From Leptolyngbya sp. NIES-2104 (GTDB taxonomy: Bacteria; Cyanobacteriota; Cyanobacteriia; Leptolyngbyales; Leptolyngbyaceae): a DNA stretch of 64,000 bases. The notes under the pieces are model-generated. The model was given only the letters and a program-made list of their open reading frames with translations. It did no database searches and had not been told where the DNA came from. A program made the position numbers and the translations under genes. The stretch spans positions 5,580,001 through 5,644,000 of the forward strand of contig NZ_BBWW01000001.1 in the NCBI RefSeq assembly GCF_001485215.1. Reading direction: 5' to 3'. Below, one piece after another: positions 1-64,000 of this stretch (positions are counted from its first letter, which is position 1; every line of letters starts with the position of its first letter).

Positions 1-1399
1 CTTGCGGAATTCCACGGGGTGCAGGGGGAATGCCCATCAGTTTGAAGCGCCCCAAGGATTTATTGCCCGAAGCCATCGATCGTTCTCCTTGAAGAACGTG
101 AACTTCAACAACAGTTTGGTTGTCTTCAGAGGTTGAGAACACATCCGATCGACGAGTCGGAATCGTTGTTCCACGTGGAATCAGCGTTTTCATAATGCCG
201 CCGATCGTTTCGAGTCCGACTGAAATCGGAGTGACATCGAGCAGGAGAATATCTTTCACTTCACCTGCGAGAATTCCGGCTTGAATTGCGGCTCCGACCG
301 AGACGACTTCATCAGGGTTGACGTTCTGATTGGGTTCGAGATTGATCAGCGATCGGACCACTTCCTGCACCATTGGCATTCGGGTGCCGCCACCGACTAA
401 GACCACTTCATCGATATCGCGTGGAGACAGTCCCGCATCTCGAAAGGCTTCTCTCAAGGGATTTCTCAAGCGAGAGAGCAAGTCTTCACACAAGCCTTCA
501 AACTGCGATCGAGTCAGTCGCGTATTCAAGTGTTTTGGACCGTCTTGATCCGCTGCAATAAACGGCAAATTAATGTCAGTCACACCCACGCCCGAAAGTT
601 CGATTTTCGCTTTTTCTGCGGCTTCAGTGAGTCGCTGTAACGATTGGCGTTCTTTGCGTAAATCGATTCCTTCCTGCTCTAAAAATTGCTCTGCCAGCCA
701 GTTGACGATTTTTTTATCGAATTCGGCTCCCCCTAGTTGAGTGTCGCCGCTGGTTGATTTCACTTCAAATACGCCATCTCCGACATCGAGAATCGAGACA
801 TCGAACGTACCGCCACCGAGGTCAAACACCAGAATCGTTTCGCTCTGAACGCGATCGAGTCCATACGCCAACGATGCCGCAGTCGGTTCGTTCAAAATCC
901 GCTTGACTTCTAATCCTGCGATTCGTCCGGCATCTCGTGTCGCTTGCCGTTGAGCATCATTGAAATAAGCAGGAACGGTAATCACGGCTCCGGTCACAGG
1001 TTCGCCCAAATAGCGAGAGGCTTCATCGGCTAATTTTTTCAAAATAATCGCCGAAATTTCTTCAGGTGCAAAATCTCGCTTGAGTCTGGGGCATTTCAGC
1101 TTAATATTTCCCGTTTCGTCTTTGCGAATGGTATAAGGAACCCGCTTCGATTCGGGACTGAGTTCGCTGTATTTGCGTCCCATGAAGCGTTTGACTTCAA
1201 AAAACGTATTCTGCGGGTCTAACACCGCTTGACGACGCGCCATCTGTCCGACCAGGCGTTCCTCGTCTTTATTTACGCCAACGACCGACGGCGTAGTTCT
1301 CATCCCTTCGGCATTGGCGATGACTACTGGCTTACCGCCCTCCATGACTGCCACGACCGAGTTGGTTGTACCCAGGTCAATCCCAACGACTCTACCCAT
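1..1399 (-). CDS. dnaK: Hsp70 chaperone DnaK, 3' end cut by window edge
   Basis: ATP-driven cytosolic chaperone of the DnaK/Hsp70 family, working with DnaJ and GrpE. Translation from the ATG at 1397-1399 begins [18 protein letters not shown], the Hsp70 phosphate-1 loop. Further hallmarks are a [10 protein letters not shown] phosphate-2 segment, an [15 protein letters not shown] stretch and an NEPTAA segment. About 466 residues are visible, that is the whole nucleotide-binding domain and the first part of the substrate-binding domain; the C-terminal lid lies outside the window. Cyanobacteria carry several DnaK paralogs; the MGRVVG start and the CPRLKRDF insertion recall the DnaK1 type from memory, but the paralog is not certain. 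The gene diverges from the L,D-transpeptidase gene across about 156 bp, which must hold both promoters. Confidence 0.95.
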
Positions 1400-1555
1400 T
1401 CGCTTTTCTAGCCTGCGATCATAAGGTTTTCTGGACTTATTCTATCTTGTCACTTCCACATCCGTTGTTCAGGCTGATCAGATGTGTCGATCGAAGCTTG
1501 ATAATTTTAGCGGAATCAGTCGGAATGATATTAATAGCGTGAAAGTTAAAGCGGT

Positions 1556-2056
1556 ATGAAATGGATTCTTGCCTTCGTTAGTGTATGGGTGTTTTTTGGA
1601 GAAACACAAGCAATTGCGGTTCCAGATTGGCGATCGACGGCTGAAATTACGTTATCTGAACCGCAAACGAATGAGATTCGCGTGGTAGTACGCCCAAAAT
1701 TGCGACGGGTTTATCTGTACGAAGGGAAAGTGATTATCGCAAGTTATGCGATCGCGATCGGAAAACCCGGTTGGGAAACGCCGCCCGGTCAGTATCAGAT
1801 CTTTTCAAAAGAAGTGAATCCGGTTTTCAAGAATTTCAAAACAGGCAAAATGATTCAACCGGGTCCAAATAATCCGTTAGGTGTTCGCTGGATTGGATTT
1901 TGGACAGATGGCAAAACGCAACTTGGATTTCACGGCACGAACGAACCGGAATTAATCGGGCAAGCCGTGTCTCATGGCTGTATCCGAATGCGAAATAAGG
2001 ATGTCGTTGCGCTGTTTGAAAAGGTGTCGATCGGGACTCCTGTGATCGTTGAATGA
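1556..2056 (+). CDS. L,D-transpeptidase (YkuD family), secreted
   Basis: Predicted peptidoglycan cross-linking enzyme of the YkuD/ErfK family, which forms 3-3 cross-links or attaches proteins to the wall in the periplasm. Residues 1-20 form a signal peptide with a hydrophobic core. The catalytic signature is complete: H126 in GFHGTNEP and the SHGCIRM motif with the nucleophilic Cys at residue 142. At 166 residues it is a minimal single-domain form with no LysM or PG_binding_1 domain. The start ATG at 1556 has no strong Shine-Dalgarno, but it gives the correct signal peptide. It is followed 33 bp later by an unrelated Uma2 gene with its own ribosome-binding site. Confidence 0.9.
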   Translation: MKWILAFVSVWVFFGETQAIAVPDWRSTAEITLSEPQTNEIRVVVRPKLRRVYLYEGKVIIASYAIAIGKPGWETPPGQYQIFSKEVNPVFKNFKTGKMIQPGPNNPLGVRWIGFWTDGKTQLGFHGTNEPELIGQAVSHGCIRMRNKDVVALFEKVSIGTPVIVE

Positions 2057-2089
2057 TAATCTAGATGTACTATTGCCGGAGGTTTTGCC

Positions 2090-2650
2090 ATGACAGCCGA
2101 AGTGATGAAGCGATTGTTCACGGTCAAGCAATATCACCGCATGATCGAAACCGGAATTCTCCAAGAAGGCGATCGTGTAGAGTTAATTCGCGGAGAAATT
2201 GTAGAGATGGCGGCGATTGGAACGAGACATGCAGCAGGAGTAAGACGATTGAATCGATTGTTTTATGACAAATTTGGTCAGCAAGTTTTGATTTCGCCCC
2301 AAAATCCGGTTGAGGTCGATGAATATTCGGAGCCGGAGCCTGATATTGCAGTTCTTAGACCGCGTGCAGATTTCTACGTCTCTGCCCATCCCACTCCCAA
2401 TGATGTGTTTTTGCTAGTCGAAGTTTCAGATTCAACGATTCGGTATGACCGAAGTGTCAAAATTCCGCTCTATGCCGAAGACAACATCACCGAAGCTTGG
2501 ATCGTGGATGTGAATGCAGAGTTAGTCGAAGTCTATCGGCAACCGAGTGCAAGCGGATATCAATCGCTTCAGACTTACAGACGCGGACAATCGATCGAGC
2601 TTTTAGCCTTTCCGAATGTGTCGATTACGATTGACGAGATTCTGGGCTAA
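2090..2650 (+). CDS. Uma2-family (DUF820) restriction-endonuclease-fold protein
   Basis: A 186-residue member of the Uma2/DUF820 family, which is strongly expanded in cyanobacteria. It has a PD-(D/E)XK-type fold: Pro84-Asp85 in EPEPDIAV and Glu111 in LLVEVSDS fit the metal-binding positions, followed by the typical YAEDNITEAWIVD block near residues 128-140. The cellular substrate of this family is not known to me. A good ribosome-binding site, GGAGG at 2078-2082, lies 7 nt before the ATG. The 3' end overlaps the convergent DUF4126 gene by 26 bp. Confidence 0.88.
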   Translation: MTAEVMKRLFTVKQYHRMIETGILQEGDRVELIRGEIVEMAAIGTRHAAGVRRLNRLFYDKFGQQVLISPQNPVEVDEYSEPEPDIAVLRPRADFYVSAHPTPNDVFLLVEVSDSTIRYDRSVKIPLYAEDNITEAWIVDVNAELVEVYRQPSASGYQSLQTYRRGQSIELLAFPNVSITIDEILG

Positions 2651-3230
2651 CTTTGCGAGTCTGCCAGCGTTTGATCACCTTCGTAAGCTGATAAATTCCG
2701 AAACCAAAGAATCCAATCACGAGCAGTCCAGCAATGACCGGAACCGTGATTGCAAGAACAGATAGTAGAAGCGCGATCGCTAATTCCACCGCTGCAAAAA
2801 TCGGATTAGTCAATCCACCGGAAGCCGCTGTCGAAGTTCCTCTCAGTACATTCGTAAGCAATTTTGTAATTCCAGCAGTTCCGCCACCCGCCACGATCGC
2901 TAATGTCCACTGAATTAACGGATTCATATCAGGTGCAACGGAAGCCGCTACGATCGTGCCTGCAATCATCGCCGCAGGTGTCGCGAGAAAATCTAGAGCA
3001 TGGTCAAACCAGGGGATCGAATAGCCAATGACTTCGAGAACACTGGCGATCGCAAACAAATCAAACGCCTGCATACTTTCAATCCAATCAAAATCAGTGG
3101 GTAAATCGTAATGCCCAAAGACTGAAACACCGCTCAGAACTAAGAGCGGAATGAAGACACGAAATCCAGCCGCAGCACTTAAGCTAATTCCTAAAAGAAG
3201 TTCAATAACTGTATTAAATGTTAGATCCAC
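2625..3230 (-). CDS. DUF4126 family membrane protein
   Basis: A 201-residue integral membrane protein with a DUF4126-like pattern: an N-terminal GISLSAAAGFRVFIPLL segment, alternating hydrophobic stretches around residues 8-35, 60-95, 105-130 and 150-185, and a basic cytoplasmic tail (KVIKRWQTRK). Small, alanine- and glycine-rich helices suggest a channel- or transporter-like bundle, but no substrate can be read from the sequence. It is convergent with the Uma2 gene and shares 26 bp with its 3' end. No operon partner is evident. Confidence 0.75.
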   Translation of the reverse strand: MDLTFNTVIELLLGISLSAAAGFRVFIPLLVLSGVSVFGHYDLPTDFDWIESMQAFDLFAIASVLEVIGYSIPWFDHALDFLATPAAMIAGTIVAASVAPDMNPLIQWTLAIVAGGGTAGITKLLTNVLRGTSTAASGGLTNPIFAAVELAIALLLSVLAITVPVIAGLLVIGFFGFGIYQLTKVIKRWQTRKVSPESRQS

Positions 3231-3377
3231 TGGTTTGCCCTCAATGCCACTTTTAGTGTAGAAGGCGATCGCGTTTCATCAACTCTGCTAACCGAATCAG
3301 ATCGAGTCGAGATATCCCACCCAGACGGTAGAGAACATTGATTAGATACTTAAAGTGCTGGGTATTAGGTGCTGAAT

Positions 3378-3734
3378 ATGAATTTAGAGAAAGGCTGTGA
3401 ATGTTGTCAGCGTGGAGAATATGTAGAAGCGATCGCACATTTCGATCAAGCCATTCAAGAAGATACGAACTGCTCAAAAGCTTGGAATTTTCGCGCTAAT
3501 GCGCTTTCTGCTCTGAAACGATATGCAGAAGCATTACAGAACTACGATCGAGCTACATTCCTCAGACCTGATTATCATCAGGCGTGGTTTAATCGCGGAT
3601 TGCTATTGATGGAGATGGGCGCGTATGGGAATGCGATCGAATCTTACGATCGAGCAATTGATCACTATCCTGATCCTGCTTACATTCATGCAAGAGCTTC
3701 GATCGGACTAAGACAGAAATTAGTATTTGCGTAA
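3378..3734 (+). CDS. small TPR-repeat protein
   Basis: A protein of about 118 residues made almost wholly of three tetratricopeptide repeats (CCQRGEYVEAIAHFDQAI, ALKRYAEALQNYDRA, LLMEMGAYGNAIESYDRAI), with the usual W/A/Y/A spacing. Such modules act as protein-protein adaptors; the partner is unknown. The ATG at 3378 is preferred over an in-frame GTG at 3369 because AGGTG at 3367-3371 sits 6 nt before it. Its stop codon (3732-3734) directly abuts the stop of the convergent NurA gene at 3735, leaving no room for a terminator between them. Confidence 0.8.
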   Translation: MNLEKGCECCQRGEYVEAIAHFDQAIQEDTNCSKAWNFRANALSALKRYAEALQNYDRATFLRPDYHQAWFNRGLLLMEMGAYGNAIESYDRAIDHYPDPAYIHARASIGLRQKLVFA

Positions 3735-4907
3735 CTATCGCCGTCGAGCTTTACTGATCATTTTGCGCGACAGTCGGAGGGTGAGATCTTCTTTCTCTGC
3801 CCAATCTTGCAGCAATCGATAAAAGGTTTGTCGATCGTCATTTTTCAACACGGCAACCTGATCCGCTGTTTCAATCACATAAGGATAGCCACCCCCGATT
3901 ACAACTTCAGCCCGAACCCAATCTAAGATACGATCGTGCCAACCTTCCTCATAAATCCACAGCGGTAGTTCAATTCGAGCCGGATAACTATCGCGATTCG
4001 TTTTCAGGTAAGTGAACACAATACGATCGCGATGACTGCCATACAAATCGCGCACTCCAGGACGTTGACAAAGAAATAGCGGAGTTCGATCGCCCCACTG
4101 CATCTGATTTTTAGCGCGGTTCAACAATTGAGCATCGTGAATCGTTTTGCTTTCAGGCAGATTACACAATCGCTGCAACATTTCTGTGAGATCTCTTGCA
4201 CTCGAAGTATCCACATAACCAACAACCGGAACACGATAATCTTCACTTGCTTGTAAAACACTCCGAATACATCGGATATAGAACATCCGGGTTTCTTCGT
4301 CGAAGGCTTCTGAAAAAGTCGCAATCAATGAGCCATCAAAGAACGCGAGACAAGTTTGGCTTCCTGCATGTTCTTCCATGTATTGAACAATGCGATCGCA
4401 TTCCATTTCAAAGCGTCGTAAGTTTACTCTGCGATCGGCTAAATCACCCCGCCCCACTTTCAAATCATTCGGAGTCATGACATCGAGAGTAATGTCTTTC
4501 TCGTACTTGCCTGCTTCAAGATGATCGTTCTCAAACCAGCCAATCTGTACTAAGGCAACCGGAATCGAGAAATCTTTGCTCGGATAGATTTGAGAGCCAT
4601 CCACCGAGAAAGTCGAAATTCCGGTAATGCGATCGCGCACCCATTCCAAACTTTCCTCGCGATTCTGCCAGCTTAGATTCGAGTGCATAATCCATTCCGG
4701 AAACAGTCCCAACGGCTCGACCGGTCTTGCTCCACAGTCCTGCATATCCTCTAATGCGCTGAGTAATGCTCGATCGGACTTCTGCGACATCTGAATCAGT
4801 GCGGTTCCGTACTGTTGGAGCGCTTGAAGGGCAGAGCGATCGAACGACATGAAGTCCTCACGTTTACGATCGAGCAAGCTCAAAATCTCAGAAGGCTTGG
4901 TTGGCAT
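3735..4907 (-). CDS. NurA-domain nuclease-like protein
   Basis: A 390-residue protein with a NurA domain. In archaea NurA is a 5'-3' nuclease that works with the HerA helicase in double-strand-break resection. The conserved acidic positions are visible: the Asp in FSVDGSQIYPS, the Asp in LAFFDGSLIA, and the segment VVGYVDTSSARD. A basic tail (LRLSRKMISKARRR) closes the protein. The ATG at 4907 (MPTKPSEILSLLDRKRE) is chosen over an upstream in-frame start at 4970, which would extend into the chlD promoter region. It is divergent from chlD, with about 107 bp between starts. No HerA-type ATPase gene is in the window, so the partner lies elsewhere or is not used. Confidence 0.78.
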   Translation of the reverse strand: MPTKPSEILSLLDRKREDFMSFDRSALQALQQYGTALIQMSQKSDRALLSALEDMQDCGARPVEPLGLFPEWIMHSNLSWQNREESLEWVRDRITGISTFSVDGSQIYPSKDFSIPVALVQIGWFENDHLEAGKYEKDITLDVMTPNDLKVGRGDLADRRVNLRRFEMECDRIVQYMEEHAGSQTCLAFFDGSLIATFSEAFDEETRMFYIRCIRSVLQASEDYRVPVVGYVDTSSARDLTEMLQRLCNLPESKTIHDAQLLNRAKNQMQWGDRTPLFLCQRPGVRDLYGSHRDRIVFTYLKTNRDSYPARIELPLWIYEEGWHDRILDWVRAEVVIGGGYPYVIETADQVAVLKNDDRQTFYRLLQDWAEKEDLTLRLSRKMISKARRR

Positions 4908-5014
4908 GACTCGCACCAGTTGGTATTGAAGTACTATATCAAACGTTTTCGATCGCGGCGAAATCCACACCCAGATCTTGGTATTGTGGATCTAATAGCA
5001 ATTCAAATTTATCA

Positions 5015-7051
5015 ATGCCTGCCACGATCGATTCTCAAATTACTGCATTTCCCCTCGCTGCCGTTGTCGGTCAAGAAGCGATTAAACTCGCGCTGCTTCT
5101 TGCTGCTGTTGATCCAGGTTTAGGTGGAGTGGTCATCGCTGGACGACGCGGAACTGCTAAATCTGTGATGGCGCGGGCGATTCATGCACTTCTGCCGCCG
5201 ATCGAGGCTGTGAAAGATTCGGTCAGCAACTGTGAACCGAACGCGATCGCAGAATGGGATGATTTCACGCTAGAACAATTCGGGAATGTCGAAGAAGTCC
5301 CGACCGAAATCATTCGCGCTCCTTTTGTGCAGATTCCATTAGGTGTGACGGAAGATCGACTACTCGGATCAGTTGATGTCAGTCAATCGATCAAACAAGG
5401 TGAAACGGTCTTTCAGCCTGGACTGTTGGCAGAAGCAAATCGAGGCGTGTTGTATGTTGATGAAATCAATCTCTTAGATGATCAGATTTCTAATTTATTG
5501 CTGTCAGTTTTAACTGATGGACGCAATCAAATCGAGCGCGAAGGCATTAGTTTCCAGCATCCTTGTAAGCCGTTGTTGATTGCAACCTACAATCCTGAAG
5601 AAGGAACATTGCGAGAACATTTGCTCGATCGCATTGCGATTTCCCTCTCTGCGGATGTGGTGTTGGGACTTGACGATCGAGTTCAAGCCGTGGAACAAGC
5701 AACCCGCTATTCTAATTCGCCTCAAACATTCCTCGAACAATACAACGAAGACATTGACGCGCTGAAAACACAAATTATCTTGGCGCGAGAATGGCTCAAA
5801 GATGTTCAGATTAGTTCAGATCAGATTGAGTACTTAGTCACTGAAGCCGTTCGTGGCGGAGTTCAAGGACATCGAGCGGAATTGTTCGCGCTTCGAGTGG
5901 CAAAAGCTCATGCCGCTTTAGAAGGTCGGACTCAGGTGAATGCAGAGGACTTGAGGAAGGCGGTCGAATTGGTGATTATTCCTCGATCGACGATCGTTCA
6001 AACTCCACCTGAAGAAGCCCCGCCACCCCCGCCGCCACCCCCACCACAAGATCAATCTGATCAAGAGCAAGACCAGCAAGAAGATCAGGAAGACCAAGAC
6101 GAACCAGAAGACCAACCAGAGCAAGATACACCCAACATTCCAGAAGAATTCGTCTTTGATCCAGAGGGCGTAATTCTTGATCCTGAAGTGTTGTACTTTG
6201 CTCAGATGGCAACGCGACAAGGAAAATCGGGAAGCCGCACGATCGTACTTTCTGAAGATCGCGGACGCTATATTAAACCGATGCTTCCGAAAGGGAAAGT
6301 TCGACGAATTGCAGTCGATGCAACGCTCAGAACTGCTGCGCCCTATCAAAAATCGAGAAGAGCGAGATCCGAAGAACTTCCGGCTGGTCGTAAACGGGTC
6401 TTTGTTGAAGAAACGGACATTCGAGCAAAACGACTGGCACGAAAAGCGGGTGCATTGATCGTGTTTGTCGTGGATGCGTCTGGATCAATGGCACTCAATC
6501 GCATGAATGCCGCGAAAGGTGCTGTTTTAAGCTTGCTTACAGAGGCGTATCAAAATCGAGATCAAGTTTCATTGATTCCGTTCCGAGGTGAACAGGCTGA
6601 AGTTCTCTTACCGCCGACTCGATCGATTGAAGCCGCAAAACGTAGGCTCGATCGCTTACCTTGTGGTGGCGGTTCTCCCTTAGCTCATGGACTGACTCAA
6701 GCCGTTCGAGTCGGACTGAATGCAAAACAATCCGGAGACATTGGACAAGTCGTGATTGTCGCGATTACCGATGGACGTGGAAACATTCCACTCGCTCGAT
6801 CTCTCGGTGAAACCATTCCCGAAGGTGAAAAACCTGATATCAAAGGGGAATTGCTCGAACTTGCAGCAAAAATCCGCGCTCTGGGCATTCAGCTCTTAGT
6901 GATTGATACCGAAAACAAATTCATCTCAACTGGATTTGCCAAAGAACTCGCGAAACAAGCGGGCGGAAAGTATCATCACTTGCCAAAAGCGACCGATGCC
7001 GCGATCGCAGGAGTTGCCCGAAATGCGATCGCCGATATGAAAACGAAGTGA
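5015..7051 (+). CDS. chlD: magnesium chelatase ATPase subunit D
   Basis: Subunit D of the Mg-protoporphyrin IX chelatase, the first committed step of chlorophyll synthesis, acting with ChlI and ChlH. The 678-residue product has the expected three parts: an N-terminal AAA+ module (Walker A GRRGTAKS at residues 43-50, Walker [13 protein letters not shown] near 146-156), a flexible linker with a run of prolines near 332-345 followed by a long Gln/Asp/Glu stretch, and a C-terminal von Willebrand A domain with a MIDAS motif DASGSM near 487-492. Full length for the family. It is divergent from the NurA gene and is followed 52 bp later by an alpha/beta hydrolase gene in the same direction. Confidence 0.97.
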
Positions 7052-7103
7052 CACAAAACTTCACAAATTCTGTACGCTTAAAGAGTGCGTTCAGAATGCA
7101 ATT

Positions 7104-8012
7104 ATGATCACGGCTCCTACAGTTTCAACGGAATACAAGATCTGGATGTGGAAAGGGTTCCAAGTCGCTTATCAAGCGCAAGGAACCGAAGGGATTCCCG
7201 TTGTTCTCGTGCATGGCTTCGGAGCTTCGTTTTTCCACTGGCGCAAAAACATTCCAGAACTGGCAAAAAATTGTCGGGTGTATGCAATCGACCTTATCGG
7301 CTTCGGTAAATCCGCTAAACCGAAACCCGTTGAGCAAATCGAATACACCTTTGAAACTTGGGGCGATCAGATTGCGGATTTCTGCCGTGAAGTGATCGGA
7401 GAGCCAGCAGTCTTGATCGGAAATTCGATTGGTTGTATTGCAGTGATGCAGGCAGCGGTCGATCATCCTGAAATTGCGCGATCGCTGGCTTTATTAAATT
7501 GCTCATTGAGACTATTGCACGATCGACATCGCGCCACACAGCCTTGGATTAAACGCATCGGTGCGCCGATTTTACAAAAAGTCCTGCAAAATCAAGCGTT
7601 TGGACAATGGTTTTTCAGTCAGATTGCTAAACCAAAAGCGGTTAGAAACATTCTGCTTAAAGCGTATGTAAACTCCGAAGCGGTCACAGATGAATTAGTA
7701 GAACTGCTACTCGGTGCAGCTTCAGATCAAGGGGCGACAGCCGTATTTATTGCATTTACTGGGTATTCTTCTGGACCTTTACCTGAAGATCTGTTGCCGA
7801 AACTGCCTTGTTGCGCGATCGTGCTTTGGGGCGAAAAAGATCCTTGGGAACCGATCGCGCTCGGTCGAAAATTTGCAGACTATCCGCAAGTCAAAGAATT
7901 CATTCCACTCCCGAACGTCGGGCACTGTCCCCAAGATGAAGCCCCCGAACTCGTCAACCCGATTCTGCAACGATGGATCGAGCAAACAGCAACCGAATCA
8001 AAAAATAGCTAA
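7104..8012 (+). CDS. alpha/beta hydrolase downstream of chlD
   Basis: A 302-residue serine hydrolase of the alpha/beta fold. The oxyanion-hole motif HGFGAS begins at residue 37, the nucleophile elbow GNSIGC places the catalytic serine at 108, the acid is probably the Asp in WGEKDPWEP, and the histidine is in NVGHCPQDE. The substrate is not defined by sequence. Its position right after chlD in the same direction, and its general likeness to plastid hydrolases of the pheophytinase/dephytylase type, make a chlorophyll-turnover role conceivable, but that is inference. Haloperoxidase-like or lipid esterase functions are alternatives. The translation start at 7104 lacks a strong ribosome-binding site. 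Confidence 0.85.
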   Translation: MITAPTVSTEYKIWMWKGFQVAYQAQGTEGIPVVLVHGFGASFFHWRKNIPELAKNCRVYAIDLIGFGKSAKPKPVEQIEYTFETWGDQIADFCREVIGEPAVLIGNSIGCIAVMQAAVDHPEIARSLALLNCSLRLLHDRHRATQPWIKRIGAPILQKVLQNQAFGQWFFSQIAKPKAVRNILLKAYVNSEAVTDELVELLLGAASDQGATAVFIAFTGYSSGPLPEDLLPKLPCCAIVLWGEKDPWEPIALGRKFADYPQVKEFIPLPNVGHCPQDEAPELVNPILQRWIEQTATESKNS

Positions 8013-8123
8013 ACAAATCTGCCAATCTGGCAACACCGTCAAAGTGAGTTCTCCTACAGTAATGACATCAGCCAAAGCGGTTGATTTCTCGAAAACATCA
8101 TCAGAACTACAGGAGAGTTTCAC

Positions 8124-8348
8124 ATGATTATCACTGACTTAAACTACATCGAAGTCGTTTCCGAAGAAACCAGCATCAGTGGTGGTGGCAAGAAATACGG
8201 ATTCGCAATTGCATACGCAGATGCGGACGCAACTGCGATTGGTCAAAAATTCGCGGCAACCTACACCGACACTAATACAATCGCTCTCTCTGGCAAGGGT
8301 GTTGCTGCTGCTTACTCAGGCTCCACATCCGGCAGTGTCGCGTACTAA
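8124..8348 (+). CDS. double-glycine leader peptide precursor 1
   Basis: A 74-residue precursor-like peptide. The leader MIITDLNYIEVVSEETSISG ends in Gly20-Gly21 with Ile at position -4, as in leaders cut by peptidase-containing ABC exporters. The predicted 53-residue core is rich in Ala, Gly, Ser, Thr and Tyr (KKYGFAIAYADADATAIGQK is its opening) and has no cysteine, so it is not a disulfide or lanthionine peptide. AGGAGA at 8111-8116 is a good ribosome-binding site 7 nt before the ATG. The same N-terminal motif recurs in the next two genes. The exporter itself is not in the window. The family name is not certain to me; small secreted bacteriocin-like or signalling peptides are the likely class. 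Confidence 0.8.
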   Translation: MIITDLNYIEVVSEETSISGGGKKYGFAIAYADADATAIGQKFAATYTDTNTIALSGKGVAAAYSGSTSGSVAY

Positions 8349-8365
8349 CGCTGAAAGAAGTTTGT

Positions 8366-8408
8366 GATTTAACTTCTTGAGTTGTGACACGACTTTAGAA
8401 GTTAAATC
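8366..8408 (+). terminator. 12-bp inverted repeat after peptide gene 1
   Basis: GATTTAACTTCT (8366-8377) and AGAAGTTAAATC (8397-8408) are perfect inverted copies with a 19-nt loop, and the loop can itself form a 5-bp inner hairpin (8381-8385 with 8389-8393). A 6-bp hairpin, GCTTCA/TGAAGC at 8409-8425, follows. There is no T-run directly after the stem, so RNA processing, stabilisation or attenuation of the peptide transcript is as likely as termination. Confidence 0.5.
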
Positions 8409-8438
8409 GCTTCATTGCTTGAAGCAATTCATCGTTAT

Positions 8439-8476
8439 AAATCGCTGACAGTTCGAGTGGGACTTTTCAGCGATTT
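8439..8476 (+). terminator. hairpin with T-rich tail between peptide genes 1 and 2
   Basis: AAATCGCTGA (8439-8448) pairs perfectly with TCAGCGATTT (8467-8476) across an 18-nt loop, and the stem runs into CTTTG. This is the best candidate for a partial rho-independent terminator that would lower expression of the downstream peptide genes relative to peptide 1. Confidence 0.5.
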
Positions 8477-8517
8477 CTTTGTCCAAAAGTGTACTGTTAG
8501 GGTCAAAGGAGAAGCGA

Positions 8518-8700
8518 GTGATTATTTCTGATCTTGATCATCTGAACGCAGAGACAAGACCGATTTCGGGAGGAGTGTTTGCATTCGGATTCGCCAACGG
8601 CAGCGCGGAGGCGGTTGGCAACAAACTGAGCGTAGCGACGACAGTAAGTTTGACTTCAACTTATACGGTCGTGTTTGCTGCGCCGCGTGTTTATCACTAA
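8518..8700 (+). CDS. double-glycine leader peptide precursor 2 (GTG start)
   Basis: A 60-residue precursor-like peptide starting at GTG 8518. The start is decided by AAGGAG at 8506-8511, 6 nt upstream, and by alignment with peptide 1: MIISDLDHLNAETRPISGG against MIITDLNYIEVV...SISGG. A longer TTG start at 8479 would place the motif internally and is not favoured. After Gly18-Gly19 the 41-residue core begins VFAFGFANGSAEAVGNK and keeps the G-F-A, A-G-x-K and alternating Thr pattern of peptide 1, so the cores are also related. No cysteine is present in the core. Gene caller programs may miss this gene or extend it. Confidence 0.75.
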   Translation: MIISDLDHLNAETRPISGGVFAFGFANGSAEAVGNKLSVATTVSLTSTYTVVFAAPRVYH

Positions 8701-8741
8701 ATTTAGGTGGTTTTCTCACAATTTTGTAGGAGACATGAATC

Positions 8742-9014
8742 ATGAGGACAGTTGAAATTTCGGATCTGAGTTTTTGTGAGCAGTATCACTCCGATCGAGT
8801 GCAGGGCGGCAGACTTTCGGTTCACATTCCGCCCGTTAAGGTTGTGGCGGATACAGCTACCGCTTATGCAGTCGAGGTCGCAGGCGTGGTGACTCCGGCA
8901 GGTGCGGCAGGTGCTTCAGCGGGTGCGGCGGCAGGTGCGGCGGCAGGTGGAGCTTCAGTTGGTGGAACCCCAGTTCTATCTGTACGGGCAACGGCGTTTG
9001 TCGGTGTAGTTTGA
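8742..9014 (+). CDS. double-glycine leader peptide precursor 3, Ala/Gly-rich core
   Basis: A 90-residue precursor-like peptide. The leader MRTVEISDLSFCEQYHSDRV runs to Gly22-Gly23 with Val at -4 and carries the same I-S-D-L motif as peptides 1 and 2. The 67-residue core has a low-complexity Ala/Gly tract (AGASAGAAAGAAAGG, about residues 56-70) between two hydrophobic segments. The start ATG at 8742 follows AGGAGA at 8728-8733 by 8 nt; an ATG at 8735 is in another frame and stops at once. The core differs from those of peptides 1 and 2, so the three products could form a multi-component set. Confidence 0.72.
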   Translation: MRTVEISDLSFCEQYHSDRVQGGRLSVHIPPVKVVADTATAYAVEVAGVVTPAGAAGASAGAAAGAAAGGASVGGTPVLSVRATAFVGVV

Positions 9015-9048
9015 AGTCGTCCATCTGATGGATGATGAGCGATCGAGC

Positions 9049-9072
9049 TGCTCTCAGAGGAATCTGAGAGCA
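9049..9072 (+). terminator. 10-bp hairpin with GGAA loop before the foldase gene
   Basis: TGCTCTCAGA (9049-9058) and TCTGAGAGCA (9063-9072) form a perfect stem closed by a GGAA tetraloop, followed by CTTGCTCTTT. It lies between peptide 3 and the foldase gene, so it may end most peptide transcripts or protect their 3' ends, while some read-through reaches the foldase gene. Confidence 0.6.
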
Positions 9073-9126
9073 CTTGCTCTTTGATGTTACTGCGGTGAGA
9101 GATAGTCTGTTCGATGGAATTTCACG

Positions 9127-9864
9127 ATGCAGCTACTTCCAATGTCTGAAGATGCCACTATTACTCCAGATGATTTTGTTATTCAGTTGAAGAAGAACTT
9201 ACAGTTCAGGTCTGTGTTCGAGCAGATTTTGTTTCAGCAAATTGTCGATCGCGTTGCAGAAGATCGATCTCTAACAATCACTCCGGATGAAATTCAAGCA
9301 GAAGCGGATCAGTTTCGAGCGACACGGCGACTCGAACGAGCAGCAGATACCTATCGCTGGCTCGAAGAAGAAAGAATCACCGCTGAAGAATGGGAAACTG
9401 GAATTCGCGATCGACTGCTCACCAATAAAGTGAAGGAAGCGCTATTTGGTGCAGAGGTCGAACGAATTTTTACCGAAAACCGCGTCAATTTTGACCAAGC
9501 GGTGATTTATCAAACTGTGGTTCCTTACGGGCAATTGGCACAGGAACTGTTTTATCAAATCGAAGAGCGAGAGATTAGCTTTTTCGAGGCGGCACATTTG
9601 TATGATATTGATGCAAAACGTCGGCATCATTGTGGATTTGAAGGCAAGCTCTACCGCTGGAGTTTACATCCTGAAATGGCGGCAGTCGTCTTTGGAGCAA
9701 GTTCTGGGGAACTACTGCGCCCATTACAAATGGGAGAGCATCACCATTTGATTCTAGTGGAAGAGCTGATTATGGCTGAGTTATCCGACGAGATTCAATC
9801 GGAGATTCTTGATCAGTTGTTCCAGGAATGGCTGAGAGATGAGTTGAAAGACGTAATTTCTTAA
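9127..9864 (+). CDS. PpiC/SurA-like peptidylprolyl isomerase (foldase)
   Basis: A 245-residue parvulin-type foldase. Residues 10-100 form a helical SurA-like chaperone region (FEQILFQQIVDRVAEDRSLT, EWETGIRDRLLTNKV) and residues about 105-200 a divergent PpiC rotamase domain (LAQELFYQIEEREISFFEAA, AAVVFGASSGELLRPLQMGE). There is no signal peptide or membrane anchor, so it should act in the cytosol on substrates before export. In cyanobacteria such foldases are, as I recall, often encoded beside peptidase-containing ABC exporters and HlyD-type adaptors. Here one follows three double-glycine peptide genes, which supports a role in handling those precursors. An alternative start is the ATG at 9142. 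Confidence 0.82.
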   Translation: MQLLPMSEDATITPDDFVIQLKKNLQFRSVFEQILFQQIVDRVAEDRSLTITPDEIQAEADQFRATRRLERAADTYRWLEEERITAEEWETGIRDRLLTNKVKEALFGAEVERIFTENRVNFDQAVIYQTVVPYGQLAQELFYQIEEREISFFEAAHLYDIDAKRRHHCGFEGKLYRWSLHPEMAAVVFGASSGELLRPLQMGEHHHLILVEELIMAELSDEIQSEILDQLFQEWLRDELKDVIS

Positions 9865-9957
9865 TGATCTTTTAATAACAGTTGTATCGGCTTGTAAGAG
9901 ATGCGCGTAAACTGAATTAGATTTTGTATCGTAAAGGAATCTAACTCACCAGTGTTT

Positions 9958-10182
9958 ATGAATCCAAGTCTACTGCGTCAACTCTGGGCGATCGTCGAAG
10001 CGACTCAAGCCAATTCTCTGCTGAATCTCGACGATGCTCATCTGGTTCAATCCATATTAGGGCAATGTCACGTTCGACAGCCCCTAAATTCTGAGGAAAA
10101 AACCTTGCTTTCCGACTATCTCTATTCGCGCCTGAATCTGATTCGCGATTTGGCATCCGATCGCTTAGCCGTTCCCGTCTAA
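9958..10182 (+). CDS. small conserved-type hypothetical protein
   Basis: A protein of 74 residues, largely helical, beginning MNPSLLRQLWAIVEATQANS and ending LASDRLAVPV. The amphipathic pattern and the polar LNSEEKTLLSDYLYSRLNLI segment look like a genuine small soluble protein of the sort widespread in cyanobacteria; no function can be assigned. An in-frame GTG at 9952 is the alternative start. AAGGA near 9933-9937 is rather far upstream. The 3' end overlaps the convergent ribD by 18 bp. Confidence 0.65.
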   Translation: MNPSLLRQLWAIVEATQANSLLNLDDAHLVQSILGQCHVRQPLNSEEKTLLSDYLYSRLNLIRDLASDRLAVPV

Positions 10183-11256
10183 ATAGCCTTCGATCAATAA
10201 ATCAGCGTCGATCGCTCTCCAAGTCACTCGCGTTAATGCGATCGCATCGGTCATCTTTTCCAATCCCAAATTCCCGATCGGCGTTGGAGCCGCTTCACCC
10301 CCAATAATTTTCGGTGCCACGAACGCCCAGATTTTCTGAACACATCCATCTCGAATCGCTTGCGCTGCTAGTGTTCCGCCACATTCCCACAGCACTGTAT
10401 TCAATCCGCGATCGTACAAATGTGACATGACTCTTGCAGGCGTTACCGTTTCTAAATTCACAACTTCTACGCCGTGTTGAGTCAAATGATTCTGCACGGT
10501 TTCGTCTGTATTCGTGCCTGTAAAAACGATCGTCGGTGCAATTTCTGTATTCCAAAGATTCGCATCCGAAGGCAGAGAGAGCGATCGACTCATGATCACC
10601 CGCATCGGTTGATGCTCTGAAAGTCCGTGTGTGGTCAAATGTGGATTATCGTTACGAACTGTGTTGCCACCAATCACGATTGCATCACAGGCTGTTCTCA
10701 ATTGATGCACTTGATGGCGAGAGGATTTCCCAGTAATCCAGTGGCTATGTCCTGTTGTTGCTGCAATTTTGCCATCGATCGTCATTGCATATTTGAGAAT
10801 TCCAAACGGGCGACGCTGCACAATTCGATGCACAAAGGCTTCATTCAAAACCTGGCAATCCGCTTCTTCAACGCCAACGGTCACATCGATTCCAGCAGTT
10901 CTCAGCGTTTCGATTCCGCTGCCCGCGACTTTTGGATTTGGATCGACCATTCCCACGACGACGCGGCTTACTCCGGATTCAACGATCGCTTTAGAACAAG
11001 GAGGGGTGCGACCGTAATGATTACAAGGCTCTAGATTCACATACAAAGTTGCACCTTGCGATCGCGTTCCTGCCTGTCTTAGCGCAAACACTTCGGCGTG
11101 AGGTTCTCCCGCTTTTGGATGAAATCCTTCTCCCACAATTTCGCCATTTGCCACAATCACACAGCCGACCAGCGGATTTGGAGCCGTCCGCCCGATCGCG
11201 GATCGCGCCAACTCTAAACAGCGCTGCATCATCGCTCGATCGAACTCTGTCCCCAT
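10165..11256 (-). CDS. ribD: bifunctional riboflavin deaminase/reductase RibD
   Basis: Bifunctional enzyme for two steps of riboflavin synthesis: deamination of the diaminopyrimidine product of GTP cyclohydrolase II and reduction of the ribosyl chain. The 363-residue product has the zinc cytidine-deaminase motif (HAE at residues 53-55, PC at 77-78, Cys87) and a C-terminal NADPH-dependent reductase domain (KYAMTIDGKIA, VIGGNTVRNDNP, LIEGYLDG). The ATG at 11256 is chosen because it overlaps the stop of the upstream membrane protein gene as TGATG, which implies translational coupling; the open frame extends further upstream only inside that gene. Confidence 0.95.
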   Translation of the reverse strand: MGTEFDRAMMQRCLELARSAIGRTAPNPLVGCVIVANGEIVGEGFHPKAGEPHAEVFALRQAGTRSQGATLYVNLEPCNHYGRTPPCSKAIVESGVSRVVVGMVDPNPKVAGSGIETLRTAGIDVTVGVEEADCQVLNEAFVHRIVQRRPFGILKYAMTIDGKIAATTGHSHWITGKSSRHQVHQLRTACDAIVIGGNTVRNDNPHLTTHGLSEHQPMRVIMSRSLSLPSDANLWNTEIAPTIVFTGTNTDETVQNHLTQHGVEVVNLETVTPARVMSHLYDRGLNTVLWECGGTLAAQAIRDGCVQKIWAFVAPKIIGGEAAPTPIGNLGLEKMTDAIALTRVTWRAIDADLLIEGYLDGNG

Positions 11257-11792
11257 CAATACAGACTGCTCGAAGTGGAATAATGACTTAAAATTTCTTG
11301 TCCCCAGCGCACGAGCCGTTCCGACCCTTCGATCATCAGCAGGTATTGACCGCGATCGAGATGATGCCGATAAATACTCGCAGTGGTTCCTTCCCCGAAT
11401 AAGCCAAATAGCGCTCCTAACACTGCCCCCAAAAAGCCACCCATGATTGACAGTGCTGGAATCAAGAGCGGGTTGCGAAGTTCGGCGATCGTTAGCCAAC
11501 CGAGGTGACTCGCAACCAAAAGAATCACGCCAGCAAGTGCGCCTAACGTTCCTAGCGTGAGGCTCAGAAATCGGGCTTTACGAACCGCAAGCTGCATCGG
11601 CTTCATCAGTCCGACACTTTCGGGATGGCTGTAACCTGTACCGACGATCGCGAGATGTTCAGGAGAAATGCCGTGATAATGAAGCAATCGATAGGCTTGG
11701 AAAACAGAAGCCTCGTCAGGAAAAACCATCACGGCAAGAAAAGATTGACGACGCATCAAGCCGTTTTTGCGAAGGAACCGTGTAACTGACAC
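11256..11792 (-). CDS. two-helix membrane protein of unknown function
   Basis: A 178-residue hypothetical protein. Residues 13-60 are soluble (SFLAVMVFPDEASVFQAYRL), resembling the start of stress-protein-like modules that sit before a glycine-zipper membrane region. Two long Gly/Ala-rich hydrophobic segments follow (LTLGTLGALAGVILLVASHL and LSIMGGFLGAVLGALFGLFG), then a soluble tail (YLLMIEGSERLVRWGQEILS). An in-frame ATG at 11756 (MRRQSF) is an alternative start. It is coupled to ribD by a TGATG overlap, though no riboflavin link can be inferred from its sequence. Confidence 0.72.
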   Translation of the reverse strand: MSVTRFLRKNGLMRRQSFLAVMVFPDEASVFQAYRLLHYHGISPEHLAIVGTGYSHPESVGLMKPMQLAVRKARFLSLTLGTLGALAGVILLVASHLGWLTIAELRNPLLIPALSIMGGFLGAVLGALFGLFGEGTTASIYRHHLDRGQYLLMIEGSERLVRWGQEILSHYSTSSSLY

Positions 11793-11875
11793 TGGAGTAA
11801 TGGGGGGAGTAGCTAATTATCCTTGAATTCTAAACCCTTCTCCCCGATTTACCTACGTACCCTAGGAGGAATTTA

Positions 11876-11911
11876 ATGATTTTTTCTATGAAGTTTATCG
11901 CGGCTTCTTAA
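11876..11911 (+). other. 11-codon mini-ORF with a perfect Shine-Dalgarno
   Basis: ATG at 11876 opens an 11-codon frame (MIFSMKFIAAS) ending in TAA at 11909-11911. AGGAGG at 11864-11869 lies 6 nt before it, a stronger ribosome-binding site than most genes here have. It lies on the plus strand between two minus-strand genes, with no plus-strand gene close downstream, so a classical leader-peptide role is not obvious. Chance, a small membrane peptide or the remnant of a gene are all possible. Confidence 0.2.
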
Positions 11912-11923
11912 CACGACAAAAAT

Positions 11924-13012
11924 CTACATCCGTTCTAAGACGGTTTGAATCACAGTCGGTTCAACTTGATCGGTGACAATCACCGTTCCGATCTGTCGGG
12001 GGAGCACAAATCGAACTTTGCCATCTTTGACTTTTTTATCGGCTTGCAAAGCTGGGATGATTTCAGCTCGATCGCATTCAGTCGGAATCCCAGTCGGTAA
12101 GCCTGCTTTTTCGAGTAGCACTTTTTGTCGATCGCATTCTCCTTGATCCCACAGTCCCATTTCCACCGCAATCAGTCCGGCTGCCATCATACCGATCGCG
12201 ACTCCTTCCCCGTGGTTCACAACTCGATAATTGGTCAAACTCTCGATCGCATGTCCGATCGTATGTCCGTAGTTGAGAATTTCCCGCAGTCCCGATTCTT
12301 TCTCGTCTTTACTCACAACATGAGCTTTGGCTTGCGCCGATTTCACAAGCATTTCATTCACGAGTTCATCACCGACTGAGCGAATTTGATCGAGTCGTTT
12401 CGCTTGTTCGAGCTTCTCAAAGAGTTCTGCATCCCAAATAATGCCGTACTTGATGACTTCTGCGATCGCGGCTCGAAATTCCCGCGATGGCAATGTTTTC
12501 AGAACTTGCGGATCGATGAGAACTAATCTTGGCTGATGAAAGGCACCGATCAAGTTTTTCCCATTTGGATGATTCACTCCGGTTTTTCCACCGATCGCGG
12601 CATCGACCATCGATAGTAACGTCGTCGGCACTTGCACAACCGAAATTCCTCTAAGCCAAGTTGCCGCTGCAAATCCGGTCATATCTCCGATCACGCCGCC
12701 GCCCAAAGCTACCATCACAGATGATCGCTCTAACCGATTTTCCAACGCCGCATCGTAAATCTTTTGCAGGGTTGCGGGCGTTTTGTAACGTTCTCCCGCA
12801 GGCAAAATGCACGAACTCACCGTGAAGCCCGCCTCGGTCAGGGATTCGATCACTAATTGCCCGTAATGTTTGAAAATTGCTGGATTTGAGACAACGAGAG
12901 CTTTTTTACCGAGTTTGGAGAGCGACTTCATGCGATCGCCAATTTCATCGATCGACGAAATCACAATTTCGTAAGAATTTTGAGGCAGCGAAACGGGAAT
13001 AACAGACGGCAT
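11924..13012 (-). CDS. aroB: 3-dehydroquinate synthase
   Basis: Second enzyme of the shikimate pathway, converting DAHP to 3-dehydroquinate with catalytic NAD and a divalent metal. The 362-residue product shows the NAD-binding [16 protein letters not shown] segment, the [20 protein letters not shown] block, and metal-ligand regions [24 protein letters not shown] and [10 protein letters not shown]. The length is normal for the family. It is on the minus strand, with petL diverging from it at 13105. The stretch 11793-11923 downstream contains only the mini-ORF noted separately. Confidence 0.97.
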
Positions 13013-13104
13013 GACTCGGTTGCAAAAACGGCTTAGAAGTTGATTCTATCAATCGCCCTCCGTTTTTCTGTATAGTTTTGTTAGGAAGTTAGGAGACAAA
13101 ATTT

Positions 13105-13200
13105 ATGTCCGCAGTCGTCGCTTATTTCTTACTCGTGGGTGGTGCGATCGCGCTTGCATACGCGCTGTTCTTTACGTTCCGTGCGATTAAGTTGATCTAG
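13105..13200 (+). CDS. petL: cytochrome b6f subunit PetL-like peptide
   Basis: A 31-residue single-span membrane peptide (MSAVVAYFLLVGGAIALAYA, then LFFTFRAIKLI) matching the length and pattern of PetL: a short N-terminus, one transmembrane helix and a basic end with the typical R-x-I-K-L-I. PetL is a peripheral small subunit of the thylakoid cytochrome b6f complex and helps stabilise its dimer. AGGAG at 13091-13095 precedes the ATG by 9 nt, and a clear terminator follows 8 bp after the stop, so it is a monocistronic gene. Another small photosynthetic subunit cannot be wholly excluded on 31 residues. Confidence 0.75.
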   Translation: MSAVVAYFLLVGGAIALAYALFFTFRAIKLI

Positions 13201-13207
13201 TCCCGTG

Positions 13208-13237
13208 GAATGCCTGGAAATCTTCAGGCATTCTTTT
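13208..13237 (+). terminator. rho-independent terminator of petL
   Basis: GAATGCCTG (13208-13216) and CAGGCATTC (13225-13233) form a perfect 9-bp stem with an 8-nt loop, followed directly by TTTT. It sits just after the petL stop codon. Confidence 0.85.
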
Positions 13238-13245
13238 AAGAGAAT

Positions 13246-13439
13246 GTTTGAAAAGTTATCGATCGTTGCGATTCTCGCCCTGAAATGAATTTCGGGCTAA
13301 TCAGCGCAAGTCCATTGAAATGGACTGAGAACCTGTAAATGCCTCCCAGTCTACTTCAGTAGACTTTCTACGGTTAGCCCGAAATTCATTTCAGGGCGGG
13401 AGGCAATCGAAGCGAAAAGACTTTTTATACTCCTCAAAC
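13246..13439. repeat. long palindromic interspersed element, copy 1
   Basis: A 194-bp non-coding element. Perfect 25-bp inverted arms lie at 13276-13300 and 13374-13398 (each contains GCCCTGAAATGAATTTCGGG or its complement). Two inner hairpins lie between them: AGTCCATT/AATGGACT (13309-13326) and AGTCTACT/AGTAGACT (13348-13365). The ends are imperfect terminal inverted repeats, GTTTGAAAAG and CTCCTCAAAC. The layout matches the copy at 56811-57005 closely, including flanking GAAGCGAA and CTTTTTATAC. No coding capacity or transposase is present. Confidence 0.85.
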
Positions 13440-13444
13440 ACCCT

Positions 13445-13978
13445 CTAACGTTTTCCAACCAGCCGAAACGAATTAAGAAATACATCGATACTCGTTGCTA
13501 GTCCCCGCTCTTGGTTCTCTTGGGTTGTCGTTACACTGACAAAATACGCCCGCCGATTGACAAGATAAACGCGCCACTTGGCACCCATCTCATCTGGTAG
13601 CTTAAAGTTCATTTCTCGACCCGGAAAGTTTCCCAGTCGAATCGTACGAAATGAAAGCAATTCAGCTTGATCTTTTTCTGCACCTCGACGAACGCCCTCA
13701 TAGACTTCATTTTGAAGTTTACGATCGTTCCCAGGAGCCACAGGCAAATCGAGATAACCAACCGAATAACGCACCGATTCATCATCTCGAATCACTTCAA
13801 ACAGCGTCAAGTTTCCTTCTTTGCGCTCTTTCGGAGTTCCGGGCATAACGACTGAAAAGCCTCCTCGCTGCGAGGTGAATCGTCTCCAGAGGCTTTCTTG
13901 GGCGGTTACACTTTTCAACTGCACTACAGGCGATCCGAGCAAAATCGCCAATCCTAACACCACTTGCCAACCGCGCAT
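13445..13978 (-). CDS. secreted hypothetical protein after hisB
   Basis: A 177-residue protein with an N-terminal signal peptide (MRGWQVVLGLAILLGSPVVQ, probable cut after TAQ). The mature part (RFTSQRGGFSVVMPGTPKER, VRYSVGYLDLPV, WRVYLVNRRAYFVSVTTTQE) looks like a single alpha/beta domain of a type common in cyanobacteria, but I do not recognise a function. Its ATG at 13978 abuts the stop of hisB at 13979, so the two are probably cotranscribed. The 3' end lies only 5 bp from the palindromic repeat. Confidence 0.72.
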   Translation of the reverse strand: MRGWQVVLGLAILLGSPVVQLKSVTAQESLWRRFTSQRGGFSVVMPGTPKERKEGNLTLFEVIRDDESVRYSVGYLDLPVAPGNDRKLQNEVYEGVRRGAEKDQAELLSFRTIRLGNFPGREMNFKLPDEMGAKWRVYLVNRRAYFVSVTTTQENQERGLATSIDVFLNSFRLVGKR

Positions 13979-14623
13979 TTACAACACACCCTTCGAGCTT
14001 GGAATTTCATGAGCGCGGCGCGGATCAATTTCAACCGCCATTCGCATCGATCGAGCAAATGCCTTGAACGTCGCTTCGATAATGTGATGCGAATTAATGC
14101 CGTCTAACTGCCGAATGTGCAACGTCATCTGAGCGTGATTGATAATTGCAACAAAGAATTCGCGAACCAGTTGCGTGTCATACGTTCCAACGCGCTGAGT
14201 CGGAATCTCTAAACCGTAACTCAGATGGGGACGACCAGAGAAATCAAGCGCCACTTGAATCAATGCTTCATCCAATGGGGCGACAAAATGACCGAAGCGA
14301 ACAATGCCTTTACGATCGCCTAATGCTTTGGCGATCGCCATTCCGAGCGTAATTCCAACATCCTCATTGGTATGGTGATCGTCGATTTCTAAATCGCCCA
14401 CGGCTTGCACATCGAGATCAATCAGACCGTGTGAAGAAATCTGATGCAGCATGTGATCGAGGAACGGAATTCCAGTTTTGGCATTGCATTTTCCAGTTCC
14501 ATCGAGATTTACCGTCACTTGCACATCGGTTTCACCTGTTTTTCGTGAAACTGAAGCAATCCGAGCCACCGAAAACACCGGGGAAATTTGAGGACGATCG
14601 CTAGTCTGCATGAGCTTGATCAT
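13979..14623 (-). CDS. hisB: imidazoleglycerol-phosphate dehydratase
   Basis: Histidine biosynthesis enzyme that dehydrates imidazole-glycerol phosphate. The product (214 residues from ATG 14623, or 210 from ATG 14611) contains the paired metal-binding repeats [22 protein letters not shown], and later [20 protein letters not shown]. This is the stand-alone dehydratase type with no N-terminal phosphatase domain, as usual outside enterobacteria. Neither start has a strong ribosome-binding site. The next gene begins at the base after its stop. Confidence 0.96.
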
Positions 14624-14711
14624 TAAGAAAGGCAGTCTCTATTATGTCAATTTTTCTCATCGGTCTTTGATTTAAATCGATCGGCGCTACACTTTCAGGA
14701 AGTCCGACCAG

Positions 14712-15830
14712 ATGGAAGTTATGGATACTAAAGCTGCTGTTGCCTTTAAAGCTGGAGAGCCTTTAAAGATTGAAACCGTTCAACTTGAACCCCCCAAAGC
14801 TGGAGAAGTATTAGTCGAGATTAAAGCGACTGGGGTTTGTCATACCGATGCCTTTACCCTTTCAGGCGCAGATCCAGAAGGTCTGTTTCCTGCAATTCTC
14901 GGTCATGAAGGTGCGGGAGTCGTTGTTGAAGTGGGCGAAGGCGTAAAGAGCGTTAAACCTGGGGATCATGTGATTCCGCTCTACACTCCGGAGTGTCGCA
15001 ATTGTGAGTATTGTCTGAGTCGAAAAACGAATCTGTGTCAGGCAATTCGGACAACTCAAGGGAAAGGAGTAATGCCTGATGGAACCAGCCGATTTTCGAT
15101 CGACGGTGAGCCAATCCTGCACTACATGGGAACCTCAACATTTTCTAATCACACGGTACTCCCCGAAATTGCAGTGGCAAAAATTCGCGAAGATGCACCG
15201 TTTGACAAAGTTTGCCTGATCGGGTGCGGAGTCACGACAGGGATCGGAGCCGTGATCAATACTGCCAAGGTTGAACCAGGCGCGAATGTGGTCGTGTTCG
15301 GATTGGGTGGAATTGGCTTAAATGTGATTCAAGCAGCGCGAATGGTCGGAGCCAACATGATTGTTGGAGTCGATCTGAATCCGAGTAAGCGATCGCTGGC
15401 TGAAAAATTAGGTATGACGCATTTCGTGAATCCGAGTGAGGTTGAAGGCGATTTAGTTCCGTATCTCGTGGAATTAACCAAAGGCGGAGCCGATTACAGC
15501 TTTGAGTGTATTGGCAATGTGAAAGTGATGCGGCAAGCGTTGGAATGTTGTCACAAAGGATGGGGCGAAAGCATTATTATCGGGGTCGCGGGTGCGGGTC
15601 AAGAGATTAGTACAAGACCCTTTCAGCTTGTGACCGGGCGCGTTTGGCGAGGAAGCGCATTCGGGGGAGCAAGAGGACGAACTGATGTGCCGAAGATTGT
15701 CGATTGGTACATGGACGGCAAGATCAATATCGATGATTTGGTGACGAAGGTTTTACCGATCGACGAAATCAATGAAGCCTTCGATCTAATGCACCGAGGA
15801 GAAGTGATTCGATCGGTGGTGACATTCTGA
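14712..15830 (+). CDS. frmA: S-(hydroxymethyl)glutathione dehydrogenase (class III ADH)
   Basis: Zinc-dependent, NAD-linked oxidation of S-hydroxymethylglutathione, the adduct of formaldehyde and glutathione; it can also reduce S-nitrosoglutathione. The 372-residue protein has catalytic-zinc residues in [12 protein letters not shown] and GHEGAGVV, the structural-zinc lobe with four Cys ([15 protein letters not shown]), and a Rossmann GLGGIGLNV segment. AGGAAG at 14697-14702 lies 9 nt before the ATG at 14712; ATG 14721 is an alternative. It is translationally coupled to fghA, whose ATG overlaps its TGA by one base. Confidence 0.95.
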
Positions 15831-16672
15831 TGGAACGAATTAGTAAAACCAAATGTTTCGGAGGCTCGATCGAGGTTTATTCTCATCGATCGACTTCATG
15901 CAATGCCCCGATGAAATTCTCGATCTATCTACCGCCGCAAGCGCAGGAACGCTCTTTACCTGTGTTGTACTTTCTCGCAGGTCTAACTTGCACCGAAGAA
16001 AATTTCATGGTGAAAGCTGGAGCGCAACAGTTCGCCGCAAAACATGGATTGATTGTCGTCGCCCCAGATACGAGTCCGAGAAACACGGGAATTCCGGACG
16101 AGAATGACGATTGGGATTTTGGCACAGGTGCAGGATTTTATGTAGATGCAACTCAGTCACCTTGGGATCAGCACTATCGCATGTATAGCTATATTGTTGA
16201 TGAGTTACCGAGTTTGATTGCTGAGAATTTCCCAACTAACGGCAGACAAGGGATTTTCGGGCATTCAATGGGCGGACATGGAGCATTAATCTGTGCTTTA
16301 AAGAATCCCGCTCGCTATCAATCCGTTTCTGCATTTGCTCCGATTTGTGCACCGATGCAATGTCCTTGGGGAGAAAAAGCTTTCTCGAACTATCTGGGAC
16401 AAGATCGATCGACTTGGCGATCGTATGATGCGACTGAGCTAGTTCAAACGAGTCAATTTCCGCGATCGATCTTGATTGATCAAGGCACGAACGATCAATT
16501 TCTTGCAAATCAACTGTTACCCGAAGTATTTCAACAAGCTTGTGAATCTGTCGGGCAACCGTTGACCTTACGATTTCAGGAAGGCTATGACCACAGCTAC
16601 TATTTCATTGCCTCGTTTGTTGAAGCTCACGTTCAATTCCACGCGGAAATTCTGCTTGAAAGTGCGACATGA
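15830..16672 (+). CDS. fghA: S-formylglutathione hydrolase
   Basis: Esterase-D-type serine hydrolase that splits S-formylglutathione to formate and glutathione, the step after FrmA. The 280-residue product has the nucleophile elbow [11 protein letters not shown], the [12 protein letters not shown] segment near the oxyanion hole, the Asp in IDQGTNDQF and the His in GYDHSYYFI. Start and stop codons overlap frmA as TGATG, so the two form one operon for formaldehyde disposal. Its last 68 bp overlap the convergent glycosyltransferase gene. Confidence 0.95.
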
Positions 16673-18056
16673 TCTTGGGTCGCAGCACTAACATGACGAT
16701 CGCAGATCCCATCGTTAAGATCGCGGCTGTCACTCCGGGGAATCCTGTTCCATATCCTAGACAGAAGTTCGCAACTGTCCCCATTAGCGAAAAGACAAAG
16801 CTAGTGATGGCAAAAAACGGAGCATGTTGAAAATTCAGAGCAGCAATCACTAGCAGAAGAGTTGCATACCACGGCTGATACCACGCGGTTGCAAATGCAA
16901 ATAAAGCAAATGTAACCCAGCCAATTTGGATCATCAATTGACCTTCTAGAATTGATCGATCGCGATAAATTCGGTAGAGCGTGAAGCCATAGTAAGCAGC
17001 AAACAAAAGTAGGGTCAAACGACTATACAAATGGAGAATTTCTGCTTGAATCGAACCCGGTGCAAATTGGGTCGGACTCGATAAGGGCGGTTGAGTCAGG
17101 AACAAAATACCCTTGAGTACACCATGCCATGATCCCGCTGTCATCCCTTCGACTCCTGGATTTAGAATACTTCTCCAAGACTCGATCGTCGGAAACAAGG
17201 TCAAATGCAGCGTCAGAATCACAACTCCACCCACAACGAGAAATTTGGCGATCGTTTTCCAGCGTTTGAGCCGAATCAAAAACACTCCTATCAGTGGAAT
17301 CCAAATAATCGGCAGCGTTTTGAGCAAAAATCCAACACCAGCAGAGAATAACGCCAGCAGATACCGCCGAGTTTTTAACAGTTGATCGATCGCAATTAAG
17401 ACCGTACATAGAATCACGTCTAGATGTGCTTCGACGACCTGTTCAAACAGCAGTACCGGACTCAACAAATATGCCAGTGTGACTTGATGCCGATACACAT
17501 TCGTTCTCAGCGCTCTCCAAATGAGGAATCCATTGAGCACATGAAACCCGACACAGAAGAGTTTGAAAAGGTAAACCCCCAGATAGATATTCGTCTCAAC
17601 GAATTTCGCAGGAATCGCAAAGATAGCCAGTGAAATGATTCCATACGTCGAGCTTTGCTCCCAGTCTAAAAAAGTACTGACAACAGACTCAAAATCGATC
17701 GCATTCGTGAGGTACGGATTAATGCGATAAAGACTCATCAAACCGTACTGTAGGTACAGATGAATATCACTGGTCAATGGATGAGCCAGCCAAGCCACGA
17801 TTAAAAATAAGCTTGCGGGTTTCAAGAGTTCGAGATAGCGCAATGCTGGCGTTTTTGGGCGGCTTTGGGTCAGCCAGATTAGATACAAAAAGCAGAGGGC
17901 AATGAATTCTAGAGTAATGAAGCGCCTGCGAATGAACATTGAGAAATCTTCGGCAGACAGAATTCCACGAATGTTCAGTTGGATTAGCGTCAATTGCGTT
18001 GCAAATACGATCGACAAAATCAGCGCAGCAACGTAGATAGTTTTTTGCTTTGGCAT
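16605..18056 (-). CDS. polytopic membrane glycosyltransferase-like protein (GT87-like)
   Basis: A 483-residue integral membrane protein with roughly ten to twelve hydrophobic segments. The arrangement, including [20 protein letters not shown] early in the protein with an Asp in the first large loop, [18 protein letters not shown], and a late [14 protein letters not shown] loop, recalls polyprenol-phosphate-mannose-dependent mannosyltransferases (GT87/GT-C fold). The donor and acceptor are not known. ATG 18056 is preferred to 18086 because AGGG at 18063-18066 lies 6 nt upstream. Its 3' end runs 68 bp into fghA on the opposite strand, so the C-terminal tail is encoded antisense to an enzyme's end. 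Confidence 0.72.
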
Positions 18057-18196
18057 CTTAATCCCTGAGCAACTCCAGATATACAAGACAAATTCATAAA
18101 TGCCTGCCTCTAACTGAAGTTAGATATTTGTCTCGATCGATTAACAATGCGATCGGCTGAATCGTATCGATCTAATCTACGAATGTGGCGGATTCT

Positions 18197-18276
18197 GCGT
18201 TGACCCGATGACCTAATGAATACAACATTCGCGTTGACCCAATGACCCGTAGAGACGCGATTAATTGCGTCTCTAC
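18197..18276. repeat. short direct repeats plus a palindrome of a dispersed cyanobacterial type
   Basis: GCGTTGACCC(G/A)ATGACC occurs at 18197-18213 and 18231-18247 (34-bp period). It is followed by a perfect palindrome, GTAGAGACGC (18249-18258) and GCGTCTCTAC (18267-18276) with an 8-nt spacer. Palindromes of this GTAGAGACGC sort are, from memory, repeated many times in filamentous cyanobacterial genomes. The element lies in the 267-bp gap between the glycosyltransferase gene start and the ubiD end; no gene is seen in the rest of the gap. Confidence 0.7.
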
Positions 18277-18323
18277 CCGGATTTACGGTGAATGATGATT
18301 ACCCGGATTTTATGGCGAAACGA

Positions 18324-19838
18324 TTACCGCTCGATTTGATAACCGAACAGATTTGGATCAACTGCACCTAAATTGAGATCAGCCAATCCATATTCCGCCC
18401 AACGTTGATCGACCATTGCCGCCACATCGGGATCAGACTTAAGCGGATCAGCCCAAGGTCGATCAGTTTCTGGGAAAACTTTCGTCGTCGCATCAATTCC
18501 CATTCGACTCCCCAAACCTGGTTTCTCGGTCGCAAAATCGAGCGAATCAAACGGATTCTCCGGCAGAATAAACACATCGCGAGCCGGATCAACTTTTGAA
18601 GTAATCGCCCAAACGACGGCTCTGGGATCGCGGATATTAATGTCTTTATCCACGACAATCACGAACTTTGTATAAGTAAACTGCGGCAATGCACTCCAGA
18701 ACGCTAACGCGGCTCGTCTTGCTTGTCCGGGATAGGCTTTATCGATCGATAACACCGCTGCTTTATAGCTCAAGGCTTCCATCGGCAAGAAGAAATCGAT
18801 AATCTCCGGAACTTGCTGTCTGAGGATCGGCGTGTAAATTCGATTGAGCGCGATCGCCATCATGGCATCTTCTTTTGGCGGTCGTCCGCTAAACGTAGTG
18901 AGATAAACCGGATTTTTCCGATGCGTCATACACTGAAATCGCAGCAATGGAGCCTTTTCATTCACGCCGCCGTAATACCCCATGTGATCGCCCGCCGGAC
19001 CATCGATCGCGCCATCTCCCGGTGTAATCGTTCCTTCTAAAACGAATTCCGAATCCGCAGGCACTTCTAAGTCAACGGTTTTACACTTTGCTAAATGTAC
19101 ACCCGCGCCGCCGTACAATCCCGCAAATAGCCACTCAGACAGATCGACAGGTAGCGGAGTTGCCGCCGCCATAATAATCAACGGATCAACACCGAGCGCG
19201 ATCGCAACTTCTAATTTTTCTCCCCGTTCTGCCGCCTTTCTCAAGTGCCGAGTGGCTCCTCGCACCGACAACCATTGAACCGTCATCGTATTTTTCGACT
19301 GCAACTGCAACCGATACACCCCGACATTCGGAATCTTCGTTTCTGGATCTTTAGTGATCATCAATCCGAGCGTGAGCACTTTGCCTGCATCACCGGGATA
19401 GACCCGCAGCATCGGAATTTGATTGAGATCGACCTCATCATCTTTGAGGACAATTTGCTGACAAGCAGGAAGAAAATCGCGGGAAGGTTTCGCTTGCACC
19501 ACATCGTACAGAACTTTTCCAAGCTCGATCGCTTGCGAAAACTTTTTCGGTGGGCGCGGCTGATACAACAACGCCAACTTTTTCCCCAGCGTTTCAAGCT
19601 CTTGCGGCGACTCCATATTCATCGCCAAACACACCCGTTCCACCGTTCCCATCAAATTCACGGCGACCGGATGCGGCGACCCTTTGACATTTTCAAACAG
19701 CAATCCAGGTCCACCATGCTGCAACATGCGATTCGCAATCTCAGCGATTTCTAAGTCAGGATCAACCAGCGTTTTGATACGGCGTAACTGTCCGCGTTCT
19801 TCAAGCTGTCTGATAAATCCGCGCAAATCTCTCGGCAT
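18324..19838 (-). CDS. ubiD: UbiD-family decarboxylase
   Basis: Prenylated-FMN-dependent decarboxylase of the UbiD family; in cyanobacteria the member of this size is thought to decarboxylate the prenylated 4-hydroxybenzoate precursor of plastoquinone. The 504-residue product shows MPRDLRGFIRQLEERGQLRR at the start, the DGAIDGPAGDHMGYYGG region and the catalytic-type E-R-E-like segment near FVLEGTITPGD, then VYLTTFSGRPPKED and KVDPARDVFIL. ATG 19838 is used; an upstream in-frame start at 19934 would add 32 poorly conserved-looking residues. The chorismate lyase at 39090-39698 belongs to the same pathway. Confidence 0.9.
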   Translation of the reverse strand: MPRDLRGFIRQLEERGQLRRIKTLVDPDLEIAEIANRMLQHGGPGLLFENVKGSPHPVAVNLMGTVERVCLAMNMESPQELETLGKKLALLYQPRPPKKFSQAIELGKVLYDVVQAKPSRDFLPACQQIVLKDDEVDLNQIPMLRVYPGDAGKVLTLGLMITKDPETKIPNVGVYRLQLQSKNTMTVQWLSVRGATRHLRKAAERGEKLEVAIALGVDPLIIMAAATPLPVDLSEWLFAGLYGGAGVHLAKCKTVDLEVPADSEFVLEGTITPGDGAIDGPAGDHMGYYGGVNEKAPLLRFQCMTHRKNPVYLTTFSGRPPKEDAMMAIALNRIYTPILRQQVPEIIDFFLPMEALSYKAAVLSIDKAYPGQARRAALAFWSALPQFTYTKFVIVVDKDINIRDPRAVVWAITSKVDPARDVFILPENPFDSLDFATEKPGLGSRMGIDATTKVFPETDRPWADPLKSDPDVAAMVDQRWAEYGLADLNLGAVDPNLFGYQIER

Positions 19839-19948
19839 AGCTCGGCAACATAAAGGACTCTTTCTATTATGAAGCGGTGGGGCGGCAGTACGAATTTCAA
19901 GCACGATCGCGGGCACTTTAAAAACAGATTTCACCTTCCGCCCCGTTC

Positions 19949-20755
19949 ATGTCTACTCAAAGAGTTCCACTCGAAGCCCTGCAAAAAATTAGACAGCATT
20001 TCAAGACTGCTCTACTGGTTCCAAAAGCGGAAAATTACCCTGAGATTTATCTCGATCGAGAAGAACCCCCAGCACCGACTTCACTTCAAGACCTGAGCAG
20101 TTTGTTTCATTTCGGCGGTTCTCTAGAAGAAGCTTTCCAAATGCCGAATCGTCAAGGGCAATGGTTTATTAGCACCGCGAATCCTGGTACCGCTTTGATG
20201 AAGGTACCCAGCTTAAAGCTCAAACCAGGATTTCGACTCGTGAGCTATCTCTACCGCATCGGTGATGATGGCACTGGAGCAACTTGGGCACTTCCAGAAC
20301 AGTTCAGCACGACTTCCCATCTAGAGAAAGCGCTCTTGACCGCTGGAGATCGCGACATGCCACCAAAACCCGAAAGCGCTTTAGCTGATTTTATGGATGC
20401 GATCGACGGTGATCATTCTCCGATGTCGTTTGTAATTGCGTCTCTACTGCGGTGTGAACTGCTCGAATTCGGTAAGGTCGGACGGATTGCTACTTGGAGC
20501 CATCATCGATTGCTCAATAGTCTTCCTGCCCTTCCTAATTGGCAATGGCGGGCAGAAGCACCGAAAGATTACTCTCCAAAAGTGCGAGTGTTTCCAGATG
20601 GGCGCGTTGCTGTGGAATTCTTTTCCTGTCGAACGGTTGCGCCGATCGCAGTTTTTCAACACGTCGATCATTATCTCGTTGGGCAATATCAAGCGAAACA
20701 TCTTGATCGAGCGATCGCCATTTCTCAACCGACTAACGGAGCCGTCAAGCGTTAA
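19949..20755 (+). CDS. conserved-type hypothetical protein, 268 aa
   Basis: A soluble protein of 268 residues that I do not recognise. It has no signal peptide or membrane helix. Visible blocks are LFHFGGSLEEAFQMPNRQGQ, KPGFRLVSYLYRIGDDGTGA and VRVFPDGRVAVEFFSCRTVA, with about six Trp and several Cys. Codon use resembles the neighbours, so recent transfer is unlikely. It diverges from ubiD with about 110 bp between the starts, and its TAA interlocks with the TAA of the convergent RodZ-like gene (shared bases 20752-20755). Confidence 0.7.
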   Translation: MSTQRVPLEALQKIRQHFKTALLVPKAENYPEIYLDREEPPAPTSLQDLSSLFHFGGSLEEAFQMPNRQGQWFISTANPGTALMKVPSLKLKPGFRLVSYLYRIGDDGTGATWALPEQFSTTSHLEKALLTAGDRDMPPKPESALADFMDAIDGDHSPMSFVIASLLRCELLEFGKVGRIATWSHHRLLNSLPALPNWQWRAEAPKDYSPKVRVFPDGRVAVEFFSCRTVAPIAVFQHVDHYLVGQYQAKHLDRAIAISQPTNGAVKR

Positions 20756-21678
20756 GGAGTCGGCGGAAACGTCGCGCTTTGAACTTCTCCAGCGCTACCC
20801 ATCGGTTTGAAAGTCGCATTGTTATAAGAAAGCGCTACGCCACCTGCATTTCCAGCCGTAACGACCACTTGCTGCTTTCCACTCCACGATCGCTGAGTGC
20901 CTTTAGGGAGTGTTCCTTCAAACGCAGGATTGCCATCGACCAGAACTTCGACCCAGCTATCTTCGTTGACATTCATTTTCACACCGACTGCACCCGCTGG
21001 AGAAGGACTCGGAGAAGGTTTCGCAGTGGCTTGAGTCGTTGGACTGGGAGGAGCGATCGAGGGTTTCGGGGATTGAACAGCGGTTGTCGCTACCGGAGTC
21101 GATCGCTCTGCGGGACGATTTAGGAGCGTTGCAGTAAGGATACCGATTACGCCAAGCGCGATCGCGCCTCCCAACGCAATCAAGGGCAATCGAGATGGCG
21201 CTTGATTGGTCTGTAATTTCGGCTCGTTCAGTTTTAGTTTCGGCTCGTCGCGGACTAGCTCTGGCTCTTGAGGCTTCGGAGTGGGGAGTGGGGTGACCGG
21301 TGCAGCGGGTTTTGGGGGTGGTGCAGCGGGTTTTAGCGGTGTAGTGTTTTGCACCACAGGCTTTAAGGGCGGTTCAGGAGTCGAAGAAATCAGGGTTGCC
21401 GCAGTGGGAGCAGGCAGCGGAGAGAGATCGACTGTGAATTCTTTTGATAAAGCGGTGCCATCAAGTCCGATCGCGTCGGCATAACGGCGAATAAAGCCTT
21501 GAATAAATACAGGCTCCGGAAGTCGATCGAGGTTTGCATCTTCGATCGCGCTCAAGAGTCGCTGCGGAATGTAGGTTTTCGCGGCAATTTCTTCGAGCGA
21601 AATCGACTTTTTCTGGCGTTCTTCGCTGAGGCGTGTCGCGATCGATTTGAGTTGTTCTTTCTGCGCCGAGTTGCCCAT
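20752..21678 (-). CDS. RodZ-like HTH/DUF4115 membrane protein
   Basis: A 308-residue protein with a RodZ-type order: an N-terminal Cro/CI-like helix-turn-helix at about 10-75 (ISLEEIAAKTYIPQRLLSAI, FIQGFIRRYADAIGLD), a long Pro-rich cytoplasmic linker, one transmembrane helix near 167-188 (LPLIALGGAIALGVIGILTA), a Pro/Ser/Thr-rich linker, and a C-terminal DUF4115 beta domain (DSWVEVLVDGNPAFEGTLPK). RodZ proteins link MreB filaments to the wall-elongation machinery. The periplasmic and cytoplasmic linkers are unusually proline-rich. A purely regulatory role for the HTH is unlikely. Confidence 0.85.
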   Translation of the reverse strand: MGNSAQKEQLKSIATRLSEERQKKSISLEEIAAKTYIPQRLLSAIEDANLDRLPEPVFIQGFIRRYADAIGLDGTALSKEFTVDLSPLPAPTAATLISSTPEPPLKPVVQNTTPLKPAAPPPKPAAPVTPLPTPKPQEPELVRDEPKLKLNEPKLQTNQAPSRLPLIALGGAIALGVIGILTATLLNRPAERSTPVATTAVQSPKPSIAPPSPTTQATAKPSPSPSPAGAVGVKMNVNEDSWVEVLVDGNPAFEGTLPKGTQRSWSGKQQVVVTAGNAGGVALSYNNATFKPMGSAGEVQSATFPPTP

Positions 21679-21799
21679 AATCCCTATGACTGTCCCTTAG
21701 CCTTGCGTCACGACAAAAGCACTTTAAATCAAGCCTAGCCTGTTGAGTCAAGCGTATCTCGCTCTGTTTTGGTGTACAAAATTGCGATCGCCTTTCAGT

Positions 21800-22309
21800 A
21801 TGATGGGGAACTCAGACGAAATTGTAAAGCCAGATAAAATGCGACGAAGACCAGATATTGCGTTTATTCCGATGCCGCAACGGGCGATTGATGTGCTGCT
21901 CGAAGCGGTCGGAGCGAACGAAACCGATGTGATTTATGATCTCGGCTGCGGAGAGGGGCAGGTTTTAATCACAGCGGCGATGAGGTACGAGGTGCGGGGT
22001 GTGGGGATTGATATTGACCCGGTGCGAATCGAGCAAGCGCGATCGGCAGCGGAACAAGCAGGAATCAGCGATCGACTGACATTTCAAGAAGCGGATTTAT
22101 TTGAAAGTCGGTTTGAAAACGCTTCGATCGTTGTTCTTTATTTATTGCCGCATCTTAATTTAAGGTTACGACCGATCTTGTTTAAGCAATTGCGATCGGG
22201 AACGCGAATTGTCTCGATCGATTTTGATATGGGGGATTGGGAACCGGAAAAAATGATCAAACTTGATATCGAAGAAGAAACGACTTTGTACTTTTGGACA
22301 ATTCCTTGA
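21800..22309 (+). CDS. class I SAM-dependent methyltransferase
   Basis: A 169-residue methyltransferase with the Rossmann glycine motif VIYDLGCGEGQVLI, the acidic VGIDIDPVRIEQA strand-2 end and EADLF near strand 4. Its compact size and PDIAFIPMPQRAIDVLLE lead-in resemble small lysine methyltransferases of the FAM173 sort, but the substrate is unknown. The ATG at 21800 is chosen; the open frame runs up to 21743, a stretch with no recognisable domain that covers the shared promoter region with the RodZ-like gene, which diverges from it. ATG 21803 is equally possible. Confidence 0.82.
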   Translation: MMGNSDEIVKPDKMRRRPDIAFIPMPQRAIDVLLEAVGANETDVIYDLGCGEGQVLITAAMRYEVRGVGIDIDPVRIEQARSAAEQAGISDRLTFQEADLFESRFENASIVVLYLLPHLNLRLRPILFKQLRSGTRIVSIDFDMGDWEPEKMIKLDIEEETTLYFWTIP

Positions 22310-22512
22310 AAATCATTTTAACAAGTGTTAACACGCAAAAATGCAAGATAATTACTTGCTAAAAAATATAATTTCCGTAGATGTTCTCATTAACTGAATC
22401 TCGACTCACAGGGCACTATAAAAGTGGATTTCATACCTAAGTGAACCTCAGTAAGTACCTGCGTAAAATCCAGTAGCTTTCAGAGATTCCAGCGTGAAAT
22501 AACCTTACAATG

Positions 22513-22548
22513 CCAATTTTTCCAGCATTCGCGCTCAGGAAAATTTGG
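22513..22548 (+). promoter_or_regulatory. hairpin in the leader of the 906-aa protein gene
   Basis: CCAATTTTTCC (22513-22523) and GGAAAATTTGG (22538-22548) can pair over 11 bp with one mismatch and a 14-nt loop, ending 39 nt before the ATG at 22588. It lies in the 278-bp gap 22310-22587, which otherwise is AT-rich and shows no gene. It may be an mRNA-leader element or the terminator-like end of a short upstream transcript. Confidence 0.35.
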
Positions 22549-22587
22549 ACAGTTTTTGCGTGTTTTATCCTGTGATTCAGTAGAGTT

Positions 22588-25308
22588 ATGCAGCGCTCTT
22601 TATACAGTCTTTCTATCATCATTGGCTTATTGATTTATGTTCTAAATCCAAATCGTATCGTCGCCGCTCCGCTCACTTCAGAGTCTTTAGAGTCCGTAGA
22701 AATCTCGATCGATCAAACACCTTCAAAAGAAATCATTGCTCAAACCATTAATCCGACTCCAAGCGAGATTATTGTTCCACTCCCGACCAACCCCGACGAA
22801 CCTTCGATCAATTCGCCGACTTTAGAACCTGCGAAACCAGAATCGTCAAAACCAATTAGCACCGATTCCAATACGGCAAAAAAGATTTTGGATGCTGTGA
22901 TTTTGGGTTCGATTAGTACAAATTCAGCACGGTACCCCTGGATCGTCAATCCCGCCAGTAATTTACTCGAATCTACGAGCGTATTTACACCAACAAAAAC
23001 GGAAAACTACGCAGATGTTGATATTCAATATCAAGACGATCAGCTTTTGATTCGGAATTTCGATTTTGCGAATTTTCAGAAATCCGATCAGTTTTTCTGG
23101 GCGCTACCCCAGAATCGACTGGTGCTCGAAACACGCGGTTGGCAAGGTGGAATAGACTATCAAGGACAAGAAACTAATGTTGAACTTGATCAGCGCATTC
23201 GACTCACCCAATCGCTTTGGGGACTGCAAGCGGTTTGGGCACTACCACAGGTGTTTCGCGATTTGTACGGACAGAGCACTGCCACCCAATTCACGATCGA
23301 AGCGATCGCGGGCGAAGTCACGAACCCCGCAGGCATTCCCGCACCGCCGATCATTCTCAACAATTCATCCCTCAGTCCTGCTGCCATTCGTCTCGCTCCT
23401 ACACCGCCCCGTCTCGGAACTGGATCAAGTAACAATCCCAATGGTGGCGGCTCTCTGTTTCAGTTTCTAGAAGTCGAAAATGCACCGCTGATTCTTCAAG
23501 CCTTCCCGACCTCGGACTTGCAAGCGTTGACGGGTGCAGAAGGATTGTTCGTTGGGGCAGAAGTTCCGAAACCTGCCTTAGAAGGCGCTGGAATCGGTTG
23601 GAAAGATCCGTTTGGTGGTGGAACATCAACGGCTCCGAAAATTAGCTCGCTTCCTGGAATCAAGATCGGACAGTTGGGAAAGTTTGACAATCTCGATTTG
23701 CTCAATCTCTTGGTGAATCCCAATCTAAGTGAGTCTGAACGCGATCGCGCTTATTTGAATTCACTCTTCTGGATTTCACTCGGTCAACGATCGCCGCAAA
23801 TTCTCCGCACCAGAGTCACGGTGAACGAACAAAGCTTTTGGCATCGTTTTTCGATTAATCTGCCGCACAATCGAACGCTTCTACAATACGATGCGACTTT
23901 GCCCCAAGTGACTTACTCAAATGTATTCGCAAATCCAGGCTTCTCTTTGTCTGTGTCTTTCAAAGAAGGCGAAGTGAATGATCTTCATTCGTTGAACTCT
24001 ACTTTAGGATTATTGCTCGGTGGACTTTTTAGCTTTATTCGTCCGAAAGATTTGACTCAGAGTTTAGCAGAAGGTCGCGATCGCTATGAAAAACGCCAAG
24101 GATTTTCGCCCCTTGCAGCGAAAGTGACTGCCGCACAACGTCGATCGATCAATCAGCGATTAAATCGAGGTCTGTACTACGCAAATCGCACCAGCGGACT
24201 CGACCAAACTTCGGGAACATTTACCTTTCCGAGTCTGATTACGCCCGATCGTGCCGAACTGTTTCAAATCCGCACAGGCAATCAGCGCAGACTGGCTCGA
24301 TTTCGCCAAATTGAACGCACTTGGACAGATGGAACCACCTATTTTTCGCGTCTGAGACTATCAAATCAAGACTTCGGACGATTATCATTTACCGGAATTC
24401 CAGTTCCGAGTGCCACGACTGAACTAACGCCGAATCGATCATCTGCGGTACAAGTCGCGCTGCAATCTCCTGAGGGTCAAACGGTCTTTCAAGAGTTTGC
24501 CGCAGCCGATTCGACGGTCGTTCCCTTAGCGATTCGATCGTCGGATATTGCCTTCGATCGCATCGAACTTACTCAAGTCGGTCGCGCCAAAACCAGAATC
24601 AATCAATTTGAAGGCTACCTTTATCTTCCAACCGTTGAGGCACTGTGGTCAGCTTCGTTTGGCAAGTGGAACTACACGGTGAATTCTGGCATCTGGTTTA
24701 ATCTCAACGGCAACAGTGCTTTTGATGTGTCGCGCAACAATACTGGCGATCCGGAGCCAACGATCGGACTCTATCTCAATTCTTTGATCAATCACATTGA
24801 TAGTCGTGTGATTCAAGGAGCCGATGGCAAACCGAATGCTCTGGTCACGATGGTTCCATCGCTGCGATTGGCTTGGAGTAGTGCCGTCACTCCATCGAAT
24901 CCAGGCTTTCTCACTCTCAGCCATACCTACACTCGACAGCAAAGCAACCTGAACTATTCGATTACACCTGGATTTTATTTAGGGTATGACAATCAGAAAT
25001 TAAATCCGGTTGGTTTTTTCCAGGGGCAAATCGGCTTCCGAAATGGGTTAGAGTTCCGCTCTTCGCTCGAATTGAACAGCCAGTTTTTTTACGGCTTCGA
25101 GACATTACAGCGCCTCAGTTCGCTTTGGTCGATCGGCTTATATGTGCAGAACTATCGATCATCGGACAGTTTGATCAGTCGGGTGTCTGATTTGTCTTAC
25201 GGCATGATTTTGAGAAATCGATCGACACGCGGCTACAATTGGCGATCGCGCTTTGGCATCAGTGGCGGTGAATTTGAAGTTCGCTTAGAGGGTGGCTATC
25301 AGTTTTAA
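22588..25308 (+). CDS. putative outer-membrane beta-barrel protein, 906 aa
   Basis: A large exported protein. Residues 1-27 are a signal peptide (SIIIGLLIYVL core, cut near VAA). A Pro/Ser/Thr-rich stretch (about 40-95) follows, then a long region rich in alternating strands, Asn, Gln and aromatic residues. The last third has repeated strands (FGKWNYTVNSGIWFNLNG, LNYSITPGFYLGYD, NGLEFRSSLELNSQFFYG) and the chain ends in EVRLEGGYQF, with a terminal Phe as recognised by the BAM complex. No SLH or OprB motif and no TonB box was seen. I do not know its substrate; an outer-membrane channel or an envelope assembly factor are both possible. Confidence 0.7.
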   Translation: MQRSLYSLSIIIGLLIYVLNPNRIVAAPLTSESLESVEISIDQTPSKEIIAQTINPTPSEIIVPLPTNPDEPSINSPTLEPAKPESSKPISTDSNTAKKILDAVILGSISTNSARYPWIVNPASNLLESTSVFTPTKTENYADVDIQYQDDQLLIRNFDFANFQKSDQFFWALPQNRLVLETRGWQGGIDYQGQETNVELDQRIRLTQSLWGLQAVWALPQVFRDLYGQSTATQFTIEAIAGEVTNPAGIPAPPIILNNSSLSPAAIRLAPTPPRLGTGSSNNPNGGGSLFQFLEVENAPLILQAFPTSDLQALTGAEGLFVGAEVPKPALEGAGIGWKDPFGGGTSTAPKISSLPGIKIGQLGKFDNLDLLNLLVNPNLSESERDRAYLNSLFWISLGQRSPQILRTRVTVNEQSFWHRFSINLPHNRTLLQYDATLPQVTYSNVFANPGFSLSVSFKEGEVNDLHSLNSTLGLLLGGLFSFIRPKDLTQSLAEGRDRYEKRQGFSPLAAKVTAAQRRSINQRLNRGLYYANRTSGLDQTSGTFTFPSLITPDRAELFQIRTGNQRRLARFRQIERTWTDGTTYFSRLRLSNQDFGRLSFTGIPVPSATTELTPNRSSAVQVALQSPEGQTVFQEFAAADSTVVPLAIRSSDIAFDRIELTQVGRAKTRINQFEGYLYLPTVEALWSASFGKWNYTVNSGIWFNLNGNSAFDVSRNNTGDPEPTIGLYLNSLINHIDSRVIQGADGKPNALVTMVPSLRLAWSSAVTPSNPGFLTLSHTYTRQQSNLNYSITPGFYLGYDNQKLNPVGFFQGQIGFRNGLEFRSSLELNSQFFYGFETLQRLSSLWSIGLYVQNYRSSDSLISRVSDLSYGMILRNRSTRGYNWRSRFGISGGEFEVRLEGGYQF

Positions 25309-25398
25309 AGCAAACATTAACGAAGATTTTATTCTGATACCGCTTGTAGCTCCTGAAGTAAAATTTAGTTTAAGGGGAAACTTGCGGGAGGTCGAACA

Positions 25399-25611
25399 AT
25401 GACTGCATTCAGCTTAGGACAACTCAACGTGTCCACATTGACCGAAACGGATATTGCGGAATTGGCAACGCGCTTAGAGCAGGATGCGTACACCAATGCG
25501 TTTGAAGGACTGAAAGATTGGCACCTGTTAAGAGCGATCGCATTCCAACGCCCAGAATTGGTAGAACAGTATCTTTACTTATTAGATCTCGAAGCCTACG
25601 ACGAATCGTGA
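25399..25611 (+). CDS. DUF2555-like small cyanobacterial protein
   Basis: A 70-residue acidic helical protein with LTETDIAELATRLEQDAYTN and FEGLKDWHLLRAIAFQRPEL, followed by a YLYLLDLEAYDE end. I associate this pattern with the DUF2555 family of cyanobacteria; its role is not known. A GGAGG at 25386-25390 is a good ribosome-binding site. The stop TGA overlaps the GTG start of xisH by GTGA, so the two are translationally coupled, although they may be functionally unrelated. Confidence 0.72.
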   Translation: MTAFSLGQLNVSTLTETDIAELATRLEQDAYTNAFEGLKDWHLLRAIAFQRPELVEQYLYLLDLEAYDES

Positions 25612-26024
25612 GCGCTAAAGACAAATTTCACCAAGCGGTCAGACAAGCCTTGATTCAAGAAGGGTGGAACATAACAGATGATCCGCTTCTCGTTCGTTAC
25701 GGTCCGACAAACTTAAAAGTCGATCTCGGCGCGGAGCGGATTATTGCTGCCCAGCGGGAGAGTGAACAGATTGCAGTGGAAATCAAAAGTTTTCTCGATG
25801 CCAGCACAGTTAACGATTTTCATGCAGCAATTGGGCAATATCTCCACTATCAGTTGGGCTTCAAATACAATGGTTGGAGCCGAAAGCTCTACCTTGCTGT
25901 GCCCCTAGAGGTTTACAGAACAGAATTCGATAAGCCTCTGTACCAAGACAGTCTTCAAGCCTTCAAAGTTAAAATTCTGGTGTACCGTACCGAAAATCCA
26001 GGAATTGAGCAATGGATCGAGTAG
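25608..26024 (+). CDS. xisH: XisH family protein
   Basis: A 138-residue XisH protein. In Anabaena, XisH and XisI control excision of the fdxN element together with the recombinase XisF. The start is GTG 25608 (MSAKDKFHQAVRQALIQEGW), overlapping the previous stop; the open frame extends upstream only in another reading of the DUF2555 gene. It contains a PD-(D/E)XK-like set: Asp39 in LKVDLGAE and E58-I-K60 in IAVEIKSF, then FHAAIGQYLHYQLG, as in restriction-endonuclease-fold proteins. No xisF and no excisable element is present nearby. Confidence 0.9.
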   Translation: MSAKDKFHQAVRQALIQEGWNITDDPLLVRYGPTNLKVDLGAERIIAAQRESEQIAVEIKSFLDASTVNDFHAAIGQYLHYQLGFKYNGWSRKLYLAVPLEVYRTEFDKPLYQDSLQAFKVKILVYRTENPGIEQWIE

Positions 26025-26347
26025 GAGAATACGCTGAAATTCTTAAGCGAGTCGTCGATCGCTACTATGACTTGTATCGACGCATGAACGACACTCAAAC
26101 CGTTCGACTGATCGACGATAAATCTCATCACTATCAAATTATTCAAACGGGCTGGGATAATCATTTTCGTAGAATTTACACGAGCCTTCATTTGTCGATT
26201 CAAAACGGCAAAATCTATATTCATAGCGACCCTACAGAGGAGGGAATTGCGAATGTGCTGACGGCTGAAGGAGTCCTTCCGTCGGAGATTGTTCTGGAAT
26301 ATCAAGCACCTACACTCAGACAGTACACTCCCTACGCCAAAGCTTGA
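26012..26347 (+). CDS. xisI: XisI family protein
   Basis: A 111-residue partner of XisH. The typical start MDRVGEYAEILKRVVDRYYD and the DKSHHYQIIQTGWDN block are visible, as is the C-terminal IVLEYQAPTLRQYTPYA. XisI is almost always encoded directly after xisH; here the two overlap by 13 bp. The tight pairing with a nuclease-like protein suggests that XisI may control XisH activity, which is inference. No recombinase gene accompanies them. Confidence 0.9.
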   Translation: MDRVGEYAEILKRVVDRYYDLYRRMNDTQTVRLIDDKSHHYQIIQTGWDNHFRRIYTSLHLSIQNGKIYIHSDPTEEGIANVLTAEGVLPSEIVLEYQAPTLRQYTPYAKA

Positions 26348-26409
26348 TCTGTTCTGAATTTAAGCGATCGATTGCTAGAATCAGCCCTGTATACATCGAA
26401 GTAACATCT

Positions 26410-27612
26410 GTGACAAAACGAGTTCTGATCGGCATCAGTGGTGGGATTGCGGCTTATAAAGTGTGCAATGTCGTTTCTGCATTGGCAAAAGATGGGATTG
26501 AGGTCAAAGTCATTCTTACGGATTCTGCTCAAGAGTTTGTTTCACCGTTGACGTTTGCCACCTTGAGCCGAAATCCGGCTTATGTCGATCGCGCTTTTTG
26601 GGAAGCTTCTAATCCTCGCCCGCTGCATATCGAATTAGCAGAATGGGCGGATCTATTTATGATTGCTCCTCTAACTGCGAACACCTTAGCAAAATTGGCT
26701 CATGGTTTGGCGGACAACTTGCTGACCAATACCGTTCTCGCTTCAGTCTGTCCGGTGTTGTTAGCGCCTGCGATGAATACGGATATGTGGGAACAGCGAT
26801 CGACGCAGCGCAACTGGAAAGAGTTACTGTGTGATCCGCGCTACCATTCGGCTGATCCGGGTTCTGGGATTCTTGCTTGCGATCGCATTGGAACCGGACG
26901 CATGGCAGAACCGGAAGAATTGTTAGCGCAAATTCGATCGCTCTTACACACGAATGGAAAGCGAGATTTAACTGGAAAGCACGTTTTAATTAGTGCAGGA
27001 GGAACCCGTGAACATTTTGATCCAGTGCGGTTTATCGGTAATCCTTCAACTGGAAAAATGGGAATTGCGATCGCGCAAGCTGCCTTACACCGAGGCGCAC
27101 AAGTCACCCTGGTTCATGCTCCGATCGAGTCTCATCTTCTCGCGTCACTTCGCAATGTTCGTCTTGTTTCTGTGACTAGTTCCGCAGAGATGCAGCAAGC
27201 CATGAAAGAGCATTTTAGCGTTGCAGATTATATTGTAATGTCTGCTGCTGTTGGTGATGTTCGCTCTGATCTCTATAGTGATTCTAAACTTCCAAAAGAT
27301 CAGTTACCAAAATCATTAGAGCTTGTTTCGATTCCTGATATCGTGGCTGAGTTATCAACGTTGAAAAAGCCGCATCAAGTCTTGATTGGATTTGCTGCAC
27401 AAACCGGGGATTACGTCACACCCGCGATCGACAAATTGAAGCGAAAAAATTTAGACGCGATCGTTGCTAATCCTGTGGATCAACCGAATAGCGGATTTGG
27501 CAGCGATACGAATCAAGCGGTAATTCTTGATCGTTCTGGTCGTCAGTTCACCATTCCGCCTTGTTCTAAGTTAGAAATGGCACATCAACTCTTCGACTTT
27601 TTCAACCTTTAA
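26410..27612 (+). CDS. coaBC: bifunctional CoaBC (Dfp), coenzyme A synthesis
   Basis: Bifunctional phosphopantothenate-cysteine ligase and phosphopantothenoylcysteine decarboxylase. The 400-residue product starts MTKRVLIGISGGIAAYKVCN, typical of the flavin decarboxylase half, with LAPAMNTDMW and GSGILACDRIGTGRM further on. The ligase half begins near residue 190 (GKHVLISAGGTREHFDPVRF, NPSTGKMG, ADYIVMSAAVGDVR). The GTG at 26410 gives the family's usual N-terminus; the open frame extends to 26344 without homology. The 3' end overlaps the convergent small gene by 11 bp. Confidence 0.95.
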   Translation: MTKRVLIGISGGIAAYKVCNVVSALAKDGIEVKVILTDSAQEFVSPLTFATLSRNPAYVDRAFWEASNPRPLHIELAEWADLFMIAPLTANTLAKLAHGLADNLLTNTVLASVCPVLLAPAMNTDMWEQRSTQRNWKELLCDPRYHSADPGSGILACDRIGTGRMAEPEELLAQIRSLLHTNGKRDLTGKHVLISAGGTREHFDPVRFIGNPSTGKMGIAIAQAALHRGAQVTLVHAPIESHLLASLRNVRLVSVTSSAEMQQAMKEHFSVADYIVMSAAVGDVRSDLYSDSKLPKDQLPKSLELVSIPDIVAELSTLKKPHQVLIGFAAQTGDYVTPAIDKLKRKNLDAIVANPVDQPNSGFGSDTNQAVILDRSGRQFTIPPCSKLEMAHQLFDFFNL

Positions 27613-27880
27613 GGCTTTCCCAGTCAGGACAGTCTGACCCCTCCCAACCAAACGGATGGAAGCCACAAATTAACGGTGTGCGGCGTTCTCGGCTGTAACC
27701 GTATGAAATCCCGTGATAATTCACACAGCCCCGACAAGCTTTTGGACGCGATGACTCAACTTCACTAAATCCTTGCTGCGATCGCAAAATCTGCCGATTA
27801 CTTTGCTGACGATGCCAATTGACATAATCCGCTTTACGCAATAGATAGTCAATTCGTCGTGGGGATCTAGCTGCATCCAT
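27602..27880 (-). CDS. small Cys/Trp-containing hypothetical protein
   Basis: A 92-residue protein with a striking C-terminal block: CRGCVNYHGISYGYSRERR, LICGFHPFGWEGSDCPDWES. The four cysteines, CxxC then C and C, together with His residues, suggest a zinc- or iron-sulfur-binding mini-domain. I recall similar CRGCxNYHG proteins across cyanobacteria without known function. ATG 27880 is favoured over a TTG at 27907. The segment 27881-28015, between it and the kinase stop, holds no other gene. Confidence 0.68.
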   Translation of the reverse strand: MDAARSPRRIDYLLRKADYVNWHRQQSNRQILRSQQGFSEVESSRPKACRGCVNYHGISYGYSRERRTPLICGFHPFGWEGSDCPDWESLKG

Positions 27881-28015
27881 TGATTTAGGGTTCCGGAGTA
27901 AGGACAACGTAGCGAAGCCGAAACTTCAGAAGCATTTTTGCGCCCTGAATGGTAATAGATTAACTGCATTCGATCGAGTTGCTCATCTCCCCTACGTCTA
28001 ATTTTTTGCAGTCGT

Positions 28016-29983
28016 TTAGACAGACAGTTGCCACACTTTGATCGTGTTGTCTGAGCTACCACTCGCAAACAGCTTGCCCTCTGAACTAATGGCGATCGCA
28101 TTCACCGCATGAGTATGCTCATTCAAGCTACAAATCAACTCGCCTGTTGTGAGATTCCAAAGCTTGACGGTTTTGTCGTTACTTCCACTGATCAAGGTTT
28201 TGCCGTCAGGACTGATCGCGATCGCGTTCACAATATCAAAATGTCCGGTCAAGGTTTGCAGCAATTCGCCGGTATTTGGTTGCCAAATTCGGATCGTTTT
28301 ATCTTTACTTGCGCTGATTAACCGATCGCCTTGAGGACTAATCGCGATCGACAAAATCGAATTCTGATGCCCGCTCAATGTCCGGATTTGTTGACCTGTC
28401 ACCAGATTCCAGAGCTTGATTTGATTATCGAGTCCACCACTCGCGACGATTTGCCCATTCGGACTGATGGCAACTGATCGCACCATTCCAGGAGTGATAA
28501 ATTTCTGTAAAAGCTCTCCAGTTGTCGATTTCCACACACAAACGGTACGATCCTCGCTACCGCTAATGATGAACTGACCATCTGGGCTAAACACAACCGA
28601 ATTCACATCGCGCAAGTGACCAGAAAGCGATCGAATTAAATCTCCATTCGGTAAACGCCACATTTTTATCGAATCATCATCGCTGCAACTAATGAGCCGT
28701 CCTTCTAGACTAAATGCGAGTGCATTGACCGATTTTGTGTGCCCGGTCAGGGTTCCTAGACGATCGCCCGTGTTCAAATCCCAGACCAAAATACGGTCGT
28801 CTAAACTGCCGCTGACTAAAGTTTTGCGATCGGGACTGATTGCGACTGAAATCACCCAAGCCGTATGACCGTGTAAGGTATGGAGGCATTTTCGAGCTTG
28901 AGAACTTTTTTGCGGCGATCGAGAAGCACTCACGGGTAAAGAAGGGGGAGGAGGGGGCGCAGAAATTCTCGGCTTCGAGGGGCGCGATTCTAACGGTGGC
29001 TCAGTTAGCGGAAATGACATTGATAACGGTGCGCCTTTTCCATTGCCATTACTAGAGTGTTTAACAGAAGTGCTGACTGCTGGGGTCGAAAGTGCCATTC
29101 TCAAATCGCGCATGACTTCATCAGCGGTTTGGTAACGTTCGCTAACGAGATCTCTTAACATGCGATCGAGAATCTCTCCAATCCGTTGACTTATGCCGCC
29201 GCCTCGAAGCTCTAAATGTTCACGCCAGAGCCAGCGACCCGACAGCGGATCATTTAATTCTTCTGGTCGAACCTGCGTCATCAGATACAAACAAGTCGCA
29301 CCCAAACTGTATAAATCACTCGCTGGATAGGCTTTACCGTTGCGTAATTGCTCGATCGGGGCATATCCCTCTGTGCCGATCCGAGTTCCAGGCTGAACTG
29401 AATTCGTCTCCGTTAAAACTTTCGCAATGCCAAAATCGATGAGCACTAATCGCCCATCGAGCTTACGGCGAATGATGTTTGCAGGTGTAATATCGCGGTG
29501 AATCACATGACGATCGTGAACAAATTTCAAAATGGGCAACAGTCGCACTAAGACTTCGCGAATCTTCTGTTCGTTGAATGCTCCTGAGTGCGCTAATTCT
29601 TGTGCCAGCGTTGACCCTTCGATAAATTGCTGAACTAAATACAGTCGCTGATCCTGCTCAAAGTAAGCTAAAAGTGCTGGGATATGCGGATGTTCCCCTA
29701 ATTCGTGCAGGCGAACGGCTTCCTGTTCAAACAGTTGAACCGCTTTATCGATCGCTTTTGTGCCTTTTAGCTGCGGGGAAAATTGCTTAATCACACAGCG
29801 AGTTCCTAAACGATCTTCATCAACTGCTAAAAACGTTTTACCAAATCCGCCTTGTCCTAAAAGTTGCAAAATTCGGTATCGTCCTCTGAGTTTTTCAATC
29901 AGCTTCGCATTGCAGGTCTGACAAAATTCGGAACCGTCGGGATTCTGCGGGTGAGGGCAATCAGGATTAATACAGTACGTCAT
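28016..29983 (-). CDS. Ser/Thr protein kinase with WD40 propeller
   Basis: A 655-residue cytosolic regulator. Cys4, Cys9, Cys21 and Cys24 form a short N-terminal zinc ribbon. The kinase domain spans about 35-295: glycine loop GQGGFGKT (43-50), Lys66, catalytic loop HRDITPANI with Asp164, and DFG at 183-185. A Ser/Pro-rich linker follows, then seven WD40 repeats from about 365 to 655 (each ending like VWDLNTG or LWNLTTG), enough for one complete beta-propeller. This is a hallmark cyanobacterial family; the propeller probably recruits substrates. All catalytic residues are intact. It diverges from moaD with 76 bp between starts. Confidence 0.93.
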   Translation of the reverse strand: MTYCINPDCPHPQNPDGSEFCQTCNAKLIEKLRGRYRILQLLGQGGFGKTFLAVDEDRLGTRCVIKQFSPQLKGTKAIDKAVQLFEQEAVRLHELGEHPHIPALLAYFEQDQRLYLVQQFIEGSTLAQELAHSGAFNEQKIREVLVRLLPILKFVHDRHVIHRDITPANIIRRKLDGRLVLIDFGIAKVLTETNSVQPGTRIGTEGYAPIEQLRNGKAYPASDLYSLGATCLYLMTQVRPEELNDPLSGRWLWREHLELRGGGISQRIGEILDRMLRDLVSERYQTADEVMRDLRMALSTPAVSTSVKHSSNGNGKGAPLSMSFPLTEPPLESRPSKPRISAPPPPPSLPVSASRSPQKSSQARKCLHTLHGHTAWVISVAISPDRKTLVSGSLDDRILVWDLNTGDRLGTLTGHTKSVNALAFSLEGRLISCSDDDSIKMWRLPNGDLIRSLSGHLRDVNSVVFSPDGQFIISGSEDRTVCVWKSTTGELLQKFITPGMVRSVAISPNGQIVASGGLDNQIKLWNLVTGQQIRTLSGHQNSILSIAISPQGDRLISASKDKTIRIWQPNTGELLQTLTGHFDIVNAIAISPDGKTLISGSNDKTVKLWNLTTGELICSLNEHTHAVNAIAISSEGKLFASGSSDNTIKVWQLSV

Positions 29984-30059
29984 ACTCAGAGGAGGGCGGG
30001 GATCGTCTTTCTTAGATTGATCTTTTTCGCCAAATTTTGAACATTACTGATTCTTAAAA

Positions 30060-30317
30060 ATGTCTGACTCGATTACCGTGACCGTGAAACTGTTTGCGGC
30101 ATATCAAGATGCGTATGGTTCGCCAGAACTGGCTTTGGAGTTGCCAGCGGGCATCACTGTTGCTCAAGTGTGCGATCGTCTTTTACACGATCGTCCCCAA
30201 CTCGCACCGCTCCGGGAAGTTACTCAATTTGGCGTAAATTTAGAATTTGTTTCCCCCGATACGATCGTTCAAAACGGCGATGAAATCGTGCTAATCCCCC
30301 CGGTGAGCGGAGGTTAG
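30060..30317 (+). CDS. moaD: molybdopterin synthase small subunit MoaD
   Basis: An 85-residue beta-grasp (ubiquitin-like) protein ending in Gly-Gly (VLIPPVSGG), the site that is adenylated and thiocarboxylated to supply sulfur to molybdopterin synthase. The start VTVKLFAAYQDAYGSPELAL fits MoaD better than ThiS. It has no moaE next to it. It lies upstream of thrC and a second beta-grasp protein. A MoaD product would serve the molybdenum cofactor of NarB, encoded later in the window. Confidence 0.85.
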   Translation: MSDSITVTVKLFAAYQDAYGSPELALELPAGITVAQVCDRLLHDRPQLAPLREVTQFGVNLEFVSPDTIVQNGDEIVLIPPVSGG

Positions 30318-30322
30318 GCAAT

Positions 30323-30348
30323 CCCGATAAAAAGAGTCGGGTTTATTT
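30323..30348 (+). terminator. weak terminator-like hairpin after moaD
   Basis: CCCGA (30323-30327) pairs with TCGGG (30337-30341) across a 9-nt loop and is followed by TTTATTT. The stem is only 5 bp, so it may be leaky. It separates moaD from thrC. Confidence 0.5.
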
Positions 30349-30431
30349 GACTCGGTATTTTCTGCGTGATACGATTTTGAGCGAAATCACAGTCAAACGA
30401 TAGATAGCTTGCAGTTAGGGAGTTTCGAGAC

Positions 30432-31727
30432 ATGACCGCCACCTACACAAGAACCAGCCAATCTGCTTTTGAAGCGCTCCAGTGTAAAGAGTGTGGAGCA
30501 GAGTACGAACCGAAAGCCACTCACGTCTGTGAATTGTGCTTTGGTCCGTTAGAAGTGAAATACGACTACGACTGGCTCCGCAAAACGGTCACACGCGAAA
30601 CGATTCAAGCAGGTCCGAATTCGATTTGGCGGTATCGTCCGTTCCTGCCCGTCGCAACCGACAATGTGATCGATGTGGGCACCGGAATGACTCCTTTGTT
30701 GCAGGCGAATCGTTTGGCGCGTCGTTTGGGGCTGAAAAAGCTCTACATCAAAAACGATGCTGTGAATATGCCAACTCTGAGCTTTAAGGATCGGGTAGTT
30801 TCAGTCGCACTGAGCCGCGCTCGTGAATTAGGCTTTACCACGGTTTCTTGTGCCAGTACCGGAAACTTAGCGAACTCGACCGCAGCGATCGCGGCTCATG
30901 CAGGTCTCGATTGTTGTGTGTTCATTCCGTCTGATCTTGAAGCTGGAAAAGTGCTCGGAACGCTAATTTACGGTCCGACGGTGATGGCTGTTCACGGCAA
31001 CTACGACCAAGTGAATCGCCTCTGTTCTGAGGTGGCAAACACTCACGGCTGGGGCTTTGTCAATATCAATCTGCGCCCGTACTACTCTGAAGGCTCGAAA
31101 ACTTTGGGCTACGAAGTGATCGAACAACTCGGCTGGCAACTTCCGGATCACATTGTGGCTCCATTAGCATCGGGTTCACTGTTCACCAAAATCTACAAAG
31201 GCTTCAAAGAATTCGTTGAGGTTGGATTGGTCGATGAAAAAGCAGTCCGATTCAGTGGCGCACAAGCGGAAGGATGCTCTCCGATCGCGAAAGCGTTCCA
31301 AGAAGGACGTGACTTTATCTCACCTGTGAAACCGAACACGATCGCAAAATCGATCGCGATCGGCAATCCTGCTGATGGGGTGTACGCGGTGGATATCGCC
31401 CGCAAGACCAACGGCAACATCGAATCGGTGAACGATGCCGAAATCGTTGATGGCATCAAGCTGCTGGCTGAAACCGAAGGAATCTTTACCGAAACCGCAG
31501 GCGGAACGACGATCGCAGTTCTGAAAAAATTGGTTGAAGCAGGCAAGATTGACCCCGAAGAAACCACGGTGGTTTATATCACTGGAAATGGGTTGAAGAC
31601 TCAGGAAGCGGTTCAAGGTTACATTGGCGAACCGTTCACGATCGAGCCGAAACTCGACAGCTTCGAGCGGGCACTGGAAAGATCCAGAACGCTCGATCGC
31701 TTAGAGTGGCAGCAAGTTTTGGTTTAA
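30432..31727 (+). CDS. thrC: threonine synthase
   Basis: PLP enzyme that makes threonine from O-phosphohomoserine. The 431-residue protein has a zinc-ribbon-like N-terminus (Cys18, Cys21, Cys33, Cys36), the PLP lysine at 119 in TLSFKDRVVSVAL, the STGNLANS phosphate/substrate segment and a GNGLKTQEAV C-terminal loop. It is followed 32 bp later by a beta-grasp protein gene. Given that neighbour, a second role as a sulfhydrylase-like enzyme could be asked, but the sequence motifs support ordinary threonine synthase. Confidence 0.94.
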   Translation: MTATYTRTSQSAFEALQCKECGAEYEPKATHVCELCFGPLEVKYDYDWLRKTVTRETIQAGPNSIWRYRPFLPVATDNVIDVGTGMTPLLQANRLARRLGLKKLYIKNDAVNMPTLSFKDRVVSVALSRARELGFTTVSCASTGNLANSTAAIAAHAGLDCCVFIPSDLEAGKVLGTLIYGPTVMAVHGNYDQVNRLCSEVANTHGWGFVNINLRPYYSEGSKTLGYEVIEQLGWQLPDHIVAPLASGSLFTKIYKGFKEFVEVGLVDEKAVRFSGAQAEGCSPIAKAFQEGRDFISPVKPNTIAKSIAIGNPADGVYAVDIARKTNGNIESVNDAEIVDGIKLLAETEGIFTETAGGTTIAVLKKLVEAGKIDPEETTVVYITGNGLKTQEAVQGYIGEPFTIEPKLDSFERALERSRTLDRLEWQQVLV

Positions 31728-31759
31728 TAGTTTAGTTATCCCCACACTGTTCTAAAGTC

Positions 31760-32035
31760 ATGTCTGTTAAAGTTCTAATTCCAACTCCATTGCAAAAGCT
31801 CACCAACGACCAAGCAACGGTCGAATGCAATGGTGAAACCATCAGTGCATTGTTAGAGTCGCTTGAAACGAATTGTCCGGGCATCAAAGCGCGTCTTTGT
31901 GATGAACAAGGAAAGCTTCGCCGCTTCGTGAATTTCTATGTGAACAGCGAAGATATTCGGTTTCTCGACAATGAGAATACAGCGCTAAAAGATGGTGACG
32001 AAGTGAGTATCATTCCTGCGATCGCGGGGGGTTGA
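31760..32035 (+). CDS. MoaD/ThiS-like beta-grasp sulfur-carrier candidate
   Basis: A 91-residue ubiquitin-like protein ending in Gly-Gly ([10 protein letters not shown]), so it is ready for adenylation and thiocarboxylation. The sequence ([35 protein letters not shown]) is of the CysO/MoaD-like group and is distinct from the MoaD at 30060. It sits 32 bp after thrC in the same direction and ends at a clear terminator, so it is probably cotranscribed with thrC. Known systems pair such carriers with PLP enzymes of cysteine or homocysteine synthesis; here the acceptor is unknown. Confidence 0.85.
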
Positions 32036-32058
32036 TCGATCGAACATTCTTCACTCAG

Positions 32059-32093
32059 AACTCCAGGCTGATTCAGAAGCTTGGAGTTTTTTT
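32059..32093 (+). terminator. rho-independent terminator of the thrC operon
   Basis: AACTCCAGGCT (32059-32069) pairs with AGCTTGGAGTT (32078-32088) over 11 bp with one G-T wobble and an 8-nt loop. The stem runs into seven T residues at 32087-32093. Confidence 0.88.
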
Positions 32094-32126
32094 ACTAGCG
32101 TGAATTTGATGAGTTTTTGCACTCCG

Positions 32127-32168
32127 TTGCTCAATCGCCCCGAATTCCATTCCGGGGCGATTGAGCAA
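32127..32168. repeat. interspersed palindrome, short copy
   Basis: A perfect 16-bp palindrome: TTGCTCAATCGCCCCG (32127-32142) and CGGGGCGATTGAGCAA (32153-32168), with a 10-nt spacer AATTCCATTC, followed by GAAGCGAGG. The GCCCCGAATTCCATTCCGGG core is the same as in the element at 63174-63360, so it is a reduced member of that family. It lies between the thrC terminator and the end of the TPR gene at 32197. Confidence 0.8.
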
Positions 32169-32196
32169 CGAAGCGAGGAGCCTTATGAATCTCACG

Positions 32197-32661
32197 TCAA
32201 CTCAGTTTCGCCGTACATTCCAAAATCAATCGCTGATTTTCGATCGCATAAGGCTGAATTTCCAAAGCTTGCCGAAATGCTGCGATCGCATCTCGATATT
32301 CACCTAATGCCGCGTAAGACAATCCCAAGCCGTGTAACGCTCCGAAGTGAATTGGATTTAGCTCGATCACTTTTTGACAATCCGCGATCGCTTTTCGGTA
32401 TTGTTGCTGCACAAAATACAAAACAGCGCGTCGATTCCAAGCTTCGGCAAAATCAGGTAATTTCTCAATCAGTTCGGATAAGACTGCTTCTGCTTGAGGT
32501 GCTTCGCCAGATTCTAAAAGTACCTGTGCTCTCTGTAGAGTTTGCAACCCCGCTACGCCTTTTTGATTAAACCAAATTTGCCATAAGGCTTGAGTTGCAT
32601 CAGATCGGACATCTTCATCCGGATTTTTTAGCGCTTCAAGCAGAACTTCGATTTCTTTCAT
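32197..32661 (-). CDS. TPR-repeat protein
   Basis: A 154-residue soluble protein. Residues 1-40 look like a short helical (HEAT-like) lead (LLEALKNPDEDVRSDATQAL), followed by three to four tetratricopeptide repeats (QVLLESGEAPQAEAVLSELI, YFVQQQYRKAIADCQKVIEL, GLSYAALGEYRDAIAAFRQA). It is probably a protein-interaction scaffold; the partner is unknown. It reads in the same direction as the two permease genes upstream of it, 36 bp away, but a functional link is not evident. Confidence 0.82.
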   Translation of the reverse strand: MKEIEVLLEALKNPDEDVRSDATQALWQIWFNQKGVAGLQTLQRAQVLLESGEAPQAEAVLSELIEKLPDFAEAWNRRAVLYFVQQQYRKAIADCQKVIELNPIHFGALHGLGLSYAALGEYRDAIAAFRQALEIQPYAIENQRLILECTAKLS

Positions 32662-32697
32662 AACAGATGCAACAGGGATTGAAATTCAGGATAGCAA

Positions 32698-33621
32698 CTA
32701 TTGCGATCGCGGATCAAACCCGTCGCGCAGTCCATCTCCTAATAAGTTAAATGCCAGCACGATGAGTGTAATCGCGAATCCTGGAAAGAGTGTTGTCCAA
32801 GGGGAGGTCAGAAAATATCCACCTCGAAACGCATCTGCTAACATCGTTCCCAGTTCTAGGGTGGGCGGTTGTGCTCCCAGTCCTAAAAATCCAAGTCCAG
32901 CGGCTTCGAGCGTTGCAGTTCCCAATGATAAAGAGGCTTGAACAATGATCGGCGCTAAGCTTCCCGGTAGAATGTGTTTGACAATAATTTGCGGGGCGGT
33001 AGCTCCGATCGCTTTAGCAGCCAGGATGTAATCTTGTTCACGAAGCGATAACACCAGACTGCGAGTAAGGCGAATAAAAATCGGAATTTGCACAATACCG
33101 ACTGCCAGCATTACGGTCTGTAGACTGTTGAGGCGAATGGCGAAGAGCGTGATTCCGGCAAAGCTCACTCTCAATTGGGGATTGGTCGCAATGGTGAGAA
33201 TCACGATCGCGAGTAGAATCGACGGAAACGCCAGCAAAATATCTGTGTACCAGCGAACCAGCGTATCAATCAACCCGCGAAAATAACCTGCAATTAATCC
33301 AAGAATGAGACCGATCGTAGCTCCGATTCCAACTGATCCTAAGCTAATGATCAAAGATGTCCGAATGCCATGCAAAATCGATGCAAGCAAATCACGTCCT
33401 AATCCATCCGTACCGAGTAGATGAATCGCGCTGGGGGGCTGCAATCTGGAAATCACATCAAGATTGCGTCCAAGTTCATACGGGATCAGAATCGGAGCTA
33501 GAAGCGCGATCGCAATCAATCCAACCGTCAGCATCAATCCGATTTTGCCGGATGTCGATCGCCAAAATCGACGAATTGAACGTGAACTACTGATATCGAA
33601 TTCTCGGATCAATAATTGCAT
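32698..33621 (-). CDS. ABC transporter permease, OppC/DppC type
   Basis: A 307-residue inner-membrane permease of a peptide/nickel-type ABC importer. It has the N-terminal OppC_N segment (GKIGLMLTVGLIAIALLAP), the periplasmic LLGTDGLGRDLLASILHG block typical of DppC/OppC, and the cytoplasmic EAA loop (DYILAAKAIGATAPQIIVKH). About six transmembrane helices are expected. Its start overlaps the end of the OppB-type gene by 35 bp. The matching ATPases may be those at 50013-51647; no binding protein is in view, so the substrate (peptide, metal or other) is open. Confidence 0.9.
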   Translation of the reverse strand: MQLLIREFDISSSRSIRRFWRSTSGKIGLMLTVGLIAIALLAPILIPYELGRNLDVISRLQPPSAIHLLGTDGLGRDLLASILHGIRTSLIISLGSVGIGATIGLILGLIAGYFRGLIDTLVRWYTDILLAFPSILLAIVILTIATNPQLRVSFAGITLFAIRLNSLQTVMLAVGIVQIPIFIRLTRSLVLSLREQDYILAAKAIGATAPQIIVKHILPGSLAPIIVQASLSLGTATLEAAGLGFLGLGAQPPTLELGTMLADAFRGGYFLTSPWTTLFPGFAITLIVLAFNLLGDGLRDGFDPRSQ

Positions 33622-34591
33622 ACGATAGATCTACTAATAGATTAATTAAGACAAATACGATCGCTACGAAAACTACGCCACCTTGCACGACCGGATAATC
33701 CCGCGCCAAAATGCCCTCGTAAATCCAAGATCCGATTCCCGCCCAAGAGAAGATTGTTTCGGTTAACACTGCACCACTTAATAAGGTGCCAAACTGAAGT
33801 CCGATCGTTGTATTAATCGGCAATAGTGCATTCTTCAGCGCATGACGCAAAATCACTACGCGATCGGACAATCCTTTTGCCTTTGCAGTTCGGATATAGT
33901 CTTGAGACAGCACTTCTAACATGGCACTGCGAGTAATTCTAGCCATGATCGCTAATGGAATCGTTCCTAATGTCAATGCTGGAAGAATCAAATGTGCAAT
34001 CACATCAAAGAACGCTGGAATGTTGAATTTTAACAACGTATCTAAGACATAAAACCCTGTAATAGGCTGAAAATCAAATCCAAAATTAATGCGACCACTC
34101 GGCGGCAAAACTTTTAGCGTCACTGAGAATAGATAGATCAATAACAATCCCAACCAATACACCGGAAGCGAAACCCCGACTAATGAACCTGCGATCGTCA
34201 CTTGATCCTGCCAGCGATTTTTCTGCACTGCTGCAATGATGCCTGCTGGAACTCCAAGAATGATTGCCACCAGAGTTGCAGCGATCGACAGTTCAAACGT
34301 TGCCGCCCAACGCGTCCGTATCTCATCAAAGACTGGAATTCCGCTCAAGATACTATTACCTAAGTTCAACTGCAATAGATTGCCGAGAAACGCAAAGTAT
34401 TGAATATACCAAGGGCGATCGAGTCCGAGTTGAGTCCGCAGTGCTGCAATTTGTTCGGGGGTGGCGCGTTCTCCGGCAAGCACGATCGCCGGATCACCCG
34501 GAATCGATCGCAGCAATAGAAATACCGCTAATGTAATGCCAAATAAAACGGGAATTAGCCCCAAAAGCCGTCTCAGAATGTATCGCGACAT
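33587..34591 (-). CDS. ABC transporter permease, OppB/DppB type
   Basis: A 334-residue permease that pairs with the OppC-type protein. The start MSRYILRRLLGLIPVLFGIT is the classical OppB/DppB first helix, and SIPGDPAIVLAGERATPEQI the following periplasmic block. The EAA loop is SQDYIRTAKAKGLSDRVVIL and the C-terminus IIDPRIRYQ is also typical. It overlaps the downstream OppC-type gene by 35 bp, so the two are expressed together. A periplasmic substrate-binding protein gene would be expected upstream, but none is there; sat comes next. Confidence 0.9.
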   Translation of the reverse strand: MSRYILRRLLGLIPVLFGITLAVFLLLRSIPGDPAIVLAGERATPEQIAALRTQLGLDRPWYIQYFAFLGNLLQLNLGNSILSGIPVFDEIRTRWAATFELSIAATLVAIILGVPAGIIAAVQKNRWQDQVTIAGSLVGVSLPVYWLGLLLIYLFSVTLKVLPPSGRINFGFDFQPITGFYVLDTLLKFNIPAFFDVIAHLILPALTLGTIPLAIMARITRSAMLEVLSQDYIRTAKAKGLSDRVVILRHALKNALLPINTTIGLQFGTLLSGAVLTETIFSWAGIGSWIYEGILARDYPVVQGGVVFVAIVFVLINLLVDLSYAIIDPRIRYQ

Positions 34592-34719
34592 AAATCAATC
34601 CATTCGCCATTCTCAATGTATCGATCAAATGAGCGATCGCGCCAAACGCAAAAAAATTGCTTGCCAAGACAACACTCGACAAGCAACGATTAGAACTGAA
34701 TTGAAACCAGAGCGTGTTT

Positions 34720-35883
34720 TCAAGCTTTCATCGCTTTCGCCAATTCTGCTGCGACTTCGGGGCGAGAAAACTCCGGCGGCGGTAACTCTCCACGACGCAG
34801 CATTTCTCTTACCTTTGTTCCTGATAAGTGAATCCGCTCGGCAGGCGTACTCGGACTGGTTTTCGTCGTCGCCATTCCTTGTGTCCGCTTGCAGTAGAAA
34901 GCATGTTCAAACTTCAACGGCTGAATACCCAACTCACCGGGATCAAACTCATCGAAAATGTACTGAGCATCATACGTGCCATAGTAATCACCCACTCCCG
35001 CATGATCGCGTCCCACAATGAAATGCGTACAGCCGTAGTTTTTCCGAATCAACGCATGGAAAATTGCTTCACGCGGTCCGGCATATCGCATCGCTGCGGG
35101 ATTGATTGCAAGAATTACACGATCGTTCGGGAAATAATGCTCCAACATAATTTCATAACAGCGCATCCGAATGTCTGCTGAGATGTCATCTTCTTTCGTC
35201 GCGCCCACTAAGGGATGCAGGAACAATCCATCCACCGTTTCTAATGCACATTTAATAATGTACTCATGTGCTCGGTGAATGGGGTTGCGGGTTTGAAATC
35301 CGACCACCGTTTTCCATCCTTTTGCTTGGAAGGCTTCACGAGAAAGCGCCGGATCAATCTGATACGCCGGAAACAACGGGTGCGGATCACGATCGAACAA
35401 CCACACATCGCCCGCTAAATTGACATTCCCTTGACGGTACACCACCGCGACACCCGGATGCTTTTCTTCATCGGTGCGATAGACCTTCACAGCTTCGCGG
35501 TTTTTGTCGTAAGTGTACTTCTCTGTCAGTTGCAGCACCCCGATATACCGCCCAGTCGGATCATCCAACCGCACCAGATTACCTTCTTGCAGCGGGGCAG
35601 CTACTTCCTCGGTCACAGACAAAGTAATCGGAATCGACCACGGTAAGCCATTCGCCAAGTGCATTTCTTCCACGACGCGATCGTAATCGGCTTGACCCAT
35701 AAATCCGGTGAGCGGGCTAAATCCACCGATCGCGATTAGTTGCAAGTCCGAGACTGCTCGTTCATCAAGCTGAACACGAGGCAGAAAATCGGCTTTAGAA
35801 AGGAATTCTTCGCGCTGAGTACCTGTAACAATCCGATTGATCAGTTGTCCGCCGTGGGGTGCAATGCCGTCAGAATGACTCAT
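34720..35883 (-). CDS. sat: ATP sulfurylase (sulfate adenylyltransferase)
   Basis: Activates sulfate to adenosine 5'-phosphosulfate, the first step of sulfate assimilation. The 387-residue monofunctional protein has the [13 protein letters not shown] nucleotide-binding motif near residues 197-209, [16 protein letters not shown] near 52-67, the [18 protein letters not shown] block and [15 protein letters not shown] close to the end. There is no APS-kinase domain. It is a single gene on the minus strand; the 89-bp gap upstream of it shows no other gene. Confidence 0.96.
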
Positions 35884-35972
35884 GGGGTGTAGAGAATGAA
35901 AGGGCTAATTCCTACTTTCCGCATCGGGAAAGCGGTCTTTATTAAACTTAGCAGGATGTGCGCCAATTTTGC

Positions 35973-36449
35973 CTAGATGTTTCCCGATAAAAACGGGATC
36001 GGTTCAGCAATGGGATCTCTCACCGTTTCGCCTTGTTGCTGTGCCCAATATTGAGCTAGAAAATGAATTTGCCGCAGTCCCACAATTAGATTAAGTCCGG
36101 GAATGAACAGCCACCAGACGATGAGCGGTTTCTTTTGATTGGTTCGATCGTATAATTCGTTCACATCCCGATACAGCCGAAATTGCACAATATAAATCCA
36201 AATAATGCCTAGAATCGAGAACCACCGAAACCCATCTGGAACATCTGGATCAAGTGCTGCTAAGACTTGCGGCAAGGCAACCCCAAGAACAAATGGCGTG
36301 AGAGAAAGTGCGCCTGACCATCCTTTACCGTTGTAAGCGCGTAGCTCATCTTGAATCACCCATTTGTAATAGCCGTAGTAGAGTGAGCCAGTCAAAGCAG
36401 AAAGGAGAATCACTTTCCAAAGTGGGCGAGGTTTTCCGAGGGATGGCAT
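35973..36449 (-). CDS. small integral membrane protein, DUF4234-like
   Basis: A 158-residue protein with about four hydrophobic helices (KVILLSALTGSLYYGYYKWV, LTPFVLGVALPQVLAAL, WFSILGIIWIYIVQFRLY, LIVWWLFIPGLNLIVGL). The helices with Tyr/Trp clusters and charged short loops are like DUF4234-type proteins, but the match is from pattern only. No substrate or partner can be inferred. It is transcribed in the same direction as sat and lies 89 bp upstream of its start. Confidence 0.68.
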   Translation of the reverse strand: MPSLGKPRPLWKVILLSALTGSLYYGYYKWVIQDELRAYNGKGWSGALSLTPFVLGVALPQVLAALDPDVPDGFRWFSILGIIWIYIVQFRLYRDVNELYDRTNQKKPLIVWWLFIPGLNLIVGLRQIHFLAQYWAQQQGETVRDPIAEPIPFLSGNI

Positions 36450-36479
36450 GGGAAAATAGAGAACTTTACATCTCTTAAT

Positions 36480-36713
36480 CTATTCGGTTTCTGGATCGAA
36501 CACAATCTGATGAATCGTTTTTGGCATCAGGTTCTGCAAGACTTTGAGATATTCTTCAGCTTGGGTGCGGGTGCGGAATCGCTGAACCACAATTCGTTGC
36601 ATCTTGGGCAGTAGCCGAATGATGCACCAAGGGTGTAATCGCATCCGATAATTTTCGGCGGCAGAATTCGGAACCGAATCGTGATCGGCTGGTATCATGG
36701 GTTTCGTCTCCAT
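36480..36713 (-). CDS. small hypothetical protein, 77 aa
   Basis: A protein of 77 residues beginning METKPMIPADHDSVPNSAAE and ending HQIVFDPETE. The central part, RLHPWCIIRLLPKMQRIVVQ, then RFRTRTQAEEYLKVLQNL, forms an alpha/beta half-domain common among small cyanobacterial proteins. ATG 36713 is preferred: the open frame extends to 36866 but that part lies opposite the start of the XRE regulator and looks non-coding. It diverges from the XRE gene with 85 bp between starts. Confidence 0.65.
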   Translation of the reverse strand: METKPMIPADHDSVPNSAAENYRMRLHPWCIIRLLPKMQRIVVQRFRTRTQAEEYLKVLQNLMPKTIHQIVFDPETE

Positions 36714-36798
36714 TGTGAGATGTGCGATCGCTTCTACGTTTTCCAGACAGGGAAGCGATCGCGGTTGAGCATTTTTATTAAAGGTCGAAATCTCGACC

Positions 36799-37020
36799 AT
36801 GTCAAGCATGGGTTTGGTGCGCTTAAAAATTCGTGAATTAGCAAAAGAACGAGGATGGACACTCAAAGAAGTCTCTAATCGTTCGGGGGTGAATTACAGC
36901 ACAATTAAAACTTACGCGGCTTCTGCTGGGATGGCGATGGCGGATATTTCTGCGGTAATTAGGCTGACACGGGTGTTTGAAGTGTCGATCGAAGATTTAG
37001 TTGAAGTAATTGAGGAATAG
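36799..37020 (+). CDS. XRE-family HTH regulator
   Basis: A 73-residue single-domain Cro/CI-type DNA-binding protein: IRELAKERGWTLKEVSNRSG then VNYSTIKTYAASAGMAMAD gives the helix-turn-helix and recognition helix, with a C-terminal FEVSIEDLVEVIEE. It starts at ATG 36799. Only 3 bp separate it from the TPR gene downstream, so the two are cotranscribed. It may control its own operon and the divergent 77-residue gene; no operator repeat was identified in the 85-bp gap. Confidence 0.85.
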   Translation: MSSMGLVRLKIRELAKERGWTLKEVSNRSGVNYSTIKTYAASAGMAMADISAVIRLTRVFEVSIEDLVEVIEE

Positions 37021-37023
37021 ACG

Positions 37024-37572
37024 ATGAGTGTTCTAGATGATCTTTACAACGCCTTTGAGTCAGAGCCTTTACCAACACCTGCCAACTCTACACAGCAGCT
37101 ATGTGGTAGTTACGTTAAATACCTTATGTGGACACAGGCAGAGCGGAATTGCCAGGTTTTAAAGATTCAGGCTTGGCTAGAGGAGCATCAAACTTCTGCA
37201 AGCAGAGCAAGATTATTGTTTGAGCAAGCTACGCTTCTTGCTGCTTCCGGTGAGCACGAAAATGCGATCGCTATCTATAACAAAGCTCTTCAATTCAAAT
37301 CAGGTCAATGTCATGACTTCTACTACAGTCGTGCCTTTTCATTCGATAAATTAGGGCGCTATGAAGAAGCGATCGCAAGCTATGACGAAGCTCTTCAACT
37401 CAAATCAGATTGGGTCGAAGCTTGGTTCAATCGCGGGCTTTTGCTGAACGAATTAGGACGCTATGAAGAAGCGATCGCAAGCTATGACAAAGCCCTTCAA
37501 TTCTCACCGGATTTCCAGGACGCTTGGCATAATCGTGAGCATGCACTCAGAAATTTAGGAATCCAGAATTAG
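37024..37572 (+). CDS. TPR-repeat protein in an operon with an XRE regulator
   Basis: A 182-residue protein with three TPR units in the C-terminal two thirds (LLAASGEHENAIAIYNKALQ, FSFDKLGRYEEAIASYDEAL, LLLNELGRYEEAIASYDKAL); the last two are almost identical at protein and DNA level, which points to recent repeat duplication. The N-terminal 70 residues are helical and not recognised. GAGGAA within the end of the XRE gene acts as the ribosome-binding site. Regulator and TPR pairing suggests a small sensing or scaffold unit; its target is unknown. Confidence 0.82.
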   Translation: MSVLDDLYNAFESEPLPTPANSTQQLCGSYVKYLMWTQAERNCQVLKIQAWLEEHQTSASRARLLFEQATLLAASGEHENAIAIYNKALQFKSGQCHDFYYSRAFSFDKLGRYEEAIASYDEALQLKSDWVEAWFNRGLLLNELGRYEEAIASYDKALQFSPDFQDAWHNREHALRNLGIQN

Positions 37573-37666
37573 CGACTCTCTCAAGGAAATGATCGCTCTC
37601 GATTCCAAATATCGCCAAGACGCAAAAACCGATTCTGATTTTGACAGCATTCGGAATGACGATCGC

Positions 37667-38095
37667 CTATTGAGGCGGATGAATTCCGATTTGTCTCCAA
37701 AACTGGCGCGATGTTTGAATAAAACCATTTGCATGACGGTCATCATTCATATCTAAACGATCGCAAGTCGCTCGACCTGTTGGCGTTACGCCCTGAATTC
37801 TCAAACCGTCTGATGACCAAGCAAAATGGTCTGCCCATTTCTGCTGTCGAGGATTGAACAAAGCGACTTCCTGTTTTATCTCCGGATCAATTCCAGTCGT
37901 GAAATTGTACCGACGCTCATTGCAGCGACGACACGCAAATGCCAAGTTATCCAAATCGTCTGAGCCACTCAGCGATCGCGGTTGAATATGATCCACTGTA
38001 AAGCGATCGGCACTTACAAACTCTGGTAAGCAGCAGTATTCACAGCGGTAGTCGGCGCGTTGTGCAACGAGTTCTCGGAGGAATTCGGAGACCAT
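37667..38095 (-). CDS. HNH endonuclease
   Basis: A 142-residue HNH nuclease. The motif is complete: zinc-binding Cys18 and Cys21 (RCEYC), the catalytic block FTVDHIQPRS with Asp35-His36, and Cys55/Cys58 followed by Asn59 (CRRCNE). Stand-alone HNH proteins of this size are common in cyanobacteria and are thought to be degradative or mobile-type nucleases. The N-terminus overlaps by 82 bp the end of the upstream 107-residue gene, suggesting tight coupling. The role of the pair is unknown. Confidence 0.88.
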   Translation of the reverse strand: MVSEFLRELVAQRADYRCEYCCLPEFVSADRFTVDHIQPRSLSGSDDLDNLAFACRRCNERRYNFTTGIDPEIKQEVALFNPRQQKWADHFAWSSDGLRIQGVTPTGRATCDRLDMNDDRHANGFIQTSRQFWRQIGIHPPQ

Positions 38096-38337
38096 TGAGA
38101 TTCAGCCATCAAAACAGAATTAGCATACGTGAAAATCTGCGACAGTTCAGAAATTCCGTCTAGCTCTGCCTGCTCGTCTGGTGTGATCAAGCCCATCTTT
38201 TTACGATCGAGCAACTCATCAGACCGATTCTGTAGCTCGCTTGTAAACTTGAAAATCCTTAAGCCGTTGACCGTCTCTAGCCGAACTCCTTGCCCTAACC
38301 AGTGGGACGGCTCAATCATTCGTCTTGGTGTGAGCAT
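38014..38337 (-). CDS. partner protein of the HNH endonuclease
   Basis: A 107-residue protein of unknown function. Its central part (FTSELQNRSDELLDRKKMGL, then ITPDEQAELDGISELSQIFT) is a two-helix acidic hairpin resembling short antitoxin-like or adaptor helices. The last 27 residues are encoded in an alternative frame of the HNH gene start (82-bp overlap), which implies translational coupling. An inhibitor or helper of the nuclease is a reasonable guess, no more. Confidence 0.65.
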   Translation of the reverse strand: MLTPRRMIEPSHWLGQGVRLETVNGLRIFKFTSELQNRSDELLDRKKMGLITPDEQAELDGISELSQIFTYANSVLMAESQWSPNSSENSLHNAPTTAVNTAAYQSL

Positions 38338-38430
38338 GGCTTGAGAAAGCGAAAGACAACAATTCTATGCTAACTGTTTTCGAGACGATCGCTTTCAAGC
38401 CCTGATCAACGCAACGCACCCGTAACGCGA

Positions 38431-39069
38431 TCACATCAGCGCGGCAACTAAAATTCGTTGTACTTGCTCTAAATCTCTTGGAATCGAAAACAGATTTAAA
38501 TCTTGCTCGATTAATTTGGTCGATCGATGTAACACACCAAATTGCCAAATCGTTCCGGTCGAGACGGCTCCGACAAGCTCAGACTGTTGAGCGATGTCTG
38601 GTGTGCGTTCCCACAAACTGATCGCAATTAGTTCTACAGCTAACTGAGCAAAGCCGTTCGTAAGATCTTCTTGCTTAGCTTCGACAACTAATAATTCGGA
38701 TTTCTTGGTGGATTGACTGAGAGAACGCGATCGCAATAAATAATCCAAACTTCCCTGTAGTTGTAAATTAATTTTCAACGGATATTCAATCCGAATCTGA
38801 GCATCTGCATAATGAGCGACATCGATCAAAATCGGTGCAATCAAAGATTCTCGACGGGCGGTTTCACTCGTGAGATCAATCCGGCGAAGTCCGTCATCGA
38901 TCCGTTGTTGAGTGGTGGAAAGTCGATCGAGGTGTCCCGAAAATTGATTAAAAGTTAAGAACTGCCGCTGCAATTGATAGCCAAAATCTTCTAGCAGCAA
39001 TTCGAGATCTGGCTTCAGCTTAAAAATGTCGCTGAAAGTGTAGCTTTTATTTGTCTCAAGAATTGACAT
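38431..39069 (-). CDS. PD-(D/E)XK-like hypothetical protein
   Basis: A 212-residue soluble protein. Its C-terminal half fits the restriction-endonuclease core: Asp109 in LQGSLDYLL, Glu130-Ala-Lys132 in LLVVEAKQED, and a following helix with Gln142 (FAQLAVELIA). The N-terminal half is a helical region (LLEDFGYQLQRQFLTFNQF, TTQQRIDDGLRRIDL). No methyltransferase or other restriction component is adjacent, so it is not a simple restriction-modification enzyme. It reads in line with the chorismate lyase gene 20 bp upstream. Confidence 0.7.
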   Translation of the reverse strand: MSILETNKSYTFSDIFKLKPDLELLLEDFGYQLQRQFLTFNQFSGHLDRLSTTQQRIDDGLRRIDLTSETARRESLIAPILIDVAHYADAQIRIEYPLKINLQLQGSLDYLLRSRSLSQSTKKSELLVVEAKQEDLTNGFAQLAVELIAISLWERTPDIAQQSELVGAVSTGTIWQFGVLHRSTKLIEQDLNLFSIPRDLEQVQRILVAALM

Positions 39070-39089
39070 TGCCGCCTCGCAGATAGATT

Positions 39090-39698
39090 CTAGGCTTGCG
39101 CTTTCCCCAAATACTTTTCGAGATAGGGCGAGAATACTTCATAGATTAGCGTGAACGGCTTGCCATGATGCCAGAACAAATAATGCCGTCCCCAGAATGG
39201 AGCCGAATAGCCGAACGCCGCTTCGAGTGCCGCCGATCGACCATAGTGCAACCCTTTGATTTCGCGATATAGCTCTAGGCGCGATCGTGATAAATTCGAC
39301 CAAATCGGCTGCGATCGATTCTGCAAATATTCATCGACGTGACTGAGTTCCCACCAAGAAGCCGCATACCCTAGACGCTGACCGGAGGCAGTTTTGAGCC
39401 AGATTTGTCTTCTCAATCGACTACCGGGAATTTGCTCGATCGCAGGCGGTGCATTATCCGTCGAAAAGCCGATCGGAGACATATCGAGCACATCAACTTC
39501 GGTCGGTTCTCCGGTCAGAAGCTGGAGATGTCGAGTCGGAGAGCCATCACCCAGGAGCATCATTTGCCATGCGGGAGAAAGCTGGCTGTGGGGTAAACCT
39601 TGCTGAATTTCGCGATCGCTGGCTTCCCAGATCGGGTCAAGGCAGTGCCAGGTCGATGGCAAAATTGCGCTGTCAGTCGGTCGAAAGGTCGCAGTCAC
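39090..39698 (-). CDS. chorismate lyase-like protein (DUF98)
   Basis: A 202-residue DUF98-type chorismate lyase, converting chorismate to 4-hydroxybenzoate, the ring precursor of plastoquinone in cyanobacteria. Recognisable are QMMLLGDGSPTRHLQLLTGE, RQIWLKTASGQRLGYAASWW and LGKAQA at the end; an Arg in SRLRRQIW and a late Glu (LIYEVFSPYLEKY) are likely active-site positions. The UbiD decarboxylase at 18324-19838 acts later in the same pathway. The gene is divergent from the alpha/beta hydrolase at 39921 with a 222-bp gap. Confidence 0.82.
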   Translation of the reverse strand: MTATFRPTDSAILPSTWHCLDPIWEASDREIQQGLPHSQLSPAWQMMLLGDGSPTRHLQLLTGEPTEVDVLDMSPIGFSTDNAPPAIEQIPGSRLRRQIWLKTASGQRLGYAASWWELSHVDEYLQNRSQPIWSNLSRSRLELYREIKGLHYGRSAALEAAFGYSAPFWGRHYLFWHHGKPFTLIYEVFSPYLEKYLGKAQA

Positions 39699-39920
39699 GC
39701 TTGTTTACATAAGTTAACTTTCTCTTATGATAACGCGGTCTGAGCAATCTACGATAGCGAGTCCGTTTCGGCTGAATGGAGTGATTTCGGCTTGAATGCA
39801 GACGGCGATCGAACTTCGCCGCGCAAAATTTCTGACCCCAGGTATACTCGTTTTCAGTTTGTAACGATCGACGTAAAGTTCTTTTGCGATCGAGCGTCAT
39901 TTGTTCTAGACGATAAATTC

Positions 39921-40766
39921 ATGCTTCTAACCCAGACTCCGATCGATCAGTACGTGCAGGTTGGTTCCGTTAAAACTCGGTTTTGGCAAGCGGGACAAGG
40001 AAAACGAACGATTCTACTCTTGCACGGTGCGGGGGGTTCAGCAGAATTCTGGTATTACAATGTTTTAGTTTTGGCACGAAAACATCGAGTGATCGCGATC
40101 GATATGGTCGGTTCTGGACGCTCAGATAAGCCTTCAGCTTCGTATTCACTGGCGTTTCAGGCGGAATTTATTCGCGACTTTATGGATGTGATGTCGATCG
40201 GGTCTGCGGTGCTAGTCGGGCATTCGATGTCAGGTGGAGCGGCGTTGCAGTTGGCATTAATGGCTCCAGACCGAATTGAGAAATTAGTGTTAGTGGGAAG
40301 CTTTGGATTAGGGCGGGAAGTGACACTTTCGGCGCGGTTAGCCACATTACCGTTTGCAATCCGATCGCTGCAACCTGCACCTTCAGTGATGCGTCCGATG
40401 TTGAGACAGAATGTGTTCGATGTCGATCGCATTCCGCAAGAATGGATTGATTTGCGCTATCCGATTTTTGCACTGCCAGGACGCAAAGAACCTTTGATTC
40501 AAATGGCGCGAACGAATCTCTGTTTAAGCGGCGTGAAAGAATCGGTCTATCAACCGATCGTGCAAAATCTGCCGAACATTACTGCACCGACCTTGATTAT
40601 TTGGGGCAAACAGGATCGAATTATTCCGATCGATCATGCTTATATCGCTGCAAAACATCTACCCAATGCAGAACAGCCTTTGTTATTAAATCAGTGCGGG
40701 CACTATCCCCACTTGGAACATCCCGCAGAATTTAATCAAGCCATCTTGGATTTTGTACAAGTCTGA
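39921..40766 (+). CDS. alpha/beta hydrolase
   Basis: A 281-residue alpha/beta-fold hydrolase. Oxyanion hole LLLHGAGGSAEFW, nucleophile elbow GHSMSGGAAL, acid Asp in IIWGKQDRIIP and His in NQCGHYPHLEHP are all in place. The substrate is unknown; the set is typical of hydrolases of the haloperoxidase/MhpC group. ATG 39921 is used, since the open frame up to 39792 extends into the divergent promoter region of the DUF98 gene. The end overlaps the convergent histidine kinase gene by 31 bp. Confidence 0.83.
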   Translation: MLLTQTPIDQYVQVGSVKTRFWQAGQGKRTILLLHGAGGSAEFWYYNVLVLARKHRVIAIDMVGSGRSDKPSASYSLAFQAEFIRDFMDVMSIGSAVLVGHSMSGGAALQLALMAPDRIEKLVLVGSFGLGREVTLSARLATLPFAIRSLQPAPSVMRPMLRQNVFDVDRIPQEWIDLRYPIFALPGRKEPLIQMARTNLCLSGVKESVYQPIVQNLPNITAPTLIIWGKQDRIIPIDHAYIAAKHLPNAEQPLLLNQCGHYPHLEHPAEFNQAILDFVQV

Positions 40767-43700
40767 AGCACGGTTTGAACAGTCTGGATCAACAACTCCG
40801 GTTCAATCGGTTTCGCTAAATGGCGTTGAAAACCAGCCTCGATCGCTTGTTGTTGATTCAGTTCGCCCGCGTACGCAGTGAGCGCGATCGCGCAAGGAAT
40901 CTTAGTCTGTTTCTGAACTTGCTCGATCAACATATATCCGTTCATCTCTGGCATTCCGATATCGCTGATGAGCACATCAAATTGGGTTTGTGCGATCGCG
41001 TCTAAAGCTGCGATCGCGCAATTAACAGCGGTAACGGTTGCTCCTGATTGTTCCAAGACGAAAGCTGCTAGCTCACGACTATCATCTTCATCATCGACCA
41101 CGAGAATTTGAATCCCAGAAAGTGAAGCATTCTGATCCGTTCGTGTCTCTGTTTGATCACTGTTCACCGTACTATTCTTCAAGCTGGGTAGCTTCACTGT
41201 GAAGGTGGCACCTTGATCTTCACCCAAACTTTGCGCTTCAACGGTTCCGCCATGCAGTTCGACTAGTTGACGCACGATCGCAAGTCCGAGTCCTAATCCA
41301 CCAAACTTACGAGTCGAAGCACTATCCGCTTGGCGGAAATACTCAAACACATGGGGAAGAAAATCGGCTGAGATGCCCTGCCCGGTATCGCTCACAGTAA
41401 TCTGCACTTGTGAATCGACCTGCGCTAACTGAACTGTGACGCTTCCGCCTGCTGGTGTAAATTTGATTGCATTCGAGAGCAAATTCCAGACGATTTGCTG
41501 AAGACGTGCAGCATCGCCTAACACAGAGCTAGTTGAACAAAACTCAGTTTGAATTTGAATCGATTTCGCTTCGGCTGCAAGTCGGACTGTCTCTAACGCT
41601 GATTTAGTAATCGATTCCACATCGACTGGATTCATGCTGAGACTGAGTTTACCGCGCAGAATGCGAGAGACATCCAGCAAGTCTTCGATTAGTTGCGTTT
41701 GCAGTTTGGCATTGCGTTCGATAATGTCGATCGCATGAGCCGTTTTTTTCTCATCAAGATTGCCGCTCTTGAGCAATTTAGACCAGCCCATAATTGGATT
41801 GAGGGGCGTTCTCAATTCATGAGAGAGTACCGCTAAAAATTCATCTTTGATCCGGTTTGCGGTTTCAGCGGCTTCGCGGGCAGCATATTCTCGTGCTAGA
41901 AGCTGTTCTTTTTGTTGTTCGGCAATTTTACGATCGTGAATATCAAAACAAGACCCGATATAACCGAGGAACTCTCCATCTGGTGTGAATCGAGGGGTAC
42001 CTGCATCATAAATCCAGCGATATTCTCCATCGAAACGTTTGAGGCGATAGTCCATTTCAAATGAAATCCGCTGATCAAACGAAGCCGCATAAATCTGCAC
42101 ACAGCGATCGAAATCTTCAGGATGAACGCCTTCTGTCCAACCATTCCCCATCTCTTGTTCGATCGTGCGTCCGGTGAAGGTTAGCCAAGATTGATTAAAG
42201 TAGTAGCACAGCTTATCTGTTCCCGACATCCAAACCAGCATCGGAGCCGAATCGGTTAACTGTCGGAATCGCGCTTCACTTTCTCGTAAAGCGGATTCTG
42301 CACGTTTACGATCGCTAATATCTCGATAAAAAATTCCCAGTCCTTCTTCAAACGGATACGCATGAACTTCTAGCCAAACATCATGATCGGGGGGTTCATA
42401 GTAACGTTGCTCAAAGTGGACGGAAATCTGTTCTGCAACAGCATGACGATATTGCTGATCTGCGAGCGAACCAATCACAGCGGGCCACTCTTCCCAAAGC
42501 GTTTTACCTAACACTTCAGAGCGGGGTTTGTTGTTAATCCGTTCCGCAGTCGCGTTTTGATAGATAATTCGCCAATCTCGATCGAGTGCAACAAACGCAT
42601 CGCTCATACTTTCAAGCAGTTGATCGATTCGACGGTAGGCAGCTTCGGCTTGTTGTTGAGCGGCTTCACTCATCGATCGTAACGCTTGTTCTCGCTGAAG
42701 GGCTTCTTGTCGTAGTTTTGAAAGTTTTAAAGTCGCTTCCACTCGCGCCAATAGTTCTCGTGCTGAAAAGGGTTTCGTGAGATAGTCATCGGCTCCTGCT
42801 GCTAATCCTTCAATCCGCGCCTCTTCACCCGCACGAGCAGACAGCAAAATCACAGGAAGTTCTCTAGTATTTAGTTCAGATCCTTCTAGCGGATGGCGCA
42901 GAGCTTGTAAAAGTTCAAATCCATCCATTTCTGGCATCATCACATCTGAAAGGACGAGATCGGGAATGTTGCGGCGAATGGCTTGAAGGGCGGCGGCTCC
43001 GTCTGGAAACGCTTCGACTTCATACTGCTGACTCAGCAACCGGGTGAGATAGTCCCGCATATCGGCATTATCATCTGCCAGAACAATCCGAGCGGAAGTA
43101 ACCGATTTCACCGCTGTTGTTACGGGCATTTCTGATGAAACGGTTTCGCGCTGTTCAGAAGAAGGCAACCATCGCGAGGCTTCTTCAACAAACGCGGTTA
43201 CACCCGTTGCAGTCGAAGCCAAATTCCGATGGGCACGAATACGATCGCTAGCTAAATGTTCAGATCCAGCCGGAATCGAAACCGTGAAACAAGTTCCTTG
43301 ATTGACAGTGCTACTAACTTCGATCGTGCCTCCATGCAACCTAACTAATTCTTGAACCAGCGATAGTCCAATTCCTGATCCTTCATAGCTACGCCCTTTT
43401 GCACCTTTGACCCGATGAAATCGATCAAAGACATGAGCGAGTTCAGATTCTGGAATTCCGGTTCCGGTATCGCGAACTTGTAGATTAATGCGATCGCTAT
43501 TTGCCCGAAGACTAACTGCAATCTCGCCCTCGAATGTGAACTTAAACGCATTTGAGAGCAAGTTTAGAACAATTTTTTCCCACATTTCGCGATCGACATA
43601 AGCAGGCTCAGACATAGATTCACATTCGACTCGTAAGCTAAGTCCAGAGCGTTCCACGAGCGATCGAAACATTCCTGCTAAATCCGCAGTTAAAACTGAT

Positions 43701-45010
43701 AAATCTGTAGGTTCGTAGATGGCTTCGATTCGTCCTGCTTCAATCCGCGAAAAATCGAGCAGCGTATTGACTAATTTTTGCAACCTCAGAGCATTTCGGT
43801 GAATTAGCTCTAAGCGATCGCGTTGTTCCCCGATTTCTGCTTCTCGGAGTGCATCTTCGGCAGGTCCCAACATCAAAGCTAAAGGGGTGCGAAACTCGTG
43901 ACTCACATTCGAGAAAAAGACTGTTTTCGCTCGATCGAGTTCTGCAAGTTGTTCGGCTCGTCTGCGTTCTTCTTCGTATGATCGAGCATTCGCGATCGCG
44001 GTTGAAATCTGTCCAGCAACTTGAGCAAAAAAATCGTGATAGTTCTCATTCAATTCCAGTCGCGGACTGACTCCAGCCACCAACACAGCAGCAGGTTTCG
44101 TCTGTCCGGTCGCGGCAATTGGCAGCACGATCGCTTTTTGAATCGGTTCTTCCCAAAGCTCTCCAGAGATTGCACCGAATCGATCGACTAGGTTATCGAT
44201 CACTTTGACTTCATTCGATTGAACGACTTCAGAGATCGACCAATCATCGGTTTGAGCGAGATCAACGGTGGTCAGCCGATTGGCGATCGCATCTCCCGCA
44301 CACAATCGCGCCTGATGTTCATCCACCAAATACAACAAAGCAAACGGCACATCAGCAAGATCAGCTTGCAGGGCTGAACACATCACTTCACAAGCTTCCT
44401 CAGCGGTTTTTGCAATTCCCGTTTTAGCGGCGACATCCCGTAATAATCGTGCTCGTCGATCACTCAACACGCGATACGTCGTTTCGGTGACAATGTTCAG
44501 TACGCCATCGACGACCCCTTTTTCGCCCTGAATCGGATTAAAGGTGTAATCAAAATAGCACTCTTCCACATAGCCGAAACGGTTCATCGGCAAGAGTTCA
44601 TCATGGTGAAAAACGCCTTTTCCAGTCGTGAGGACTTTCGCAAATTCTGGAGCGATCGCGTCCCAAATTTCAGACCAAACTTCTCGTGCAGGACGACCCA
44701 ACCCCCACGGATGTTTATCGCCTAAAATCGGTCTCCAAGCATCGTTGTACAGTAAGAGATGGTTTTGTCCCCAATAAATGGCGATCGGGAATCGGGAGTT
44801 GAGGCAAATACTGATGGTCGATCGTAAACTTTGCGACCATTGTTCGACAGGTCCAAATGGTGTGCTTGACCAATTGAACGATCGCATTAGTGCACCCATT
44901 TCTTCGCCGCCCATCAAGCATTCATACCCTTCGGGCAAAGCATCAAGCGCTTCGATTTTGCTACTTGCGAACCGTTCTTCAGACACTGCTGTTTCTTGTG
45001 AGTAAGGCAT
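40736..45010 (-). CDS. hybrid histidine kinase with two kinase cores and two receivers
   Basis: A 1424-residue soluble sensor. Order of domains: PAS-like (about 60-180), GAF (190-345), HisKA with phospho-His371 (SHEFRTPL), HATPase (470-580), receiver with Asp689 (VLSDVMMPEMDG), PAS (800-900), PAS (910-1030), second HisKA with His1064 (SHELRTPL), second HATPase (1160-1275), second receiver with Asp1350 (LISDIGMPEMNG). No transmembrane helix, so signals are sensed in the cytosol by the PAS/GAF modules. Two complete kinase cores in one chain are unusual and suggest fusion of two hybrid kinases. The end overlaps the hydrolase gene by 31 bp. Confidence 0.93.
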   Translation of the reverse strand: MPYSQETAVSEERFASSKIEALDALPEGYECLMGGEEMGALMRSFNWSSTPFGPVEQWSQSLRSTISICLNSRFPIAIYWGQNHLLLYNDAWRPILGDKHPWGLGRPAREVWSEIWDAIAPEFAKVLTTGKGVFHHDELLPMNRFGYVEECYFDYTFNPIQGEKGVVDGVLNIVTETTYRVLSDRRARLLRDVAAKTGIAKTAEEACEVMCSALQADLADVPFALLYLVDEHQARLCAGDAIANRLTTVDLAQTDDWSISEVVQSNEVKVIDNLVDRFGAISGELWEEPIQKAIVLPIAATGQTKPAAVLVAGVSPRLELNENYHDFFAQVAGQISTAIANARSYEEERRRAEQLAELDRAKTVFFSNVSHEFRTPLALMLGPAEDALREAEIGEQRDRLELIHRNALRLQKLVNTLLDFSRIEAGRIEAIYEPTDLSVLTADLAGMFRSLVERSGLSLRVECESMSEPAYVDREMWEKIVLNLLSNAFKFTFEGEIAVSLRANSDRINLQVRDTGTGIPESELAHVFDRFHRVKGAKGRSYEGSGIGLSLVQELVRLHGGTIEVSSTVNQGTCFTVSIPAGSEHLASDRIRAHRNLASTATGVTAFVEEASRWLPSSEQRETVSSEMPVTTAVKSVTSARIVLADDNADMRDYLTRLLSQQYEVEAFPDGAAALQAIRRNIPDLVLSDVMMPEMDGFELLQALRHPLEGSELNTRELPVILLSARAGEEARIEGLAAGADDYLTKPFSARELLARVEATLKLSKLRQEALQREQALRSMSEAAQQQAEAAYRRIDQLLESMSDAFVALDRDWRIIYQNATAERINNKPRSEVLGKTLWEEWPAVIGSLADQQYRHAVAEQISVHFEQRYYEPPDHDVWLEVHAYPFEEGLGIFYRDISDRKRAESALRESEARFRQLTDSAPMLVWMSGTDKLCYYFNQSWLTFTGRTIEQEMGNGWTEGVHPEDFDRCVQIYAASFDQRISFEMDYRLKRFDGEYRWIYDAGTPRFTPDGEFLGYIGSCFDIHDRKIAEQQKEQLLAREYAAREAAETANRIKDEFLAVLSHELRTPLNPIMGWSKLLKSGNLDEKKTAHAIDIIERNAKLQTQLIEDLLDVSRILRGKLSLSMNPVDVESITKSALETVRLAAEAKSIQIQTEFCSTSSVLGDAARLQQIVWNLLSNAIKFTPAGGSVTVQLAQVDSQVQITVSDTGQGISADFLPHVFEYFRQADSASTRKFGGLGLGLAIVRQLVELHGGTVEAQSLGEDQGATFTVKLPSLKNSTVNSDQTETRTDQNASLSGIQILVVDDEDDSRELAAFVLEQSGATVTAVNCAIAALDAIAQTQFDVLISDIGMPEMNGYMLIEQVQKQTKIPCAIALTAYAGELNQQQAIEAGFQRHLAKPIEPELLIQTVQTVLQTCTKSKMA

Positions 45011-45113
45011 GACAATGCTACTGCCTTTTGGTAGGGATTAGCTTCTATCTCTGGAACGATTTTCAACGCTCGATGTTGAAGTCCGACATATTATCTCGCT
45101 CCGTTATTCACGC

Positions 45114-46472
45114 TTACTTGCCAATGCAGAACCGACTAAAAATTCGATCGAGCACTGATTCTGTCACGTCTTCACCGAGAATTTCGCCTAACGCCTGAAT
45201 CGCGCTGCGTAAATCGATCGTCCAAAAATCAAGCGGTAACTGATTCGCGATCGTAATCTGCACTTGTTCTAATGCAGTTTTCGCTCTAGTCAGTGCCGCA
45301 GATTGACGCTGGTTAATCGCTAAATCTAAATTTGCCGCTTGGATTTTTCTAGTTTGAACCGTGTTTAAGATTGCGGTTTCGAGTGCATCAATTCCCTGGT
45401 TTAAAGATGCCGCAGTTTCAACCGTCTGCAGCGCTTCGGGGAGCTTCCCTTGAACTTCGGATAAATCAACTTTGTTAATGACGAGAATGAGCGGTCGATC
45501 GCAAACTTGATCATAAATCGCTCGATCGAACTCGGTAAATCCAGCCTCAGCATCGATTGTGAATAACACCAAATCCGCAGATTGAGCCGCTAAGCGCGAT
45601 CGCTCAACTCCAATTTTTTCGACTTGATCTTCAGTGTCTCGAATGCCTGCGGTGTCCAAAACCTGAATCGGAATGCCACCCACCACAAGCTGAGATTCGA
45701 CCACATCACGAGTCGTGCCGGGAAGATCAGTCACGATTGCTCGATCGCTTCTGCTCCAAGCATTCAACAAGCTCGACTTCCCGACATTTGGACGACCGAC
45801 GATCGCGACTTTCAAGCCTGTTCTGAGCAACTCCCCTCGATCGGCAGTCTCTAAGATTCGAGTGACTTCGGCTAAAACGTGACGAAATTGAGCTTGAATT
45901 TCTGCTTCATCGAGCGGTGGTAAATCGTCCTCGAAATCGATTCGAGCTTCGACTTCCGCCAAAATATCGAGGCAAGTCGCCCGAAGTTGTCGAATTGGGT
46001 GCGCCAGTTTTCCTTGCAATCCAGCCAGTGCGGTTTGAGCGGCTTGAGGCGATCGCGCTCCGACTAAATCTGCAATGCTTTCTGCTTGTGTCAAGTCTAA
46101 TCGTCCATTCAGAAAAGCTCTGAGCGTGAATTCTCCTGGTTGCGCCAGTTTTGCACCGTTTTCGATACAAAGTTGTAAAACTTGTTGAACTGCGATAATG
46201 CCGCCGTGACAGTGAAATTCAACCACATCTTCGCGGGTGTACGATCGAGGAGCCAGCATCAACAGCAATAACGCTTCATCGATCGTGTGTTGCGTTTGCG
46301 GATGACGAATGAAACCGTATAAAATGCGGTGACTTTCCCAAGTTTGACGACCGGGAGAATGGAAAAGTTTTTTCGCGATCGACACCGATTCTGAGCCAGA
46401 CAATCGAACAATTCCAACGCTTCCTTGTTCGGGCACAATCGCAGTCGCGATCGCAGCGATCGTATGGCTCAT
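45114..46472 (-). CDS. mnmE: tRNA modification GTPase MnmE
   Basis: GTPase that, with MnmG, installs the 5-carboxymethylaminomethyl group on wobble uridine of tRNA. The 452-residue product has the N-terminal formyl-THF domain ([20 protein letters not shown]), a G domain with [10 protein letters not shown] and [16 protein letters not shown], and the conserved C-terminal CIGK with the functional Cys. The ATG at 46472 is chosen because it overlaps the stop of the GNAT gene as ATGA; an in-frame start four codons upstream is possible. Likely the third gene of a selO-GNAT-mnmE operon. Confidence 0.96.
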
Positions 46473-47035
46473 ACAAGTCTCCAATTCGGATTAATCAAAC
46501 TCGATCGAATGTGATCTTCCCATTTTCCATTGATGAGTAAGTAGTCTCTGGCATAACCTTCGATCACAAATCCTAAGTTTCTTAAAACGTTTCCGCTTCT
46601 TTGATTACGCGGCATATAATTTGCCACAATTCTGTGCATATTCATATCATTAAAAACATACTGAATGGCTGCTTGAAGTGCTTCATTCATATAGCCATTT
46701 CCTTGTTCTTTTTCGGCAAGGCTATATCCTAAACTGCACGAATATAAAATCCCTTGAGCAATATCTGTAAAGTTCACTGCACCGATAATCGTTCGCGGCT
46801 CTTCTTTCTTAAAAATGAACAATCTCAGCGATCGATCATAGCCGAATTCGATCATGCTTTTCTCGATTTGCTGTGACCAAAAATCGCGAGTGTAAAAGTT
46901 CGCCGGACGAAATGGCTCGAAGGGTTCAAGGAACGCACGATTCTCATTATAGTAATTGACGATCGCGGTTGTGTCGTTGTGCTGAAGCAGTCGAACAATC
47001 AATCGCGAAGTCAGTAAAACAGGGGTTTGTAGCAT
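46469..47035 (-). CDS. GNAT-family N-acetyltransferase (RimJ/RimL-like)
   Basis: A 188-residue acetyltransferase of the RimJ/RimL group, which acetylates protein N-termini or small amines. The start [20 protein letters not shown], the [20 protein letters not shown] segment with the acetyl-CoA loop (Q-G-N-G-Y), and the [20 protein letters not shown] end are typical. It overlaps mnmE by 4 bp (ATGA) and starts 4 bp after the end of selO, so it belongs to the same operon. The substrate is not known. Confidence 0.88.
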
Positions 47036-47039
47036 TGTC

Positions 47040-48446
47040 TTACTTACGAATTCGAGTTAACAAATCATAGAACGGTTGCCAGTTGTCGTCATCTGCGATC
47101 GGGTTCCAAACTGCTTCAATCTCCGATCGAACTAATCCAACTTCAGAATTGTAGGCGTTGAGTCGATTTGGAATTTGATCAATTTCAACATTGCTCAAAG
47201 TTCCGAGTGCTTGACAGTAACTTTGTCGCCAGTTTTCAAACGATTGAGCTAACTCTGTATTTGAGGTTTCGTGCTGAGAAAAAATGTGATTTGCATTCTC
47301 GCTCCAACTGCGATCGAACTGTTTTGTGATCTGCCAAAAGAAATCGTGATAATCGATTTGAGCCGTTTTTAGAAATTCAACAGTTCGATAGACTAAATCT
47401 TTTGCGATCGAGTTTTCTAATTGAGCAAATCCCAATCGATAAAGCATTCGTTGTTGATGCGCTTTTTTGTAATGGGATTCAAATTTTGCTAAGCCCGATT
47501 TCAAATCACTTTCAGCAATCACTCGCCGCAATGGAACCTGAAGCATTTCTAAATTCCAGTAGCATATCCCTGGTTGATTCGCATACGCATACCGACCATA
47601 GTAATCAAAATAAGCCGCAGTAAAGTCCGGCTGATAAGCAGGAATAAACGCATACGGACCATAATCAAAACTTTCGCCCGTGATCGACATATTATCGGTA
47701 TTCAAAACCGCGTGACAGAATCCCGCTGCCATCCATTGCGCGACTAATTCGGCAACTTTCTCGACTAATTCTGCATAAAACAATGCGTATCGATCGCGTT
47801 CGTTCATCAAGTGCGGGTAGTAAATCTCGATCGCATGATCGAGCAGAATTGCGATTAAGTCCTTCCGATTAATTGCATCTAATCGTTCAAATGTACCGAA
47901 GCGAATATGCGATCGACTAAACCGAATCATCACCGACGATCGGGTCGGTGACGGCTCATCTCCGCGCCAAAGGGCTTCTCCAGTTTCTACCAAACTAAGA
48001 CAGCGCGAAGTCCGCACCTTCAATCGATGCAACATTTCCGCCGCCAGCACTTCCCGAACGCCCCCTTTGAGCGTCAATCGCCCATCTCCACCGCGTGAAT
48101 AAGGAGTCATCCCCGATCCTTTCGTGCCAAAGTCATACAATTCGCCATCATTCGCCCGAACTTGCCCATACAAAAAGCCGCGACCATCACCGAGCGCGGG
48201 ATTATACGTTCCAAACTGATAACCGTGATACCGCATGGCAAGGAACGGCTCTCGTCCCTGAAATTTCCCAAACGCCTCAATAAAGTCCGCATCGGTCACA
48301 TCGGGTAAACCCAACTGCGCCAAAATATCATCGTTGCGGAATCGGAGAAAATGTTGGGGAAATTGAGCGGCAGAAACGCGATCGGAGAATTCATCTCCCA
48401 ATCGTTCAAACGCAGGCTCATAATTCAGGGCAAGTAGCGGATTCAT
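47040..48446 (-). CDS. selO: protein adenylyltransferase SelO (YdiU)
   Basis: A 468-residue SelO pseudokinase, which transfers AMP to protein Ser/Thr/Tyr and is linked with oxidative stress. Family blocks are present: [32 protein letters not shown], and the [19 protein letters not shown] metal-binding region with the Asn/Asp pair in LNTDNM. The length is that of the bacterial short form, without a selenocysteine tail. It leads the likely operon selO-GNAT-mnmE. It diverges from guaD with a 91-bp gap. Confidence 0.94.
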
Positions 48447-48537
48447 GCACTTTTGTCATTGTTTCTTTTCAATCCTACCGAGATTCGAGTATTCTGAGCG
48501 ACTACAATCGTTCTGAAGTGTCGCCCCAGATTGTTCG

Positions 48538-49848
48538 ATGACTGTCAAAGCATTCCGCAGCGCAATTTTAGATTTTGTTGCTGATCCGTTTTTTGTTCCT
48601 GAGCCTGAAAGTGTGCGGTATTTTTCTGATGGCTTGCTGGTGATCGAAAACGGCAAAGTCAAAGAACTGGGAGCATACGAGCAGCTAAAAGAAAAATATG
48701 CGGGAATTGCGATCGCTCACTTCCCTGATCATTTCATTCTCCCCGGTTTCATCGATTTGCATATTCATTTTCCGCAGACCGAAATGATGGCAGCCTACGG
48801 AGAACAGTTGCTGCAATGGTTAGAGAAGTTTACTTTCCCGGTTGAGCGAAAGTTTCGAGACAAAGCTTACTGTGATCAGATTGCACCGATTTTTATTGAT
48901 CAACTTTTGCGGAATGGAACCACAACCGCGCTAGTATTAGCGGCTGTATTTCCTCAATCGGTCGAAGCTTTGTTTGAAGAAAGCGATCGTAGAAAAATGC
49001 GAATCATTGCAGGCAAAGTGATGATGGATCGCAATGCTCCAAATTTCCTCAGAGATACAGCACAATCCTCTTACGAAGATAGCAAAGCACTGATCGAGAA
49101 ATGGCACAAAAAAGGTCGATCGCTTTATGCCGTGACTCCACGATTTGCGCCGACTTCAACACCCGAACAATTAGCGAATGCGGGCAGACTGCTAAAAGAA
49201 TTTCCCGACACTTATCTACACACGCATCTATCCGAAAACATCAATGAAGTTGCTTGGGTGAAAGAGCTATTCCCCGATCGTCAAAGTTATGTTGATGTGT
49301 ATGATCACTTTGGTTTAGTGGGAGCGCGATCGATCTTTGCTCATTGTGTGCAGTTAACCGAGGCAGAATTCGATCGATTAGCAGCAGCAAAATCCACGAT
49401 CGCGTTTTGTCCAACCTCTAATACTTTTCTCGGTAGCGGATTGTTTAACTTAGAACGGGCTACCTCTAGCAACATCAAAGTTGGACTTGCAACTGATGTC
49501 GGAGGTGGAACAAGCTTTTCAATGTTCCAAACAGCAGGAGAAGCCTACAAGGTGGCACAACTACGACAACAAAAGCTTTCTCCATTTCAAGCGATGTTTT
49601 TAGCAACTTTAGGAGGAGCGAGAGCATTGTCTTTAGAAGATCAGCTTGGAAACTTTGATGCAGGTAAGGAAGCTGATTTTATTGTGATTAATCCGCGATC
49701 GACTCCAATTCTGTCACTGCGAAACCAGAGTGAACAACCCACAACATTGGAAGATTTAAGCGATCGATTGTTTAGTCTAATCATCATGGGGGACGATCGC
49801 GCCATTCAAGCAACATACATTTTGGGTGAACTCGCTTACGAAAAATGA
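48538..49848 (+). CDS. guaD: guanine deaminase
   Basis: Converts guanine to xanthine and ammonia. The 436-residue amidohydrolase-superfamily protein has the zinc ligands His-x-His in FIDLHIHFPQTEMMAAYGEQ, the HTHLSENINE block, IFAHCVQL and the catalytic Asp in GLATDVGGGTSFSMF. Its size matches bacterial guanine deaminases. It gives access to purine nitrogen and fits an organism that scavenges nitrogen. The gene is followed by a palindromic repeat, then an ABC ATPase gene that is probably independent. Confidence 0.95.
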   Translation: MTVKAFRSAILDFVADPFFVPEPESVRYFSDGLLVIENGKVKELGAYEQLKEKYAGIAIAHFPDHFILPGFIDLHIHFPQTEMMAAYGEQLLQWLEKFTFPVERKFRDKAYCDQIAPIFIDQLLRNGTTTALVLAAVFPQSVEALFEESDRRKMRIIAGKVMMDRNAPNFLRDTAQSSYEDSKALIEKWHKKGRSLYAVTPRFAPTSTPEQLANAGRLLKEFPDTYLHTHLSENINEVAWVKELFPDRQSYVDVYDHFGLVGARSIFAHCVQLTEAEFDRLAAAKSTIAFCPTSNTFLGSGLFNLERATSSNIKVGLATDVGGGTSFSMFQTAGEAYKVAQLRQQKLSPFQAMFLATLGGARALSLEDQLGNFDAGKEADFIVINPRSTPILSLRNQSEQPTTLEDLSDRLFSLIIMGDDRAIQATYILGELAYEK

Positions 49849-49874
49849 GCGGATTGAACGCTAGTGATCTGAGG

Positions 49875-49950
49875 CTTACAGTCCTGAAGGGACTTCGCAC
49901 CGTTAGCCCCAAATTCTATTCCGGGGCGGACTGACAACGGAGCGTAGAAG
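49875..49950. repeat. interspersed palindrome, degenerate copy
   Basis: A partial member of the repeat family. It contains AGTCC/GGACT (49880-49894) around TGAAG, the arm TTAGCCCCAAATTCTATTCC with GGGGC (49903-49927), and the tail CAACGGAGCG. It lies in the 164-bp gap between guaD and the ABC ATPase gene, with no gene in the rest of the gap. Confidence 0.65.
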
Positions 49951-50012
49951 ATCATTGAATTCGCGTTAATTGAGCTAAAGTGGTTGCAGTCAAAAATGCG
50001 ATCGCGAAATTC

Positions 50013-51647
50013 ATGAACGAGCCGCTATTTTCCATTGAAAATCTGTCAGTTGCGTATCGATTTGGACAGTCGAAAGTCGTCAAAAATGTGTCGTTTACCT
50101 TACAACCCGGAGAACGCCTTGGGTTAGTCGGTGAATCAGGCTGCGGGAAGTCTACGCTTGGACGAGCAGCGATGCGGCTGTTGTCGGATGCTGCACAGAT
50201 CGAAGGACAAGTGAAGTTTGAAGGAAAATCAGTGTTCGATTTATCTCCAGCGGAACTTCAAAAATTTCGCGGTGAAGCTGTTGCACTGATTTTTCAAGAT
50301 CCGATGACGCGACTCGATCCTTTAATGACGATCGGTGATCATTGTTTAGAAACCCTAAAAGCGCACGAACCCAATTTATCCAACAAAGCCGCAAAAGAGA
50401 GAGCGATCGACACATTAAAAGCGGTCAACATTCCAGAAAATCGCTGGTCACAATATCCGCATGAATTTAGCGGCGGAATGCGGCAACGAGTCGCGATCGC
50501 GCTTGCACTTTTACTCAATCCAAAACTCATCGTCGCGGATGAACCCACAACCAGTCTAGATGTCACAGTTTCGGCTCAAATTCTCAAAGAACTGACGCGC
50601 CTATGTAGTGAGCGAAATATGGCGCTAATCGTGATTTCGCATGACTTAGCGATGATTGCGGAATACTGCGATCGTATTGCTGTCATGTATGACGGTGAAA
50701 TTGTCGAAGCGGGTTCAACCGAATCTGTTTTTCGTACTCCTCAACATTCTTATACAAAAACATTAATTAATTCAGCGTTGCATCTACAAAAAGATTCCGA
50801 TTCGATTCTGATGAATGATCATCCTAGTGTTGCACCGATTCTCAAATTATCGGAACTCAAACAGCACTATACGATCGAATCTAATTTTATCTCGAAGCTA
50901 TTTGATAAGAACGATCGAACAATTCGCGCTGTCGATGGCATTGATCTTGAACTCTATCCCGGTGAAACTCTAGGATTAGTCGGTGAGTCAGGCTGTGGAA
51001 AAAGCACTTTATCGCGAACCATTCTGCAACTCCTTCGACCCACGGGCGGCAAAGTTGAATTCTTAGGGCAAAACCTCGCCCAACTCAATCGCGAACAATT
51101 ACAACAGCAGCGGCGACAGATTCAGATGATTTTTCAAGATCCTCACGCCTGTCTCAATCCGCGAATGACGATCGGAGAAAGTATTGCCGATCCGCTACTA
51201 ATTCATCAGCTTGCAACTCCCGAAAAAGCAAAGCAAGAAGTCGAATACGTTCTAGAACGAGTCGGACTGACACCCGTTGAATCGTTTTACGATCGCTATC
51301 CCGGTGAACTATCCGGCGGACAACAGCAACGAGTCGCGATCGCTCGTGCGTTGATTACTCGCCCGAAATTAGTCATCTGCGATGAACCTGTGAGTATGTT
51401 AGATGCCACGGTACAAACTCAAGTACTGCAACTGATGCAAGATTTAAAACAAGAGTTTGATCTAACCTATCTATTCATCACTCATGATCTGTGGGTAGCG
51501 CGATATTTCTGCGATCGCATTGCTGTGATGAACGGTGGCAAAATCGTTGAACTCGGCGAAACTCAGTCACTCTTCAAACATCCGCAGCATCCTTACACGC
51601 AATCCTTATTAGGAGCCGCACCGTTATTAAATAAAATGACCGGATGA
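50013..51647 (+). CDS. double-ATPase subunit of a peptide-type ABC transporter
   Basis: A 544-residue protein with two complete nucleotide-binding domains of the DppD and DppF type fused head to tail. Each has Walker A (GESGCGKST, at about 43 and 334), a Q-loop (IFQDPMTRLDP, IFQDPHACLNP), a signature (SGGMRQRV, LSGGQQQRV), and a Walker B Asp-Glu (VADEPTTSLD, ICDEPVSMLD). The oligopeptide C-terminal PHxYTxxL-type segments follow each half (PQHSYTKTLI, PQHPYTQSLL). ATG 50013 is used; GTG 49980 is an alternative start. The partners may be the permeases at 32698-34591. Confidence 0.92.
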   Translation: MNEPLFSIENLSVAYRFGQSKVVKNVSFTLQPGERLGLVGESGCGKSTLGRAAMRLLSDAAQIEGQVKFEGKSVFDLSPAELQKFRGEAVALIFQDPMTRLDPLMTIGDHCLETLKAHEPNLSNKAAKERAIDTLKAVNIPENRWSQYPHEFSGGMRQRVAIALALLLNPKLIVADEPTTSLDVTVSAQILKELTRLCSERNMALIVISHDLAMIAEYCDRIAVMYDGEIVEAGSTESVFRTPQHSYTKTLINSALHLQKDSDSILMNDHPSVAPILKLSELKQHYTIESNFISKLFDKNDRTIRAVDGIDLELYPGETLGLVGESGCGKSTLSRTILQLLRPTGGKVEFLGQNLAQLNREQLQQQRRQIQMIFQDPHACLNPRMTIGESIADPLLIHQLATPEKAKQEVEYVLERVGLTPVESFYDRYPGELSGGQQQRVAIARALITRPKLVICDEPVSMLDATVQTQVLQLMQDLKQEFDLTYLFITHDLWVARYFCDRIAVMNGGKIVELGETQSLFKHPQHPYTQSLLGAAPLLNKMTG

Positions 51648-51694
51648 ATTCGCAAAATCGAAGCTAGAATCGCTCTTAGTGCGTGAAGTGTTTT

Positions 51695-52387
51695 ATGACG
51701 AAAACGGATTCAACCAAGTCAGAAACCCCAAAGACCGTCCCGCTCGAACAGAATGTCGGCAATTGGCTGGTTCGCAGCATGATTCTGTTTGCGATCGTGC
51801 TGATTATCGGTCACATGCAAGGAAAGCGCCCTTCGTTCTTCAATTTCGACAGTGCAGACCGGGGAGCCGATGCACCGCTAGTCATGCGCGGCGGCGATCC
51901 ATACATTCGTGCTCTGATGCGAACGATTTCAGCGAGTGAATCGAACGTGCGGAATCCTTATAGTGTGATGTATGGCGGTTCGCGGGCTGAGGATTTGAGC
52001 CAGCATCCCGATCGCTGTATTACGATCGTCAATGGTCCGAACATGGGAGACTGTACGACTGCCGCAGGTCGATATCAGTTCATCACGACCACTTGGCAAG
52101 AAAAAGCGAAACGCTATCATCCTGAACCCAGCGGCTTTTTTATGTGGCGCAATTATAGCTTTGAGCCGCAGTACCAGGATGAAGTGGTTTATCGCTGGTT
52201 GAGTGATTCTCAAGCTTGGGGAGCAGATATTCGGAAACTGTTGAAAGAAGGCAAAATCAACACTGTTTTGAAGATGCTGTCTCCAACCTGGACAAGCTTG
52301 GGATATGGCATCGAAACGAATTCGATGAGCGATGACTTACCGAGAATTTATCGGAAGATTTTGCAACAAGAACTACAGCGAAACTGA
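51695..52387 (+). CDS. membrane-anchored lysozyme-like enzyme (GH104-like)
   Basis: A 230-residue type II membrane protein. Residues 25-45 form one transmembrane helix (WLVRSMILFAIVLIIGHM) and the rest a glycan-cleaving domain (RALMRTISASESNVRNPYSV, with the Glu likely catalytic, then TAAGRYQFITTTWQEKA). The GRYQF signature matches phage-lambda endolysin-like GH104 transglycosylases. The likely action is cleavage of peptidoglycan in the periplasm. The ATG at 51695 is preferred to GTG 51683. It may be of ancient phage origin but is now an anchored host enzyme, judging by its own helix and ordinary codon use. Confidence 0.83.
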   Translation: MTKTDSTKSETPKTVPLEQNVGNWLVRSMILFAIVLIIGHMQGKRPSFFNFDSADRGADAPLVMRGGDPYIRALMRTISASESNVRNPYSVMYGGSRAEDLSQHPDRCITIVNGPNMGDCTTAAGRYQFITTTWQEKAKRYHPEPSGFFMWRNYSFEPQYQDEVVYRWLSDSQAWGADIRKLLKEGKINTVLKMLSPTWTSLGYGIETNSMSDDLPRIYRKILQQELQRN

Positions 52388-52480
52388 GAAAACGAGTAGC
52401 AGACTCCGCTTCCTGCTGCACATTAAGGGCGGATATACACAAGTCTGAATCGCTTCGTTTTAACGCCAGTTCGACAGGTC

Positions 52481-52545
52481 TTTTCGCTGCGATTCCGACT
52501 CGCCCCGGAATGGAATTCCGGGGCGGGTGAACAACGGAGCGAAAA
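52481..52545. repeat. interspersed palindrome, medium copy
   Basis: CGCCCCGGAAT (52501-52511) and ATTCCGGGGCG (52515-52525) are perfect 11-bp arms around a 3-nt spacer; outer arms TTTTCGCT (52481-52488) and AGCGAAAA (52538-52545) form a second layer. The core is that of the 63-kb element. It lies in the 179-bp gap between two convergent genes and could also act as a bidirectional terminator. Confidence 0.72.
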
Positions 52546-52566
52546 AATTATCGAATTCACGTTGTT

Positions 52567-53118
52567 TTAGGGAGCGAAGAATTTCGGCAATGACTGATCG
52601 ATCGATGGGTGGGTACACAGTAGCAATGATCCGAATCCAGAAGAGTTGATCCGATCTAAGGTGCTTAACTGAACAAACGCGGTTGAGTGCGATCGCTCAT
52701 AGCGGCTGTCTCTGACACGATCGCTTTTTTTCGCTCTGAGCAGCGATCGCATCGCTTGCAGCAGTTGCTCTAAATCAACAGGTTTATAAAAACACATCTG
52801 AAACCCGACCTCGATCGCTTGAGTCTGGTAGCACTCCCCATACATGGCTGTCATCGCAATTGCAGGAAGCTGATTCCATTGAGGATATAAACAACTGCGA
52901 AGCTGCTTCATCAAGGTGAATCCGTCCATTTCTGGCATTGCCAAATCGCACAAAATAATATCCGGACAGCATCGCTCTAGCAGCTTGAGAGCAGCGATCG
53001 CAGAATCAACCGCAACCACGATCGCTCCCTCGATTTCAAGTGCTGTGATCAACAGGTCGCGAGTATCTTCATTGTCATCGACTACGAGAACATAACAATC
53101 CTCTAGCTCAGCTATCAT
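52567..53118 (-). CDS. stand-alone response-regulator receiver
   Basis: A 183-residue protein with one receiver domain (residues 8-125): acidic pair VVDDNEDT, phospho-Asp58 in ILCDLAMPEMDG, and the KPVD loop Lys. The remaining 55 residues (RYERSHSTAFVQLSTLD and a short tail) match no output domain. GAGGA, 7 nt before ATG 53118, fixes the start, and the open frame extends a little further to 53139. It lies 186 bp downstream of the large hybrid kinase gene in the same direction, so it is probably its phosphorelay partner. Confidence 0.88.
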   Translation of the reverse strand: MIAELEDCYVLVVDDNEDTRDLLITALEIEGAIVVAVDSAIAALKLLERCCPDIILCDLAMPEMDGFTLMKQLRSCLYPQWNQLPAIAMTAMYGECYQTQAIEVGFQMCFYKPVDLEQLLQAMRSLLRAKKSDRVRDSRYERSHSTAFVQLSTLDRINSSGFGSLLLCTHPSIDQSLPKFFAP

Positions 53119-53304
53119 TTTTTTATCCTCTTTTAACACAGTATTCAGACCCAGAAACTGTGAAAATAACCGTTCTAATCAACTGGTTTCAATGTGGAGA
53201 AGCAACAAACTCTACTCGAAACAATACAAGACTAAGGCAAGAAATCAAACAGTTCTTGACAAACAGTTGTATATAGATACATTCTTCAACTTCTGTGAGA
53301 GCAA

Positions 53305-56300
53305 CTACTTCAGTGCATCGCTCGTTTGAATATGGGCGATCGTTGCAACGACCTCAGTTGGATCAACGGGTTTTGCTAGATATGCCTGATAGCCCGCTGC
53401 AATGGCTCGATCGTGATCAGGCTGTTGAGCAAAGGCAGTCAGCGCGATTGCTGGAGTCTGAGCGCCCTGCTGAATCGGCAACGATCGTACGTGTTGAATG
53501 AAGTCATAGCCGTTCATCTCTGGCATGCCAATATCACTCACAATCACATCTGGTGGAGATTGAGCGATCACTTGCAAGGCTTCGATCGCAGAAGTGAACG
53601 TCAGCACAGTTGCCCCTTCCTGGCTCAGAATAAAATGCAGTAAATTCAAGTTGTCTGGCTCGTCATCCACTAGCACAATCCGAACTTCTACTAAAGTGCC
53701 TGGGGAATCGGGCGGATCGCAAGCTAAAGCATCATCACCGAGAGATGCGTGATTACTGTAATCAAAATGATGAGCGTCGATCGCGGATTGGGTTTGCTCA
53801 GGTTGGTTCGATGTGGCGTTGAACTTCGGCAGTGACACGGTAAATGTGGCTCCTTGTCCTAAGCCAGCACTTTCTGCAACGATTGTTCCGCCATGTAATT
53901 CGACCAAGTGGCGCACGATCGCAAGCCCTAATCCAAGTCCTCCATAACGGCGGGTTGAACTGCCGTCTGCTTGTCGGAAATGCTCAAAGACATGCGGCAG
54001 AAATTCAGGAGCAATGCCAATTCCAGTGTCACTAACTTGAACTTGAACATAAGGCAGCGCGTTTCTTGTAATCAGCGACAAGCTGACTTTAATTTGTCCG
54101 CCTTCGGGCGTGAATTTGATCGCGTTCGACAACAAATTCCAAAAAACTTGTTGCAAGCGGTTTGGATCACCGATCGCGTTAAGCGGTGAACTGTGAAACG
54201 CGATCTCAATTCCCTTCGCTTGGGCGGCGAGTTGTACGGTGTCGATCGCCGATGTGAGCGTGAGTGCGAGATCGACAGGCTGCAATTCTAGCGTCAGTTT
54301 GCCTTGAACAATGCGAGATACATCTAACAAATCGTCGATCAGCGCCATTTGTTGTCGCACATTGCGATCGATGGTTTCTAATGCCTGAGCTGCTTTTGTC
54401 GGTGACAGCTTTTGCGCTTTTAACATCTGTGTCCAACCGAGAATCGGATTGAGCGGCGTTCTGAGTTCGTGAGATAGCGCTGCGAGAAATTCATCTTTCA
54501 GGCGATTGGTGCGAATGAGTTCTTCGGTTCGTGCTGCTAAAGTATCTTCTAGCTGCTTGCGATCGCTGATATCGGTATTTGTGCCAAACCAGCGCAACAC
54601 TTGACCTTGCTCGTTGTGAATTGGAAATGCTCTTGAGAGAAACCAGCGATACTGTCCGTCTTGACCCCGCAATGGAAAGGTATCTTCCCAAGCCTCGCCC
54701 GTTTCGATGCACGATCGAAATTTTTCGGTGACGCGATCGACATGCTCTGGATCATGAACTTTTTGCCAGCCCAAGCCTTGCATCTCTTCGATCGTCGTGC
54801 CCGTGTAATCAAACCAGCGCTGATTGTACCAGGAGATCCAGCCAGTTTCGTCAGCGATCCAAGCAAGTTGAGCGATATTATCAGCAAGTGTGCGAAACCG
54901 GGCTTCACTCTCGCGCAACGCTTGAACCACTCTAGTTTGCTCGATGATCGACCACAGCCGAGCAACGATTTCTTGCAGCAATGCCACTTCATCAGATCGC
55001 CAATTCCGAACCATTTCACTATTGACTACGAGCGTTGCCACCCAGCGTCCTTGATCGATACAGGGAATCGCAACAAAGGCGCGAACACCCAAAGCAACGA
55101 TTCTCTCTGCAAAAGTAGCGGTATTAGGATGAATCGTGACATCTGAAACCACCGCAGCTTGTCCAGTCGAGTACAGGTTAACGAAGTCCGGCAAGACAAA
55201 ATCGGACAGGCGATACGTTCCAACAAGACTCGGAACCGCTTGTCGTCGCCAGTCGTGCTCAAGGATTGCCAAATCGTTTTCCAAATCAATTCGATCCCAC
55301 AAAGCCCGATCGACCTGCAAATATTCACCGAGACTGCTCACGGTTTCGAGGATCATTGCTTCGGCTGTCGTCAGTTGGCGCAATCGGCGATCGAGGTTGT
55401 TGAGAAATTGCTCGTTGAGTTGAGCTAATTTGCGATCGTGAATATCCGTCGAAGTGCCAAACCAAGCCGTAATTTCGCCTTGAGAATTGCAGTTCGGCAC
55501 ACATCGAATCAAAAACCAGCGATACGCTCCATCGGCGCGTCTCAGTCGCGCTTCGACTTCGTAAGGTTGCTGAGTTTTGAGTGCAATGTTCCACTGCTCA
55601 ACCATCCTGGCTGAGTCGTCTGGATGATGCACTTGGGCAACGAGGGTCTGATCACGGCTTTGCTCTGGGGTTAGTCCCGAATACTCGCACCACTGCTGAT
55701 TTAGGTATTCCAATCCTCCGATCGCATTACTCACCCAAACAATTTGCGGCAAGGCATCGATCAATTGCTGTAGCTGCTGTTCTTTCTGACGCAGCATTGC
55801 TTCGATGCGTTTGCGTTCCGTAATGTCCATAAAAGCAGCTACACACCCCCGCACCGCCCCCACTTCATCGAATAACGGCACGGCATTGACCCACCAATCA
55901 AAGACTGCGCCATCCGATCGCACCATTTGAATTGCGACATCGCGGACTTCGACACCTTGAGCGGTTGCAACTTGCATCGGCAATTCTTCGCCGGGAATCT
56001 CTTGTCCGTTGCGGAGTTGGCGAAAGGGAAGGGTTTCGGCTTGCGCTCCGGTGGCAGAAACGTTGGCAGCGGGCGGCACGCTTAATATCGCTTCAGCAAA
56101 CGCATTCGCCCGAATGGTTTGGCAAGTTAGATCTTCTGCGATCGCAATCCCGACCGGAGCCGCGTCGAGAATGGTTTGTAGTTCACTGACGCGCCGTGCC
56201 AGTTCTTGATTGAGCCGCTTGATTTCGGCTTCGGCTTGTTGGCGTTCGTCTTTGATCCGCGATCGTTCGCGACCATCTCGGACAACCGCAACCCAGCCGC

Positions 56301-56634
56301 CATTGGGTAAAGTTTTACTGCTCACCTCTACTGGAATTTGGCTACCGTTCTGATGCAAGCCCTGCCAAGTTTCAGAATTGCCCCCGGTGAGTCGAGATGC
56401 TTCAGGCAAAAGTACATTGATTGTTGCTCCCAACAATTCTTCGCGTCTATACCCAAATAGTGCACAGGCGCGATCGTTGACTTCGATGAGAGCGCCGCTA
56501 GAATTCGTGACCAAAACGGCATCGGGTGACAGTTCGAGCAGCGTTTCTAACAATTGCCCGCGATCGGTTTCATTGCGCGTCGATGGCTCTTGCTTAACGC
56601 CTTCACTCACTTCAACCGAAGGTAAATCAGACAC
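53305..56634 (-). CDS. multi-PAS hybrid histidine kinase
   Basis: A 1109-residue cytosolic sensor: PAS at about 25-115, PAS 150-275, PAS 285-400, GAF 415-570, PAS 575-695, HisKA with His722 (SHELRTPL), HATPase about 815-935, and a C-terminal receiver with Asp1034 (IVSDIGMPEMNG). The kinase core and receiver are close to the second half of the kinase at 40736-45010 (same HELRTPLNPI, FRQAD and GMPEMNGY stretches), so the two are paralogs. No membrane helix is present. Its likely partner is the single receiver encoded 186 bp downstream. It has the usual cyanobacterial hybrid layout. Confidence 0.92.
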   Translation of the reverse strand: MSDLPSVEVSEGVKQEPSTRNETDRGQLLETLLELSPDAVLVTNSSGALIEVNDRACALFGYRREELLGATINVLLPEASRLTGGNSETWQGLHQNGSQIPVEVSSKTLPNGGWVAVVRDGRERSRIKDERQQAEAEIKRLNQELARRVSELQTILDAAPVGIAIAEDLTCQTIRANAFAEAILSVPPAANVSATGAQAETLPFRQLRNGQEIPGEELPMQVATAQGVEVRDVAIQMVRSDGAVFDWWVNAVPLFDEVGAVRGCVAAFMDITERKRIEAMLRQKEQQLQQLIDALPQIVWVSNAIGGLEYLNQQWCEYSGLTPEQSRDQTLVAQVHHPDDSARMVEQWNIALKTQQPYEVEARLRRADGAYRWFLIRCVPNCNSQGEITAWFGTSTDIHDRKLAQLNEQFLNNLDRRLRQLTTAEAMILETVSSLGEYLQVDRALWDRIDLENDLAILEHDWRRQAVPSLVGTYRLSDFVLPDFVNLYSTGQAAVVSDVTIHPNTATFAERIVALGVRAFVAIPCIDQGRWVATLVVNSEMVRNWRSDEVALLQEIVARLWSIIEQTRVVQALRESEARFRTLADNIAQLAWIADETGWISWYNQRWFDYTGTTIEEMQGLGWQKVHDPEHVDRVTEKFRSCIETGEAWEDTFPLRGQDGQYRWFLSRAFPIHNEQGQVLRWFGTNTDISDRKQLEDTLAARTEELIRTNRLKDEFLAALSHELRTPLNPILGWTQMLKAQKLSPTKAAQALETIDRNVRQQMALIDDLLDVSRIVQGKLTLELQPVDLALTLTSAIDTVQLAAQAKGIEIAFHSSPLNAIGDPNRLQQVFWNLLSNAIKFTPEGGQIKVSLSLITRNALPYVQVQVSDTGIGIAPEFLPHVFEHFRQADGSSTRRYGGLGLGLAIVRHLVELHGGTIVAESAGLGQGATFTVSLPKFNATSNQPEQTQSAIDAHHFDYSNHASLGDDALACDPPDSPGTLVEVRIVLVDDEPDNLNLLHFILSQEGATVLTFTSAIEALQVIAQSPPDVIVSDIGMPEMNGYDFIQHVRSLPIQQGAQTPAIALTAFAQQPDHDRAIAAGYQAYLAKPVDPTEVVATIAHIQTSDALK

Positions 56635-56810
56635 GATCGCGCTCCTTGCTTACCGTACTCAAAATGGTGTTGGGTGACATACCCCGATCTTACGGATACA
56701 GACAGACTCCAGCGGATCGCTTCGGACGTTAGACGAGCTTTCAGAACGGAATGTCCACAGTTTATCATCCGGGTAGGCTTTCCCAATCTCGTTGGGCGGA
56801 ATTAGAGGAT

Positions 56811-57005
56811 GTTTGAAAAGTTGTCGTTCGTTGCCACATCCCGCCCTGAAATGAATTTCGGGCTAATCGACGAAAGTCCTTTGAAAAGAACTAAGAGACT
56901 GAAACTGGCTCCCAGTCTACTTCAGTAGACTTTCCACGGTTAGCCCGAAATTCATTTCAGGGCGGGAAGCAATCGAAGCGAAGAAACTTTTTATACTTTT
57001 CAAAC
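56811..57005. repeat. long palindromic interspersed element, copy with perfect ends
   Basis: A 195-bp non-coding element with terminal inverted repeats GTTTGAAAAG (56811-56820) and CTTTTCAAAC (56996-57005), perfect over 10 bp. Perfect 27-bp inverted arms at 56840-56866 and 56940-56966 surround two inner hairpins (AGTCC-type near 56875-56892 and AGTCTACT/AGTAGACT near 56914-56931). It sits in the 650-bp gene-free stretch 56635-57284; 56635-56810 shows no other feature, and 57006-57284 holds the nirA promoter. Confidence 0.88.
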
Positions 57006-57146
57006 CCCCGCTCATACCAAATTAATCTTTGATCGCTACAGATTGACTCGGTATTACATGTACTGCATGGATGCCCTGAGTAAAATTCGTGCAGGAAATC
57101 TATTGATTCCGTCAAAAGGTAGATTTGGGCAAGATTGCTGTGCTTT

Positions 57147-57188
57147 GTATCTATCCTTACTAAAGCAATGGATTGAATTGCATACCTT
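57147..57188 (+). promoter_or_regulatory. NtcA-type promoter of the nitrate operon
   Basis: GTATCTATCCTTAC at 57147-57160 is a perfect GTA-N8-TAC NtcA box. It is followed after 22 nt by TACCTT at 57183-57188, fitting the TA-N3-T -10 box. This is the canonical layout of nitrogen-control promoters (box centred near -41). The nirA ATG lies 97 bp further on. NtcA, the 2-oxoglutarate-sensing CRP-family activator, would switch the operon on under ammonium limitation. Confidence 0.78.
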
Positions 57189-57284
57189 AGTCAAGAAGAC
57201 TTTTAATCCCCTGTTTGGATACGTGTTCGATCGCGCAAGTTTGCCCCAGTGCAACCTTGCTCACTGTGCTATGGAGATAAACAC

Positions 57285-58934
57285 ATGACCGGCATCTCTA
57301 AGACTGCTAGTGCATCAGAACAGTTGACCGACACCGAAGCAATTAATCAATTTGAAAATCTGACGACTGAAGCCCCTCCCGTTAAAACACAAAATAAATT
57401 TGAGCGGATTAAAGCAGAGAAAGATGGCTTAGTTTTAAAGCAAGAGCTAGAATTGCTTGCCAAAATTGGCTGGGAAGCGATCGAGGAACCCGATCGCGAT
57501 TTCCGCTTGCGGGTGCTGGGATTGTTTTACCGCGAAGTCACACCCGGACGATTTATGCTCAGAATGCGGACTGCAAACGGGGTTCTACCAAGCAATCATT
57601 TACGAGTGCTAGCAGAAATTGTGCAGCGCTATGGAGCCGATGGCAATGCCGACATCACGACGCGCCAAAACATTCAACTGCGCGGCGTTCGGATCGAAGA
57701 TGCTCCGGATATCTTTCGCCGATTTGAACAAGCGGGAATGACCAGTGTTCAAACCGGAGTCGATAATGTGCGAAATGTGACCGGATCGCCAGTCGCAGGG
57801 CTAGAAGCGGATGAACTGATTGATACTCGTGGCTTGTGTCGAGCAGTGCAAGACATGATTACCAACATGGGAGCGGGAAACTCTGCGTTTACAAATCTGC
57901 CGAGAAAATTCAACATTGCGATCGCGGGCTGTCGCGATAATTCCGTTCATGCCGAAACCAATGATCTCGCCTTTATTCCCGCTTACAAACAGGATCAAAT
58001 TGGCTTTAATGTGATCGTAGGCGGCATGTTTTCACCGAAGCGCTATCAAGAAGCAGTGCCGCTCAATGCTTGGGTAGCACCGGATGATGTCGTCGAGGTG
58101 TGCAAAGCAATTTTACTGGTGTATCGCAATCATGGATTAAGAGCGAATCGACAGAAATCGCGCTTGATGTATTTGATTGATAGTTGGGGCATTGAAAAGT
58201 TTCGATCGCAAGTCGAACAACAATTCGGGCGAACATTTGAGCCTGCTGCGGAGACCGACGAAATCACGATCGACAAGCGCGATCACATCGGCGTGCATCG
58301 GCAGAAACAACCGGGTTTGAACTATGTGGGTCTGCACATTCCGATCGGTCGGCTTGATGCTCACGAACTATTTGAACTAGCGCGAATGGCAGATGTTTAT
58401 GGTAGCGGTGAACTCCGATTTACAGTTGAACAAAATCTGATTATTCCGAATGTTCCTGATTCGCGTTTAGCAGCATTATTAAAAGAACCTTTATTGCAAG
58501 ACCGTTTCTCGATCGAGCCTGATCCAGTCTCGCGCTGGCTGGTTTCTTGTACAGGGAGTCAGTTCTGCGGCTTTGCCTTGATCGAAACCAAAAATCGCGC
58601 CTTGGCGACGATCAAAGCACTCGAAGCAGAATTAACCCTGCCGCAACCCGTTCGGATTCACTGGACAGGCTGCCCGAACTCCTGTGGACAGCCGCAAGTC
58701 GCAGACATCGGACTCATGGGAACGAAAGCTCGTAAAAATGGGCAAGTCGTCGAAGCCGTTGATATTTGGATGGGTGGCAAAGTCGGACACGAAGCATGTT
58801 TGGGAGCACGAGTGCAGTCAGGCATTCCGTGTGATGATCTGCTGCCTGTGTTGCGAAATTTGCTAACCGAGCAGTTTGGAGCGACACCCAGACAAACCGG
58901 GTATTTTGTGCCGCCAGATCTGCTAGAACTTTAA
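57285..58934 (+). CDS. nirA: ferredoxin-nitrite reductase
   Basis: Six-electron reduction of nitrite to ammonium with reduced ferredoxin. The 549-residue product has the siroheme/4Fe-4S cysteines in [15 protein letters not shown] and [19 protein letters not shown], the nitrite/sulfite-reductase ferredoxin-like half ([19 protein letters not shown]) and the [13 protein letters not shown] block. The ATG at 57285 with GGAG at 57273-57276 is the start; the open frame continues upstream without similarity. A leading segment of about 50 residues is helical and polar. narB follows after 13 bp, so the two form an operon. Confidence 0.96.
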
Positions 58935-58947
58935 CTTAAAAATAACT

Positions 58948-61143
58948 ATGACAGAAATTACAAAAACACTCTGCCCTTACTGTGGGGTCGGGTGTGGTTT
59001 AGAAGTGTCACCCCCCGCCCAGCAAGGACAAGCAACCCATCGAGATGCTGAGGGCACTCCAATTTGGAAAGTCAAAGGCGATCGCACTCATCCATCGAGT
59101 CAAGGAATGGTGTGCGTCAAAGGTGCCACAATCACCGAAGCACTCGATAAACAGCGATTGCTTTATCCGATGATGCGGAACTCACTCGACGCACCCTTTG
59201 AGCGCGTGACTTGGGATCAAGCACTCGATCGCATTGTGCAAGAAATTCAGCAAACTCGCGCCTACTATGGGTCTGAAGCCTTGTGTCTTTACGGCTCAGG
59301 GCAATTCATGACCGAAGACTATTATGTGATGCACAAATTAATGCGCGGGTTTCTCGGAAGCAATAACATTGATTCTAATTCTCGCTTGTGTATGTCTTCT
59401 GCGGTGACTGCGTATGCTCAAAGCTTAGGGTCGGATGGTCCACCCTGCTGCTATGACGATTTAGAACTCACCGATTGTGCATTTTTAGTCGGAACGAATG
59501 CGGCTGAATGTCACCCGATCATCTTTAATCGATTGCGAAAGTATCACCGCCAACATCGTCACGTTAAGATGATCGTCGTTGATCCGCGCCGTACTCCGAC
59601 GGCTGAAGCAGCAGATTTACACCTCGCCATTCGACCCGGAACCGATATTGATTTGTTAAACGGCATTGCTTACCTACTGTCTGAGTGGCAAAAAGTCGAT
59701 TATGCCTTTATCGATGATTGCGTCGCGAACTTTCCCGCATACGCCGAAGTCATCAAGCACTATCCACCCGATGTCGTCGCTCGACGCTGCAACATTTCCA
59801 TTGAAGATCTAGAAACGGCAGCACGCTACTGGGCAAGCTCGAAGCGCGTTCTATCTCTTTGGACGATGGGCGTGAATCAATCGAGTGAAGGAACCGCAAA
59901 AGCCCGATCGCTAATCAATCTCCATCTGCTCACCGGACAAATTGGCAAGCTGGGTGCAGGTCCCTTTTCGCTCACGGGTCAACCGAATGCCATGGGCGGA
60001 CGAGAAGTGGGCGGACTTGCCGGACTCTTACCTGGATATCGCTGGGTGAAAAATCCGCACGATCGCGCCTTTGTCGAGCAATTTTGGCAGTTGCCACCCG
60101 GTCAAATTTCGCCACAGCCCGGACGCACTGCCTGGGAAATGATTCGCGGCTTAGAATCGGGTGATGTCCGATTTCTGTGGATTGCGGCAACGAATCCCGC
60201 TGTAAGTCTGCCGGATTTACCCCGCACCAAAGCAGCGTTACAAGCTTCTCCGTTCACTGTTTGCCAAGATGCCTACTATCCGACCGAAACAGCGAACTAT
60301 GCTCATGTGCTCCTTCCCGCTGCTCAATGGGGCGAAAAAACTGGAACCATGACGAATTCTGAACGGGTAGTGACGCTGCTTCCTGCCTTTCGCAATCCAC
60401 CTGGACAAGCGAAAGCCGATTGGGAAATTTTTGCTGAAGTGGGACGGCGATTGGATTTTTCCGCAGCCTTTCAGTTTCGCGATGCTGCCCAAGTGTTTGC
60501 AGAATTTGTCCAGATGACCCGCGATCGCGTTTGTGACATGAGCGGCATCAGTCACGAACTCCTCAAAAAAGGCGCAGTTCAATGGCCCTATTCGATCGAT
60601 CGACCGGATGCCAGCACCGCAAAACGGTTGTACACCGATCATCGCTTTCCAACCACCGACGGACGCGCTCGATTTGGGGCATATCATTCACGCGGTGTCG
60701 CAGAACCGCCCGATGATGACTATCCGTTTGTGCTAACCACAGGTAGACTTTATGGTCACTGGCACACCCAAACCCGCACCGGACGCATTCACAAACTCCG
60801 CCAAATGCACCCGCGCCCGGTTTTAGAAATTCATCCCCACGATGCGGCTCGATTGGGGTTGCGAACCGATGACTGGATCGAAGTGCGATCGCGTCGCGGC
60901 AAGGCAAAATTTCCCATCACTGTTACGAGCGCGATCGTACCTGGAACTGTTTTTGTCCCGATGCACTGGGGTGCTCTCTGGGCAACAGAAGCCGAAGCAA
61001 ACTCACTGACCCATCCGATTTCTTGTCCAGAGTCTTCACAACCAGAACTCAAAGCTTGTGCAGTTCAACTCATCCCCGTGGGTGCAGAACCGATGTCTTC
61101 TGTCCCTGCTGCTGAATTTGTGATGGCGGAGATCCAAATTTAA
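58948..61143 (+). CDS. narB: ferredoxin-nitrate reductase
   Basis: Reduces nitrate to nitrite in the cytosol using ferredoxin and a bis-MGD molybdenum cofactor. The 731-residue product has the N-terminal 4Fe-4S motif (Cys9, Cys12, Cys16 and a fourth Cys in GMVCVKG), the molybdopterin segments ([20 protein letters not shown] with the Mo-ligand region) and the C-terminal dinucleotide-binding domain ([19 protein letters not shown]). It is 13 bp from nirA with no transporter between. The next gene, a molybdate importer, starts 172 bp further on and supplies its metal. Confidence 0.96.
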
Positions 61144-61315
61144 CAGGGAGAAGCTCCGCCAAGGCATATAGAAAGCAATTTTCATGTAGACTTGCTTTGA
61201 AAACCGTGAGCACGATCGCACTCATCAAAGCTATCGTAGAGCCAAGAATTCCACAACTTTAGTGAGGCGGAGTGGGAGTTTGACATAACCAGAAGTGGAT
61301 GACAGGGGGGATCTG

Positions 61316-63145
61316 ATGGCTGAATTGTTAACCTTGCCCCTTGATCTTTCCCCGCTCTGGATCTCGCTGAAAATTGCCAGCTTAGCAACTTTCTTTACCT
61401 TCTTTGCAGGAATCGCCGTTGCCTACTGGATGTTGAACTATCGAGGCAAAGGAAAATTCCTGCTAGAAGGCATTTTTATCTCTCCGCTGATCTTGCCACC
61501 TACGGTCGTTGGCTTTCTGCTCTTGTTGATATTTGGCAAAAATGGATGGGTTGGAAAACTGCTAATGTCGATCGACTTCAGTGTCGTATTCACCTGGTAC
61601 GGAGCCGTGATAACAGCAACAGTTGTCGCATTTCCATTGATGTATCGAACCGCATTAGGAGCTTTTGAACAAATTGATCAAAACTTTTTAGCGGTTGCTC
61701 GAACGTTGGGCGCTTCAGAATGGACGGTGTTTCGTCGAGTTTTATTACCGTTAGCTTTACCAGGTGTGTTGGCTGGAACGATGCTTGCCTTTGCGCGGGC
61801 GCTTGGTGAATTTGGAGCAACCTTGATGCTGGCAGGAAACATTCCAGGACAAACACAAACGATTCCAATGGCAATTTATTTTGCTGTGGAAGCAGGAGAC
61901 ATCAGTGAAGCAGGGTTCTGGGCAGTGGCGATTATGCTCATTTCACTGTCTGGAATTATTACAGTGAACTTTTGGCAAAAGCAGCGATCGGACAATCAGA
62001 GACCTTCGAGCCGTACGTTTCAAGCTTCCGTATTTGGCGCTCATCGCAAATCAGAAGCGATCGCAGTTCATTCATCGGGGTTAGTCGTTGATATTCAAAA
62101 ACAATTAGCAACCTTTGATCTGGATCTGTCCTTTAGCGCTACAGAATCAACACTTGGAATTTTAGGAGGCTCAGGAGCAGGAAAAAGCATGTTGCTCCGC
62201 TGTATTGCAGGCATGGAAAGCCCAACCAAAGGACAGATCATACTCAATGGGCGCATTCTGTTTGATGCAAAAGCGGGAATTAACGTTCCGAGCCGCGATC
62301 GTAAAGTCGGTTTCTTAGTGCAAAACTACGCTTTGTTTCCCAACATGACCGTTGCTCAAAATATTGCTTTTGGCTTACCTCAGTCGCTGTCTAGCAGCGA
62401 AGTTCGTCAGCGGGTTGAAGCTCAGTTAGAAGCAATCCAACTGCAAGGATATCGCGATCGCTATCCGCATCAACTTTCTGGAGGACAGCAGCAGCGGGTA
62501 GCCTTAGCACGAGTGTTAGCAAGCGAACCAGAAGTGATTTTGCTCGATGAGCCTTTCTCAGCTCTGGATACCCATCTTCGTAGCCAGATGGAACAAGAAG
62601 TAAGTTTACGACTTCAGCACTTTAAAGGGGTAAGCTTGTTTGTCACGCACAACCTCGAAGAAGCATATCGAGTGTGTGAGAATTTGTTAGTTCTAGCGCA
62701 AGGGCACGCGATCGCTGATGGCTCGAAATACGACATTTTTGAGCGTCCTGGTGCAGTCGGAGTTGCTCAACTTACGGGCTGTAAAAACATCTCTCCGATC
62801 CAAGTGATTGCAGAGCAGGAAATTTCAGCGATCGATTGGGGTATTTGCTTACAAGTGATTGAACCTTTATCGGCTCGTCTTGCCTATGTTGGAATTCGTG
62901 CTCATCAGATTCGGTTTAGAGAAGATGACAATGCAGAAAATACTTTTCCTTGCTGGGTGGCTTCAACTAGCGAAACACCTCATCGAATGACTGTCTTTCT
63001 CAAATTCAACTCCAGTCCGACTCATCTGCAAGACTATCATCTGCAAGCAGAGGTCTTTAAGGAGAAGTGGGAAGTCTTAAAGCAAATTCCCTTTCCCTGG
63101 TTTGTACAGCTTGATGCCCTGCGGCTAATTCTACTGGAAGCCTAG
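61316..63145 (+). CDS. modBC: fused molybdate ABC permease-ATPase ModBC
   Basis: A 609-residue fusion of the ModB permease and ModC ATPase. Residues 1-225 hold five to six helices with the EAA-type loop (FLAVARTLGASEWTVFRRVL) and GEFGATLMLAGNIPGQTQTI, the classic ModB signature. The ATPase half has Walker A GGSGAGKS near 283-290, signature LSGGQQQRV near 387, and Walker B ILLDEPFSALD. The C-terminal about 130 residues resemble a divergent regulatory (TOBE/MOP-like) domain. ATG 61316 with AGGGGG upstream is favoured over GTG 61295. Molybdate is preferred over tungstate or sulfate because of the narB context. Confidence 0.92.
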   Translation: MAELLTLPLDLSPLWISLKIASLATFFTFFAGIAVAYWMLNYRGKGKFLLEGIFISPLILPPTVVGFLLLLIFGKNGWVGKLLMSIDFSVVFTWYGAVITATVVAFPLMYRTALGAFEQIDQNFLAVARTLGASEWTVFRRVLLPLALPGVLAGTMLAFARALGEFGATLMLAGNIPGQTQTIPMAIYFAVEAGDISEAGFWAVAIMLISLSGIITVNFWQKQRSDNQRPSSRTFQASVFGAHRKSEAIAVHSSGLVVDIQKQLATFDLDLSFSATESTLGILGGSGAGKSMLLRCIAGMESPTKGQIILNGRILFDAKAGINVPSRDRKVGFLVQNYALFPNMTVAQNIAFGLPQSLSSSEVRQRVEAQLEAIQLQGYRDRYPHQLSGGQQQRVALARVLASEPEVILLDEPFSALDTHLRSQMEQEVSLRLQHFKGVSLFVTHNLEEAYRVCENLLVLAQGHAIADGSKYDIFERPGAVGVAQLTGCKNISPIQVIAEQEISAIDWGICLQVIEPLSARLAYVGIRAHQIRFREDDNAENTFPCWVASTSETPHRMTVFLKFNSSPTHLQDYHLQAEVFKEKWEVLKQIPFPWFVQLDALRLILLEA

Positions 63146-63173
63146 AGTGCTTTCGCGCTCTAATAATGAGCGT

Positions 63174-63360
63174 GTTTGAAAATTCCTCGCTTCGTTTACT
63201 TTCGCCCCGAATTCCATTCCGGGGCTATCGGTGCGAAGTTCCTTTGAAAAGGACTAAAGGGACTCAAATTGGCTGTTAGTCCCCTTCAGTGGACTTCGTT
63301 TGATTAGCCCCGAATTCCATTCCGGGGCGGGTAAGCAACGGAGTGAAAAGGCTTTAAAAC
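63174..63360. repeat. interspersed palindromic element, GCCCCGAATTCC variant
   Basis: A 187-bp copy with the same layout: GTTTGAAAAT at the left, arm CGCCCCGAATTCCATTCCGG (from 63203), inner hairpins (AGTTCC.../GGACT and AGTCCCC.../GTGGACT), a second arm TAGCCCCGAATTCCATTCCG (from 63305), and CAACGGAGTGAAAAG near the right end. It lies in the 384-bp gap 63146-63529; 63361-63529 is the modA upstream region, where I see no other feature and no NtcA box. Confidence 0.8.
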
Positions 63361-63529
63361 ACGACATAGACTTCCTACACAAATTCTAAATCTGAACTAA
63401 ATGGAATTTGAGGCACTGATACAAAGTCGATCGAGGTATCCCGCTTAATCTAGTAGATAACTTAGCCCCTTGATAGAACTTACTAACATTCTTGGTAAAC
63501 TCATTCCTGTTATTCAACCTATACTTTTA

Positions 63530-64000
63530 ATGCCCAAACAGCGACTTCTCCAGCTTTTCAGTTGTTTTTTGATTGCGCTCCTCATCGTAAATTGTCAACG
63601 CTCTACGACCCCTCCTGCGACACTGACCGTATCCGCAGCAGCGAGCTTGAAAGATGCCTTAGAGCAAATTCAACCGCTTTATGAACAACAGCAACCCGTG
63701 AAATTGACGTATAACTTTGGATCTTCTGGCGCACTACAACAACAAATCGAGCAAGGCGCACCTGCCGATGTGTTTATCTCTGCGGCTCCAAAACAGATGG
63801 ACGCACTTCAGCAAAAAGGGGAGTTGATTAACGAAACCCGCCGAGACTTACTGCGAAATCAGATTGTGCTGATTGTGCCAAGAACGACCACTGGAGTTGC
63901 AAGTTTTCAGGATTTAGCAAGCGATCGCGTTCGGAGAGTCGGGCTGGGTGAACCGAAGAGTGTTCCGGCTGGAACCTATGCTCAAGAAGTTCTCACCGCT
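63530..64000 (+). CDS. modA: molybdate-binding protein ModA, 3' end cut by window edge
   Basis: Periplasmic molybdate-binding protein feeding ModBC. 157 residues are visible. It starts with a signal sequence (LLQLFSCFLIALLIVNC); Cys22 could be a lipidation site, although Asn at -1 departs from the usual lipobox. The mature part has TLTVSAAASLKDALEQIQ, FGSSGALQQQIEQGAPADVF and ISAAPKQMDALQ, the anion-binding blocks of ModA. The order modBC-modA is the reverse of the common one, and a repeat lies between them. The end of the gene is outside the window. Confidence 0.92.
   Translation, partial: MPKQRLLQLFSCFLIALLIVNCQRSTTPPATLTVSAAASLKDALEQIQPLYEQQQPVKLTYNFGSSGALQQQIEQGAPADVFISAAPKQMDALQQKGELINETRRDLLRNQIVLIVPRTTTGVASFQDLASDRVRRVGLGEPKSVPAGTYAQEVLTA

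Follow-up and report, generated by a model that had tools for sequence, protein, structure and literature searches.

The peptide-foldase locus

The window, meaning the whole stretch of 64,000 nucleotides analysed from Leptolyngbya sp. NIES-2104, contains three small open reading frames (p1, p2 and p3) with an I-[S/T]-D-L ... [I/V]-x-G-G leader followed by a PpiC/SurA-like gene, located as the initial annotation had placed them:

7985..8011, no strand: left junction; in six genomes of the same genus, the sequence on its left side is found at a different place
8011..8123, + strand: conserved sequence ahead of p1 that probably holds the promoter/5′ UTR of the peptide operon and belongs to a 160-bp stretch matching a same-genus relative (G001)
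8124..8348, + strand: p1 precursor, 74 aa; leader MIITDLNYIEVVSEETSISGG; core starting GKKYG, with an A-x-A-x-A-x-G ... T-x-T motif
8349..8517, + strand: stem-loops in the p1-p2 intergenic region, with arms at 8366-8386/8388-8408 and at 8439-8448/8467-8476
8518..8700, + strand: p2 precursor, 60 aa, GTG start; leader VIISDLDHLNAETRPISGG; core starting VFAFG
8742..9014, + strand: p3 precursor, 90 aa; leader MRTVEISDLSFCEQYHSDRVQGG; core starting RLSVH, Ala/Gly tract with GxxxGxxxG
9049..9072, + strand: stem-loop with a perfect 10-bp stem in the p3-foldase intergenic region; it has a counterpart in G001
9127..9864, + strand: PpiC/SurA-like foldase of 245 aa, with Gln in place of the first parvulin histidine and no evident signal peptide
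9841..9870, no strand: right junction; in the same six genomes, the sequence on its right side is found at yet another place

The leaders end in ISGG at residue 21 (p1), ISGG at residue 19 (p2) and VQGG at residue 23 (p3), and a purine-rich, ribosome-site-like stretch can be read from the sequence upstream of every peptide start. Inspection bore out further details of the initial annotation: p2 starts with GTG, which is kept in its G001 counterpart, the p3 core carries an Ala/Gly tract, Cys is absent from all three cores, and the N-terminus of the foldase, judged by eye, has no hydrophobic segment that could serve as a signal peptide.

To score the leaders we used a profile whose training set comprised 54 leaders, found at 21 of 23 loci of other genomes, and none from the genome under study. 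Among the 1791 N-termini of the window, p1 (E=2.1e-9), p2 (4.6e-6) and p3 (0.021) rank above all else, the next candidate having E=0.64; p3, whose leader is of a longer sub-type, is a weak match when taken alone. A search of the complete genome (6.39 Mb), with an alignment that included p1-p3 themselves, recovered only these three peptides, the next match having E=4.05. p2 has a second start, TTG, that also matches the leader profile. The leader consensus is M-I-I-S-D-L-x-Y-x-E ... GG. It shares the [I/V]-x-G-G end of the canonical double-glycine leader, M(R/K)ELX3E(I/L)X2(I/V)XG(G/A), as quoted in PMC3140520; the full upstream consensus of that leader is not found in p1-p3, which by eye read I-[ST]-D-L-x-[YHF]. 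By our own rule, the predicted cleavage site is GG in 176 of 211 peptides and GA in the other 35. Profile searches listed no Pfam or NCBIfam family for p1-p3.

Positions 8011-8168 of the window, within the 160-bp stretch, have a 77% match in G001, where it likewise lies upstream of p1; no consensus sigma-70 promoter was found on the + strand. G001 also has hairpins between p1 and p2, the second of which shares the TCAGCGATTTCT arm with the window. The stem-loop at 9049-9072 is a possible attenuator or RNA-processing site. It was rejected as a terminator, three sites having been found against 2.0 in shuffles; it is thus not significant by itself, and the argument for it is its G001 counterpart.

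Conservation and relocation of the block

The contig of the relative G001 matches Phormidium tanganyikae FI6-MK23. It carries the four corresponding genes (p1, p2, p3 and the foldase) in the same order as the window, within a single locus that also encodes a C39-peptidase ABC transporter (C39-ABC), an HlyD adaptor and a HetP-family protein. The expectation that homologues would conserve the leader was borne out: identity between window and G001 is 14/20, 13/19 and 12/21 in the leaders of p1, p2 and p3, and 22/48, 18/38 and 23/63 in their cores. The p1 leader of G001 ends in GA instead of GG. The same comparison gives a dN well below dS for three of the genes (p1, p3 and the foldase) and a saturated dS for p2.

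The ABC transporter and HlyD of G001 are 85.6% and 85.1% identical to a pair at C1:152312-157071 of the Leptolyngbya sp. NIES-2104 genome (G000), and both pairs have the same upstream neighbour. Profile searches of this second locus (L085) identify a C39-ABC (6017-9139) with cNMP_binding (38.7), Peptidase_C39 (143.8), ABC_membrane and ABC_tran domains, an adaptor (9418-10773) matching HlyD_3 at 74 bits, and a HetP-family gene (10798-11205) matching NF037966 at 117.1 bits (cut-off 45). A TolC-family (OEP) gene is also present in the genome. Exporter, HlyD and HetP lie away from the peptide-foldase block, at a distance of at least about 258 kb, and the block itself sits at a rearrangement junction, with junctions on both sides. 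With the exporter clustered with its precursors in G001 and encoded at another site here, the window represents a split instance of the system, in which export of p1-p3 most likely works in trans. Besides the assigned exporter, the genome has five further C39-domain matches; one of these (C1:3347732) is close to an HlyD that shares 39% identity with the assigned adaptor, and could be an alternative exporter.

The foldase and its distribution

The foldase matches PF00639 at 21.7 bits, exactly at the cut-off. Structure comparison assigns it a SurA/PrsA-type fold, though with full-length TM-scores to solved chaperones of only about 0.35-0.5. Parvulin isomerases have a first active-site histidine. 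The residue of PrsA aligned with this column is His; the window foldase has Gln, and Gln or Arg occupies the position in all 24 aligned foldases, the window's included. The domain is therefore probably devoid of isomerase activity, and the clade is likely to act as a chaperone.

Leader peptides accompany this clade in 21 of 23 other-genome loci and none of 15 loci of more distant foldases. The exporter neighbourhood anticipated for relatives was often recovered: of 24 loci, 14 have both C39-ABC and HlyD, the ABC being visible only in part at an edge in three of the 14. In a named collection of 68 independent loci, leader peptides were found in 51, a close ABC relative in 40 and an HlyD relative in 35, leaving 17 without a leader peptide at our threshold; among 39 loci longer than 20 kb, seven have leaders and no close ABC. 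Related loci also include a HetP-family gene in 54 of 90 cases. Not every PpiC of the genome is tied to such leaders: from six foldase matches counted, four loci were checked besides the window (L081-L084), and these hold no leader peptide. A tblastn search with p1 as query returned no plasmid relatives. Overall, the original view is supported in part: the peptides are of the double-glycine export type and come with a foldase, as is known from cyanobacterial 'bacteriocin' clusters.

Properties of the cores

The cores are rich in Ala, Ser, Thr and Gly with a two-residue alternation, a statistic that pools related sequences. The core motif A-x-[AS]-x-A-x-G ... T-x-T recurs at other loci, in eight of 154 sequences from a set that played no part in choosing it, compared with 0.026 in shuffles; the p2 core has no match to the strict motif. 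Cores of p1 type and p3 type share a locus in four cases, including the window and its G001 counterpart, which is only suggestive of the three products acting together. The p3 core contains two GxxxGxxxG patterns (shuffle P 0.02) and its G001 counterpart three (P 0.0075). The predicted structure of p1 (mean pLDDT 72, pTM 0.44) shows a C-terminal hairpin only and is of low confidence, so that the case for beta structure rests mainly on the sequence pattern. Two classes were set aside. Lanthipeptides were judged unlikely, Cys being absent from the p1-p3 cores and present in four of 57 cores of the first set. Curli-like repeats were considered for one related locus (L056), curlin-like by eye, but no curlin appears among the nine Pfam families listed for 42 peptides.

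Discussion

Its relatives place the system among the C39-exporter ('bacteriocin') clusters of cyanobacteria, in the group I/II kind of Wang 2011 (PMC3140520). These groups share with it a long-type C39-ABC with an N-terminal nucleotide-binding (CAP_ED) domain, HlyD, a SurA-like rotamase protein, GG precursors and HetP-family genes; in contrast to them, the window has peptides and foldase without linkage to the exporter. Experimental work in cyanobacteria is available for EbfG/PteB, which belongs to the biofilm matrix (PMC4997328, PMC9981879): Synechococcus elongatus PCC 7942 likewise encodes several small GG-motif peptides (EbfG1-4) in one operon, their secretion needs a C39 protein, and EbfG1-3 form amyloid. 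Wang's table (PMC3140520) lists two clusters for this strain, of group I and group III, and a text search found no occurrence of SurA, PpiC, isomerase or HlyD in the available text of PMC4997328.

We consider it likely that the block encodes three small precursors together with a cytosolic chaperone dedicated to them. By its short leader, each precursor would be directed to one unlinked C39-peptidase ABC exporter (cNMP-binding, C39 and ABC domains), which would cut after GG, the core then leaving through HlyD and a TolC-type channel. The foldase, probably a non-catalytic SurA/PrsA-like chaperone, would hold the precursors or present them to the exporter. The sequence itself shows the leaders, their conservation and association with the foldase, the orthologous exporter elsewhere and the missing histidine; cleavage, export and the chaperone role are inferences. 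The cores, Ala/Ser/Thr/Gly-rich and probably beta-prone, would most likely be surface or matrix peptides like EbfG in Synechococcus elongatus; this extracellular function is the weakest step of the explanation, with slightly less than an even chance of being correct.

The cores may, with lower probability, be unmodified antibacterial peptides resembling class-II microcins or bacteriocins, with p3 as a glycine-zipper membrane peptide and p1 and p2 as its partners. The glycine-zipper pattern of the p3 core also fits a membrane-active peptide, p3-type cores carry an Ala/Gly tract, the cores diverge faster than the leaders, as weapons may, and five of 42 peptides of set A2 match NF038167, the 'CTB family bacteriocin' (cut-off 32 bits), at E<=1 (best 3.1e-8; one shown at 25.4 bits). 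Such clusters also carry the 'bacteriocin' label in PMC3140520, which is a class label for this kind of cluster and not a demonstrated activity. Against this reading, p1-p3 have no match to NF038167 or to any listed family, inspection of the sequence between the peptides and the foldase showed no further plausible gene for immunity (one could sit elsewhere in the genome), some related loci (L056, L058 and L160) hold several similar peptide copies, and we judge the Ser/Ala/Thr/Gly richness and residue alternation unusual for membrane-active peptides.

A role of the peptides as secreted signals or regulators, linked to the HetP-family protein whose gene adjoins that of the exporter, appears unlikely. 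The adjacency of the two genes in this genome, the frequency of HetP-family genes at related loci and the presence of the leader element in many HetP tails favour such a role, as does HetC, a related C39 exporter that is required for heterocyst differentiation and whose substrate is given as unknown (PMC10986499); against it, the cores are, in our judgement, long and low in complexity for signals. Decay of the displaced block into a remnant without expression or export is very improbable: its separation from the exporter and position at a rearrangement junction would suit decay, but the four reading frames are intact, as is the exporter with its complete C39 domain, the dN and dS values given above point the other way, and the upstream region and stem-loops have G001 counterparts.

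Systems of the TIGR04500/MirC type resemble this one in the SurA-like C-terminal domain of the partner protein, which is encoded with a leader-bearing precursor and an exporter of C39 type (PCAT); MirC is needed in rosaritide along with its ATP-grasp enzyme (PMC13097080). The present system differs from them in having no graspetide synthetase and in a foldase that scores 57.8 bits against TIGR04500, far under the cut-off of 180, and matches positions 115-329 of the 340-position profile only, so that the N-terminal domain is absent. Enzymatic modification of the cores (e.g. as graspetides), with the foldase as partner of the modifying enzyme, is accordingly the least probable reading: a family with a graspetide-type ATP-grasp representative occurs in 14 of 90 related loci, but the TIGR04187 match in this genome reaches only 21 bits, so that the graspetide reading was judged unlikely, no modifying enzyme was noticed beside the block, and the cores lack Cys.

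Peptide export by the C39 system also bears on HetP. Many HetP-family proteins of these loci repeat the leader element in their C-terminal tail, and the HetP motif of Wang, Fewer and Sivonen 2011, KIXDLXYLEX10GG, resembles the window leader element (PMC3140520). Most HetP tails have a basic residue immediately before GG, which would distinguish them from exported peptides. At one locus (L186), a HetP gene beside the ABC gene encodes a protein without the leader element, with no HlyD or foldase gene within about 1.5 kb. HetC and HetP of heterocyst-formers share with this system a cNMP-domain C39-ABC exporter and a nearby HetP-family gene (PMC10986499, PMC4133259), and differ in that a membrane fusion protein gene is absent near hetC in the account of PMC10986499. 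Tentatively, the tail copies could be clients or decoys of the exporter, with the C39 domain docking on or cutting the tail and so coupling export to regulation; HetC/HetP might then be a pair derived from a peptide-export module.

The analysis moves unlabelled tiny genes to an assignable export system, with a named exporter despite the distance, where gene-cluster mining that requires linkage would miss the peptide block. It also brings to light core families that match nothing in Pfam or NCBIfam, along with a clade of chaperones that goes with one type of leader. If true, the proposed reading of the HetP tails would give a concrete lead on the substrate of HetC, stated as unknown in PMC10986499, and, if the tail element is functional, a connection, open to testing, of peptide export with cyanobacterial cell differentiation.

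Leader peptides and their pairing with one foldase clade

The initial annotation had placed three precursor-peptide genes and a foldase gene in the following positions, and all four were found there:

8124-8348, precursor peptide p1, leader MIITDLNYIEVVSEETSISGG
8518-8700, precursor peptide p2, leader VIISDLDHLNAETRPISGG, GTG start
8742-9014, precursor peptide p3, leader MRTVEISDLSFCEQYHSDRVQGG
9127-9864, PpiC/SurA-like foldase

No Pfam or NCBIfam family is listed for p1, p2 or p3 up to E 10, and with p1 as query, 7 of 58 genomes, the window's own counted, gave a match. A foldase search over 58 genomes (window's included) listed 24 places sharing roughly 46% identity or above, and the surroundings of these close loci were fetched together with 16 more (15 distant-foldase loci and one C39-exporter locus of the window's genome). 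Peptides with the window-type leader occur in 21/23 close loci of other genomes, the remaining two (L068, L069) yielding no peptide with such a leader. A single scan across a collection of named genomes then kept the best 80 of 112 foldase relatives, 12 of the 80 repeating earlier loci, and at least one leader peptide occurs in 51 of the 68 independent loci so obtained.

A profile of 54 other-genome leaders, containing zero window sequences, ranked the window peptides top among 1791 N-termini; it leans to I-x-D-L, because its training leaders were picked by a pattern containing that motif. In a whole-genome leader search only p1, p2 and p3 scored, with an alignment that itself contained these three. 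The window-type leader was found in 0/15 distant-foldase loci, four of them from the window's genome, and several of these show longer leaders instead (L-S-[DE]-x-E-L ... GG). Leaders at close foldases and none at distant ones therefore indicate that one foldase clade pairs with one leader type. At four other foldase loci of the window's genome (L081-L084), a PpiC-type gene adjoins an ABC exporter gene in 4/4 and an HlyD gene in 3/4, with no window-type leader peptide nearby; the substrates there may be large proteins.

Against PF00639 the foldase scores just at the family cut-off, and its TIGR04500 match falls far short of that family's threshold. Its AlphaFold2 model is confident (mean pLDDT 93.1, pTM 0.75), and among solved structures the best matches are the chaperones PrsA and SurA; TM-scores are about 0.35-0.5 over the full length, and single isomerase domains fit better. 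The parvulin 'SHILV' His is needed for isomerase activity; in a profile alignment the PrsA His falls on Gln in the window foldase, and that column holds Gln or Arg in 24/24 aligned foldase sequences. We read the foldase as a chaperone, not an enzyme.

A probable distant exporter and a rearrangement junction

A C39-ABC together with an HlyD of this exporter type was seen in 14 of the 24 close loci (the ABC visible only in part in L049, L051 and L059); in the other 10, the window's included, the fetched stretch showed no such pair, some of these loci lying at contig ends. Among the 68 independent loci (from the best 80 of 112 foldase relatives), 40 hold a close relative of the ABC, at more than 45% identity, and 35 an HlyD relative; the 39 loci longer than 20 kb comprise 30 with leader peptides, 26 with close ABC and 24 with HlyD, nine lacking a leader peptide and seven having leaders without close ABC. 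When the genes of 90 loci were clustered (the 68 plus 22 from the first set, window's included), HlyD was present in 56, C39-ABC in 55, and a member of the HetP family in 54. Other genes observed in related loci were:

L132:6745-8349 and L179:3-1460, HlyD adaptors whose N-terminal segment finishes with a GG motif, as if leader-bearing
L121:11377-12279, representative of a graspetide-type ATP-grasp family (TIGR04187-like, below cut-off), family in 14/90 loci
L059:5602-5919, 106-aa representative with a TLALGEEGG stretch, family in 7/90 loci
L102:11345-12193, minus strand, 283-aa representative that by eye seems to have a signal peptide and is weakly similar to a PEP-CTERM family, family in 40/90 loci
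L141:9003-9881, 293-aa representative with RTX calcium-binding repeats (HemolysinCabind), family in 13/90 loci

Graspetides may be a further cargo of this exporter class; the window's genome gave only a 21-bit match to a graspetide synthetase family.

In the closest same-genus relative (G001) the gene order is ABC, HlyD, HetP-family gene, p1, p2, p3, foldase. The window's genome carries orthologs of this ABC and HlyD pair (85.6% and 85.1%) with a HetP gene at C1:152312-157503 on its contig C1, where the upstream neighbour is as in G001 and no peptide with a window-type leader was found. The domains expected of such an exporter are all present in it, and a gene of the TolC family exists in the genome. 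By arithmetic on C1 (5,695,116 bases), the peptide block lies ~258 kb from the exporter if the contig is circular, and otherwise 5.4 Mb. The window sequences flanking the block (left of ~7990, right of ~9850) match different places in 6/6 same-genus genomes tested: in G002 and G004 their counterparts share a contig but are widely separated, and they lie on different contigs in the drafts G001, G005, G006 and G007, for which adjacency is therefore less firmly excluded. The left-flank counterpart is itself split in G002 and G005. Since the flanks match separate places in relatives, the peptide-foldase block sits at a junction.

A leader-like element in HetP-family tails

The gene beside the window-genome exporter belongs to the HetP family (NCBIfam, 117.1 bits) and is the sole HetP match in that genome:

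L085:10798-11208 (G000:C1:157093-157503), HetP-family protein adjoining the exporter, its C-terminal tail holding a leader-like element followed by GG

Although its training set consisted of N-terminal leaders, the leader profile reaches at least 8 bits in 31 of 50 HetP tails (59 proteins minus nine whose tail was short or undefined). Shuffled sets average 0.02 such tails each, and the HetP-domain parts scanned never reach 8 bits. A pattern search found the element followed by GG or GA in 41/59 HetP-family proteins; R, K or H directly precedes GG/GA in 30 of these 41 versus 3/54 peptide leaders, a few of these leaders having a register off by one.

Nostoc, Calothrix and Chlorogloeopsis genomes are those of heterocyst-formers. 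Six such genomes, reached via the analysed loci, gave 15 HetP-family matches, seven with element and GG, all with an ABC, HlyD or foldase relative within ~1.5 kb, and one (L176) with the element without GG. Of the seven lacking the element, L186 is the single one with an ABC relative that close; we infer that it is a true hetC-hetP pair. A HetP motif is reported as a putative cleavage motif in the relevant passages of Wang 2011 (PMC3140520) and again in those of a 2015 paper (PMC4558948). In the sections of the HetP literature covered, we found no statement placing the element behind the HetP domain and no mention of its likeness to the N-terminal leader of separate peptides.

Conservation and possible roles of the cores

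Between the window and G001, identity is 14/20, 13/19 and 12/21 in the leaders of p1, p2 and p3, and 22/48, 18/38 and 23/63 in their cores; the G001 p1 leader ends in GA. Values of dN and dS are 0.448 and 1.192 for p1, 0.506 and 1.827 for p3, and 0.135 and 1.256 for the foldase, dS being saturated for p2. G001 also has counterparts of the upstream region and of stem-loops in the p1-p2 and p3-foldase gaps, which may set peptide-to-foldase ratios.

Cores of 57 peptides contain 14.3% Ser, 13.1% Ala, 10.2% Gly, 9.2% Thr and 0.1% Cys, and Ala in them favours a spacing of 2 (z averages 1.61 per peptide and is 12.1 when all peptides, related sequences included, are pooled). The motif A-x-[AS]-x-A-x-G-x(3-6)-x-[ST]-x-T-x-T, picked by eye on the first peptide set, occurs in 21 of 211 cores (213 peptides minus two without GG or GA; shuffles mean 0.03, maximum 1 in 100 sets) and in 8 of 154 cores, from seven loci, unseen when it was chosen (shuffles mean 0.026, maximum 1 in 500); a broader pattern gave 31/211 against 2.24 in shuffles. 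Of the window cores, p1 carries the motif; p2 and p3 are not listed with it. By our own rule, p3-like cores with an Ala/Gly tract occur in seven loci, one of which (L138) looks different, and p1-type and p3-like cores occur together in four, the window and its G001 counterpart among these. The p1 structure model is of low confidence, with only a C-terminal hairpin seen.

According to the relevant passages of PMC4997328 and PMC9981879, the GG-motif peptides EbfG, whose secretion is assisted by the C39 protein PteB, are needed for biofilm, and EbfG1-3 form amyloid. Because of this analogy we tentatively favour the window cores being surface or matrix peptides. An antibacterial role is less likely, and is kept in consideration because p3-type cores carry glycine zippers and 'bacteriocin' is the label of the class. 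We regard the three peptide genes and the foldase gene as a genuine and conserved block for peptide export, belonging to a kind already known from cyanobacteria. Its separation from its exporter is unusual, and its core families are unlabelled.
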